This document shows positions 1 through 45,482 of a stretch of DNA of 45,482 nucleotides, one piece after another. This DNA is from an uncultured Bacteroidales bacterium (GTDB taxonomy: Bacteria; Bacteroidota; Bacteroidia; Bacteroidales; UBA932): the NCBI GenBank assembly GCA_900320545.1, contig ONSU01000016.1:1-45482 (forward strand), read 5' to 3'. Made by a program: the position numbers and the translations under genes. Each line of letters begins with the position of its first letter. The stretch's first letter is position 1. The notes under the pieces were generated by a model. The model was not told the origin of the DNA, made no database searches, and worked only from the letters and a program-made list of their open reading frames with translations.

Positions 1-509
1 AACATCAATTGATGGATTATTTGTATGCCGGAAGCATTAACACGATTCGAATGGAAACGTTGCTGTTCAAAAATGAAGTCCGATTGATTTCATGTTTAGT
101 TAGAATGGGTGCTAATGGTATCAGAGTTGACAACTTGTCTAGTGGGGGGATGTCCTGTAGTGTTGATGTTAATACAGGTCAATTATCATCTAAAGCATAT
201 GATTTTCATCGTTTGAATGTTACTTATGATCAGCATCCACAGGGCGGTAAGTTTGAAGGGGTCACTATCCCCAATTGGGAAAAATGTGTAGCCACTGTTA
301 AAGGGTTGGCCCCCAGATGTGGGAGATTTGCTAGATTGATCGGTTGGGACATAGCAATCTCCGAGAATGGAGAGCCGGTATTGATAGAGTGTAATATGAT
401 GGATTCTGGGTGTGAAAGCCTTCAATTAGACAATGGTCCTATGTTTGGTAATCTTACAGATGAAGTCCTTGAATATGTAAGAACTCATAAGAGAACAAGT
501 TATTGTTAA
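1..509 (+). CDS. Sugar-transfer-associated ATP-grasp protein, 5' end missing
   Basis: The frame is open to the left window edge, so the N-terminus is missing; the first in-window candidate start (TTG at 9, ATG at 12) is probably internal. The visible 166 residues match the C-terminal half of the ATP-grasp family associated with sugar transfer: an NTIR segment, an SSGG motif near residue 45, and the metal/ATP-binding IGWDIAI...PVLIECN segment near residues 110-127. Such proteins ligate a carboxylate to an amine or sugar with ATP and usually sit in capsule, O-antigen or exopolysaccharide clusters. The DNA is AT-rich compared with the core genes to the right, as is common for exchanged surface-polysaccharide loci. 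Its last 56 bases overlap the tail of the convergent tubulin-like gene. The family is fairly sure; the substrate is unknown. Confidence 0.8.
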   Translation, partial: HQLMDYLYAGSINTIRMETLLFKNEVRLISCLVRMGANGIRVDNLSSGGMSCSVDVNTGQLSSKAYDFHRLNVTYDQHPQGGKFEGVTIPNWEKCVATVKGLAPRCGRFARLIGWDIAISENGEPVLIECNMMDSGCESLQLDNGPMFGNLTDEVLEYVRTHKRTSYC

Positions 510-1824
510 AAAGAATGCCGTCTCCTCCACGGGAGTCGTACATCTGGGGAACCCAACCCTTTATCAGTTGGTCATTCTCGTTAACCGAGACATTGAAGTA
601 TCCAAAGTACTTTTTCAGGTTCGCAAGTTCTTCCCCATCCACATTGATACTGGAGAACATATTCCTCGTCGCAGCCTGGCTGACGAAGAAATCACTTCCC
701 TTCATATCAAGCCAGGAGGCTGCAAGCAAGAGTCCAAACTTCTTCTTCAGAAGTTCTGCGGATTCCTGTGCAAACAGGGGGAAATCAAGTTTCCCGTTCC
801 CATAATTGTGCGCGATGCACAGGAATTTCTTTGAACCATCGCTGGCAAAAGCATCCTTGCCCTTACTGCACTCACGGAAGAAATCATAGGCGGCAAATGC
901 GGCGATAAGCTCGATATAATCGGCAGGGTTGCGTTGTTCTCCTCCTCCTGTAACGCCTTTCGCTCCACCTTTAAGGACATCACGACTTTCATTTGTAGTG
1001 CGTCCAAGCAGGTACAATCTCCTATACGCCTCATTAACAGTTTTATCACTGTTATAAAACATAAGGGCTGCCTGCGAGTTGATCGCGAAGTTCTCACTTT
1101 TAGCAATGACCTCATTCAGCGATGCGGTATTGACATCAAACCTGAAATACGAGGTAAGTACGATGGAACCGAAATAATTGCTCGCGATGATATCCTTAGA
1201 TTCTCCGCCAATCAGTTTGCAGGCTTCGCGAAACGCCAGAGGAATAATCGGAATGGAGGATGCCCCGGTTCCACCAAAAACAGAGCCGAATACAAAGACG
1301 GGCTGGTTGTCAGCACTAAGAAGTATCTTCAAGAAATCACGAAGCTGGCTTGCCGTGTTGTCTCTTGAAGACTTGTAGGCTTCTTTAATGATAGCGTGGT
1401 ACATCAGCATCGAGCCCATCTGGGTCTGGGCCCTATAACCATGCTTTAGATTCATTCGGCGAACGGAATCATCCAGGAAAATATCGACAAGATCTGAAAC
1501 GTGCGTCTCATCATTATGCGCCCGCTCGTTTGAATAATTCGATATACTCTCGAACGAGCTGTCATCGGTATAGCCCGGAGTAAATTCATAATAATTGATG
1601 AATGCAGAAAAGAAGGTGTCGGACTTAGCCTTGTTACCATTCACTTTCTTATACGCATCAATTACTTCACGGAGACGGTCAAAGTTGCCATTGCCGCTGT
1701 CTGTATCCAAGGCCAGAATATGTACGTCCGTATTGTCATACATACCCATTGCGCACGTATGGACAAAACTTTCCAGACAGCGCATTCCTGTGCCGCCAAT
1801 GCCTATCAAGAAAACATTCTTCAT
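454..1824 (-). CDS. Tubulin/FtsZ-like GTPase (Tubulin_2-like), probably C-terminally truncated
   Basis: A 456-residue protein with the Rossmann-type start of the tubulin superfamily: GIGGTG at residues 8-13, LALDTD near 38-42, and the tubulin/FtsZ signature as FGGTGASS at 183-190. It is too divergent to be the cell-division FtsZ and fits the bacterial 'tubulin-like' group often found beside vWA proteins. It is the last gene of a four-gene minus-strand operon, starting 2 nt after the upstream stop. Its final 19 codons lie in the convergent ATP-grasp gene and look unlike protein selected in this frame, so the natural 3' end was probably lost at about 510. The role is unknown; GTP-dependent polymerisation is inferred from the family. 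Confidence is good for the fold and low for the function. Confidence 0.72.
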   Translation of the reverse strand: MKNVFLIGIGGTGMRCLESFVHTCAMGMYDNTDVHILALDTDSGNGNFDRLREVIDAYKKVNGNKAKSDTFFSAFINYYEFTPGYTDDSSFESISNYSNERAHNDETHVSDLVDIFLDDSVRRMNLKHGYRAQTQMGSMLMYHAIIKEAYKSSRDNTASQLRDFLKILLSADNQPVFVFGSVFGGTGASSIPIIPLAFREACKLIGGESKDIIASNYFGSIVLTSYFRFDVNTASLNEVIAKSENFAINSQAALMFYNSDKTVNEAYRRLYLLGRTTNESRDVLKGGAKGVTGGGEQRNPADYIELIAAFAAYDFFRECSKGKDAFASDGSKKFLCIAHNYGNGKLDFPLFAQESAELLKKKFGLLLAASWLDMKGSDFFVSQAATRNMFSSINVDGEELANLKKYFGYFNVSVNENDQLIKGWVPQMYDSRGGDGILFNNNLFSYEFLHIQGLHL

Positions 1825-1826
1825 CT

Positions 1827-2231
1827 TTACGCTTTCTTAGGGAAAATGGATTCCAGTTTTGTCCCCACACGCGATAATTTGACAAGAAGGAATCCGACAA
1901 TAAAGTACACAATGGCGGAAATGAATGCGCCGAGGAACAAATGAGTCATATATTTTGACACGAAAGCGGGAACCGTAATCCTGACCTTGAACATAAACCA
2001 GTTCAGGATAATGGCCCCTACAAAACTCACGAAACACATCACAAAAAACCAGATACGCCGCTTCTGACCTGACTTGTCATTCTTCCCCGGCTGCCACTTG
2101 ATGAGGTGGATGATCAGCAGCATAAGTGCAACGCAGACAATCGCAAGAGCAATATCGGCAAGATAGGTTGATGAGATGGCACTGGATAAAGCCGGCGCTG
2201 TTTTAATAACTGTTTTCACAATGTTCGTCAT
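1827..2231 (-). CDS. Small membrane protein of the vWA/tubulin-like operon
   Basis: About 134 residues with three hydrophobic segments: one near the N-terminus (DIALAIVCVALMLLIIHLI), then after a basic lysine/arginine-rich loop two more (FFVMCFVSFVGAIIL and LGAFISAIVYFIVGFLL). The ATG at 2231 is preferred. A TTG at 2252, directly after the upstream stop, would add seven residues. The gene lies between the vWA lipoprotein (21 nt upstream with this start) and the tubulin-like gene (2 nt downstream), so translation is probably coupled. I recognise no family. The context suggests an inner-membrane partner linking the periplasmic or outer-membrane vWA lipoprotein to the cytoplasmic tubulin-like protein; that is inference. 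Confidence 0.65.
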   Translation of the reverse strand: MTNIVKTVIKTAPALSSAISSTYLADIALAIVCVALMLLIIHLIKWQPGKNDKSGQKRRIWFFVMCFVSFVGAIILNWFMFKVRITVPAFVSKYMTHLFLGAFISAIVYFIVGFLLVKLSRVGTKLESIFPKKA

Positions 2232-2252
2232 AGTTGCTAGTATTACTTTCAA

Positions 2253-3581
2253 TTATAAACTATATGTGCTTATATATAATGTATATATAATAGCCGTTTT
2301 TTTATCAATAGGGCTCATGTCCGGATCTTTCAAAACCTGGGAAATACTTTCCATAATGGAGGTATTTGTCGCCTCTGCCTTTGAAGATGTGATACTTCTC
2401 CATTGAAAGGCGGAGTTTAACTCAGCATTGGAAGAAAAATTATCGGACACTTTGGTAACAACGATATCCACCTTTAGGAGATTGGGCCAGTCGGAAGAAA
2501 GCGTATTTCCCACCCCGTCAAAATCCCGATCTAGGGTCAGGACAATCTCTCCATCTTCCTCGAAGGAGCGTTTGTCAACAGCAAAGACACCTTTTACGGG
2601 AGTAACTCTGTGTGCTGACGGCATAACCTTTGCCGACGCATTCACGCTGTCAACATATTCCTGGTAATCCTCTGCGATCAAATATGCCACAGGCTCGATC
2701 TCTTCTATCTTATAGCCATCACACCCGGAAAGATTCACGAAGATTCCCCTTGTAATGTACCGTTCTTTCAAAGATCCCTCAGAAAGATATGCCTTTATAT
2801 CCTTCCAGGGAACCGCATATTCCTGCACCTCGCAGTCGGGATAAAGCCTACAATTATCTTCTACAGGTGATAAACTGACATTAATGTCCTGATCTTTTCC
2901 CTTCCTAAAAGCCACGGGGGCTCCGTTATTCAGATGCAGCATCTTCACGTCACCATTCTCGGGGGCACTTCTCACAAAGCGGTCGTAAATATTATTGGGC
3001 AGTTTTGAATCCGTAAACAGAAGATAAAAACGGAATTTGTTATACTTCCCGCTCTCCAGATAAGGTTCGCTAAAAATATAAATATCCCGCCCCTTTCTCA
3101 ACCAGACTCTGAACTCTTCCGCCAGATAAGGATTATTCAGGTTATCCCTGGTCGCGTCTTTCATATAATACTCCCCATCTGTAATCAAGACAGCCTGACG
3201 ATCTCCCGCCACAATATTGGCAACGGCCTGCTTAATATCGGCATGATTAACCTCTTTGATCGTGGACAGAAGTTGATATACTTTTTGAGGATCTTTTGTT
3301 TCTTCCGTGATTTTCGCTCCTTTAATGGAATAGAATGTTGGAGCACAATCAACAAAAGCCGGGCGCGTCTTCATATAATATTCCGACTTATAAGCCTCAG
3401 CCACACAGGTAGAGTAATCCACATAGAGATCGACATCCTTCACCATAGATGTAGGGGCCTCAGAGAAATTCAATTCGGCAAAATCTTTTATATAAGATAA
3501 GTCCTCTGAAATGTTACTGCCACAACCGAAAGCAACAATAAGAAGAATAGCCGGGATGAGGATACGACAATGCTTCATCAT
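2253..3581 (-). CDS. vWA-like lipoprotein
   Basis: About 442 residues. A lipoprotein signal peptide ends in AFGC (Cys near residue 20), followed by a Ser/Glu/Asp-containing stretch as in exported Bacteroidota lipoproteins. Two vWA-type metal-site motifs follow: a DYSTC segment near residue 55 in the DxSxS position and LITDG near residue 132. The C-terminal 250 residues are not recognised. Consecutive ATGs at 3581 and 3578 are both possible; a TTG at 3587 is less likely. It is the second gene of the operon, 33 nt after the B-box gene. vWA domains mediate metal-dependent protein binding, and vWA proteins are repeatedly paired with NTPases in bacterial regulatory and conflict loci. The assignment rests on two motifs only. 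Confidence 0.68.
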   Translation of the reverse strand: MMKHCRILIPAILLIVAFGCGSNISEDLSYIKDFAELNFSEAPTSMVKDVDLYVDYSTCVAEAYKSEYYMKTRPAFVDCAPTFYSIKGAKITEETKDPQKVYQLLSTIKEVNHADIKQAVANIVAGDRQAVLITDGEYYMKDATRDNLNNPYLAEEFRVWLRKGRDIYIFSEPYLESGKYNKFRFYLLFTDSKLPNNIYDRFVRSAPENGDVKMLHLNNGAPVAFRKGKDQDINVSLSPVEDNCRLYPDCEVQEYAVPWKDIKAYLSEGSLKERYITRGIFVNLSGCDGYKIEEIEPVAYLIAEDYQEYVDSVNASAKVMPSAHRVTPVKGVFAVDKRSFEEDGEIVLTLDRDFDGVGNTLSSDWPNLLKVDIVVTKVSDNFSSNAELNSAFQWRSITSSKAEATNTSIMESISQVLKDPDMSPIDKKTAIIYTLYISTYSL

Positions 3582-3614
3582 AATCAATAAAATAAAATAT
3601 ATACATAAAACGTA

Positions 3615-4115
3615 TTATCGCTTCATCTCAAGATCCTCAATCTTTGATGTCTTCTCAGCCACAAATAGATGAATATACTTAATCATTGCAGCGATAAAAC
3701 AAAAAACACCGATGAGCGTCGCAACGACAGCCCGGAACGAATAGATTACCATCATCCAGAAACAACCTGCAACGTTAAGGTTAAAGAACCAGGTTAAACC
3801 TAAGAGATTTGCATATCGCCAGCCGTACGGAGCAAAGAAAGCCACGGTGGTCAATATCCAGCCCCACGTCTTAGCCTCAGACAAACCAAACGTAATAAAA
3901 GCCACAAGCCCGGACAAGAGAATAGACACGGCAAGCGTCGTCAACATATCCCGCCGGGCCGCTTTTAAATTATCCCGCTCTTCTTGACGCAGCCGTTGAT
4001 AGCAATCATCGCACAAGCACGGAGTGTATTTCGAGGCACACTCGTGACATAAGGCTTTCCCACACTGAGTACAGCTTGCGACTGCCTCCTCCTGAGGATG
4101 AAAGTAACACTTCAT
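3615..4115 (-). CDS. B-box-type zinc finger membrane protein
   Basis: A 166-residue protein. The first 42 residues carry the cysteine/histidine pattern of a B-box-like zinc ribbon: Cys3, His6, a CTQC pair, a CHEC pair and a CLCDDC cluster. Such heads occur on many small bacterial membrane proteins. A charged linker (about 43-58) precedes about three hydrophobic segments (about 59-78, 85-100, 112-150), and the tail is charged. The ATG at 4115 has no competing upstream start. It is the first gene of the minus-strand operon, behind a roughly 250-nt leader. The zinc head is probably a cytoplasmic protein-interaction module on a membrane anchor. The specific role is unknown. Confidence 0.7.
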   Translation of the reverse strand: MKCYFHPQEEAVASCTQCGKALCHECASKYTPCLCDDCYQRLRQEERDNLKAARRDMLTTLAVSILLSGLVAFITFGLSEAKTWGWILTTVAFFAPYGWRYANLLGLTWFFNLNVAGCFWMMVIYSFRAVVATLIGVFCFIAAMIKYIHLFVAEKTSKIEDLEMKR

Positions 4116-4373
4116 TTCCTAAAAGTTGTCCCGCAAGCTCCATAACGAGGGATAATAATAGAAAGTGTGGAGCTTCCACTTATCAGTCCTGTAGGTTCCG
4201 GAAAGACCCTGTATTATGATAAGGCATACCCCACACTCGTATGATAGTAGTGAGATACACTGCCAACATACAGAGTGATGAGTGTTGCTATCCTAATACA
4301 ATGAAATTTTCCGGATTTCAGGACGGATGGCGTACACTTTCACCAAAAATATGTAAAGTCGTATTCGACAAAG

Positions 4374-4405
4374 CAAATATAAAACATTTTCTCTGCACAA
4401 ACAAA
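4374..4405 (-). promoter_or_regulatory. Bacteroidota-type promoter of the B-box/vWA/tubulin-like operon
   Basis: On the minus strand, TTTG (4405-4402) is followed after 20 nt by TATATTTG (4381-4374). This matches the Bacteroidota sigma-70 consensus TTTG-N19-21-TAnnTTTG. The expected transcription start is near 4367, about 250 nt before the first gene. Confidence 0.6.
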
Positions 4406-4496
4406 TCTTCTTTTAGTTTGTTGAGAACAAGCGCAAAGCCATCAATTGCATTTTTCTACATAATCAAAACGAATTCGTTTCGATTTTAGCGGATTC

Positions 4497-4550
4497 CATT
4501 GTTTGTTTCATTGTTTGTTCGTATATTTGCACTCCAGAACTGAAACAATG
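4497..4550 (+). promoter_or_regulatory. Candidate antitoxin operator: repeated CATTGTTT motifs
   Basis: The 8-mer CATTGTTT occurs as direct repeats at 4497-4504 and 4509-4516, and as its reverse complement AAACAATG at 4543-4550 over the start codon. The sites bracket the -33 and -7 elements. This is a plausible binding layout for the helix-turn-helix antitoxin encoded downstream. It is inference from position only. Confidence 0.4.
4499..4529 (+). promoter_or_regulatory. Promoter of the toxin-antitoxin-chaperone operon
   Basis: TATATTTG at 4522-4529 matches the Bacteroidota -7 element TAnnTTTG. A TTG at 4499-4501 lies 20 nt upstream and TTTG at 4502-4505 lies 16 nt upstream. Transcription should start near 4536, leaving a very short leader before the ATG at 4548. 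Confidence 0.6.
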
Positions 4551-4940
4551 GCCGACAAGGATGCAACATTAGAACAAGTTGATGCTTTCTTGAAAGAGTT
4601 TCAAGTTAAAGCAAAAGTGTTCGGCATAGATTATAACATCGACAAAGAGGAAAACCAGCAAACACTATTTGACCTTGAAATTCCCGCAAGCAAGCGTGAT
4701 GAGTACATCCTGTCATTAAAACCAGAGGATTATTACCAAGGACCAGATGTTAATGACTACGATCCCGATGAGGGCAATGTGTGGATGTTTGGAATCGGGA
4801 TAAAGAAAAGAGGACGAGGCAAAAAGATACCGATTTATATCAAGATTTACATCACCAAGGTTAATGGAGCTCCTAATTATTGTATCTCGTTCCATATAGC
4901 AAAGTTTGAAATGACATTCCCTTATAAAGCCACGTTATGA
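4548..4940 (+). CDS. MqsR-like mRNA interferase toxin of a TAC module
   Basis: About 130 residues from the ATG at 4548; an upstream in-frame start at 4503 lies inside the promoter and is rejected. The C-terminal half has the layout of Bacteroides MqsR-like toxins: an LKPEDYYQGP segment, a tryptophan-containing VWMFGIGI strand, a positively charged IPIYIKIYI strand and a CISFHIAKFEM strand ending in FPYK. It resembles the MqsR pattern of a DFYK-type helix followed by VYLKL and VSFKE strands. MqsR-family proteins are RelE-fold ribonucleases that cut mRNA. The stop codon overlaps the antitoxin start as ATGA, giving toxin-first order as in MqsRA. The family is recognised by pattern; activity is inferred. 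Confidence 0.68.
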   Translation: MADKDATLEQVDAFLKEFQVKAKVFGIDYNIDKEENQQTLFDLEIPASKRDEYILSLKPEDYYQGPDVNDYDPDEGNVWMFGIGIKKRGRGKKIPIYIKIYITKVNGAPNYCISFHIAKFEMTFPYKATL

Positions 4941-5512
4941 AAAGTCCTTTTACCGACGGAAACGTCACGAAACATTTTAAGTACGAGACTTATACTTTTA
5001 GGAATGAAAAGTATACAGTCAAGAGATTCTATTATCAATGTGTCGATACGGGAAGAACCTTCTCCAATGCCGAAGTTGATGATAAGGTGATGGCTGATTT
5101 GTACGCCCAATATCGTGAGCGGCATGGGATACCCTCTCCTTCTGATTTAAAGAGCCTGCGCGAAAAGTATGGACTCTCTTCTCATATTATGTCTAAGATA
5201 GCCGGAATCGGTATTAATCAATATGGTTTATACGAGAATGGTGAAATGCCCACTTTGTCTATTGGGTTGCGGCTGGCGTCCTTATTTGACAGAACATCTC
5301 TTCTGAAGAGTATTGAGAATGCCCGCGGAAAGTTGGGAAAAGACTATACAAGGGTTAAAGATTTGGTCGAATCCGGCTTCGAGCCTGTTTCCTACTCGTT
5401 TGAGAAGGTATACTACGGTGATTATGAAGAAATAATGCCATTCGCTTTCCCTTCCATCGCAATGACGATGAAGAATTCCCGTTGGGCAACATACGGCAAA
5501 AAACAGTTGTGA
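4937..5512 (+). CDS. MqsA/YgiT-like helix-turn-helix antitoxin with C-terminal extension
   Basis: 191 residues in three parts. The N-terminal part (1-50) is MqsA/YgiT-like, with MKSPFT and FYYQCVDTGRTF segments, but it has lost the usual CxxC zinc ligands. The middle part is a Xre-type helix-turn-helix (about 72-118) with the family's LREKYGLSS...GIGINQYGLYENGE signature. A C-terminal extension (about 120-191) is rich in Tyr, Phe and Pro. In known toxin-antitoxin-chaperone operons such an extension is the chaperone-addiction segment that makes the antitoxin depend on a SecB-like chaperone. It overlaps the toxin gene by 4 nt and ends 2 nt before the chaperone. It probably represses the operon through the CATTGTTT sites. 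Confidence 0.72.
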   Translation: MKSPFTDGNVTKHFKYETYTFRNEKYTVKRFYYQCVDTGRTFSNAEVDDKVMADLYAQYRERHGIPSPSDLKSLREKYGLSSHIMSKIAGIGINQYGLYENGEMPTLSIGLRLASLFDRTSLLKSIENARGKLGKDYTRVKDLVESGFEPVSYSFEKVYYGDYEEIMPFAFPSIAMTMKNSRWATYGKKQL

Positions 5513-5514
5513 TT

Positions 5515-5973
5515 ATGGAAGATCCCGATCATATCAAGTTCAGGCTTGTCTCGATTGCGAACGAGAAAACCTTAACGAATCCCGAGGGGTTTGACCTCTC
5601 TTCAATTTCAGATGAATCCCTGCAGTTCCAATACAAGATTGGAACGGTGATCAAATTCTCCGGAAATATCATCACAGTCACTCCCGGCATAAGGTATATG
5701 TTAGAGGGGGCCGTTCTTTTTGAATGCAGTGCGGAGTTTAATTTTTCCGTTCCATCTCTCGATACAGTAATGGAGGTCGATTGGGAGAATAAAAAATTGA
5801 ATATGAAGGTTAATATCTTTCCTTCTCTTCTTGGTGCAGCCTATAGTTCCCTCCGAGGAATTGTGTATGCCCGCACCTTGGCAACTCCGCTCGAAAAATA
5901 TCCCGTCCCGATGGTAGATACAAATACGCTTCTATCCAAGAACGGCATTACAGTTTTGGAATCGAGCAGATAG
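5515..5973 (+). CDS. SecB-like chaperone of a toxin-antitoxin-chaperone system
   Basis: 152 residues from the ATG at 5515; an in-frame TTG at 5482 overlaps the antitoxin and is rejected. Length and layout follow SecB: a long antiparallel sheet ([10 protein letters not shown]..., [11 protein letters not shown]..., [18 protein letters not shown]), then a helical C-terminal part with [20 protein letters not shown]. The [11 protein letters not shown] segment is typical of SecB-like proteins linked to Bacteroidales toxin-antitoxin loci. The position right after toxin and antitoxin, 2 nt from the antitoxin stop, supports a TAC chaperone that folds and protects the antitoxin rather than the general export chaperone. 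It ends 2 nt before obgE. Confidence 0.72.
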
Positions 5974-5975
5974 TT

Positions 5976-6968
5976 ATGGCGGAGAGTAACTTTATAGACT
6001 ACGTAAGAATTTTCTGTGCAAGCGGGCACGGAGGGGCCGGGAGCGCGCATCTGCACCGGGCGAAGTATGTTCCGAAAGGCGGACCGGACGGCGGAGACGG
6101 CGGCCGGGGCGGCCACGTCATCCTGCGGACCAATCCGCAGCTGTGGACGCTCATCCACCTGAAGTACCGCAAGGTGGTCCGCGCCGAGAACGGGGCGGGC
6201 GGCAGTTTCGGCCTCCGGAAGGGCAAGAACGGAGAGGACATCGTCCTGGAGGTGCCCGTCGGAACGGTCGTCAAGGATGCCGAGAGCGAGGAGATTCTCT
6301 TCGAGATGGTCGATCCGGGAGAGGAGCGGATCCTCTGCCGCGGCGGTCGCGGCGGCTACGGCAACAACCATTTCAAGAGCCCCACCCAGCAGACACCGCG
6401 TTTCGCCCAGCCGGGCGAAGAGGGCGTGGAGGGATGGTTCATCCTGGAACTGAAGATTCTCGCGGACGTGGGTCTGGTCGGATTCCCCAACGCCGGGAAA
6501 TCCACCCTCCTCTCCAGCATCACCTCCGCCAGGCCGAAAATCGCCGATTACGCCTTCACCACCCTGGAGCCCAATCTCGGCATCGTCCGCTACCGGGACG
6601 ACCGTTCGTTCGTAATGGCCGACATTCCCGGCATCATCGAGGGCGCCCACGAAGGCCGCGGCATCGGCATCCGCTTCCTCCGTCACATCGAGCGGAACTC
6701 CGTCCTGCTGTTTATGGTCTCCTGCGAGGAGAAAGATATCGCGAAGAGCTACGAGATTCTCCTCGGCGAACTGAGGATGTACAACCCCGAACTTCTGGTG
6801 AAAGACCGGGTGCTGGCCATTACCAAGTGCGACCTCATGGATGCGAAGAAGAAAGAGCGCATCGCGAAGAAACTGCCCGGAGGACTCCCCTGCCTGTTTA
6901 TTTCCTCCGTCGCGGGGACGGGTCTCGAGGAACTCAAGGACGAACTCTGGAAAGCCCTCAACAAATGA
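5976..6968 (+). CDS. obgE: Obg-family GTPase ObgE/CgtA
   Basis: A 330-residue GTPase needed for 50S ribosome assembly and linked to the stringent response. The glycine-rich Obg fold fills residues 1-160 (repeated GG.GG.GG motifs near 36-46 and 122-131). The G domain has G1 GFPNAGKS at 169-176, G3 DIPG at 216-219 and G4 TKCD at 283-286, where Thr replaces the usual Asn. No C-terminal Obg extension is present, as is usual for short versions. The ATG at 5976 follows the SecB-like stop by 2 nt, and the base composition rises sharply in GC here. The stop overlaps the next gene as ATGA. I saw no separate promoter. Confidence 0.97.
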
Positions 6969-7561
6969 GCACCCTCGAAGGATGGGATCAGCAAGCCACG
7001 CTGGCGCTCAACAGCCTGCACGTTCCCGGCTGGGATCATTTCTGGATGTTGATGTCGGACCGGTGGGTGTGGATTCCGTTCTATATCGTACTGATATACA
7101 TCATCTTCCGCCGGCTCGGCTGGAAGCGGGGGCTTGTGCTCGTCGGCGCCGTCATCGTCGCCTTCCTCATCAGTGACCGCATCTCCACACTGGTAAAATT
7201 CGGCGTAGGACGCCTGCGGCCCTGCTACACGACCTGCCTGCTGGAGAGCGGGCTGCGGACATCCGAGTCGCGCGGCGGCTTTTTCGGCTTCTTCTCCGCC
7301 CATGCCAGCAACGCCTTCATGCTGATCGCCTGCATCGTTACCGGACTCCGGACCGACAAGTCACGGTCCCACAACGACATCGCCGCCCTCGGCTATACCT
7401 GGGCGGCGCTGGTCGCGTTCAGCCGCGTGATGGTGGGCAAACATTTCCTCGGAGACATCCTCGTCGGCACCGCATTCGGCCTGCTGCTGGGCTGGGCCCT
7501 GGGTCTGCTCGCCAGATACTGCTTCAGGCGTCTGGAGCCCGGGGCGGCTACTTGTAGGTAA
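6965..7561 (+). CDS. PAP2-family membrane phosphatase
   Basis: 198 residues starting at the ATG that overlaps the obgE stop (ATGA), so the two are translationally coupled. The PAP2 triad motifs are present: K78-x6-R85-P86, the central SAHA segment at 111-114 (in place of PSGH, keeping the histidine) and SR-x5-H-x3-D with Ser153, His160 and Asp164. Five or so hydrophobic segments make it an integral membrane enzyme. Such proteins dephosphorylate lipid pyrophosphates, most often undecaprenyl diphosphate for peptidoglycan and surface-glycan carrier recycling; other lipid phosphates are possible. It converges on the beta-propeller gene with a 14-bp overlap. Confidence 0.88.
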
Positions 7562-8840
7562 CCTCGTAGATATTGACCGCGTTGCCGCCGCCGATGTGGG
7601 GACGGGCCTGGGAGGTCACGAAGACGTTTTTGCCGTCCAGGGAGACGTCGAGTCCGACCGGGAAGGAATCCACCGCGATCTTCGTCACCGCCTTCATCGT
7701 CCGCGCATCCACCACCCATAACTGACTGGAATAGTTGCACGCCACAAAGATGTATCGGCCGTCGACCGACATTTCGATGGTGCGGGCGCCGGAGCCGACC
7801 TTGCAGGAAGTCCATTCCCGGTACGGAACGGTGCTGCCGGGGCCCTTGAGCTGCGAAACGGCCTCCAGGATGCCGCTCATCGGCGCCTTGAGGACATAGC
7901 CGGCGCCGTTGATGCTGCAGTACATCGAATCGCCGCTGATGAGGATATGCCGGAGATTGGACATCATCCCGGTCAGGCGCCCGAGGTACTGCTTCGACGC
8001 CATATCGATGACCGCGATGCCGCCTCCCCCGCCCATACAGCCGACGAAAAGATAGCGGCTGTCGGGCGTGAACGCCGTTCCGCGCAGACAGAAACCGCTG
8101 TTGACATCGCGGTCGACGGGCACGGAAGTGCTCAGGTTCAGCACCAGCTTATGCTCGATTTCGATCAGTTTGCGATAGGTCCAGCTGGCCGGATCGAGCC
8201 CCTCTACATTGATCAGCCCCACGGTATTCTCGCCCCAGTGCGATACGGCGATCCACTTGCCGTCCGGCGAGCAGCGGATCATCTTCGGCAGGACGCCCGT
8301 CTCGAACATCCGGCAGATCTTCATCGTATAGGTGTCGATGACCGCGATGGCGGAAGGGTCCTGCGCATTGATGTCGAAACTGCGCCGGTAATACGGCACC
8401 CAGAAAAAGCGTCCCCCGTGGGAGAAGGTGCCCTCGACCGGTTTCCCTTTGAATACTTCCGTGTCGCGGTAGCTGTGCCGGAAGCGGAAGAATTGCGGAG
8501 AACGGGTCCAGAGACTGTCCAGCGAATGGTCGATGGAATGCTCCACGACCCCGAGGCGCCGGAAGGTGTGCGTATCGAAAATGACCGTCTTGTACCCCTC
8601 CAGGGAATTGACATAGAAGCGGTTGCCGTCAGGACTCACGTTGACCGACTTCGGGGAGATGATGTTCTCGTCCCGGGTGGCGGTGTCGGAGCGGTGGAAA
8701 TACTGCTTCTTGCCGACGAGCCGGATCTCCAGTGAATCACAGGAGACTTTTTCGCCGATCTTCGGGTGGACAACACTCTGTGCCGCAACCGACTGCAGGA
8801 TGCAGAGGGCCGCGGCACAGGTCAGAGCGATTCGTTTCAT
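7548..8840 (-). CDS. Secreted YncE/lactonase-like beta-propeller protein
   Basis: 430 residues with a Sec signal peptide (basic MKR, hydrophobic core, cut near VAAQS), so periplasmic or surface-exposed. The rest is a repeated WD/YVTN-type propeller: blades with SPDGNRFYVNS, SPDGKWIAVSHW, TPDSRYLFVGC, SVDGRYIFVAC and SLDGKNVFVTSQ motifs, each followed by a VIDT/VVDA-type strand. Such proteins are often binding scaffolds or lactonase-like enzymes; no catalytic residues can be assigned. The start overlaps the sirtuin stop by 4 nt, making it last in the secA-bactofilin-sirtuin-propeller run. It converges with the PAP2 gene. Confidence 0.8.
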   Translation of the reverse strand: MKRIALTCAAALCILQSVAAQSVVHPKIGEKVSCDSLEIRLVGKKQYFHRSDTATRDENIISPKSVNVSPDGNRFYVNSLEGYKTVIFDTHTFRRLGVVEHSIDHSLDSLWTRSPQFFRFRHSYRDTEVFKGKPVEGTFSHGGRFFWVPYYRRSFDINAQDPSAIAVIDTYTMKICRMFETGVLPKMIRCSPDGKWIAVSHWGENTVGLINVEGLDPASWTYRKLIEIEHKLVLNLSTSVPVDRDVNSGFCLRGTAFTPDSRYLFVGCMGGGGGIAVIDMASKQYLGRLTGMMSNLRHILISGDSMYCSINGAGYVLKAPMSGILEAVSQLKGPGSTVPYREWTSCKVGSGARTIEMSVDGRYIFVACNYSSQLWVVDARTMKAVTKIAVDSFPVGLDVSLDGKNVFVTSQARPHIGGGNAVNIYEVTYK

Positions 8841-9541
8841 AGTTGCGACTTGAATACCTCCATCCCCTTGGTAGCCACTTCCTTGATGTGGACAATCCTG
8901 GGATCGTGGATCAGGAGCGGAGCCGGATCGATGATGTAAATCGGATGGTCGGCGGGCGCGTAGCGGTACAGTCCGGCGGCCGGATAGACCTGCAGCGACG
9001 AGCCGACAATGAGGAAGATATCGGCCTGGGATACGATATCCACGGCTTTCTCGATGTTGGGGACCGCCTCGCCGAAAAAGACGATGTGCGGACGCAGCCG
9101 GGCGCCGTTGACCGCCTTCTCGCCAGGCTCGACCGCGCGGTATCCAATGTCGATGACCGACGCCGTCGAATAGCCGTCCCAGTCGTTGTAGGTATTTTCG
9201 GGGCGGACTTTGGTGAGTTCTCCGTGCAGGTGCAGGACCGAGGTGCTGCCGGCCTGCTCGTGCAGGTTGTCGACGTTCTGCGTGATCACGCGGACATCAT
9301 ACTCTTTCTCGAGTTCCGCGATGGCATAATGGGCCGCATTGGGTTTCGCCTTTCCCAGCTGCGCGCGGAGATTGTTGTAGAATTCCGTGAGCTTGTCCGG
9401 CTGGCGGCGCCATCCTTCGACGGAGCAGACCTCCTGGGGATCGAACTCGTCCCAGAGGCCGCCGTTGTCGCGGAAGGTCGAGATTCCGCTCTCCGCGCTG
9501 ACGCCGGCGCCGGAGAGGACGACAAGTTTCCTGCGGGCCAT
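8837..9541 (-). CDS. cobB: Sir2-family NAD-dependent protein deacylase lacking zinc cysteines
   Basis: 234 residues from the ATG at 9541; a GTG one codon earlier is possible. Sirtuin motifs are complete: GAGVSAESGISTFR near residues 10-23 (NAD binding), TQNVDNLH near 112 and the catalytic-histidine HLHGEL motif near 128. RPHIVFFGEAVP and VGSSLQVYPAA follow. The four zinc-binding cysteines usual between HGE and RPH are absent; that loop holds a single-domain insert without cysteine. The cytoplasmic enzyme should remove acyl groups from lysines using NAD. It begins 3 nt after the bactofilin stop and overlaps the propeller gene by 4 nt. Confidence 0.92.
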   Translation of the reverse strand: MARRKLVVLSGAGVSAESGISTFRDNGGLWDEFDPQEVCSVEGWRRQPDKLTEFYNNLRAQLGKAKPNAAHYAIAELEKEYDVRVITQNVDNLHEQAGSTSVLHLHGELTKVRPENTYNDWDGYSTASVIDIGYRAVEPGEKAVNGARLRPHIVFFGEAVPNIEKAVDIVSQADIFLIVGSSLQVYPAAGLYRYAPADHPIYIIDPAPLLIHDPRIVHIKEVATKGMEVFKSQL

Positions 9542-9544
9542 CAC

Positions 9545-10030
9545 CTACTTGGCCTGAGGTCTGGCACCCGCGGGACGGAAGACGCTGGGAGCGGGCTGCT
9601 GAGGCGCGGGGGCCTGGACGGGCTGTCCGGAGACCGGAGCCGCCTTGGGAGCGGCCTGGGTAAACGGCTTGCCGCTGATCTCGGCGGCCAGGCGGTCGAA
9701 TTCACCCTCGGCGAGCATCCGGCAGTTGCCGTTGAACTTCGCATCAAGTTCGACTTCCAGGCGCTTGACGTGCAGGTCGCCCGTGATTTCGCAGCCGGCG
9801 CGGAGACTGAGGGTATCCTTCACGTAGAAGTTGCCCTTCATCGTGCCGCTGAGTTCGACATTCTCGCCGACGATGTTGCCGTTGACGATGGCCTTCTTGC
9901 CCGTGGACACACGGCCCTTGGCATAGATCTGACCATCGAAAGTTCCGTCGATGCGGAGATCGCCGGGCGTGGAGATTTCACCCTTGAAGATGGTTCCTTC
10001 AGAGATTCTGCTGGTTTCGTTGTTTTCCAT
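9545..10030 (-). CDS. Bactofilin, polymer-forming cytoskeletal protein
   Basis: 161 residues. Residues about 10-115 form the bactofilin beta-helix: an ISEGTIFKGEI start, then regularly spaced short Gly/Val/Ile repeats (GDLRIDGTFDGQI, AIVNGNIVGENV, TMKGNFYV, CEITGDLHV). A proline/alanine/glutamine-rich tail (about 125-161) is probably disordered. Bactofilins self-assemble without nucleotide into membrane-associated filaments that position cell-wall enzymes and shape the cell. The gene starts 21 nt after the secA stop and is followed 3 nt later by the sirtuin gene. No M23 peptidase partner is nearby. Confidence 0.93.
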   Translation of the reverse strand: MENNETSRISEGTIFKGEISTPGDLRIDGTFDGQIYAKGRVSTGKKAIVNGNIVGENVELSGTMKGNFYVKDTLSLRAGCEITGDLHVKRLEVELDAKFNGNCRMLAEGEFDRLAAEISGKPFTQAAPKAAPVSGQPVQAPAPQQPAPSVFRPAGARPQAK

Positions 10031-10051
10031 ATAAAGCGTTGTTAGATATTA

Positions 10052-13000
10052 TTATACCAAACCTTTTCCGTGGCAGTTCTTGTATTTGAGGCCGCTCCCG
10101 CACGGACAGGGATCGTTGCGGCCGACTTTCTTCTCTACGCGGACCGGCGTGCGGGACTTCTCACCACCCGCGTTGGTGGAGAGATCCTGGGTGCGGGTCG
10201 TCCGCATCTCGGAGAGGTCGCGGCGGGGCTGCGGGGCCCGGGCCGACTGCACCTCGCTCTGGTCGCGGAGCGGAATGAAGGCGCGCAGCAGGAACTGCAG
10301 GACGTCCTTGTAGAGTTCTTCGAGCATCGAGGAGAAGAGCTGGTAACTCTCCTGCTTGTACACGACGATCGGGTCTTTCTGCTCGTAGGCGGCATTCTGG
10401 ACACTCTGACGGAGGTCGTCCATATCGCGAAGATGCTGCTTCCAGTGCTCGTCGATCTGGTAGAGGATGAGCGACTTGCTGAGCGACTTGGCGATCTCGC
10501 GGCCTTCGCTCTCGTAGGCCTTCTTGAGATTGACGGAGAGGTTGAGGACCTTGCGGCCGTCGCTGATGGGAATCGCGATATTCTGATAGATCGAGCCCTG
10601 TTTCTCGTAGACCTGCCTGATGAAGGGGCCGACCTTGGTGATCATCGTGTCAATCCTGCGCTGATACACGTCCATCATATGGGCGCTCAGCAGGTCGACA
10701 AGCCCTTGCGGACGGGTATGGTCGTATGTTTCCTCGTCAAATCCGAGGTCGATCGAAAGCTGCGACATGATGTACTCCTCGAAGCCGGCGTAATCGAGCC
10801 CTTCGGCTCCGCTGACGAGGATATCGGCCATATCGGTCATCATATTCTGGAGATCGATCTCGATGCGTTCTCCGTAAAGGGCGTTGCGGCGGCGGCTGTA
10901 GATGGCCTCGCGCTGATAGTTCATCACATCGTCGTACTCGAGGAGGCGCTTGCGGATGCCGAAGTTGTTCTCTTCGACCTTGGTCTGCGCCTTCTCGATG
11001 GCCTTGGAGAGGGAACGGGCGACGAGCGCCTCGTCATCCTTCATGCCGAGGGCGTCGACGATCCGGGCGATACGCTCGGAGCCGAAAACGCGCATCAGCT
11101 TGTCTTCCAAGGAGATATAGAAGGTCGAAGAACCCGGGTCTCCCTGACGTCCGGCACGTCCGCGAAGCTGACGGTCGACGCGGCGGCTGTCGTGACGTTC
11201 CGTACCGATGATCGCGAGACCGCCCGCGGCCCGCACTTCGTCGGAGAGCTTGATATCGGTACCACGACCGGCCATGTTGGTCGCGATGGTGACTTTTCCC
11301 TTCTGGCCCGCCTGGGCGACGATCTCCGCCTCACGGGCATGCTCCTTGGCGTTGAGCACGTTGGCGTGGATGCCGCGGAGACGCATCATCCTGTCGAGCA
11401 GTTCGGAGGTTTCCACGTCGGTCGTACCGACGAGGACGGAGCGGCCGGCGCCCGTGATCTCGACGACGCGGTCGATGACGGCCAGGTATTTGGCCTTCTT
11501 GGTCTTGTAGATGATATCGTCCTCGTCGTTGCGGATGACCGGCCGGTTGGTCGGAATCTCGACGACGTCGAGTTTGTAGATATCCCAGAACTCACCCGCC
11601 TCGGTAACGGCCGTACCGGTCATACCGGCGAGTTTGTGGTACATTCTGAAGTAGTTCTGGAGGGTGATCGTGGCAAAAGTCTGCGTCGCGGCCTCGACCT
11701 TGACGTTCTCCTTCGCCTCGACCGCCTGATGCAGACCGTCGCTCCAGCGGCGGCCTTCCATGATACGGCCGGTGGACTCGTCCACGATCTTGACCTTGCC
11801 GTCGACGATGATGTAGTCGACCTCCTTCTGGAACATCGCATACGCCTTGAGGAGCTGGATCACGGTGTGGACGCGCTCGCTCTTGAGGGAGAAATCCTCC
11901 ATCAGGGCGTCCTTCTTCTCCTGCTTCTCCAGAGCGGAGAGGGAGTCGTTCCCCTGGATTTCCGCGATGGCGGTACCTACGTCGGGAAGGACGAAGAAGT
12001 TGGGGTCGGACACGGATTTCGCGAGCATATCGTGGCCCTTGTCGGTCATTTCGACGGAATTCTGGACTTCGCTGATGACGAAGTAGAGCTCGTCGGTAAC
12101 CTGCGGCATCTCGCGTTCGTTGTCCTGCATATAGTAGTTCTCGGCCTTCTGGAGGAGCTGCTTCATCCCCTGCTCGCTGAGGAATTTGATGAGCGGCTGG
12201 TACTTGGGAAGTCCCTTGTGAGCGCGGAGAAGGAGTTTGCCGCCTTCCGCCTCGTCTCCCGCCGCGATGGCTTTCTTGGCCTCCTGGAGGGTGGTCGTCA
12301 CGAGGGCGCGCTGCTTGTTGTAGAGGTTCTCGACGTAGGGGCGGAACTCCATGAACTGCTCGTCGTCCTGACTCTTCTGCACGGGGCCGGAGATGATGAG
12401 CGGGGTACGGGCGTCGTCGATGAGGACGGAGTCGACCTCGTCGACGATGGCGTAATGGTGCTTGCGCTGGACAAGGTCTTCGGGACGGACCGCCATATTG
12501 TCACGGAGGTAGTCGAAACCGAATTCGTTGTTGGTACCGAAGGTGATGTCGCAGTTGTAGGCGCGTTTGCGGGCCTCGCTGTTGGGCTGGTGCTTGTCGA
12601 TGCAGTCGACGCTGAGCCCGTGGAACTGATAGAGCGGGCCCATCCACTCGGAGTCACGCTTGGACAGGTAGTCGTTGACGGTAACGACGTGGACGCCTTT
12701 GCCGGCGAGAGCGTTGAGGAAGACCGGGAACGTGGCGACGAGGGTCTTTCCCTCACCGGTCGCCATCTCGGCGATGCTGCCCCGCTGCTCTTTCTCTTTG
12801 TTGGCGCTGCCGTGGAGGACGATACCGCCCACGATCTGGCAGTTGTAATGGACCATATCCCATTTGAGGTCGTTGCCGCCGGCGATCCAGTGGTTCTGCC
12901 AGACGGCCACGTCGCGGCCGCCGTGCGTCTCTCCGTCGCCGAGGTCGGTGCCGCCGCGGTGCTCGATGCTGATGAAGTCCTTCCCTTCGGCCGCCAGCTG

Positions 13001-13402
13001 CCGGTCGAAGTCGCTCGCCGTCACGACGACGGGTTCGTTGCCCGCGAAACGCCTGGCGGTGGATTTCATGATGGCGAAAACTTCCGGAAGAACCTCACTG
13101 AGGACCTTCTCGATGGCCTCGTCCTCATCCTTGACAAGTTTGTCAGATTCGGTGGCGAGGGCTTCCTTCTCTGCTACGGGAATCTCTTTCTCGAGCTGTT
13201 CCTTGATCTCGGCGATCCGCTTCTCGAACGGCGCCTCGACATCGAGGATGTGCGCGCGGATTTCCTGCGTCTTCGCCCGGAGCTCGTCATTGGAGAGTTT
13301 GTCGATCGACTCGTAGGCCGCAAGCACCTTGTCCAGCAACGGCTGGATCCGCTTCATATCCTTCTCGGACTTGGTCTTGAATATCTTGGAAAATATACTC
13401 AT
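10052..13402 (-). CDS. secA: Protein translocase ATPase SecA
   Basis: 1116 residues, the long form usual in Bacteroidota. It is the ATP-driven motor that pushes preproteins through SecYEG. Visible motifs are Walker A MATGEGKT (near residue 215), the DEVDSVLIDDARTPLIISG Walker B block (near 325), TNMAGRGTDI and the RQLRGRAGRQGDPG arginine-finger block in the second helicase domain, the helical scaffold and wing, and a C-terminal CPCGSGLKYKNCH zinc tail that contacts SecB-type chaperones and ribosomes. It heads a minus-strand run with bactofilin, sirtuin and propeller, behind its own promoter. Confidence 0.98.
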   Translation of the reverse strand: MSIFSKIFKTKSEKDMKRIQPLLDKVLAAYESIDKLSNDELRAKTQEIRAHILDVEAPFEKRIAEIKEQLEKEIPVAEKEALATESDKLVKDEDEAIEKVLSEVLPEVFAIMKSTARRFAGNEPVVVTASDFDRQLAAEGKDFISIEHRGGTDLGDGETHGGRDVAVWQNHWIAGGNDLKWDMVHYNCQIVGGIVLHGSANKEKEQRGSIAEMATGEGKTLVATFPVFLNALAGKGVHVVTVNDYLSKRDSEWMGPLYQFHGLSVDCIDKHQPNSEARKRAYNCDITFGTNNEFGFDYLRDNMAVRPEDLVQRKHHYAIVDEVDSVLIDDARTPLIISGPVQKSQDDEQFMEFRPYVENLYNKQRALVTTTLQEAKKAIAAGDEAEGGKLLLRAHKGLPKYQPLIKFLSEQGMKQLLQKAENYYMQDNEREMPQVTDELYFVISEVQNSVEMTDKGHDMLAKSVSDPNFFVLPDVGTAIAEIQGNDSLSALEKQEKKDALMEDFSLKSERVHTVIQLLKAYAMFQKEVDYIIVDGKVKIVDESTGRIMEGRRWSDGLHQAVEAKENVKVEAATQTFATITLQNYFRMYHKLAGMTGTAVTEAGEFWDIYKLDVVEIPTNRPVIRNDEDDIIYKTKKAKYLAVIDRVVEITGAGRSVLVGTTDVETSELLDRMMRLRGIHANVLNAKEHAREAEIVAQAGQKGKVTIATNMAGRGTDIKLSDEVRAAGGLAIIGTERHDSRRVDRQLRGRAGRQGDPGSSTFYISLEDKLMRVFGSERIARIVDALGMKDDEALVARSLSKAIEKAQTKVEENNFGIRKRLLEYDDVMNYQREAIYSRRRNALYGERIEIDLQNMMTDMADILVSGAEGLDYAGFEEYIMSQLSIDLGFDEETYDHTRPQGLVDLLSAHMMDVYQRRIDTMITKVGPFIRQVYEKQGSIYQNIAIPISDGRKVLNLSVNLKKAYESEGREIAKSLSKSLILYQIDEHWKQHLRDMDDLRQSVQNAAYEQKDPIVVYKQESYQLFSSMLEELYKDVLQFLLRAFIPLRDQSEVQSARAPQPRRDLSEMRTTRTQDLSTNAGGEKSRTPVRVEKKVGRNDPCPCGSGLKYKNCHGKGLV

Positions 13403-13438
13403 TTCTTGTCTGTCTTTTTCTAAAATTCACTAATCTTA

Positions 13439-13469
13439 CAAATGTAGTATTTTTCCGGGAAATTTACAA
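13439..13469 (-). promoter_or_regulatory. secA promoter
   Basis: The minus strand reads TTG (13469-13467), 20 nt, then TACATTTG (13446-13439), matching the Bacteroidota consensus. The leader to the secA ATG is about 30 nt. Confidence 0.6.
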
Positions 13470-13520
13470 TTCTATTTTCGTAAGTCTCGACTTGTCGTTT
13501 TTCTTCGCCTTTCCGGCTCT

Positions 13521-13553
13521 AAAAAAAGATCCCCGGAACTTAAGTCCGGGGAT
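13521..13553 (-). terminator. Intrinsic terminator of the outer-membrane barrel gene
   Basis: A perfect 9-bp stem pairs 13529-13537 with 13545-13553 around a 7-nt loop. On the minus strand it is followed by seven T residues (13527-13521). It lies 24 nt past the stop of the barrel gene. The stem belongs to the dispersed palindrome family seen at 16784 and 28702. Confidence 0.75.
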
Positions 13554-13576
13554 GAGACATCAGGTACGGGCGGGGA

Positions 13577-14248
13577 TCAGAAGCAGAAAGCGATTCCTGC
13601 GTGGAGGGTATTCTGATGAATTTTCCCGTCCGTCGCAGAGGTCTTGTTTACATTGAGGAGACCGAAGTCGTAACCGGCATTGATCTCGAAGAATTTGATG
13701 CGGTACCCGACGCCGACGCCGATCTTCGTATCGAAACGCTTGAGCGTGAGCTGGTCATCACTGTCATCTCCGATTTCCCCGAAAAGATTTTCGGTCAGCG
13801 TGTCTTTCCGCTTCTGGAAGAAGTCCTTGCGGGAATAGCCGTACAACTTGGCGGTAAGGGCCAGATTGAAGGCGGGTCCGGCATAGACGAAAAGTTTGCC
13901 GGCGCTACCGAGTTCCACGCCGAAGGTCACATTGACCGGGAACTGCAATTCCATCATATCCAGACCGAAAGATGTGTCCGGTGCAGGCTGCTTTTTCTCC
14001 CTGAGGGGGCCTGTGGCCCACAGGAAATAAGCGCCGGGGGCGATGCCGACATACTGATTGATCTTGATGTTGAAGGAGGCTCCGGCGTAGGCGCCGTTCA
14101 TCGACCAATAGAAATTCTCATTGGCGCTGCCTTTGTCATAGGTGAAGGTCTGCCAGAGATAACCGCCGCCGATATGTACCTGGGCCGAAGCGGCGAGGCC
14201 CGCGAGCAGCAGGATGGCTGCCAGGAATAACTTTTTCATCATATTCAT
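13577..14248 (-). CDS. Outer-membrane beta-barrel protein
   Basis: About 223 residues from the ATG at 14248 (MNMMKK...); the ATG at 14239 would give a classic MKKLFLAAILLL signal peptide cut after SAQ. The mature part alternates aromatic and glycine residues in short strands ending in a C-terminal phenylalanine (GIAFCF), as expected for a small outer-membrane barrel. It is a paralogue of the barrel at 16092-16730, sharing GAY, YAGPAF and the FDTKIGVGVGYRIKFFEINAGYDFGL-type block. A strong promoter sits just upstream and a terminator downstream, so it is monocistronic. The cargo or ligand is unknown. Confidence 0.78.
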   Translation of the reverse strand: MNMMKKLFLAAILLLAGLAASAQVHIGGGYLWQTFTYDKGSANENFYWSMNGAYAGASFNIKINQYVGIAPGAYFLWATGPLREKKQPAPDTSFGLDMMELQFPVNVTFGVELGSAGKLFVYAGPAFNLALTAKLYGYSRKDFFQKRKDTLTENLFGEIGDDSDDQLTLKRFDTKIGVGVGYRIKFFEINAGYDFGLLNVNKTSATDGKIHQNTLHAGIAFCF

Positions 14249-14263
14249 TTTGAATGATTTATG

Positions 14264-14294
14264 CAAACATACGGATTTCTTCCGAAAAAACAAA
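14264..14294 (-). promoter_or_regulatory. Promoter of the outer-membrane barrel gene
   Basis: The minus strand reads TTTG (14294-14291), 19 nt, TATGTTTG (14271-14264), a full match to the Bacteroidota consensus. It overlaps the last bases of the upstream glycosyltransferase gene. Confidence 0.68.
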
Positions 14295-14295
14295 A

Positions 14296-15225
14296 TTATC
14301 GGCTGTAACGCACGAAAATCTCCTTGGGCGATTCGGAGGAGAAAACGCTTTCGCGAACGTTGCGGGCCGTGCGGAACATCAGCGCCTTGCGGCCGGACTT
14401 GTGGCCGACGATGAGATATTTGAAACAGCGGAGGGATTCCACGACGTGGATGAAACCGCCGAGGACAGCCCGTTTGAAGCGGTTATCTCCCGCATAGAAC
14501 AGCATCGCGCCGCGGACGCGGGCCGGCTTGACGGCCGCCTCCATCGGCCTCACCGTGCCCCCGGCGTGATGGACGATCACGGTATTGGCGTCGGCATACA
14601 GGGCATACCCCATCGAAACGAATTTCTGCCCGAGGGCGATGTCCTCCGGGGTGAAGAAGAACCGCTCGTCGAACCAGCCCGCGGCGCGGAAAGCGTCGGC
14701 ACGGGCGAGGAAGCAGGCCCCGTTGAGCGTCCGGGTGCGGAACAACCCCTTCCGGTTGCTCCAGCGGGTCGGGATCCGCTCGTTCACGAGGTGGAGATAA
14801 TGGCGCATATACCGGCACATTCCCCAGGGGGCGCGCCCGGAAGTCTGCACCTTGCCGTCCGGCAGAATGATCCTGGGCGATACCGCCGCGACATCCGAAG
14901 GAAGCCGCCCGAAATCCGCCAACAGGCGGTCGACGACCGGCATCTCCTGCACGGTGTCGTCATTGACGATGAAGATGTACTCCCCCGCCGCCTGCCGGAG
15001 GGCGAGATTGTTGTTCTCGGCAAAACCTTTCGTGCCTTCGCTCTCGAGGATCTTCACATCCGGATACCCGCGCCGGAGAAGTTCGAGGTTCTCCTTCGTA
15101 TAGCGATACGCGACGACGAAGACCTCCATTTCGGTCCGGTTGAAGGCGAAGAGACTGTCTAGGCAGGGACGGAGGATCTCCGGCCGGTTCATAGAGACGA
15201 TGACGACGGATACTTTCATAGTCAT
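14296..15225 (-). CDS. GT2 family glycosyltransferase
   Basis: 309 residues. The start at 15225 is set by an ATGA overlap with the upstream glycosyltransferase stop; a longer upstream frame is antisense-like and lacks the family start. GT-A features are MKVSVVIVSMNRPEILRPCLDSL at the N-terminus, a GFAENNNLAL acceptor-side motif near residue 72, the metal-binding IVNDDT (DxD type) near 94 and the FFTPEDIALG segment near 195. The C-terminus has a hydrophobic/basic stretch that may touch the membrane. Enzymes of this rhamnosyl/galactosyl transferase-like group build surface glycans. It is coupled to the preceding GT2. Confidence 0.88.
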   Translation of the reverse strand: MTMKVSVVIVSMNRPEILRPCLDSLFAFNRTEMEVFVVAYRYTKENLELLRRGYPDVKILESEGTKGFAENNNLALRQAAGEYIFIVNDDTVQEMPVVDRLLADFGRLPSDVAAVSPRIILPDGKVQTSGRAPWGMCRYMRHYLHLVNERIPTRWSNRKGLFRTRTLNGACFLARADAFRAAGWFDERFFFTPEDIALGQKFVSMGYALYADANTVIVHHAGGTVRPMEAAVKPARVRGAMLFYAGDNRFKRAVLGGFIHVVESLRCFKYLIVGHKSGRKALMFRTARNVRESVFSSESPKEIFVRYSR

Positions 15226-16085
15226 TCGGCGATATATGCCCCCTTCCCCATCGTCAGTGTCCGCGTAGAGAGGACCTCCGGGAGGTTCCTGCGAAGTTCG
15301 CGATAATGCTTCCAGGGAAGAAGACTGCGGTAACGGACGGTCTTCACCAGGGTATAGCAAAGCACCTTGATCCGCTGCCACAGAAGCGGTCTGCGGATAT
15401 CGCACAGCATCGCGAGGGAGGCCATCCGGTAGTTGCGGTAAATAATCCTGTCCCGGCTCTCGACCCGCTCCGAGCGGTCGTGGACGGCCTTCGCCCGAGA
15501 GACGACTCCGATTCCGAATCCGTGGTAGGCGGTCCGCTGGCAATAATTGTCATCCTCACCGTAGAAAGGGAAAATCGGCGCAAAGAGCCCGACGGTCTCC
15601 AGGCAGCCCCGCGTGACCAGCCAATGGGCGGCCATCACGGCCGGCACCGGACAGACGTCCCCGGCCTCCGGAGACATCCGCGCCAGAACCCGTCTGGCAA
15701 AGGAGGAGTCATACGCTCCCCCGGCGCTCATCTGCATCGGGCTGAGGATGCCGAACTCCGGGTGCGCGGCAGACGCTTCGGCCAGGATCCCGAAGGTATC
15801 CTTTTCCACCCAGGCGTCCTGATTCATCAGATAAACGGCGTCGTAACCCCTTTCAAGGGCATAACGCATACCGATATTGTTGGCTTTGCCGAAGCCGAGA
15901 TTGCTTCCGGGCTCCCGGAGCATCACCTCCGGGAAGTGCTCGCGGATATAATCCGCCGTCCCGTCGTCGGAGCCGTTGTCAATCACCATAATATCCGCAG
16001 AATGCCCCGAAGCGCACAGGCTTGCGAGGCATCTGTCGATCCAGGGCATCGCCCTGTAGGTAACGATAACGGCGAGAATCTTCAC
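15222..16085 (-). CDS. GT2 family glycosyltransferase
   Basis: 287 residues. It begins MKILAVIVTYRAMPWIDRCL, with VIDNGSDDGT near residue 36, GFGKANNIGM near 64, a MNQDAW metal-binding segment near 87 and a FYGEDDNYCQR segment near 175 that supplies the catalytic acid region. The C-terminal 60 residues are basic and amphipathic. It belongs to the same rhamnosyltransferase-like group as its downstream neighbour, overlapping by 4 nt, and starts 6 nt after the outer-membrane barrel stop, so the three genes are probably co-transcribed. The likely role is successive sugar additions to a surface polysaccharide or O-antigen. Confidence 0.88.
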   Translation of the reverse strand: MKILAVIVTYRAMPWIDRCLASLCASGHSADIMVIDNGSDDGTADYIREHFPEVMLREPGSNLGFGKANNIGMRYALERGYDAVYLMNQDAWVEKDTFGILAEASAAHPEFGILSPMQMSAGGAYDSSFARRVLARMSPEAGDVCPVPAVMAAHWLVTRGCLETVGLFAPIFPFYGEDDNYCQRTAYHGFGIGVVSRAKAVHDRSERVESRDRIIYRNYRMASLAMLCDIRRPLLWQRIKVLCYTLVKTVRYRSLLPWKHYRELRRNLPEVLSTRTLTMGKGAYIAE

Positions 16086-16091
16086 GTCGCG

Positions 16092-16730
16092 CTAGTACAC
16101 GTAGGAGACCCCAAGTTTGAAAGTATGAATCCGGTAGGAATAATCGTAGGACGGATCGCGGTCGATGAGGCCGAAATCAAATCCAAGATCGAACTGGAGG
16201 AACTTCCACCGGTAACCTGCGCCGAAACTGACCTTCAAATCGTAGGGGCGATCGGAATAATTACGATTGAAATAGTTGCCGCTGAAGTGATTGCCTTCAA
16301 AATTCGTTTTCGTATATTGCTGAAAGAGGAGACCGCCCTGGAACGCCGGACCGGCGTAAGCAAAGAGCGCACCGGGGCCGAGTTCCTTCGTGAAGGTAAC
16401 GTAGGCCGGTATCGTAATGGCAATATGACGATGGCCCTCACGCGTGATATAATTGCCTTCGCGAAGAACATCCTTTCCATAGTTGGGGACACGGTCCGTA
16501 CCCGTTGTAAAGGAGACGTAGGCACCGCCCGCGACACCAAGACCGAAGTCGGCGAGGACATAATTGTACAACGCTCCTGCATAAAGGCCGCTCATCTCAC
16601 AGGTAAGAAAATTCCGGCCTTCATTCTTCATCGGAGCCCAATCGAAAGTGTAGCCGAGGGTGGAAATCACCTGGGCATTCGCAGCGAAGCCGAGAAGCAG
16701 CGCGGCGGCGATTGTAATCAATTTTTTCAT
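16092..16730 (-). CDS. Outer-membrane beta-barrel protein (paralogue of 13577-14248)
   Basis: About 212 residues from the ATG at 16730 (MKKLITIAAALLLGFAANAQ signal peptide); an ATG three codons earlier at 16739 is also possible. The mature protein is a string of amphipathic beta strands with YAGPAF near residue 130 and a terminal tyrosine (GVSYVY) in place of the usual phenylalanine. Sequence blocks match the barrel gene at 13577. The pair encloses the two GT2 genes, and this gene is directly joined to them (6-nt gap) behind one promoter. The function is unknown. Confidence 0.75.
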   Translation of the reverse strand: MKKLITIAAALLLGFAANAQVISTLGYTFDWAPMKNEGRNFLTCEMSGLYAGALYNYVLADFGLGVAGGAYVSFTTGTDRVPNYGKDVLREGNYITREGHRHIAITIPAYVTFTKELGPGALFAYAGPAFQGGLLFQQYTKTNFEGNHFSGNYFNRNYSDRPYDLKVSFGAGYRWKFLQFDLGFDFGLIDRDPSYDYSYRIHTFKLGVSYVY

Positions 16731-16764
16731 ATTCAGCATTTTTAAGGTTTCGTCTTATACCTTG

Positions 16765-16795
16765 CAAATATATAAAAAAAAAAATTCCGGAACAA
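16765..16795 (-). promoter_or_regulatory. Promoter of the barrel/GT2 operon
   Basis: The minus strand reads TTG (16795-16793), 20 nt, TATATTTG (16772-16765). The -33 element lies in the loop of the htpG terminator hairpin, so the terminator and the next promoter overlap. Confidence 0.55.
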
Positions 16796-16804
16796 GTCCG
16801 GAAT
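16774..16804 (-). terminator. Intrinsic terminator downstream of htpG
   Basis: An 8-bp perfect stem (16784-16791 with 16797-16804, loop of 5) is followed on the minus strand by a run of about ten T (16783-16774). It is a member of the CCGGA-acaag-TCCGG palindrome family. Confidence 0.75.
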
Positions 16805-16808
16805 GACG

Positions 16809-16858
16809 ATGGTGGACGCAGAGACCAGGGTTTGAAAACCGTGGTCTCGAAGTTCACC
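16809..16858 (-). repeat. Long hairpin between the htpG stop and its terminator
   Basis: An outer 8-bp stem (TGGTGGAC near 16811 with GTTCACCA near 16859, one G-T pair) encloses an inner 7-bp stem GAGACCA/TGGTCTC and a further GGTTT/AAACC pairing. It lies in the 3' untranslated part of the htpG transcript directly before the T-tract terminator, and may protect the mRNA end. It resembles a tRNA acceptor only superficially. Confidence 0.5.
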
Positions 16859-16860
16859 AT

Positions 16861-18867
16861 CTACAGATATGCGTCTTCGACAACTTTGCGGCTGCGGGCG
16901 ATGAAATCGCTGAGGGCCTTGCCTTTGAGCATCCCGTTGGCGAGGAGGGCGAGATCGGTGATCTGATGGAGGATCTCGCTGCCCTTCGCGAAGGCCTGCA
17001 CATCGGCCTTATGGGCTTCACGGACCGCTTCACGGGCCTTGCGCGCCTCTTCCTTCTCGGCATCCGATGCGTCCTGCGGCGCCTCGGCGGGCAGCTCGCC
17101 CTGCGGGGCGACTTCGGCCTGCTTCGCGGCCATCACCTTCGCCACCAGCGGGTGCTCCATATTTACCGTAATATTGTAGGAATCAGGCATTTCCCCATAG
17201 AAATTCATCCCGCCGCCAAGGGCGCTCATCTCGCGGTAGCGACGCATGAACTCGCTCTGGGTGATGAGGATCGGGGCTTCGTCCGCGCCGAGGTTGTCGC
17301 CGGTCACATAGTAGTCGTTGCCCTCGGGCAGCACGGCCTTGAACAGATTCTCCAGGTCGTAGCGTTCATCCTCCTTCATCTCGAGCTTCACCTTGTCGTC
17401 CTTGCGGATGAGGTTGCCGATGCTGTCGGAATCCACGCGGGCGAAGGAGGTCTTCTCGATCTTCTGCTCCAGCAGATTGACCCAGTGGCTGTCGAGCTCG
17501 CAGTCCAGAAGGAGCACGTCGTAGCCCTTGTTCTTCGCCTCCTCGATGAAGGCATACTGCTTCTCGGTGTCGGTTGCGTAGAGATACACCACCTTGCCGT
17601 CCTTGTCGGTCTGGCCGGCCTCGACCGCCTTGCGGTATTCCTCGAAACTGAAGTACTTCCCTTCCGTATTCTTCAGGAGTGCGAAAGTCATCGCGCGCTC
17701 GCAGAATTTCTCGTCGGTCAGCATGCCATACTCGATGAAGAGCTTGAGGTTGTCCCACTTCTCCTCCAGGGCCTGCCGCTCGTTCTTGAAGATTTCCTCC
17801 AAACGGTCGGCGACCTTCTTGGTGATATAGGTGGATATCTTCTTCACATTGGCGTCACTCTGCAGATAACTCCTGGACACGTTGAGCGGGATGTCCGGCG
17901 AATCGATCACGCCGTGGAGCAGCGTCAGGAAGTCCGGAACGATGTTGTCGACATGGTCGGTGACGAACATCTGGTTGCAATAGAGGGATATCTTGTTGCG
18001 CTCGACCGCCATCCGCTCCTTGATCTTCGGGAAATACAGGATGCCCGTGAGGTTGAACGGATAGTCCACGTTCAGGTGGATATGGAAGAGCGGCTCCTCC
18101 TTCATCGGATAAAGCTCGCGGTAGAATTTGTTGTAGTCCTCGTCCTTGAGCTCGGACGGGGCCTTGGCCCAGAGCGGCTCGATGTTGTTGATGACCTTGT
18201 CCTTGTCGGTATCGACATATTTGCCGTCCTTCCACTCCTGCTCCTTGCCGAAGAGGACGGGAACGGGCATGAACTTGCAGTATTTGTTGAGAAGACCCTC
18301 GATGCGGGATTTCTCCGCGAATTCCGCGCTGTCGTCATCCAGATACAGGGTAATGACGGTGCCGCGCTCCTTCTTGTCGCCGGCGCCCATTTCGTATTCC
18401 GGCGAGCCGTCGCAGCTCCATTTCACCGGTTTGGCGCCCTCCTGCCACGACAGGGTGTCGATCGTGACCTTCTTCGAGACCATGAAGGCGCTGTAGAAGC
18501 CGAGGCCGAAATGGCCGATGATGCTGCCGATCTGGTCTTTGTACTTCTCCAGGAACTCCCCTGCAGAAGAGAAAGCGATCTGGTTGATATACTTGTCCAC
18601 CTCCTCTTCCGTCATACCGATACCCTCGTCGATGATGCGGAGAATCTTTTTCTTCTCGTCGAGTTCGATACGGACCTTGAGGTCGCCGAGTTCCTCCTTG
18701 CAGTCGCCGGAGAGGGCCAGGGCCTTCATCTTTTTGGTCGCGTCCACGGCGTTCGCGACGAGTTCGCGCAGGAAAATCTCGTGGTCGCTGTACAGGAATT
18801 GCTTGATAACCGGGAAGATGTTTTCGGTGGTTACGCCGATCTGTCCCTTGTTGAGTTTCTTTGCCAT
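16861..18867 (-). CDS. htpG: Molecular chaperone HtpG (Hsp90)
   Basis: A 668-residue Hsp90. The N-terminal ATPase (GHKL) domain has FLRELVANAVDA near residue 33, DEGIGM near 79 and GHFGLGFYSAF near 118. The middle domain includes the SDIPLNVSRSYLQ-type block (SPDIPLNVSRSYLQ) near 330 carrying the catalytic arginine. The C-terminal dimerisation domain follows, with a short Ala/Glu-rich insert (about 590-625). It refolds or matures client proteins in the cytoplasm under stress. It appears to be transcribed alone, with a -7 type TATTTTTG at 18898-18891 and two hairpins after the stop. Confidence 0.97.
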   Translation of the reverse strand: MAKKLNKGQIGVTTENIFPVIKQFLYSDHEIFLRELVANAVDATKKMKALALSGDCKEELGDLKVRIELDEKKKILRIIDEGIGMTEEEVDKYINQIAFSSAGEFLEKYKDQIGSIIGHFGLGFYSAFMVSKKVTIDTLSWQEGAKPVKWSCDGSPEYEMGAGDKKERGTVITLYLDDDSAEFAEKSRIEGLLNKYCKFMPVPVLFGKEQEWKDGKYVDTDKDKVINNIEPLWAKAPSELKDEDYNKFYRELYPMKEEPLFHIHLNVDYPFNLTGILYFPKIKERMAVERNKISLYCNQMFVTDHVDNIVPDFLTLLHGVIDSPDIPLNVSRSYLQSDANVKKISTYITKKVADRLEEIFKNERQALEEKWDNLKLFIEYGMLTDEKFCERAMTFALLKNTEGKYFSFEEYRKAVEAGQTDKDGKVVYLYATDTEKQYAFIEEAKNKGYDVLLLDCELDSHWVNLLEQKIEKTSFARVDSDSIGNLIRKDDKVKLEMKEDERYDLENLFKAVLPEGNDYYVTGDNLGADEAPILITQSEFMRRYREMSALGGGMNFYGEMPDSYNITVNMEHPLVAKVMAAKQAEVAPQGELPAEAPQDASDAEKEEARKAREAVREAHKADVQAFAKGSEILHQITDLALLANGMLKGKALSDFIARSRKVVEDAYL

Positions 18868-18890
18868 ACTATTGAACTTTTTTATATCGT

Positions 18891-18924
18891 CAAAAATACC
18901 GGCCGGGAATCGCTTCCCGACCGG
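18891..18924 (-). terminator. Terminator of the lipoprotein gene overlapping the htpG -7 element
   Basis: An 11-bp stem with one mismatch (18899-18909 with 18914-18924, 4-nt loop) is followed on the minus strand by TATTTTTG. The same bases read as a Bacteroidota -7 element for htpG, so the end of one transcript and the start of the next may coincide. Confidence 0.55.
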
Positions 18925-18973
18925 CTCGTCATTTCATCAAACTGCGTTCCTTTACGGCATTTCTGCCATTTTG

Positions 18974-19648
18974 TCACAAATTATGATAGAAAACGGCAGA
19001 GTCTCCGTCACCGTCGTACGACAGCAGGCCCTTGTCGACCTTCGCACCGTCCTTGGTGACCGTCATCACAAAGTTGCCCTTGCAGTAATTCCAGGATTTG
19101 ACGGTGGGAGCGGTGGCACGGAATTCCGCCGGGCTCTCCATCGTGAGATCCGCCTTGTAGCCGAGATCTTCCGTGCGGATGCAGCGCGTAACGGTCAGGC
19201 GCCAGTCGTGCACCGCCGCATCCTCCGCAGTCGGAAGCATCCGGAGCGTCACGTCGCTGTCGACGGGATAATCGATTTCCATTCCGCGGATCCCGGCCTT
19301 GTCGTTGCGGCGGAGGTACCAGGTGCTGTCGTCCTGACCGCGTTCGATGGTGATGCCGCTGAGGGACTGCACTTCGGAGGCCGTCCAGACCGTTCCGACG
19401 GTCCAGATGCTCTTGCCTCCGGTGGAATATTCCGCGGAGGTCGGGATGCTCTCGTATAGCGCCCTCTCATCGAACGAAAGCGCCCTTTCCATCACCCAGA
19501 GATGATCGGTGAGATAGAATTCCACAAAACCTTCCATATATGTATGGAGGTCAACCGGCTTCTGATGGGGATAAGACCCGTTGAAATCCTTGGAACAGGA
19601 AACCCCCGCAAGCAGGACAGCCGCAATGATGATCGTGAACTTTTTCAT
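18974..19648 (-). CDS. Uncharacterised lipoprotein
   Basis: About 224 residues from the ATG at 19648 (MKKFTIIIAAVLLAGVSC); an ATG at 19663 would add five residues. A clear lipobox (AGVSC) puts the lipidated cysteine near residue 18, followed by SKDFN. The remainder is mostly predicted strand with no motif I recognise. It sits 18 nt after the outer-membrane barrel gene 19667-20299 and is probably co-transcribed with it, suggesting a lipoprotein working with that barrel in the outer membrane. A terminator follows. Confidence 0.72.
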   Translation of the reverse strand: MKKFTIIIAAVLLAGVSCSKDFNGSYPHQKPVDLHTYMEGFVEFYLTDHLWVMERALSFDERALYESIPTSAEYSTGGKSIWTVGTVWTASEVQSLSGITIERGQDDSTWYLRRNDKAGIRGMEIDYPVDSDVTLRMLPTAEDAAVHDWRLTVTRCIRTEDLGYKADLTMESPAEFRATAPTVKSWNYCKGNFVMTVTKDGAKVDKGLLSYDGDGDSAVFYHNL

Positions 19649-19666
19649 ACTGTCTTCCTCCATACA

Positions 19667-20299
19667 TTAGAAACGGTATCCGACGCCGACCTTGATGCCG
19701 ATCATATCCTCTCCGAAGGTGAGTTCGGCGAAGCCGGGCACCTTGCGGCCGACCGTGATCCCGATGGGCGTCACCTGCCAGGCGTACCAGACCGGATGAT
19801 AGACCTCCGGATCCACGGCTCCTGTCGCCACGTGGACGGCCACGCCCATACCGAAGCCGGCATAGGCGGACACATACCGCGAGGTCGCGAAGTAGAATGT
19901 CAGTTTGGGAATGACCGTGATGGTATGCAGGCCTCCCGACTCGACCGTCTTGTCCGAGAAGGTCCTCGTCTCGGTGTAGTAATCCCAACCGAGGTCGGCG
20001 CCGACCTTCAGCCAGCGGTAGATCCCGTATCCGAGACGGAGTCCCACATAGGGCCAGGCACGGAACTCGGTCGAATTGACCTTTACCGGAGCGGGCTCAT
20101 AAATCCTCGCCAGAGAGCCGTTTGGATAGGTCTCGGGCTGGTATTTGGGGAGGAAACCACGGTGATGATACCGGAGGGCGGATGTCGGGACGGAGCCGGC
20201 GAACAAGTCTATCTCGAACCGGGCCGGGCCGGCATAATCCTGGGCCATGGCCGGGAAGGCGAGCGGAAGCGCCAGAAGAAGTAAAAGGATTCGTTTCAT
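19667..20299 (-). CDS. Outer-membrane beta-barrel protein
   Basis: About 210 residues from the ATG at 20299 (MKRILLLLLALPLAFPAMAQ signal peptide). An ATG at 20314 would extend it by five residues but breaks the signal-peptide form. The mature part has alternating strands (YVGLRLGYGIYRWLKVGADLGWDYY, KLTFYFATSRYVSAYAGFGMGVAV) and a C-terminal GYRF with terminal phenylalanine, the outer-membrane insertion signal. It is unrelated in obvious sequence to the two barrels near the GT genes. It precedes and is probably co-transcribed with the lipoprotein gene. The function is unknown. Confidence 0.75.
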   Translation of the reverse strand: MKRILLLLLALPLAFPAMAQDYAGPARFEIDLFAGSVPTSALRYHHRGFLPKYQPETYPNGSLARIYEPAPVKVNSTEFRAWPYVGLRLGYGIYRWLKVGADLGWDYYTETRTFSDKTVESGGLHTITVIPKLTFYFATSRYVSAYAGFGMGVAVHVATGAVDPEVYHPVWYAWQVTPIGITVGRKVPGFAELTFGEDMIGIKVGVGYRF

Positions 20300-20344
20300 A
20301 TTGATAAGATGCAATTCTCAGGCGTTTCGTTGCAGGACCGACGA

Positions 20345-21991
20345 TTATTTGTAGAGGAAACGGCGGATACTCATCTTCGGGGTCTTCTCGAAGGGGCGGT
20401 CCTGGCGTTCGACTGCGGTAATCTTGCTATAACCCGGAAGGAGCCGGTTGGCGCCGATCTTGATCTTCTCGGGGATCTCGGAGACGGCTTCGGCATCGAG
20501 GAGATCCTTCGCGATGGCCTGCTCGTCGAGATAGACCAGGGCGACCAGCAGACCGCCGCGGTCCACGACGACCGATTCCAGCACGTAGGGCTGGTTGTTG
20601 ACGACGGCTTCGACTTCCTCCGGATAGATGTTCTGACCGGAAGGGCCGAGGATCATATTCTTGCTGCGGCCGCGGATGAAGATATTGCCTTCGGCGTCGA
20701 TGATGCCGAGGTCGCCGGTACGGAGCCAGCCGTCCTCGGTAAAGGCGTTGGCGGTCGCCTCTTCGTTCTTGTAGTAGCCGATCATGATGTTCTCGCCGCG
20801 CGCCTGGATCTCGCCGACCACGTGCTGCGGGTCCTCGGAATCGATGCGGACTTCCGCCACGTCGACGGCCTTGCCGCAGGAGCCGGCCACGTATTTGGTC
20901 CAGTGCTCATACGCAAGCAGCGGGCAGGCCTCCGTCATGCCGTAGCCGACGAGGTAAGGGAATTTGATCTTCTTGAAGATGCGCTCGACCTCGGGATTGA
21001 GGGCTGCGCCGCCCATGATGAATTCCTGGACATTGCCGCCGAAAGCCTGCTCCAGGCCGGTACGGATCTTCTTGTAGATGATGTTGCGAAGGCCGGGAAC
21101 CTTGAGGGCGAACTTGACGGCGGGCTTGTCCAGCACGGGCTTGAGCTTGGATTTGTAGATCTTCTCCATCACGAGCGGAACGGTGATCAGCAGATAGGGC
21201 TTCACGTCCGCGAAGGCCTTCAGCAGGGTCGCCGGAGTCGGGGCCTTGCCGAGCCAGTAGATCGAAGTGCCGTTGCAGAGCGGGTAAATGAACTCGATGA
21301 CAAGGCCGTACATGTGGGCCATCGGGAGCATCGAGACCATCTTGTCGCCGGCGGGCACGTTGCGCTGGCTGTAGTCGACGTTGGAGGAGAAGTTGCGGTA
21401 GGTCAGCATCACACCCTTCGGATCGCCGGTGGAGCCGGAGGTGTAGTTGATGGTGGAGAGGTCGTCCCAGTTGTCGGTCGGATAGACGACGTCGTCCGGG
21501 CCGAATCCGTCCGGATGCTTGGCCGCGAAGAGTTCGTCGAGATGGTCGTAGGCATACTGGATCTTCTCATCCTTGCAATAGAGCAGTTCCCAGGTGTCGA
21601 CGGCGAAGACGGCGCGGATATTGGGCATCTTGGCGATGTCCATCTTCTGGAAGCGGTCGCTGTCGGTGAAAAGCGCGATGGAATCGCTGTGGTTGACAAG
21701 ACCCGTCACACTTTCGATGGTGAAGTCCGGAAGGATCGGGACGATGACGGTCTCATAGGTATTGACGGCCAGGTAGGCGAAGCCCCAGCGGGCGCCGTTG
21801 CGGGCGCAGAGGGAGATCTTGTCGCCTTTCTTGATGCCGGCGTTTTCAAAAACAACGTGGAATCTTTCGATGGAGGTCGCCATCTGCGCGTAGGTGAAGG
21901 AGTCACCGCCGATGGTGTTCAGCGCGGGCTTGTCCCAGAATTTGCGGGTGGCGTCCTGTAATCTTTGAAGGTAATGCGGATATTTTTCCAT
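20345..21991 (-). CDS. AMP-forming long-chain acyl-CoA synthetase
   Basis: About 548 residues from the ATG at 21991; the frame runs upstream through the promoter region without family sequence. ANL-superfamily motifs are the phosphate loop TSGSTGDPKG near residue 178, GYGMTEACP near 345, the GWLRTGDLG hinge region near 425 and the C-terminal lysine-containing KTPKMSIRRFL near 535. It activates a fatty acid with ATP and joins it to CoA at the membrane face, feeding lipid synthesis or degradation. It is transcribed divergently from the HAD phosphatase with 88 nt between starts. Chain-length preference cannot be read. Confidence 0.92.
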   Translation of the reverse strand: MEKYPHYLQRLQDATRKFWDKPALNTIGGDSFTYAQMATSIERFHVVFENAGIKKGDKISLCARNGARWGFAYLAVNTYETVIVPILPDFTIESVTGLVNHSDSIALFTDSDRFQKMDIAKMPNIRAVFAVDTWELLYCKDEKIQYAYDHLDELFAAKHPDGFGPDDVVYPTDNWDDLSTINYTSGSTGDPKGVMLTYRNFSSNVDYSQRNVPAGDKMVSMLPMAHMYGLVIEFIYPLCNGTSIYWLGKAPTPATLLKAFADVKPYLLITVPLVMEKIYKSKLKPVLDKPAVKFALKVPGLRNIIYKKIRTGLEQAFGGNVQEFIMGGAALNPEVERIFKKIKFPYLVGYGMTEACPLLAYEHWTKYVAGSCGKAVDVAEVRIDSEDPQHVVGEIQARGENIMIGYYKNEEATANAFTEDGWLRTGDLGIIDAEGNIFIRGRSKNMILGPSGQNIYPEEVEAVVNNQPYVLESVVVDRGGLLVALVYLDEQAIAKDLLDAEAVSEIPEKIKIGANRLLPGYSKITAVERQDRPFEKTPKMSIRRFLYK

Positions 21992-22030
21992 ATATTTGTC
22001 AAATGTTTCGTCCGGGAATTTTTCCCGACG

Positions 22031-22038
22031 CAAATTTA
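22031..22038 (-). promoter_or_regulatory. Possible -7 element of the acyl-CoA synthetase gene
   Basis: TAAATTTG on the minus strand matches TAnnTTTG about 40 nt before the ATG. No convincing -33 TTTG is found at the right distance. Confidence 0.35.
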
Positions 22039-22079
22039 ACATTTTTTTTGAAATTTGTAGCATTTTTGTAACAAATATT

Positions 22080-22919
22080 ATGAGAAGAAAACCCATCGTC
22101 GCCCTCATCTACGATTTCGACGGCACCCTCTCCCCCGGCAACATGCAGGAATTCGGCTTTATCCAGGCCATCGGAAAAACCCCGGAGGAATTCTGGAAAA
22201 TGTCGGACGGCATCGCCATCGGCCAGGACGCCAGCAACGTGCTCGCCTATATGAAGCTGATGTTCGACGACGCCAAGAAGGAAGGAATCATCCTGCGCAA
22301 GAGCGATTTCCGCGCCTTCGGCAAGGACATCAAACTCTTCGAAGGCGTACGGGAATGGTTCAAAAATGTAAACGAATACGGCGCCGCGCACGGGGTGCGG
22401 ATCGAGCACTATATCAATTCTTCAGGGCTCAAGGAGATCATCGAGGGAAGCCCCATCGCGAAGGAATTCAAGCACATCTTCGCCTGCACATATATCTACG
22501 ACGAGAAGGGAGAGGCGCAGTGGCCCGGCATCGCGGTCGATTACACCGCCAAGACCCAGTTCCTCTTCAAGATCAACAAGGGCATTTTCTCCTCCCGCGA
22601 CTCCAAGCGGGTCAACGAGAGCACGGCCGAGGAGGACAAACGGATTCCGTTTACGAATATGATTTACTTCGGCGACGGCGACACCGACGTCCCCTCGATG
22701 AAGATCATCACGATGTTCGGCGGCAGCGCCATCGCGGTCTTCAACCCGCACGACCCCGCCAAGCGGGCCTCCGCCCAGAAACTCCAGCGCCAGGGCCGTG
22801 CCAGCTTCATTACCCCGGCCGTCTACACCAAAGACTCCCGCGCCTTCAAGCTCGTCTGCGCCATCATCGACAAGATCCGCATCACCTCCGAGCTCCAGGG
22901 GCTGGCAAGGTACAAGTAA
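22080..22919 (+). CDS. HAD-family phosphatase
   Basis: 279 residues from the ATG at 22080; an upstream in-frame start lies inside the divergent promoter region. HAD motif I is DFDGTL near residue 12 with the nucleophile and acid-base aspartates. Motif II is probably the serine in YINSSG near 116. Motif IV is GDGDTDVPS near 204, with a lysine in the FNPHDPAKR region nearby. It resembles the haloacid-dehalogenase group that dephosphorylates small metabolites such as phosphoserine, but no substrate can be read. It stands alone on the plus strand and converges on the esterase gene with 34 nt between stops. Confidence 0.82.
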   Translation: MRRKPIVALIYDFDGTLSPGNMQEFGFIQAIGKTPEEFWKMSDGIAIGQDASNVLAYMKLMFDDAKKEGIILRKSDFRAFGKDIKLFEGVREWFKNVNEYGAAHGVRIEHYINSSGLKEIIEGSPIAKEFKHIFACTYIYDEKGEAQWPGIAVDYTAKTQFLFKINKGIFSSRDSKRVNESTAEEDKRIPFTNMIYFGDGDTDVPSMKIITMFGGSAIAVFNPHDPAKRASAQKLQRQGRASFITPAVYTKDSRAFKLVCAIIDKIRITSELQGLARYK

Positions 22920-22953
22920 CGCCACATTTCATCACACCTTCCCCGCATCGGAA

Positions 22954-23922
22954 CTACTTCTTATAAATGTCGCCGAGGGTGATGTTCTGGAAGACGGTCA
23001 TTGCGGGGTCGTCGACGAGGGCGTCGAGGGTGAGGGCTTCGCCGGCGATGACGGTGTGCTCGAGGAAGCGTTTCTGCTCGGGCCAGGTGGGTTCCATATT
23101 GGCGGCCATATCATGCGAGTGGCCCTTGTAACGGTAGATCTGATACGGGCACTTGATGAGCGAGAGGATTTCCGCGAGGGAACTGCTGCCGTAGATACCC
23201 CGTTTGCCGACCGCCGTCTTGTCGTACTCCACCGCTCCGTCAGCGGTGCCGTGAATCAGCAGGTGCGGGCACGGAGCCGCCGCATAGGTCGGTTTGCCGA
23301 TATCTGTCATAATGGCGCCCGCGAAGGACATCACGCCCTTGAAGCGGAATCCTTCCGGCAGACCTTTGGACAGCGGACGCGTATTGCAGGACTCCCATAC
23401 GCTGGAAAGCGAAATCATCGCACCGGCCGAACTGCCGGAAATGACGATATTGTCCATGTCCACGCCGAGCTCCGGATGCTCCGCCAGATAGGAAATGGCC
23501 GAGAAAACATCCTCCACGCCCATATCCACGGCCCGTTTGGTCTTCTTGGCGGCATCGACGAGATGTGCCAGATCGAAGCGCATTTCCACGCCCTTGAGCC
23601 CCAGCCGGTAGTCGACGCACACCAGCCGGTAGCCGTCTTTCAGCAGTAATTCGAACCAGGGAAAGCAGAACGGATCGTTGCGCCGGCCCATGATGAATCC
23701 GCCGCCGAAGACATACAGCACCGTGGGTTTGTGCCGCCCGTCCGGCAGGATGTCCGTCCCCGGAGCCGGGGCGTACATATCCAGATACAGGTCACAAGTG
23801 TCCCGATGGGCGAAAAGGCGCGTCTCGGTAGGCTCCAGAGCCACCTTGCGGCTCGCCACGAACTGCGCCGACGCCGACACGGTCAGCAGCGCGAATACAA
23901 AAACAAACAGAACTTTTTTCAT
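22954..23922 (-). CDS. Secreted alpha/beta-hydrolase (esterase/lipase family)
   Basis: About 322 residues from the ATG at 23922 (MKKVLFVFVFALLTVSASAQ); ATGs at 23934 and 23943 lie just upstream. After the signal peptide, an FGGGF oxyanion-hole segment near residue 75, the nucleophile elbow GSSAG near 165, HGTADGAVEY near 230 (acid) and a GHSHDM segment near 274 (base) give a full catalytic triad. This is the carboxylesterase/BD-FAE-like layout. Its position 26 nt after an outer-membrane receptor gene suggests a periplasmic or surface esterase acting on material brought in by that receptor. Confidence 0.85.
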   Translation of the reverse strand: MKKVLFVFVFALLTVSASAQFVASRKVALEPTETRLFAHRDTCDLYLDMYAPAPGTDILPDGRHKPTVLYVFGGGFIMGRRNDPFCFPWFELLLKDGYRLVCVDYRLGLKGVEMRFDLAHLVDAAKKTKRAVDMGVEDVFSAISYLAEHPELGVDMDNIVISGSSAGAMISLSSVWESCNTRPLSKGLPEGFRFKGVMSFAGAIMTDIGKPTYAAAPCPHLLIHGTADGAVEYDKTAVGKRGIYGSSSLAEILSLIKCPYQIYRYKGHSHDMAANMEPTWPEQKRFLEHTVIAGEALTLDALVDDPAMTVFQNITLGDIYKK

Positions 23923-23948
23923 ATAAATTTTCATCAAAGTCATCTTGG

Positions 23949-26420
23949 TTACATTCCGCCCTGGGCGGCCGAGGTCTGGGAGCCGCCGCGTTCGCCGCTC
24001 ATCACATCGTCATTGGTGATGGTATGCTTGACCGAAGTCGTCTGGATGCCCTTCTTGCCGAAGTTCCAGGAAAGGTTGAGCCCGATGTTGCGGATCGGGA
24101 ACTGCATCACACTGTCAAGCGTGAAATCCTTGCCTTCGCTGTGGTTCTTGAAGCGTGCCGGGCCCTTGTTGAAGTTGGTGAAGCCCTGCAGGGTGATGCT
24201 AAGCCGGTCGTCGAGGAAACTCTTGGAAATGGCCATCGAAAGTCCCATGAATCCGCCGTTCCATCCCTGGAGCGAATAGCGCCGGGAGGAGCCGAAGAAA
24301 TTGGCGCTGATGCGGATATCCCAGGGAATCGTCTGCTGCACACCCACCATCAGGAAGCCGTTCCAACCGTGGTTGGACTGGTCGAGCTTTTTGGCGAGAA
24401 ACGTCTCATACCCGCCGTCGGCGCGGGAATAGATGCGCGTATCCTTCCAGGGATTCCAGCTGATGAAATAATTGAGACCCACCCGGTGGGAATCGACGAT
24501 GTTGCCGTAGGTGCTCTGCAAGATCATCGCCTCAGGATCATCCGGATCCTCTCCGTAGAAACTGTATTGCGAAATCCCTCCCTGGCCATAGCGGTAATCC
24601 GCACCGACATTGACGACCACTTTCTGCGAGAAGAAGTGGTATTCGAGCTTGAGGGAATGGGCCAGCGAGGGCCTCAGGTCGGGATTGCCGTAAGAAATGG
24701 ACGTGGTGCTGCTCCGGTTGACGAACGGGGACAGGAAACTGATGCCCGGCCGCCGGATGCGCATATTGTACGCGAGGCCGATGTTCTGCGTCGGGGCGAA
24801 ATTCCACTGAACGCTGGCGTTCGGCACCACAGAAGGATAATGGATCAGCGGCCAGCGAGTCCCGTTTTCTATGGCCTTCTGGATGGTGTGCTCATAACGG
24901 AGACCGGCCTTGAGACCGAACTTTCCGACCGTGCCGGCATACTCGGCGTATGCCGCGGCAATGTAGTTGTAGTGCCGATAATTGACCCTTTCCTCGCTGA
25001 GGACCGTCTCCTCCGCGGCCGTTTCGTCAAACTGGCGATAGAGATCGTCGGCCTTGTTGAAGCGATAGATGAACTTAACTCCGGTGGAAAGGGTATGCTT
25101 GGGATTGACGATCGGCGTCGTAAAGTCCGCCTGGAATGTATGCGACGAACTCCCGTCATCGGTAATCACCCGCCGGGGATGCAGGACGATCGACGAGAGG
25201 TCTCCATACTCGGTATAACTGTTCCCCTTCTCGGGATCGAATCCGAAGCGGTAGGAAAGGGTAAGCATACGCTGACTGTCGGAACGGAAAGTATGCTGAT
25301 AGTCGACTCCCGCATTGATGCCATAATAGGTCCCGCGCTGACTTGACACGCTCGTATAGGAATACAGCGGGATGTCGCCCCGCATAGCGGCGGTTTGCCC
25401 GGGAGCGCTCATACCGAACGCCCAGAAATCGAAGCCGAGAGATGCGCTGACGAGGTTGAGGGTATCCGCTTCATAACTGGCGTTTACCTGCGCGAATGTA
25501 AAAGGCACCCGCTGTCTCATGGCGTTGTTCTCGAAACGGGTGGTGATATCACCCGTCGTCTGCGTCGTTTCGCCCGATCCTCCGCGCACATCCTGATAAG
25601 CGGAGTTGAGATTCATCCCGAAAGAGAATTTCTTCTTGCGGGCCTGGAGGTAGAGACCGCCGTCGACACTCCACTGGGAACTGGCGCCGATATTCAAGGA
25701 TCCGTTGACGCCGTCAGGAATGGCGCTGGAGCCGTCGCTGTTGCGCACCGTGACAAGATTCAGCACGCCGCCCGTACCTTCCGCATCGTACTTGGCTCCG
25801 GGATTGGTGATGACCTCGATATTCTTGACGGAAGAAGCCGGCATCGCCTTGAAGACCTTGGAGGGATTGGCCGAAAGCATCTCGTTGGGCTTGCCGTCCA
25901 CATAGACCTTGAAACTGGAACTTCCGTTGACGGTGATGTTGTCCTGCCCGTCCACCGTGACCATCGGCACCTTGCGGAGCATTTCCAGGACCGTCGTAGC
26001 CTTGGCATCGACATCCTCCGACACGTCATAGGTCACCTTGTCGACATCCATCTTGATGAGTTTGCGGGCCGAAACGACCTTGGAACTTTCCAGGGCCTGG
26101 AGGCCGTCCTCGAGGGGAATGTCGCCGAGTTCGACCGGCTCACCGCCGAGCGTCAGTTCGCGTCGGATGCTCTTGCGGCCGAGATTGTCAATGGCAAGGA
26201 TGTATTGCGTGCCTGTTTTGAGCGCGCGGTTCTCCAGCAGGAATACGCCGAGCGAATCGGTAAGGGCATACGCCTTGACGGACTCCCCTTCCAGGAGCTG
26301 AACCACAGCTCCGACTTCCGGCGAGGAAGTATTCCCGTCGACAAGACGGCCGGTCACCCGGTTTTGCGCAAACAGGCCCGCGGGGAGAAGGGCCAGACAC
26401 AGCAACAATAACTTTTTCAT
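23949..26420 (-). CDS. TonB-dependent-receptor-like outer-membrane protein (OMP_b-brl_3 type)
   Basis: About 823 residues from the ATG at 26420; a GTG two codons earlier is possible. The order is a signal peptide (MKKLLLLCLALLPAGLFAQ), a carboxypeptidase-regulatory-like domain (about 22-105), a plug-like domain with VYVDGKPNEMLS and IEVITNPGAKYDAEGTGGVLN near 185-215, then a long barrel of OMP_b-brl_3 type ending in a Gly/Ser-rich tail (GERGGSQTSAAQGGM). The tail is not a typical aromatic terminus. These proteins resemble TonB-dependent transporters but usually lack a SusD partner; none is here. It is followed by the esterase. The substrate is unknown. Confidence 0.88.
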   Translation of the reverse strand: MKKLLLLCLALLPAGLFAQNRVTGRLVDGNTSSPEVGAVVQLLEGESVKAYALTDSLGVFLLENRALKTGTQYILAIDNLGRKSIRRELTLGGEPVELGDIPLEDGLQALESSKVVSARKLIKMDVDKVTYDVSEDVDAKATTVLEMLRKVPMVTVDGQDNITVNGSSSFKVYVDGKPNEMLSANPSKVFKAMPASSVKNIEVITNPGAKYDAEGTGGVLNLVTVRNSDGSSAIPDGVNGSLNIGASSQWSVDGGLYLQARKKKFSFGMNLNSAYQDVRGGSGETTQTTGDITTRFENNAMRQRVPFTFAQVNASYEADTLNLVSASLGFDFWAFGMSAPGQTAAMRGDIPLYSYTSVSSQRGTYYGINAGVDYQHTFRSDSQRMLTLSYRFGFDPEKGNSYTEYGDLSSIVLHPRRVITDDGSSSHTFQADFTTPIVNPKHTLSTGVKFIYRFNKADDLYRQFDETAAEETVLSEERVNYRHYNYIAAAYAEYAGTVGKFGLKAGLRYEHTIQKAIENGTRWPLIHYPSVVPNASVQWNFAPTQNIGLAYNMRIRRPGISFLSPFVNRSSTTSISYGNPDLRPSLAHSLKLEYHFFSQKVVVNVGADYRYGQGGISQYSFYGEDPDDPEAMILQSTYGNIVDSHRVGLNYFISWNPWKDTRIYSRADGGYETFLAKKLDQSNHGWNGFLMVGVQQTIPWDIRISANFFGSSRRYSLQGWNGGFMGLSMAISKSFLDDRLSITLQGFTNFNKGPARFKNHSEGKDFTLDSVMQFPIRNIGLNLSWNFGKKGIQTTSVKHTITNDDVMSGERGGSQTSAAQGGM

Positions 26421-26458
26421 TCTCACCTTATTTAGTGTATTAGTTTAATAGTACACTG

Positions 26459-26489
26459 CAAAAGTATAGATAAAATTTTATAAATACAA
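26459..26489 (-). promoter_or_regulatory. Promoter of the outer-membrane receptor/esterase operon
   Basis: The minus strand reads TTG (26489-26487), 20 nt, TACTTTTG (26466-26459). It starts 11 nt from the structured element 26501-26620. Confidence 0.6.
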
Positions 26490-26500
26490 GAAAATATCCC

Positions 26501-26620
26501 AAAATTTATTGCTTCGATTTCGGAAATCATGAGCACCCGCGCTCGTAGCGGGAGGGGCCCAGCTCCGCTGGGAAGGCGAGGCCGAAGGCCGAGGATTGGA
26601 GAAACGAAGCAATAAATTTT
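26501..26620. repeat. Structured intergenic element A
   Basis: Perfect 16-bp outer arms, AAAATTTATTGCTTCG (26501-26516) and its reverse complement (26605-26620), extend inward by four more pairs past a one-base bulge. Inside are three hairpins: CCCGC/GCGGG (about 26536-26552), CCCAGC/GCTGGG (26558-26572) and GGCC/GGCC (about 26580-26590). A TTTCnGAAA palindrome sits next to the left arm. The core has GGGAGGGGCCC at 26550-26560. The right arm includes two bases of the aguB stop codon. It lies between the 3' end of aguB and the receptor promoter. Element B (38362-38498) has the same plan. Confidence 0.7.
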
Positions 26621-27503
26621 AATCAGAATACCTTTTTAGTATATTACCATACGCGTCAATGCGGCGGTCACGGAGGAACGGCCAGCCCTTACGGACGTAT
26701 TCCGTGCGGTCGAGATCGATCTCCACGACCTTCACCCCCTCCTCTTCATAACCGAATTCGGAGAGAATCTCGCCCTGCGGACCGGTTGCAAACGAATGGC
26801 CCCAGAAATCCAGGCCAGGCGTGTGCCCCGACGGATCGGGCTCGACGCCGGTCCGGTTGACCGTAATCACCGGAAGGCCGTTCGCCACGCTGTGGCCGCG
26901 CTGGACCAGCTGCCAGGCCTGCCGCTGGACGGCCTGTTCCTCTTTGGCGTCCGTCGCGACGCCGCCGATCGCCGTCGGGTAAATCAGGAGCTCCGCCCCG
27001 GCGAGGGCCATCAGGCGGGCCGCCTCCGGATACCATTGATCCCAGCAAACCAGCACACCCAGTGTCCCGAGCGAAGTCTTGACCGGCTGGAATCCGAGGT
27101 CACCGGGCGTGAAGTAAAACTTCTCGTAGTATCCCGGATCGTCGGGGATGTGCATCTTGCGATATTTGCCGGCAATCGTTCCGTCCTTCTCCAGAACAAC
27201 GGCGGTATTGTGATACAGGCCCGGAGCGCGGCGCTCGAAGAGGGAAAGCACCAGCACGATGCCGAGTTCCTTCGCCAGGGCGCCGAAACGCTCGGTCGAA
27301 GGCCCCGGAATGGGCTCCGCCAGTTCGCAGAGCGCGGCATCCTCCGTCTGGCAGAAGTACACACTGTTGTGGAGTTCCTGCAGCACCACGAGCTGTGCGC
27401 CCTGTGCCGCAGCCCTCCGGATATTCTCCTCCAGTTTCCGGACATTCGCTTCGATGTCCGCTCCGCAGCGCTGCTGCACCAGACCAATCTTAATGTTTCT
27501 CAT
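26619..27503 (-). CDS. aguB: N-carbamoylputrescine amidase
   Basis: A 294-residue nitrilase-superfamily enzyme with the Glu-Lys-Cys triad: Glu in LQELHN near residue 43, Lys in KYRKMHIPDD near 117 and Cys in LVCWDQWYPEAAR near 153. Length and the GYYEKFYFTPGD and FWGHSFATGP segments match N-carbamoylputrescine amidase, which converts N-carbamoylputrescine to putrescine, CO2 and ammonia. It lies 104 nt after aguA on the same strand, completing agmatine to putrescine. Its stop codon lies inside the outer arm of element A. Confidence 0.94.
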   Translation of the reverse strand: MRNIKIGLVQQRCGADIEANVRKLEENIRRAAAQGAQLVVLQELHNSVYFCQTEDAALCELAEPIPGPSTERFGALAKELGIVLVLSLFERRAPGLYHNTAVVLEKDGTIAGKYRKMHIPDDPGYYEKFYFTPGDLGFQPVKTSLGTLGVLVCWDQWYPEAARLMALAGAELLIYPTAIGGVATDAKEEQAVQRQAWQLVQRGHSVANGLPVITVNRTGVEPDPSGHTPGLDFWGHSFATGPQGEILSEFGYEEEGVKVVEIDLDRTEYVRKGWPFLRDRRIDAYGNILKRYSD

Positions 27504-27607
27504 ATTTTCAAGTTTTATACATCTTATTTCAGCACAGGAACGGCTCCGGAGAGGTCCCAGACCGTCTCAGACCAGCCGAGCGTACGCGCCACGGACGATA
27601 CGGTACA

Positions 27608-28651
27608 TTACACATACATATATCCTTCCGGGAAATTCATCGTGACGCAGTGGAGACCGCCGTGGCCGGAAAGGAGCGGACGGCAGTCGATTACCTCGAC
27701 ATCCCGCCCGGGGAATGCCTTCGCAATCTGCTCTTCCGCAACCTTATCCCGTGCACTCCCCGCCCCCGGCACCAGCACGGCGCCGTTTACGACAAGAAAA
27801 TTGGCATAGGACGCGGGAAGGCGGTAATCCTCCAGATACATCGCCTCCGGGAGCGGAAGCGGAATCAGGCGATAGGGTTTTCCATCCGGCGTCCGGAAGG
27901 CGCGGAGATCCTCCTCCATCGCCTTCAGCGGTGCGTAATTCTCATCTGACGGATCGTCGCAGGCCGTATATACGATCGTATCATCCGGCGCGAAACGGGC
28001 CAGTATGTCCACGTGGGAATCCGTATCGTCTCCCGCGATGCCGCCGTGTTCCAGCCAGAGAATCCGATCCAGACCGAACGCCTGCTTCAATTCCCCTTCG
28101 ATCTCCTCCCTGGAAAGATATTCATTCCGGTTGACCGAAAGGAGGCACTCCGCCGTCGTGAGGAGGGTTCCTTTGCCGTCGCAGTCGATACTCCCCCCTT
28201 CGAGGACGTAAGGGCGCATATCCACGCCGAGGACATCCCCCTGGAAAGCATTCTGGTAGAAGATGTTGCGGGTGATCTGGTTGTCAAGGTCGGAAGCGAA
28301 TTTCAGTCCCCAGCCGTTGAATACGAAGTCGTAGAGGTACTTCTCCCCCTCGTCGCCGAAAACGGCGATGCCGCCGTGATCGCGCGCCCAGGTATCATTG
28401 ACGGGCGTTTCGACAAAGCGGATGGCGTCCACATCCAGCGGCAGGGAATCGGCCGCCGCAATCTCGGCTAGCCGGGCCCGGCAGGCCTTCTCGTCGGCCG
28501 TCACCATCAGGAGCGCCTCCCGGCGCAGGATAGCCTCGGCAATCCGCGCATAGCAGCGCTGCACCTCGGGGAGATCATACCAGGGAGTGCTCTCGTCCGG
28601 CCAGGTCATCTGGACGCCGGATTGTCTTTCCCATTCTGCAGGCAGTCGCAT
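27608..28651 (-). CDS. aguA: Agmatine deiminase
   Basis: A 347-residue peptidyl-arginine-deiminase-like enzyme. Marks are TWPDE near residue 16, NDTWARDHGG near 85, LEGGSIDCDG near 150, a central GDDTDSHVD near 207 with the catalytic Asp/His, and the nucleophile cysteine in GGLHCVTMNFP near 335. It hydrolyses agmatine to N-carbamoylputrescine plus ammonia. With aguB 104 nt downstream it forms a two-step putrescine route. No arginine decarboxylase lies in the window. A -7-like TATATTTG occurs at 28680-28673 without a clear -33. Confidence 0.95.
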   Translation of the reverse strand: MRLPAEWERQSGVQMTWPDESTPWYDLPEVQRCYARIAEAILRREALLMVTADEKACRARLAEIAAADSLPLDVDAIRFVETPVNDTWARDHGGIAVFGDEGEKYLYDFVFNGWGLKFASDLDNQITRNIFYQNAFQGDVLGVDMRPYVLEGGSIDCDGKGTLLTTAECLLSVNRNEYLSREEIEGELKQAFGLDRILWLEHGGIAGDDTDSHVDILARFAPDDTIVYTACDDPSDENYAPLKAMEEDLRAFRTPDGKPYRLIPLPLPEAMYLEDYRLPASYANFLVVNGAVLVPGAGSARDKVAEEQIAKAFPGRDVEVIDCRPLLSGHGGLHCVTMNFPEGYMYV

Positions 28652-28672
28652 AATACTTTCTTTTACAGTTTA

Positions 28673-28680
28673 CAAATATA
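28673..28680 (-). promoter_or_regulatory. Possible -7 element of aguA
   Basis: TATATTTG on the minus strand, 22 nt before the aguA ATG. No TTTG/TTG at 19-21 nt spacing was seen, so the call is weak. Confidence 0.35.
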
Positions 28681-28701
28681 GTATATTTTCCGGAAAATAA
28701 C

Positions 28702-28750
28702 TTCCCGGAACAAGTCCGGGAATGAGGGAGAGGAGCAAGTCCTGGAATGA
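28702..28750. repeat. Dispersed palindrome, one intact and one degenerate copy in tandem
   Basis: An 8-bp stem TTCCCGGA (28702-28709) and TCCGGGAA (28715-28722) with loop ACAAG is followed by a degenerate second copy (GGAGCAAGTCCTGGAATGA, about 28731-28749). The same GGAACAAGTCC...GGAATGA sequence occurs at 16787-16807, and a related one at 13531-13555. Confidence 0.6.
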
Positions 28751-28781
28751 AAGAAAAAGGGATGCCCCGGAGGGCATCCCT
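28751..28781 (-). terminator. Intrinsic terminator of ompA
   Basis: A 9-bp perfect GC-rich stem (28760-28768 with 28773-28781, loop CGGA) is followed on the minus strand by a T-rich tract (CTTTTTCTTT). It lies 24 nt after the porin stop. Confidence 0.8.
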
Positions 28782-28804
28782 GTGTCAATCAGCCGAGACT
28801 CAAA

Positions 28805-30031
28805 TTACTTGAGGGTGATGGTGACGCAACGGTTCTTCGCAGGAGTGTCGAAGAGGTTGTTGGTGGCACCTTCAGCCTTGATCTCGATGTTGTCCTCGCT
28901 CAGACCATACTTGTCGATGAGGAGCTTCTTGACGGTTTCAGCGCGACGCTCAGTGAGCTTCTGGTTGTAAGCGGCGGTACCGGTCTGCTTGTCAGCCGAA
29001 CCGACGAGAACCACCTTGCTGTCCTTGTTGAGGGCGTCACCGGCGAAATACTCGAGGTGAGCTTTCTCACGGGTGGAGAGGGTGTACTTGTCGATGTCGA
29101 AGTAGACAATGCCAGGGCCGCTCTTCTTACCTTCGCAGTTGACCTCGATGAAGTCACCGTCCTTGTAGATGTAGGTGTGACCATCCTTGAGGCCCTTCAT
29201 CTTGGCGTTCTCGGCCTCGAGCTGGGCGATACGATCCTTGAGGGCCGCATTCTCAGCCTCGAGCTCTTCGCAACGCTTCTTGAGGGCATTGTACTGATCC
29301 GTGGTGAAAGGAACGGGGATGACAACAGGCGTAATGCTGCTGTGACGGTCCCAGTTGCTCTTGCCAAGGTTGAACATCAGGCCGATGGTGGCGCTGGGGA
29401 TGATGGAAAGGAACATCTCAGGACTGGCGCTCAGGGCAGCAGCACGGGCGAAAACAGCCTGGATCTGGATGTAGAGGTCGACGTGCTTGTGGAGGCGGAG
29501 GTCATTGAGGAGACCGACACCGGCGGCAAACTCGAGGTTGTTGTATTTGCCGTCCTCATTCGAGTAGACGTGATCGTAGAACACGCTGGTGAAATAAGGA
29601 ACGAACTCCCAGAAACGGGTCTCCTTGTAACCACCGATGGTGTTGGAGATGTTCCAGAGGACGTCAGCGTTCACGGAGTGCATGAACCACTGATTCTTCT
29701 CGTTGGAGTTGCCGGGGATTTCGATGGGCTTGCGGTTGGTGACACCTTTATAACCGAGGCGGGCACCGACGCAAGGGGTGAACCACTTGCCGATAAAGCC
29801 CTCACCGGCGATACCGATGTTCAGACCTTCCTGACCCTTCTCCCAATAAGTGTTGACACCGCCACCGAGGCCGATGAACCAGTTCGACCAGAAACCGTTG
29901 GTCTCATAGGCACCACGGTTGATCTTGCCGTTCTCGTCACGATTGGCGTTCTCCTGTGCGGAGGCGCTGAAAGAGACGGAGAGCATCGCCGCAACGGCGA
30001 TAGCTCCGAGAATAGTTTTAAAACCTTTCAT
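28805..30031 (-). CDS. OmpA-family outer-membrane porin
   Basis: 408 residues: a signal peptide (cut after SASAQ, near residue 26), an 8-strand-type beta-barrel (about 30-225), a coiled coil with heptads of Glu/Leu/Ala (LKKRCEELEAENAALKDRI..., about 248-282), and an OmpA C-terminal peptidoglycan-binding domain (about 300-408) with YFDIDKYTLS, LVGSADKQTG and NQKLTERRAETVKKLL motifs. It anchors the outer membrane to the cell wall. Codon choice is noticeably more uniform than in its neighbours, with a strong promoter, a roughly 65-nt leader and a strong terminator, so high expression is likely. It is divergent from uvrB. Confidence 0.94.
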   Translation of the reverse strand: MKGFKTILGAIAVAAMLSVSFSASAQENANRDENGKINRGAYETNGFWSNWFIGLGGGVNTYWEKGQEGLNIGIAGEGFIGKWFTPCVGARLGYKGVTNRKPIEIPGNSNEKNQWFMHSVNADVLWNISNTIGGYKETRFWEFVPYFTSVFYDHVYSNEDGKYNNLEFAAGVGLLNDLRLHKHVDLYIQIQAVFARAAALSASPEMFLSIIPSATIGLMFNLGKSNWDRHSSITPVVIPVPFTTDQYNALKKRCEELEAENAALKDRIAQLEAENAKMKGLKDGHTYIYKDGDFIEVNCEGKKSGPGIVYFDIDKYTLSTREKAHLEYFAGDALNKDSKVVLVGSADKQTGTAAYNQKLTERRAETVKKLLIDKYGLSEDNIEIKAEGATNNLFDTPAKNRCVTITLK

Positions 30032-30101
30032 AATAACTAGTTATACAATAATTTAGTTTTTGCTTAGGCTTGCTACGGGTATACAATACCCTTACAACCC
30101 A

Positions 30102-30132
30102 CAAATTTACATCATTTTTTTAGAACTGCAAA
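30102..30132 (-). promoter_or_regulatory. ompA promoter
   Basis: The minus strand reads TTTG (30132-30129), 19 nt, TAAATTTG (30109-30102), a full consensus match. Confidence 0.7.
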
Positions 30133-30142
30133 CTTTTTTTGC

Positions 30143-30150
30143 TAATTTTG
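30143..30150 (+). promoter_or_regulatory. Probable -7 element of uvrB
   Basis: TAATTTTG matches TAnnTTTG 24 nt before the uvrB ATG. The -33 region is a T-run without G. The expected upstream contacts overlap the divergent ompA promoter. Confidence 0.45.
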
Positions 30151-30173
30151 TCCAAGAATTATTTAATTTTTTT

Positions 30174-32333
30174 ATGAATTTCCGCCTCCAGTCTCCCTAC
30201 GCCCCCGCCGGCGACCAGCCGGAAGCCGTCGAATCCCTCGCAAAAGCGCTGTCGGAAGGGGTCGACGCCGTCACTTTGCTGGGCGTCACCGGGTCTGGCA
30301 AGACCTTCACGATGGCGAACGTCATCGCGCGCCTCCAGCGTCCGGCGCTCATCCTCAGCCACAACAAAACCCTGGCGGCGCAGCTCTACGGCGAATTCAA
30401 ATCCTTCTTCCCCGACAACGCGGTCGAATACTTCGTCTCCTACTATGACTATTACCAGCCGGAGGCGTACATTCCCACGACCGACACCTACATCGAGAAA
30501 GACCTCAGCATCAACGAAAAGATCGACGAACTCCGCGTCAGCGCGGCCTCGGCCCTGATGTCGGGCCGGCGCGACGTCATCGTCATCTCCAGCGTCTCCT
30601 GCCTTTACGGCATCGGCAATCCAGACGACTTCCACGACCAGACCGTCAAGGTCACCCGGGGCGAGCAACTATCGATGACCCGGCTCCTCTACCGCATCGT
30701 CGACGCCCTTTATTACCGCACCGAAACCGACTTCAAGCGGGGATCCTTCCGCGTCCGGGGCGACACCGTCGACATATTCCTCGGCGGCGCGGACTACGCG
30801 GCCCGGATCGAATTCTTCGGCGACGAGGTAGACGCCATCTCCCTGATCGACCCCGTCACCGGCGCCACCTTCGAGCGCCTCGACGAGATTCTCCTCTACC
30901 CCGCCAAGAACTTCGTCACCTCCAAGGAAAAGGGCGCGATGGCCGTCAGCCAGATTCAGGACGATCTCGTCGCCCAGATCGAATACTTCGAATCCATCGG
31001 CAAAACCCTCGAGGCCAGGCGCCTCAAGCAGCGGGTCGAATACGACATCGAGATGATCAAGGAGATGGGATACTGCCCCGGCGTCGAGAATTATTCCCGC
31101 TATTTCGACGGGAGGAAACCCGGCCAGAGGCCCTTCACCCTCATCGACTATTTCCCCGACGACTTCATCACCTTCATCGACGAGAGCCACGTCACCCTCC
31201 CCCAGATTCACGCGATGTACGGCGGCGACCATTCCCGCAAATCCACCCTCATCGAATACGGCTTCCGGCTCCCGGCCGCGGCGGACAACCGTCCCCTCAC
31301 CTTCAACGAATTCGAGGAAGTCACAGGCCAGACCGTCTATGTGAGCGCCACCCCGGCGGAATACGAACTGGAACGCTCGGAAGGCCTCGTCGTCGAGCAG
31401 ATCGTCCGGCCGACCGGCCTGCTGGACCCGCCGGTGGAGATCCGCCCCACCAAGAACCAGGTCGACAACCTGATGGAAGAAATCCGCGTCCGTGCCGAAA
31501 AGGACGAACGCGTCCTCGTGACCACCCTCACCAAGCGGATGGCGGAGGAACTGGACTCCTACTTCCGCAAGACGGGCATCCGCTGCCGCTACATCCATTC
31601 GGACGTAGACACGGCCGAGCGCGTGGAGATCATCGAGGACTTCAAAAACGGACTCTTCGACGTGCTGATCGGCGTCAACCTGCTCCGCGAAGGGCTCGAC
31701 ATCCCGACCGTCTCGCTCGTGGCGATCCTGGACGCCGACAAGGAGGGCTTCCTCCGGAGCGCCCGCGCCCTCACCCAGACGGCCGGACGCGCCGCCCGCA
31801 ACCTCAACGGCCTCGTCATCATGTACGCCGACACCATCACCCAGAGCATGGACGAAACCATCCGCGAGACGGAGCGCAGGCGTCGGAAGCAGCAGGAATA
31901 CAACAAATTACACAACATCACGCCCACCCAGGTCGGCGTCCGTTCGAACATTCTCCTCGGCGAGCTCGGTGGCGACAAGGAAGACACCACGCACATCAGC
32001 GGCTTCGTCAGCGCCAAGGATTCCGTCTCGGATCCCACCTACATCCCCTCCCCCTCCGAACTCGGCAAAGGGAAGATCAGCGTCGGCTTCGGGCACGACG
32101 CGGCGAGAGAGCCCGGCTCGGCCTTCGTGGACGGATACGTCACCGCCGACCTCGCCGCCGTGCTGCAGGATCCGGTCATCCGGTCGATGTCCCGGGAGCA
32201 GGTGGAGAAAGCCGCCGCCGAGGCGAAGCGCAAGATGCAGAAAGCGGCCGCGGAGCTCGACTTCTCCAGCGCGGCGAAGTACCGCGACGAGATGTGGGCC
32301 CTGGAGCAGTATCTCAAAGTGTGGAAAGACTAG
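30174..32333 (+). CDS. uvrB: Excinuclease ABC subunit B
   Basis: 719 residues from the ATG at 30174; an in-frame upstream start at 30060 crosses both promoters. Helicase motifs: Walker A GVTGSGKT near residue 38, the beta-hairpin [12 protein letters not shown] near 90, [11 protein letters not shown] near 335, the QTAGRAARN motif VI near 535, and the C-terminal UVR domain (about 680-715) that meets UvrC. UvrB is the damage-verifying helicase of nucleotide excision repair. It converges on relA with a 4-bp stop overlap. Confidence 0.97.
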
Positions 32334-34459
32334 CGTACGATCTTCTGTACGCCCTTCAGCTGCTTGATGCGTGAAATGACCTTGTCAAGTTCGAGGTTGG
32401 ACGGGACGGCGATCTTCATCGAGATCTCGTAGGTACCGGCCCGCTCGTTCTCGGTGACATTGAAGGTCCGGATGGAGGCCTTGAAGGAATTGACGATGTC
32501 CATGATCCGCCCCGGCGTCCCGGAATCGAGGTCGACAGTGACCTTCACATTCGCCTGGAAATTGCCGCTGGAGGGCGTCTCGGCCCACTTGACCTTCTGG
32601 ATGCGGTAAGGAAACATCTCGATGAGCCGGGCCGCGTTCGGGCAGGACATGCGGTGGATCTTGATGCCCGCGTCGCGCGTCACGAATCCGAACACGTCGT
32701 CCCCGAAGACGGGATGGCAGCACCGGGCCATCTTGTAATCCAGCCCCTTGACGCCCTTCGCGCTCAGGACAAGGATGTCGTCGTGGCTGTCCGTGATGTC
32801 CCGCTTTACCTTGGCCGCCTCCACCGCCTTGGCCGCTTCCACCGCCTCGGCGTGGCGCCGTTCCTCGGACAGGATATAATCCTTGATGACGTTCACGTCC
32901 AGCGTCCCCGCGCCGATGGCCGCGAAAAAGCCGTTGACCGTGGAGAAGTGATGCAGTTTCATAAACTCCGACTGCATCTCGTTGGGGAATTCGAGTTTCC
33001 AGTTCTTGAGACGGCGCAGGAGCAGCTCCTTGCCGTCCGACGCCTTGGCGAACTCCATCTCGCTCAGGGCCTGGCGGATCTTGGTGCGGGCCTTGGAGGT
33101 CACCACGTAGTTGACCCAGTCCGCGGCCGGCTTCTGGTTTTTGCCGGTGAGAATCTCGACGACGTCGCCGGTAGCGAGTTTCTCCCGGATGGAGACCGCC
33201 TTGCCGTTGACCTTGCCGCCGAGGCAGCGGGTGCCGAGCTTGGAGTGGATGCCGAAAGCGAAATCCAGCACGGTGGCCCCTGCGGGCAGGATCCGGAGCT
33301 CGCCGGTGGGGGTGAAAACGAAGATTTCCCGGGAGGGCGGCTGCGGAAGGTCCTCGGGCGAACCGCTGCCGGGATGCTCGAGGGCGTAGCGGACGGCCGT
33401 CAGCCAGCGGTCCATCGTCTCCTCGTGCTTGATGCCCTTGTAGGCCCAGTGGGAGGCGAATCCGTTTTCGGCCATATCGTCCATCCGGCGGGTGCGGATC
33501 TGCACTTCGAGGTAGGCGCCTTCGCGGTTCTTTACGGTGATGTGCAGACTCTCGTAGCCGTTCGGCTTGGGATTGGTGATCCAGTCGCGAAGGCGGGAGG
33601 TGTCAGGCTCGTATTCCTCCGTCACGAAGGAATACACCTGCCAGCAGAGGTCTTTCTCGACCTTCGGATCCTCCTCGCAGTCGATGATGAAGCGGATGGC
33701 GAACACGTCGTAGACGCCCTCGAAAGGCACTTTCTGCTTCTCCATCTTGGCCCAGATCGAATACGCGGCCTTGGTGCGGATCTTGAGCTTGTAGCGGATG
33801 CCGGCCCGGTCGAGGCGGACTTTGAGCGGCTCGATGAATTCCGCCATCAGCTTCTCCCTGTCGCGCTCGGTCGCCTTGAGTTTGTTGGTGATGAGGCGGT
33901 ATTTCTCCGGCTCGGCATAACTCAGGTAGATGTCTTCCATCTCCCGTTTGATGAGGTAAAGCCCAAGCTGGTGCGCGATCGGGATGTAGAGCATCAGCGT
34001 CTCCAGGATCTTCTGCTCGCGGGCGGACTTGGAGAAAAGCTGCAGGTTGCGCATCACCTCCAGGCGGTCGGCCAGTTTGAGGACCGTCACGCGGGGATCG
34101 CGGGAATACTGGATGATCAGTTTCTTGTAATTCTCCGCCTCGAGGCGGGTGTCCTTCGGCTTGATGGTGGAGATCTTGTTCAGGCCGTCCACCATCGCCT
34201 TGATGCCCTCGTCGAAATCGAGGGTCTTGAGTTCGACGCTGCCGTCCATCCGCATCGCCTCGTGCAGATACACGGCGGCGACGCATTCCGGCGGAAGGCC
34301 GATCTCGTCCGCGACAATCTTCGCCACCCCGTCGGCGTGACCGATAAAAGGGGTGCCGTCCCCGCGCTGCAGATCCTTCAGGGATACGGCGGCGACATCA
34401 TAGGCGCGGCGGATCAGCGCCTGCCCTTCGGGGGGATAATTGCCGAAAACGGGAATCAT
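32330..34459 (-). CDS. relA: RelA/SpoT-family (p)ppGpp synthetase with degenerate hydrolase site
   Basis: 709 residues: an HD-type hydrolase domain (about 1-170), a synthetase domain (about 215-330) with [19 protein letters not shown] and EVQIRT, a TGS domain (about 375-435, [10 protein letters not shown]), a zinc-finger/helical region with RCCHPVFGD near 590, and a C-terminal ACT domain (about 635-709). The hydrolase site is altered: LLHD...ED is LHEAMRMDG at 65-73, and the RLHNMR segment is RLEVMR at 132-137. It is therefore probably a monofunctional RelA-type synthetase. It makes the starvation alarmone on ribosomes. Its start overlaps the mltG stop by 1 nt. Confidence 0.92.
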
Positions 34460-35520
34460 TATTTCTTACCCTTTGCCTTGAGACGTTCCGTGAGGGCCTT
34501 CTGGAAGGCCTTGGCGTTGACAAGATGCTCAGTGTAAGTGGCGGCGAACACATGCGAGCCGTTCAGGGAAGGATCGGCGCAGAAGAACAGGTAATTGTGC
34601 TGCTCCGGATTGAGGACCGCGTCCAGGCAGTTCTTCGGCGGGCAGGAGATCGGCCCGGGAGGAAGGCCCTCGTAGCGGTAGGTGTTGTACGGGGAGTCCA
34701 CGCTGAGGTGGGCCGTAAGGATGCGGTTGAGACTGTAGCCGAAGCAGAAGGCGACGGTCGGGTCGGCCTGCAGCTTCATCCCCTTGCGGAGACGGTTGAG
34801 ATAGACGCCGGCGATGGCGGGCTGCTCGGGCTGGTAGCGGGATTCGCCGTCGACGATGGATGCGAGGGTGGAAACCTGCAGCCGCGTGAGGCCGACGGCC
34901 TCCGCCTTCGCGTCGCGCTCGGGGGTCCAGAACGCTTCGTAGCCCTGGTGGAATTTCTCGAAAATCTCTTCCATCGAGGCCGTCCAGTAAATCTGATAGG
35001 TATCGGGGATGATGCTGGCGAAGAGCATCGTGGTGTCGGTGCCGTAGGCCGACAGGAATTCGTTCGAACGGATCGCCTCGGAAACGGTCGCGGAGTCGAG
35101 CAACATCTGGTTGGCGATCTTGCGGGCCAGGCCGCCCTTGGTGCGGATCGTGCCGGAAAGGGTGAGGTTGACGGGCGACTGCCAGCCGCGGGCGAGCATC
35201 CGTGCGATGTAGATGGCGGAACTGCGGGTATCGAAGGTATAGTGACCGGGCTTGACCTGTTTGTCGGTGCCGACGCGGGCGAAGCAGCGGCGGATACTGG
35301 CCTCGTCCCGGGCGTAGCCCAGGGCGAAGATGCTGTCGAGCACCGCCTGGGGCGTCATTTCGGGGGTGATGCACATCTCGAACTGACGGGAGAAGGCGCG
35401 GCCCCGGTAATCCTGATAAACCCGCCCGGTAAAGAACAGCAGCACCAGCACGGCGATGACAAGGATTACCAGGCCGATGGAGAGCCGGCCCACGGAAGAT
35501 TTCTTTCTTTTTCTAGACAT
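34459..35520 (-). CDS. mltG: Endolytic murein transglycosylase MltG
   Basis: 353 residues. A basic cytoplasmic start and one transmembrane helix (about 13-33) are followed by the YceG/MltG periplasmic domain. The catalytic glutamate lies in ASIVDGESR near residue 228. LQADPTVAF near 259 and SPYNTYRYEGLPPGPI near 285 are family hallmarks. It cuts nascent glycan strands of peptidoglycan, setting their length next to the synthesis machinery. The stop shares one base with the relA start (TAATG), so the genes are coupled. The 47-nt gap upstream holds a 7-bp hairpin (35532-35553) but no clear promoter. Confidence 0.95.
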   Translation of the reverse strand: MSRKRKKSSVGRLSIGLVILVIAVLVLLFFTGRVYQDYRGRAFSRQFEMCITPEMTPQAVLDSIFALGYARDEASIRRCFARVGTDKQVKPGHYTFDTRSSAIYIARMLARGWQSPVNLTLSGTIRTKGGLARKIANQMLLDSATVSEAIRSNEFLSAYGTDTTMLFASIIPDTYQIYWTASMEEIFEKFHQGYEAFWTPERDAKAEAVGLTRLQVSTLASIVDGESRYQPEQPAIAGVYLNRLRKGMKLQADPTVAFCFGYSLNRILTAHLSVDSPYNTYRYEGLPPGPISCPPKNCLDAVLNPEQHNYLFFCADPSLNGSHVFAATYTEHLVNAKAFQKALTERLKAKGKK

Positions 35521-35531
35521 AGTGCGTGATT

Positions 35532-35553
35532 CTTAGCGATCAACCCCGCTAAG
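35532..35553. repeat. Hairpin between rnz and mltG
   Basis: A perfect 7-bp inverted repeat CTTAGCG/CGCTAAG with an 8-nt loop lies in the 47-nt gap, within the likely leader of mltG. There is no T-run on either side, so it is not called a terminator. Confidence 0.4.
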
Positions 35554-35567
35554 TTAGGCATTCCGTT

Positions 35568-36488
35568 TCAAATTTCAAACACATCCCCGTCGGAGACGGC
35601 GAAAGTTTCGGGAAAGACCGTGCGGCACTCGGCCTCGTAGAGGGAAGCGTCGCGGTTCCGGGAGGAGAAATGGCCGATCAGCAGGCGTTTGGCGCCGGTC
35701 TCGAGGGCCACGCGGGCGGCGTCAAGGGTCGTGCTGTGCTGCCGGCTCACCGCCTTGTCGCGATGCTCCTCCAGATAGGTCGCCTCATGGTAGAGAACGT
35801 CCGTTCCCTTGAGCCATCCGATCTCTTCCGGGAAGACGGCGGTATCCGTCACATAGGCGTAACTACGCGGAACGTAGGGCTTGTAGGCCACCTCCGCGTT
35901 CGGGATTACCGTATCTTCGCGGAGCACGTCCTCTCCCCGCTTGAGCGTGCCGATCTCGGTAAGCGTAAGTCCGTAACGGTCAATTGCTTCCTTGTGTACG
36001 TTCCAGAGCGGCTCTTTTTCGCGGAAGAGGAAGCCGAAGGTCTCGATGCCGTGCCGGAGCGGGAAAGCGATCACCTCGGAGGAATGCGCGTCCAGGATGC
36101 GTTCCGGCTCCTTCATCTCCAGCGGATGGAAACGGATTTCGTAACCGATCCAGTCGTTGTAGGAGAGGAAGAATTTGAGGATGGGACCGAGGTTGCGCGG
36201 TCCGTAGATGTCCAGCGGAGCGAGCCGGCCGCCCATCCCGATGGTCGAGAGGAAGCCCTGCAGGCCGTAGACATGGTCGCCGTGGATATGGGTGATGAAG
36301 ACGGAGTCGATCCGCTGGAGCGGAACGCCGAAACGGACCATCGAGCGCTGGGCGCCCTCTCCGCAATCCACGAGGAAAAAGCGCCCACGCACTTGAAGTG
36401 CCTGGGCGCTGGGGTTCCGGTCCGATACGGGCATTGCCGAAGCGGTGCCCAGCATCGTTACGGAGAAACGGTTTTGAGGATTACTCAC
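35568..36488 (-). CDS. rnz: Ribonuclease Z
   Basis: A 306-residue metallo-beta-lactamase-fold nuclease that trims tRNA 3' ends. Marks are the N-terminal LGTASAMP near residue 13, FLVDCGEGAQR near 38, the zinc motif THIHGDH near 66-72, the PLRHGIETFGF segment near 143, YVTDTA near 213, and HEATYLEEHRDKA and IGHFSSR near the C-terminus. The start is GTG at 36488, overlapping the rpsA stop by 8 nt; no better ATG precedes it without losing the conserved start. It is co-transcribed with rpsA. Confidence 0.95.
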   Translation of the reverse strand: MSNPQNRFSVTMLGTASAMPVSDRNPSAQALQVRGRFFLVDCGEGAQRSMVRFGVPLQRIDSVFITHIHGDHVYGLQGFLSTIGMGGRLAPLDIYGPRNLGPILKFFLSYNDWIGYEIRFHPLEMKEPERILDAHSSEVIAFPLRHGIETFGFLFREKEPLWNVHKEAIDRYGLTLTEIGTLKRGEDVLREDTVIPNAEVAYKPYVPRSYAYVTDTAVFPEEIGWLKGTDVLYHEATYLEEHRDKAVSRQHSTTLDAARVALETGAKRLLIGHFSSRNRDASLYEAECRTVFPETFAVSDGDVFEI

Positions 36489-38256
36489 CCTTCTCGAGTT
36501 TGTCCTTCAGGGCCGCCAGTTCGGAGATGTCACCGAGCGTGGTCTTCTCGACGTTGCTCTGGATCTTCTTGACAGCCTTCTTGGTGCTCTCGGCCTCGGC
36601 GGCGACCTTCGCTTCCTTCACCTCCTGATAAGTGCGCAGGTGGGAAACGAGGACGCGGCGGGTGCTGCGGCGGAGTTCGACGACCTTCATCGGGAGCGTC
36701 TCGCCGACAATCGCCTGCTTGCCGTCTTCCTTGACGAGCTCACGGACGAAGGAGAAAGCCTCGGTACCGTCCTCGAACTTGATCGTGGCGCCCTTGTCAC
36801 CGATGGCGGCGACAGTGCCCTCGACGGTCGTGCCGACGGGATACTTGGCCTCAAGTTCATCCCAGGGGTTCGGGGTGAGCTGTTTGTGGCCGAGGCTGAG
36901 CTTGTGGCTCTGCTCGTCGAAGTCGAGGATGACGACGTCGATGACGTCACCGCTCTGGACCATCTCGGAAGGATGCTTGATCTTGTTCCAGCTGAGGTCG
37001 CTGATGTGGATCAGGCCCTCGACGCCGTCCTCAAGCTCGGCGAAGACGCCGAAGTTGGTGATGTTGCGGACGGTCGCTTTCTGCTGGCTGCCGACAGGAT
37101 ATTTCTCGCGGATGGTGTCCCAGGGGTTGGCAGTGAGCTGCTTGAGACCGAGGGACATCTTGCGGGCCTCGCGGTCGAGGGTGAGGACGACGGCCTCCAC
37201 CTCCTGACCGAGGGTAAGGAATTCCTGCGCGCTGTGAAGCCTGGGAGACCAGGACATCTCGCTGACGTGGATGAGACCCTCGACACCGGGCTCCACTTCC
37301 ACGAATGCACCGTAATCGGCGACGGCGACGACCTTGCCTTTGACGGTGTCGCCCACCTTGACGTCGGCGCTCAGGTTGTCCCAAGGATGGGCGCTGAGCT
37401 GCTTCAGACCGAGGGCGATGCGCTTCTGCTGATCGTTGAAGTCAAGGACGACGACCTTGATCTCCTCGCCGAGGGTGACCACCTCTTCCGGATGGGAGAT
37501 GCGGCCCCAGCTGAGGTCGGTGATGTGGATGAGACCGTCCACACCGCCCAGGTCGACGAACACACCGTAGTTGGTGATGTTCTTGACAGTGCCTTCCAGC
37601 ACCTGGCCCTTCTCCAGCTTGGAGATGAGTTCGGCGCGGCGCTGCTCCTGCTCGGCCTCGAGAAGGGCCTTGTGGGAGACGACGACATTGCGGAATTCCT
37701 GGTTGATCTTGACGATCTTGAAATCCATCGTGGTGCCCACGAAAACGTCGTAGTCACGGATGGGCTTGATGTCGATCTGGCTGCCGGGGAGGAAGGCCTC
37801 GATACCGAACACGTCGACGATCATGCCGCCTTTCGTGCGGGTCTTGATGAAACCCTTGACGATTTCGTTGTTGTCATATGCTGCATTGACCATATCCCAA
37901 GCCTTGTGGGCGCGTGCCTTCTTGTGGGAAAGGATGAGCTGACCCTTGCGGTCTTCGGCAGACTCGACATAGACGTCGACCTTGTCACCGACCTTGAGGT
38001 CAGGGTTGTAACGGAACTCGGGAGCGGAGATGACGCCTTCGCTCTTGTAACCGATGTTGACGATGACTTCGCGTTTGTTGATCGCAGTGACGACACCTTC
38101 CACGACCTCGTTTTCGACGACCTTCGAGAGGGTCTGGTCGTAAAGGGCGGCGTCCTGGGTGCGGTCTTCCTGCTGAACACCGTCATTCTCGAACGCTTCC
38201 CAGTTGAATTCCTCGGGAGCGACCGAAGCATTGAGTACAGTCTTGTTTTCTTCCAT
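36481..38256 (-). CDS. rpsA: 30S ribosomal protein S1
   Basis: 591 residues from the ATG at 38256. Six S1 (OB-fold) repeats can be read in order, starting near residues 52, 135, 225, 310, 395 and 480. The central ones carry the [29 protein letters not shown] and [15 protein letters not shown] signatures with SEMSW/SDLSW segments. S1 binds mRNA and brings it to the ribosome, which matters in Bacteroidota because Shine-Dalgarno sites are rare. A strong promoter and a roughly 60-nt leader precede it, and rnz overlaps its stop. Confidence 0.96.
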
Positions 38257-38320
38257 AATGATTTTTACAAACAATACTAGGGGTTTAACATTATTTTTTG
38301 TGCTTTCTCAAAAAAGCGTG

Positions 38321-38352
38321 CAAAGGTATAAAAATATCTTTGAACATACAAA
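38321..38352 (-). promoter_or_regulatory. rpsA promoter
   Basis: The minus strand reads TTTG (38352-38349), 20 nt, TACCTTTG (38328-38321), a full consensus match. Structured element B begins about 10 nt upstream of it. Confidence 0.68.
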
Positions 38353-38361
38353 TCTTTTTTA

Positions 38362-38498
38362 AGGAATTCCGTTATATCAGTTTCCGAAACTTCCGGAGCT
38401 TTGCTCCTCCATCCCTCCCACAACCGTGGTTGCGGGCCCCTCCCGTTCACGAGGCCACGGGCGGCCACGGTTTCTGAAACTGATATAACTGCATTCCT
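38362..38498. repeat. Structured intergenic element B
   Basis: Perfect 14-bp arms GTTATATCAGTTTC (38371-38384) and GAAACTGATATAAC (38476-38489) extend outward through AGGAAT/ATTCCT (38362-38367 with 38493-38498) and inward through GAAAC/GTTTC (38386-38390 with 38470-38474). Inside are three hairpins: GGAGC/GCTCC (38395-38407), CCCaCAACC/GGTTGcGGG (38417-38436) and CCCGT/ACGGG (38442-38461). The core GGGCCCCTCCC at 38434-38444 is the reverse complement of the element A core. It lies between the corA 3' end and the rpsA promoter. Confidence 0.7.
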
Positions 38499-38508
38499 GC
38501 AGAGAATA

Positions 38509-39474
38509 CTACAGGAGTTTCTTCCGTTTGAAGATGAACCAGACGCCGGCGACGGAGGCGAGCATCACGGCGATGATGATGATCCAGTTCCAGAAGGTGG
38601 CGTTGGGATCGTCGGCGCCGATCATCGGGAGGCGGACGTTCATGCCGTAGAAACTGGCGATCAGGGTCGGAGGCATCAGCAGGAGAGAAATGAGGGTAAA
38701 CACCTTCATGATGCGGTTCTGGTCGAGGTTGATGAGACCGACCACGGTATCCTGCAGATACTCGAGTCTTTCGAAGATGAAGTTGGTATGGTTGATCAGC
38801 GAGGAGATATCCTGCAGGAGCACGTTGAGGCGGCCCTCAAGGTCCTTGGGATACTTGGCGCTCTTCATCAGGTTGGAAATGAGCCGCTGCTTGTCGACCA
38901 CGTTCTCGCGGACGACCATGCTGTTCTCCTGCAACTGGTTGATATCCAGGAGGAGATCCTCATTGATGTCTTCCTGCTGGTTGATGCGCTTGGCGTACTG
39001 GGTGATCTCCTTCGCGAGGATCTCGATCATATCGGCGTCGAGGTCGACACGCTGGTCCAGGATGCTGGCGAAAATCGAGAACCCGGAAGGATACTGCTTC
39101 GGATTGACCTGCATGCGCCGCTGGAGGTCGGTGAAACTGCGGAGCGGCACCTCGCGGAGGGTCGTCAGCGTATCGTCCACCAGGGTGAACGACACCGGCT
39201 GCATCATATATTCGTCCGAACCGGGCGTAAGGAAGTTGGTATTGGCGAAAATGGCGTCATCCGTCTCGAAATAACGGGAGGAACTCTCGATCTCCTCGGC
39301 CTGCGCGCGGCTCTGGATCTCGGTGCCGAGGAAGGCCTCCGCAGCCCTCTTCTCATCGCCGGACGGATCGATCAGATCCATCCACACCACCTCGGCAAGG
39401 TCCAGCCCCTTCAGAGCCTTCCCGCCGTTGGCCATCGCGATTTTCCCGTCTTTCCGATAAAAGATATTCAGCAT
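38509..39474 (-). CDS. corA: CorA-family magnesium/cobalt transporter
   Basis: 321 residues. A large cytoplasmic domain (about 1-255) of strands and long helices (DLDADMIEILAKEITQYAKRI..., YLQDTVVGLINLDQNRIMKVFTLISLL) leads into two C-terminal transmembrane helices. The pore signature YGMNV sits between them near residue 275, and a short basic tail (FKRKKLL) follows. CorA channels are pentameric and carry Mg2+, Co2+ or Ni2+ across the inner membrane. It is transcribed alone from a consensus promoter and ends 11 nt before element B. Confidence 0.95.
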   Translation of the reverse strand: MLNIFYRKDGKIAMANGGKALKGLDLAEVVWMDLIDPSGDEKRAAEAFLGTEIQSRAQAEEIESSSRYFETDDAIFANTNFLTPGSDEYMMQPVSFTLVDDTLTTLREVPLRSFTDLQRRMQVNPKQYPSGFSIFASILDQRVDLDADMIEILAKEITQYAKRINQQEDINEDLLLDINQLQENSMVVRENVVDKQRLISNLMKSAKYPKDLEGRLNVLLQDISSLINHTNFIFERLEYLQDTVVGLINLDQNRIMKVFTLISLLLMPPTLIASFYGMNVRLPMIGADDPNATFWNWIIIIAVMLASVAGVWFIFKRKKLL

Positions 39475-39517
39475 AATCCGGATTCCTTCCAGGGGTAAAC
39501 ATTTCGCTTTCAGTCTG

Positions 39518-39549
39518 CAAATGTAACATTTTTACCCCGAACTTGCAAA
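39518..39549 (-). promoter_or_regulatory. corA promoter
   Basis: The minus strand reads TTTG (39549-39546), 20 nt, TACATTTG (39525-39518), a full consensus match about 45 nt before the ATG. Confidence 0.68.
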
Positions 39550-40030
39550 TTTTGTCGATTGCAGCCACACCGCAGGGGGTAAAGGCACGTACGGGCCGCT
39601 TTCGTGACGCTCTGTCGGTCTGTAGGAGAGGATGTGTCAGGAAACCCCGGAAAATCTGCGCATCCTCGGTGTGGAAGGGTAGGATGTGTCAAATAATCCG
39701 CGAAATTCTGCGCTTCCTCCCCCTGTCATGCCCGCCCCAGATCGGGCATCTGTGCCTCCCGGCCAAACCCGCAGAGCAACGGGGAAAAGGCCTGGCGGGT
39801 ATTTGCTCTTGACCCCGCAACGGATTGCAGGGTCGGGAACGCTGGGCGAAATACCTCCCATTCCCAAATTTTTGGAGGCCGGAGCGGCTTTGCCATTCCG
39901 GCCTCATGGGAAAGGGCGCCTCGAGGACGGTAGCCGTCTCCGGCGCGAGGGCTTCGCCCAGGGTTTAATGGGTTAATGCGGTCCGCACAAGGCAGACCGC
40001 TGTCGGACTGGCTTACGCCTGGCCCGACTT
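39550..40030. other. Gene-free hairpin-rich intergenic region
   Basis: No convincing gene is visible in these 481 bases. It contains two imperfect tandem copies of a roughly 40-bp unit (39628-39667 and 39680-39719), then a series of inverted repeats: ATGCCCG/CGGGCAT (39728-39749), GACCC-GCAA/TTGC-GGGTC (39811-39834), GAGGCCGGA/TCCGGCCTC (39875-39905), GACGG/CCGTC near 39922, GGGC/GCCC near 39950 and GCGGTC/GACCGC (39978-40000). It lies between the 3' end of the FISUMP gene and the corA promoter. Confidence 0.6.
39628..39719. repeat. Imperfect tandem repeat, two copies
   Basis: Copies at 39628-39667 and 39680-39719 share AGGATGTGTCA at their left ends and TCTGCGC followed by TCCTC at their right ends. 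Copy 1 is bounded by a perfect 7-bp inverted repeat GAGGATG/CATCCTC. Copy 2 has a mutated right arm. Confidence 0.55.
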
Positions 40031-43000
40031 TTATTCTGAAACTGGACGAACAGATTGCCCGCAGTAACGGCTGTCGCCGCCCCTGCCGACATAGTCGGAA
40101 CCGAAGTAGACGTTCCACGCGCTGCGCGGACGGTCCGTATCGAGAAACGAGGACCAGTAGAAACCGTAGGAACCCGCATTGTCGAGATTCGTGCCGTACC
40201 GGCGACCGGCAGCGGGAAGGAAAATACTCTTGTCCGTGTATCCCGTCTTTTTGCTGGTGACGATTCTACCAGCGATGCCTGTCCCGTTGTAATTTGATGT
40301 CCATTCCCACGTGCACTGCTCCCGGAGTTCCGTCCACTCAGCATCTGTCGGAATACGCCATTCCCCGCCGAGTGCCTGTCTTGCAGCATCATCCACATAA
40401 TCGTAGTCCTTGAACTCTGTCTTGTTGTCCACAGTACCGTGACTGCTGCTGTTATTATATTTCGTCAACGTTGAAGATGAACCATTGCACAATTTATAAG
40501 TCGCCCAAATGTAATTGTCCTTAGGCTCCGTCTCGCCCCAGGCGAAATAATCACCATAATCGCTTGGTGACATTGCGCCAAGATTCATCGAACTCCACTT
40601 CACGCTCAACCCAAGATCAACTGCTTCTCCGGCCACAGCAGTATAAGGTTCCTTCACGCGGACCGCACAGGAAGCGAATACCCCGCTGCCATCATTTGCC
40701 TCAGCCTTAATGGTGGCAGTACCTTTGGATATGGCTTTAACCTTGCCGATTTCATCAACCGTAGCGACAGATGTGTCCGAAGATGTCCAGTTGACAGACT
40801 TGTTGGTGGCATCGGTCGGAGTCACCGTTGCGATAAGAGTGGCGGAGCCTCCTTCTATCAATTCCAAAGAAGTCTGAGACAATGCGATGGACTCAACACG
40901 AATGGCAAAAACTGGACGCACAGATAGCCCGAGGAAACGGTAGCCGCTGCCCCTGCTGACATAGAGGTCTGCATCGGGATAGAAGTAGACGTCCCACGCG
41001 CGGCTCGGACTGCCCGTAGTGAGAGACGAGGACCAGTAGTAGCCGTCGGAACCGGCTTCGTTGAGATCTTGATACTTCACATCGCCGGCAGCGGGAAGGA
41101 AGATGCTGTTGCCGTTGGTGGCAGTGACGATTCTCCCCTTTACACCAGTCCCGTTGTAATCGTTAGTCCTAGTCCAGGTGCACTTGATCCTAAGTTCTTC
41201 CCATTCCGCATCCGTGGGCATACGCCAATTAGCACCGAGCTTAACGTGGGCAACGTCGTCCTCCGATTCCAATACAGTCTTATTATCGACAGTACCATAA
41301 GAACTGTTGGTATTGTACTTCGAGAATGGACCTGATGAACTTGTGCCGAACTTGTAGGTGGACCAGGAGTAATTCTCTTTCGGCTCCGTCTCGCCCCAGG
41401 CATAATAGTCGCCGTACTCTTCCGGAGACGCCGCACCGATATTACCGGCTGCCCAGATAACACTCAACCCCAGGTCAACCCCTCTGGGAATAACCGTTAC
41501 AGCACACGTCGCCTTTTTATTGCCGTCCACCGTAGCAACGGTTATCGTTGCCGATCCCTCCGAAACGGCCGAGACCCTCCCCGTCTCATCCACCAAAGCA
41601 ACTTCTGTTTTTGATGAGGTCCAGGTAACGCTCTTGTTACTAGCATTCTCCGGAGACACCGTTGCCGTCAACATAAATCCTTCACCCTTTATCAGTGTCA
41701 CAGAACTCTTGTCCAGCGAAACGCCTGTTACCGGAACCGGCTTCACCGTCACATTGCAGTTTGCCGTATAGCCGCCGTCCATCGTTGTCGCCGTAACAAC
41801 CGCACTCCCGGGACCGACCGCGGTAACCAGGCCCTCCTGATCCACGGCAGCCACTTCCGGGTCGGACGTCGTCCACAGGACGGATTTGTCCCGAGCCGTA
41901 TCGGGGCCGACGATCGCCTTTAAAGGGAAAGAATCTCCGACATAAACCGTCCTGGTCGTTTGATCCAACCTGACCGACGACACCGCATAGGGATCGTAAG
42001 AGGCCTCCTGAAGGGCACGGATGAACGACCGGGCGTGGCTCAGCATCGTGTAGTACTGATTGTCCAGCGAATTGGAGCAGTCCAGCACCAGCATCACCGC
42101 GACGGACTGCTTGGTGACTTCGATGTCCATATTCTGGTTGGCGTCGAACTCGGAATTGACCTGCCACTTGCCCGTGGAGGAAACGTATGCCCACTGGGCT
42201 ATCGAGCCGGACTCCAGGGTCCTGCCCTTGTCTATCCGGACCGAGTCGAAGGCGAACGTCACAAAGATGCCGTTCACGTTTCCACGGATCGTGTTCCCTG
42301 AAGTGGAGGACAATCCGTGATAGGTCACGTCGTGAAGCGAGTAATCGCCCAGACGGAACGTTCCTTCGATATAAGCAGAGGAATTGGCCGCGTCACTCGC
42401 ATTGTCGAACGTGAAACGGACACGGGTTGCGTCTGACTGACCGGGAATGGTAATCGAGAAGTCATAGATATACGAGATGGCCGTCACCTTCTTGGCAATC
42501 GCCTGCAGGCGGCTGTTGACTTCAGACATACTGTTGACCTCGAAGGCGTTGTCGCTGCTGGAGGCAAGTTTCTGGAGGTTATGGCGGAACTTGACGACAT
42601 CGCTCACGTCGGAGCCTTTCATTCCTACGGAATAGGCCATGATGTGATGATTGGATATATTCTCGTCCTGAATCCGGTTCTGGATGGCATCCAGATAGGT
42701 TTCTTCAGACCCGTAAGCGGGGTTCATCATCACGGACCCCTGGTCGAGGCCGTCCGTAAAGGTGACAAGGGCTACCGCACAGAGATCGTCCGGGAAGACC
42801 GCCTCCTTGAGCCGGTCTATAGACTGGTCAACCCCGTAGCATAGCAGGGATCCGTTCTTCATCTGAAGACCGTTGACGAAGGCGTTGAAATCCGAGATCG
42901 TCACTTCGTTCAGACGGGTGATGGGATAGGTGTACAGTTCCTGGTTGAATCCCGTGATGCCTAGATAAAGGCCGCTGCGCTTGCCGCCTGTCATCTCAGG

Positions 43001-43846
43001 ATTGTCAGCCCACTCGTCAACCCCCTCGTCGATGTGCTCTTTCTTCGCGAACACGGCGCGCTTGACCGTAAAGGATTCGTCCTTTTTATAGGTAGCCTTC
43101 TTCCCTGTCATGGAATAAAAATCCATCTGGAATCCCTGCGACAGCGTCCCCGGAAGGCACACGATATAGTAATCCTGATCCTTCTGGAAGGCGGCACCGT
43201 CTTTGGGGGTCAGCGTGATGACGCTGTCCCCCGAGAGCACCTCCGCCCGGGGACGGCCACCGTTCATGGAGAGAGACACTCGCCCGGCAAGGGTTTCCTC
43301 GGCATTGCTCCGCAGGACGACCTTGTAGATATCACTCCGGGACAGGCTGAACTTGATGCCTCCGCACACATTATAGAACGACAGGTCCGTTGTGCTTGAA
43401 TGTGCCAGAAGCGGATAGAAATTGGTATCGAACGTCCCCGCCACGCCCCTCTGCTCATTGGAGAGCCGGGTCGTGATATGGTTCCCGTCGCTCTGCGCCG
43501 AGGCATCGAAGGGATACAGGGCCCAGACATTGCCGCTTTCCAGGTCCTTGATGGTAACCTGTCCGTCCGTCGTGAAGGTAGTTTCCGTCGTTGTCTCTGT
43601 GTTGGATGAGGTATAGGCAATCCCTGTCGTGTTGAAGAATACATTGATCTTTTCTCCGGACAGCCAGCTGACGGTGCCATTCCCTTGAGCATCGGTGGAC
43701 AGTACGGTCTTGGTCTCAGTCCCGAATCGAGCCTGGACATCCGGGGCTTTCACCATGGTCTCATCCATAGACTTCTCCATCTCGCAGGATAGAAGAAGGA
43801 GGGGGAGAAGCAAGAGGGAGCAGTTCCTGATCATATCTCGTTTCAT
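40031..43846 (-). CDS. Large surface lipoprotein: fimbrillin-like head, vWA-like domain, BIG_2 and FISUMP modules
   Basis: About 1271 residues from the ATG at 43846 (others at 43855 and 43834). A lipobox LLLSC ends the signal peptide. The order is a fimbrillin-like region (about 25-265), a vWA-like region (about 275-620) with VTFTDG near 363 and DCSNS near 585, two BIG_2 Ig-like repeats (about 625-785), a FISUMP module (about 785-980, GYYWSSS...SVRPV), a third BIG_2 (about 980-1070) and a second FISUMP (about 1080-1271). It is probably a surface adhesin. It starts 13 nt after a related gene. The vWA motif order is unusual. Confidence 0.78.
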   Translation of the reverse strand: MKRDMIRNCSLLLLPLLLLSCEMEKSMDETMVKAPDVQARFGTETKTVLSTDAQGNGTVSWLSGEKINVFFNTTGIAYTSSNTETTTETTFTTDGQVTIKDLESGNVWALYPFDASAQSDGNHITTRLSNEQRGVAGTFDTNFYPLLAHSSTTDLSFYNVCGGIKFSLSRSDIYKVVLRSNAEETLAGRVSLSMNGGRPRAEVLSGDSVITLTPKDGAAFQKDQDYYIVCLPGTLSQGFQMDFYSMTGKKATYKKDESFTVKRAVFAKKEHIDEGVDEWADNPEMTGGKRSGLYLGITGFNQELYTYPITRLNEVTISDFNAFVNGLQMKNGSLLCYGVDQSIDRLKEAVFPDDLCAVALVTFTDGLDQGSVMMNPAYGSEETYLDAIQNRIQDENISNHHIMAYSVGMKGSDVSDVVKFRHNLQKLASSSDNAFEVNSMSEVNSRLQAIAKKVTAISYIYDFSITIPGQSDATRVRFTFDNASDAANSSAYIEGTFRLGDYSLHDVTYHGLSSTSGNTIRGNVNGIFVTFAFDSVRIDKGRTLESGSIAQWAYVSSTGKWQVNSEFDANQNMDIEVTKQSVAVMLVLDCSNSLDNQYYTMLSHARSFIRALQEASYDPYAVSSVRLDQTTRTVYVGDSFPLKAIVGPDTARDKSVLWTTSDPEVAAVDQEGLVTAVGPGSAVVTATTMDGGYTANCNVTVKPVPVTGVSLDKSSVTLIKGEGFMLTATVSPENASNKSVTWTSSKTEVALVDETGRVSAVSEGSATITVATVDGNKKATCAVTVIPRGVDLGLSVIWAAGNIGAASPEEYGDYYAWGETEPKENYSWSTYKFGTSSSGPFSKYNTNSSYGTVDNKTVLESEDDVAHVKLGANWRMPTDAEWEELRIKCTWTRTNDYNGTGVKGRIVTATNGNSIFLPAAGDVKYQDLNEAGSDGYYWSSSLTTGSPSRAWDVYFYPDADLYVSRGSGYRFLGLSVRPVFAIRVESIALSQTSLELIEGGSATLIATVTPTDATNKSVNWTSSDTSVATVDEIGKVKAISKGTATIKAEANDGSGVFASCAVRVKEPYTAVAGEAVDLGLSVKWSSMNLGAMSPSDYGDYFAWGETEPKDNYIWATYKLCNGSSSTLTKYNNSSSHGTVDNKTEFKDYDYVDDAARQALGGEWRIPTDAEWTELREQCTWEWTSNYNGTGIAGRIVTSKKTGYTDKSIFLPAAGRRYGTNLDNAGSYGFYWSSFLDTDRPRSAWNVYFGSDYVGRGGDSRYCGQSVRPVSE
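41384..41434. repeat. 51-bp exact repeat shared with 44886-44936
   Basis: These 51 bases, coding for the GDYYAWGETE part of a FISUMP module, are identical to 44886-44936 in the upstream FISUMP gene, while flanking sequence differs. The direct orientation and 3.5-kb spacing make recombination or gene conversion between the two genes plausible. Confidence 0.75.
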
Positions 43847-43859
43847 AATTCTCATCTTT

Positions 43860-45482
43860 TTAGTCCAAACCTTCTTCTACCGTTCCTTCGATCCCGCCGG
43901 GGTTGACATCCTTGCTCTTCACCGTCACGACACAGGAGGCGCTCTTGCCCCCTGCAGTCACCGTGACCGTCGATTTGCCGGGGGTCTTCGCCTTGACCAT
44001 CCCATAATTATCAACCGTTGCAACGGAACCGTCGGACGATGTCCATACCGTCACGACATTGGTCGCGTTGGCGGGATTGACCGTGACCGTCAAGGACTCA
44101 AAGGAGCCCGACACGAGGCTCATCGCATTCTTATTGAGCGTAACGGACGTTACGCTTATCGCATTGTCGCTCACCGTCACGATGCAGGTTGCCGTCTTGT
44201 TTCCGGCGCTCGCCGTAATGATGGCGCTTCCCGCCCTCTCAGCAGTAACGCTCCCCTCCTGGTTCACCGTGGCCACGGACGGGACGGAAGAAGTCCAGGT
44301 GATGGTCTTGTCGCTCGCGTTATCGGGACGGACCTGCGCCGTCAGGACTACGGAAGAGCCCTTTACGAGATAGAGGGTGTTCCTGTTCATCGTGATGGAT
44401 GTTACCGGGACCACCGGATTGGATGTCACAGGACGGACGGAACGCCCGTAATAGCGTTCGTCATCGAAGAATTTGTAATACCCATTCCTGTCAAAATCCA
44501 GATTATACGCCTCGTATGGAATCCCGCTAACTCGGACGGAGGACCAGTAGTCCCCGCGAATACCTGCCCCGGAAAAGGTTGTTCCATGCATATACCCGGC
44601 GGCAGGGAAGAATATCCAATTACCTGTCCGGCCGATGAACCTACAACCGAGCACTCCGTTCAAGGTTGTCCATTCCCGAGTGCATTCGGAGATCAGTTCA
44701 TCGAATTCAAGATTGGTAGGAGTGCGCCAGTTGTTACCAAGTTTTACGGACGCAGCATCATCTTCGGGATTAAGTTGGGCCAGATTGTCAACTGTTCCAT
44801 AGGAGGAGTAATTATTGTACTTTATAAGAGTATTTTGCGATCCTCCGCACCATCGGTAAGTTCCCCAGCTATAATCAGGTTTTGTCTCCGTCTCGCCCCA
44901 GGCATAATAGTCGCCGTACTCTTCCGGAGACGCCGCGCCTAGATTGCAGGTAGCCCAATAGACGCTCAGACCGAGATCCACAATGGTCGGGCTGATTACG
45001 CCCTTCCTGACGGTGACGGTGCAGGATGCTGATACTCCCCCTCCTCCATTCGCCGAGGCCTTTACCGTGGCGACGCCGGCATCCACCGCGATGACGCGGC
45101 CGGCATTGTCAACCACGGCCACATTCACATCCGAAGACGTCCACGTGACCGTCTTGTCCGATAGTTCCTCCGGACCCACCGTTGCGGTAAGAGTCTCCAT
45201 ATCCCCCACTGTCAAGTCAAGCGATGTCTTGCTGATCGTGACAGTAGGGATAATCCGTGCCTTGACGGTCACCATACAGATGGCCGTCTTGCCGCCGTCC
45301 TCCGTCGTGGCGGTGATGGCCGTATTCCCGGCCTTGACGGCCTTGACGAGACCGTCTGCGACCGTGGCGACCTTGTCATCCCCGCTTGTCCAGAGGACCT
45401 TCGGGTTAGTGGCATTCTCCGGAACGACCGTTGCCGTTAGGGTGGACGACTGGCCCTCTTCCAAAACAAGCGTTTTGGGGTC
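43860..45482 (-). CDS. Surface protein with BIG_2 and FISUMP modules, N-terminus beyond the window
   Basis: The frame is open to the right window edge (540 codons visible), so its start lies outside; a TTG at 45464 is internal to a BIG_2 repeat. The order is a partial BIG_2, a second BIG_2, a FISUMP module (about 44985-44420 in window coordinates, with GDYYAWGETE, WRTPTNLEFDEL, GDYWSS and SVRPV), then two more BIG_2 repeats and a short acidic tail (EGTVEEGLD). No C-terminal secretion-sorting domain is visible. It precedes the larger FISUMP gene by 13 nt on the same strand, so they form an operon of surface-exposed proteins. The ligand is unknown. Confidence 0.78.
   Translation of the reverse strand, partial: DPKTLVLEEGQSSTLTATVVPENATNPKVLWTSGDDKVATVADGLVKAVKAGNTAITATTEDGGKTAICMVTVKARIIPTVTISKTSLDLTVGDMETLTATVGPEELSDKTVTWTSSDVNVAVVDNAGRVIAVDAGVATVKASANGGGGVSASCTVTVRKGVISPTIVDLGLSVYWATCNLGAASPEEYGDYYAWGETETKPDYSWGTYRWCGGSQNTLIKYNNYSSYGTVDNLAQLNPEDDAASVKLGNNWRTPTNLEFDELISECTREWTTLNGVLGCRFIGRTGNWIFFPAAGYMHGTTFSGAGIRGDYWSSVRVSGIPYEAYNLDFDRNGYYKFFDDERYYGRSVRPVTSNPVVPVTSITMNRNTLYLVKGSSVVLTAQVRPDNASDKTITWTSSVPSVATVNQEGSVTAERAGSAIITASAGNKTATCIVTVSDNAISVTSVTLNKNAMSLVSGSFESLTVTVNPANATNVVTVWTSSDGSVATVDNYGMVKAKTPGKSTVTVTAGGKSASCVVTVKSKDVNPGGIEGTVEEGLD
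44886..44936. repeat. 51-bp exact repeat shared with 41384-41434
   Basis: This is the partner copy of the repeat at 41384-41434, in the FISUMP module of the 5'-incomplete gene. Identity stops abruptly on both sides. Confidence 0.75.

Follow-up and report, generated by a model that had tools for sequence, protein, structure and literature searches.

A Bacteroidales variant of a predicted membrane or defence system with tubulin-like, vWA and GTPase proteins

The operon and its two parts

The window, by which we mean the whole 45,482-nucleotide stretch of Bacteroidales DNA analysed here, opens with a gene fragment on the plus strand. It is followed by four tightly packed open reading frames on the minus strand, located where a preliminary description of this DNA had placed them:

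1..489, plus strand: fragment of a sugar-transfer-type ATP-grasp gene (ATPgrasp_ST, E 2e-32)
490..1824, minus strand: tubulin-like protein of the FtsZl1/Tubulin_2 type, residues 1-445, about 66 C-terminal residues absent
1827..2231, minus strand: 134-aa membrane protein with three hydrophobic helices (3-TM protein)
2253..3581, minus strand: lipoprotein with a divergent vWA domain, MIDAS-like DYSTC and ITDG motifs and a lipobox-like AFGC read by eye
3615..4115, minus strand: membrane protein with an N-terminal B-box-like zinc motif
4344..4381, minus strand: two promoter-like TAnnTTTG boxes upstream of the operon (4374-4381 and 4344-4351)

The tubulin-like and 3-TM genes are separated by 2 nt, the 3-TM and lipoprotein genes by 21 nt, and the lipoprotein gene (ATG at 3581) and the B-box gene by 33 nt. 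The motifs GIGGTG, FGGTGASS, DYSTC and LITDG are present as first described, as are the three hydrophobic helices. The B-box assignment has a Pfam match behind it (zf-B_box, E 7e-4), which lies below the cut-off. In place of the single promoter originally proposed there are two predicted boxes, which we take to match the Bacteroides promoter consensus. The base composition agrees with an AT-rich accessory locus: the G+C content is 44.3% in positions 490-4115 versus 58.0% in positions 5974-45482.

The tubulin-like reading frame lacks its native end. Similarity to relatives, which reach 507-533 aa at full length in the loci, ends at about residue 445 (window position ~490), and the last 11 residues of the frame are read-through into the ATP-grasp gene fragment. 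With the C-terminus cut off at this point, an intact tubulin gene is ruled out. Seven more operon genes are found on another contig of the same genome (C26). The four genes had been taken for the whole operon; its continuation on C26 rules out a four-gene system, and the window holds the first part of a mobile-looking operon of about eleven genes. The operon ties a surface lipoprotein to a tubulin-like protein, an actin-like protein and two GTPases. The ATP-grasp fragment abutting the cut tubulin gene lies outside the operon, and the abutment is probably a chimeric contig end or a recombination joint.

Protein families of the operon

The tubulin-like protein has an FtsZ-like nucleotide-binding domain with a GGGTG-type loop, a feature of FtsZl1/Tubulin_2. 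That family is further marked by an extended coiled coil and a helical C-terminal domain; the structure model of the protein is mostly helical past residue 350, at middling confidence. A tubulin-superfamily fold is supported, and the protein is distinct from division FtsZ, as had been claimed: the genome carries separate FtsZ and FtsA genes on a further contig (C42), which rules out that identity. Tubulin profiles gave only 0.4-0.5% against FtsZ in hhalign, the C-terminal half of the window-clade ATPase gave only 16% against FtsA, and an hmmsearch of the window clade (clade A) against the PDB returned no tubulin chain and no actin-like chain. The pairing of a tubulin homologue with an actin-like ATPase is reminiscent of FtsZ-FtsA in cell division, from which it differs in that the actin/Hsp70-like ATPase has an extra N-terminal part of ~550 aa, without a Pfam match, and in that the cell has its own FtsZ and FtsA.

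The vWA assignment of the lipoprotein is supported through its homologues rather than by its fold. A vWA domain carries a MIDAS motif (DxSxS) and a distal Asp within a Rossmann fold. Ser and Asp are the only fully invariant columns in an alignment of 26 rows, and the last MIDAS Ser is replaced by Cys in the window lipoprotein. In hhalign against VWA_2 proteins, the sister clade (clade B) reached 88% and the window clade 40%. Pfam VWA_2 was found in one of the 26 family members (E 0.052), and a low-confidence structure model of the lipoprotein returned no match. Of the 22 clade-A rows, 12 carry a homologue of the 3-TM protein before tubulin (at a distance of 1.3 kb in one), and 11 of the 18 clade-B rows carry a small membrane protein of another type. 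The B-box protein, expected to belong to the conserved set, falls outside it: its profile had no match in the 38 other loci scanned.

Two DO-GTPase2 genes of the operon score above the cut-off (E 3.8e-11 and 8.5e-14), and invariant Cys pairs in seven aligned GTPases mark an N-terminal zinc ribbon. According to hydropathy, the 680-aa membrane DO-GTPase has a signal-like start and three strong helices before the GTPase; a fourth helix and an SH3-like part were read by eye only, and no C-terminal helix was found. From its secreted-looking N-terminus the protein passes through three to four helices to the zinc ribbon, with the GTPase last. The GAP1 protein matches GAP1-N2 below the cut-off (E 8.9e-4); its closest relative, 45% identical across 768 of 784 residues, matches above it (E 1.2e-7). 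Pfam gave GAP1-N2 alone at E up to 0.05, with no GAP1-M or GAP1-C. Neither the 682/686-aa nor the 1154-aa protein, considered as FNIII-repeat candidates, had a Pfam match.

Distribution and comparison with described systems

The tubulin gene was found in 24 of 393 genomes with a patchy spread, a count obtained with the clade-A profile and low for clade B. The predicted co-occurrence of lipoprotein and tubulin is strong, whether or not the two genes are adjacent. Tubulin and ATPase occur without GTPase/GAP1 in the fetched stretch in six clade-A rows (L017, L018, L058, L059, L061, L062; L021 in the clade table repeats the L017 locus), and the ATPase is not next to tubulin in four others (L019, L020, L022, L060). 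ZorA- and ZorB-like genes follow tubulin and ATPase in sister-clade loci (10 of 18 clade-B rows); the zorA and zorB profiles had no match in any clade-A row, nor in L030. The four window proteins drew no PADLOC match, and three proteins of locus L012 yielded a single weak hit, that of the GTPase to PtuA (E 0.026), with no ZorA/B. The window type showed no recognisable toxic or nuclease effector. A phage gene was rejected as an identity for the tubulin: a search of 50,697 phage records with the L012 protein gave no match. One IMG/VR contig carries operon-type genes beside an integrase.

The gene set was initially thought to correspond to no described system. Such operons are in fact described in passages of two papers. 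Makarova and Koonin (2010; PMC2875224) report operons in which FtsZ-like proteins are joined by vWA proteins, by GTPases and, in several genomes, by OmpA-domain proteins, and Bacteroides caccae appears in their FtsZl1 alignment legend. Their FtsZl1 operons share with ours a divergent FtsZ-like protein, a vWA protein, a P-loop GTPase and patchy occurrence. The passages concerned mention no actin-like partner, which is present here, and assign the OmpA proteins to transport, whereas those neighbours that match OmpA here are ZorB/MotB-like.

Kaur et al. (2020; PMC7159879) describe tubulin, vWA, DO-GTPase and GAP1-N2 systems, for which a conflict role is, in the part of the paper considered, likewise a prediction. 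The likeness to their tubulin theme lies in GAP1-N2, tubulin-domain and vWA proteins within one operon, a zinc-ribbon DO-GTPase, and a multi-helix DO-GTPase with an SH3-like secreted part (by eye). The window form differs from the systems in those passages in being Bacteroidales, with one tubulin and with the vWA domain on a lipoprotein, and in lacking Pfam-detectable FNIII and GAP1-M/C. An actin/Hsp70-like protein adjoins the tubulin here, whereas HSP70 is a separate theme there.

The sister-clade loci resemble Zorya (Mariano et al. 2025; PMC11890865) in their ZorA/ZorB-like genes; the window operon as scanned has none, and tubulin and vWA are absent from that paper's main text. As in the sister clade, vWA proteins adjoin an inner-membrane ion-driven motor in the TolQ(R)-like systems of PMC12204202. 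There they are membrane-tethered transducers, FtsZ is absent from the main text, and the passages considered mention no tubulin.

A possible mechanism and its alternatives

We assign the window genes with high confidence to an acquired NTPase system, associated with the membrane, that is the Bacteroidales form of the GAP1-N2/FtsZl1 kind; they make up its 5' part. The operon is thereby a gut-bacterial variant, new here, of what is at present a predicted membrane or defence system: no test of the tubulin-vWA-GTPase machine predicted in 2010 and 2020 was found in the literature searched. Beyond the observed gene content, family and fold assignments, predicted topology, co-occurrence and mobility marks, we favour an envelope-coupled, GTPase-gated assembly of tubulin-like and actin-like proteins as the probable class of mechanism. 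Facing the periplasm, the vWA lipoprotein may bind a ligand or a damaged envelope component via its metal site, and the 3-TM protein and the membrane DO-GTPase would relay the signal through the inner membrane. GAP1 would set the threshold together with the soluble zinc-ribbon DO-GTPase. On release of the switch, the tubulin-like protein and the actin/Hsp70-like ATPase might assemble on the inner membrane, and this assembly might reshape, seal or kill the cell, most likely in response to a phage or another invader. The full defence mechanism is slightly short of an even bet. Against the favoured reading stand the low profile scores against FtsZ and FtsA, the missing PDB matches, the PADLOC results, the lack of a recognised effector, and the clade-A rows that have no GTPase/GAP1 in the fetched stretch or no ATPase next to tubulin. 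The trans-envelope arrangement first suggested is supported, and gains plausibility from the membrane DO-GTPase with its secreted-looking N-terminus.

A reviewer in 2010 questioned how partners in the periplasm could work together with an FtsZ-like protein in the cytoplasm (PMC2875224, in the passages considered). The variant supplies candidate bridges (the 3-TM protein, the membrane DO-GTPase and the sister-clade ZorA/ZorB) as well as an actin-like partner. Tentatively, the lipoprotein, small membrane protein, tubulin-like protein and actin-like ATPase could form a conserved trans-envelope core, a plug-in sensor-scaffold that has been joined either to a pair of DO-GTPases with GAP1 or to a ZorA/ZorB ion-driven motor, two power or switch units with no relation to each other. 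If so, it would be, to our knowledge, the first immune-type machine combining both bacterial filament superfamilies. The core is testable through a named Prevotella strain that has a sister-clade locus.

The alternative that survives best, unlikely as we consider it, is a host cytoskeleton that remodels membranes or forms vesicles and has no conflict role, as was hypothesised for FtsZl1 in passages of PMC2875224. The FtsZ-FtsA-like pairing is consistent with it. Tubulin genes without nearby GTPase/GAP1 occur in three genomes each of families f10 and f55 and cluster by family in the tree (which left out L021, L022 and L065, and in which the window row was labelled GTPase/GAP1 on the basis of C26); this occurrence fits a housekeeping role as well. 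The patchy spread, the linkage of operon relatives to an integrase and plasmids, and the ZorA/ZorB partners in the sister clade argue against it. So does the foreign base composition in the window genome, unlike L011, where the operon is G+C-richer than its own upstream flank.

Less probable still is that the system of this strain is dead, a real rearrangement having fused tubulin to the ATP-grasp gene and left the halves apart. The breaks in the two genes nearly coincide, at around position 490, no second contig end claims the ATP-grasp fragment because it is single-copy in its genome, and 18 of 24 other obg loci from the same genus have no adk nearby. However, the break sits at a contig end in an assembly of 58 contigs, and the terminus of C26 is where the other half starts, roughly at codon 24 of the gene that comes next. 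Judging from L012, about 270 nt would lie between the halves, expected to encode the tubulin C-terminus and the ATPase N-terminus. A single operon flanked by adk (C26) and obg (C13) would account for the order and orientation of both halves, and the two flanking genes are colinear neighbours in 5 of the 24 loci.

A TubZ-type system segregating plasmids or islands on mobile DNA is very improbable: it would suit the tubulin superfamily and the copies on cyanobacterial plasmids, but the envelope partners (vWA lipoprotein, membrane GTPase) are unfit for DNA partition and the window copy adjoins core genes.

The operon and its probable continuation

The window corresponds to contig C13 of its genome. 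Four minus-strand ORFs occupy window positions 454-4115:
3615-4115, minus strand, ORF for a B-box-like membrane protein of 166 aa
2253-3581 (counted from the ATG), minus strand, ORF for a lipoprotein of 442 aa
1827-2231, minus strand, ORF for a protein of 134 aa with three hydrophobic helices
454-1824, minus strand, tubulin-like ORF

The motifs noted in the preliminary description (GIGGTG, FGGTGASS, DYSTC and LITDG) are all present as stated. The four-gene operon it proposed is found in place but is incomplete, as seven more genes continue on another contig of the same 58-contig genome, C26. The alignment of the tubulin-like ORF to its relatives ends at about residue 445 (window ~490), and complete relatives have 507-533 residues. 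An opposite-strand ATP-grasp ORF (3-509) is interrupted at about the same point. In the closest relative, locus L012, the tubulin is 82% identical to that of the window; the next gene of L012, queried against the window's own genome, matches the extreme end of C26 from about codon 24 with 76% identity. The continuation comprises seven same-strand genes (1,130+, 686, 442, 772, 680, 214 and 131 aa), the last two encoding lipoprotein-like proteins.

The G+C content is 44.3% for window 490-4115 versus 58.0% for 5974-45482 (obg onward), and 45.6% for the seven-gene stretch versus 61.9% in adjoining DNA. The genes hpt and adk lie past the seven genes on C26, and obg past the window genes. Among 24 other same-genus obg loci, adk is near obg in 6 (colinear in 5) and not near in 18. 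We infer that adk and obg flank a single ~18 kb island and that window 1-489 is a chimeric contig end. These 489 positions may instead reflect a true rearrangement, as the genome contains the ATP-grasp fragment only once.

A divergent gene pair (window 4548-5512, plus strand) adjoins the operon. Its second gene matches Pfam MqsA_antitoxin (E 1.9e-8) and encodes an HTH protein resembling MqsA-type antitoxins; the pair is a toxin-antitoxin-like module on the island edge. Two loci without the B-box gene have a 60-aa membrane-type protein before the lipoprotein (L014 7708-7890, L016 2094-2276).

Distribution and linkage

Of 393 Bacteroidales genomes searched with the profile of window-type tubulins (clade A), 24 gave a match; 12 of the 24 carry the clade-A type. 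The clade-A lipoprotein profile matches in 13: those 12 and G144, where the match falls in two pieces. Of the four-family co-occurrence proposed earlier as a check, that of lipoprotein and tubulin is borne out in the same 12 genomes, which span eight families (Fisher p 5e-22, descent ignored). The lipoprotein does not adjoin a tubulin in seven of these genomes: it lies on another contig in six and ~40 kb off in one.

We mapped 40 tubulin entries, 37 with >1.5 kb downstream. An actin-like ATPase gene lies within 300 nt of the tubulin in 33 of these 37 (clade A 16/20, one being a repeat; sister clade B 17/17; misses L019, L020, L022 and L060). The lipoprotein is found within 1.5 kb upstream in 9/17 clade-A and 13/14 clade-B entries with >3 kb upstream. 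A tree of 37 tubulins unites the seven entries with DO-GTPases and a GAP1-N2 protein, the window being counted among them via C26, in a single branch (100/100).

In human oral Prevotella sp. oral taxon 299 F0039 (L161 3250-10261, NC_022111.1), lipoprotein, small membrane protein, tubulin and ATPase follow in order; the 20 kb read gave no profile match for ZorA/B or GTPase/GAP1. On an IMG/VR contig (L157 1747-4566), a tyrosine integrase immediately precedes the lipoprotein, three-helix protein, tubulin, ATPase and a g6 homologue. A Gloeothece verrucosa plasmid (L158 12001-19788; NC_014503.1 39251-47534) carries a tubulin-like and actin-like pair and, on the opposite strand, a lipoprotein-like gene with a DGSGS motif; the tubulin also matches four more cyanobacterial plasmids. 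Downstream of a divergent tubulin/ATPase pair, a gene at L026 10487-11998 begins, judged by eye, with a ParA/MinD-like P-loop (KGGVGRT).

Predicted domains and proposed role

Only two columns are fully invariant among 26 lipoproteins, the central Ser in DxSxS and the ITDG Asp; many sister-clade lipoproteins read ExSGSM and one reads DNSASM. Using hhalign, 28 VWA_2 proteins aligned to the sister clade at 88% and to the window clade at 40%, and the two clades to each other at 92% (unrelated pairs tried, ≤1.2%). Counting against a vWA domain, Pfam VWA_2 matches just 1/26 lipoproteins (E 0.052), and the model of the window lipoprotein (pLDDT 62) gave no vWA match. The earlier claim of a vWA lipoprotein is backed by the invariant residues and alignments, with the single weak Pfam match and the modelled fold counting against it; we regard the domain as likely vWA.

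The 1,154-aa ATPase homologue of L012 has two actin/Hsp70-class phosphate-binding motifs in its C-terminal half, as do its relatives. The sister-clade ATPase profile matches MreB (E 1.5e-5) and Hsp70; its members match FtsA in 12/16 and Ppx-GppA in 9/16 cases (E up to 0.1), and hhalign against 24 FtsA gave 95.5%. The window-clade ATPase alone is weak (16% against FtsA; no match in a PDB search), and the actin-like assignment therefore goes via the sister clade (alignment of the two clades, 99.8%).

The preliminary description knew of no system with this gene set. Makarova and Koonin 2010 (PMC2875224) already place tubulin-like FtsZl1 proteins in operons that also encode vWA proteins, GTPases, kinases and OmpA proteins, and Kaur et al. 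2020 (PMC7159879) describe systems that combine a tubulin, a vWA protein, a DO-GTPase and GAP1-N2. Among the literature matches listed, mostly without subscription journals, nothing dealt with a Bacteroidales version, with an actin-like partner or with Zor genes in an operon with the tubulin. Therefore the kind of system is already known, and this variant is absent from print among those matches.

We propose that the vWA lipoprotein senses a periplasmic signal, which would be relayed via the three-helix protein and the membrane GTPase, with the GTPase pair and GAP1 setting a threshold. The tubulin-like and actin-like proteins would then assemble at the inner membrane, harming an invader or the infected cell. 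Of this, only the parts list, predicted topology and co-occurrence are shown. The main rival is housekeeping membrane remodelling, membrane remodelling being the role proposed for FtsZl1 operons (PMC2875224).

ZorA and ZorB homologues in the sister clade

ZorA and ZorB homologues occur in 10/18 clade-B entries (9/14 of those with >8 kb downstream). Within the stretches fetched, they are found in no clade-A entry, and GTPase/GAP1 in no clade-B entry. The ten loci (L024, L025, L069, L070, L072-L077) share the order vWA lipoprotein, small membrane protein, tubulin-like protein, actin-like ATPase, ZorA/ZorB homologues. PADLOC, run on two of them, recovered ZorB1 and ZorA2 in both L024 (E 1.9e-13 and 5.8e-5) and L025 (E 7.9e-10 and 2.3e-11). 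The ZorB plug-region Asp following the SY motif is kept in 9/10; L073 as called starts past that site. In six ZorB proteins tested, MotB_plug matched 6/6 and OmpA 4/6, all below cut-off (E 0.0009-0.033). This suggests that motor stators of this kind account for some of the OmpA-family neighbours in the 2010 report. After ZorA/ZorB, L024 carries a DNA/RNA non-specific endonuclease gene (16669-17463; Pfam E 2e-51), as does L025.
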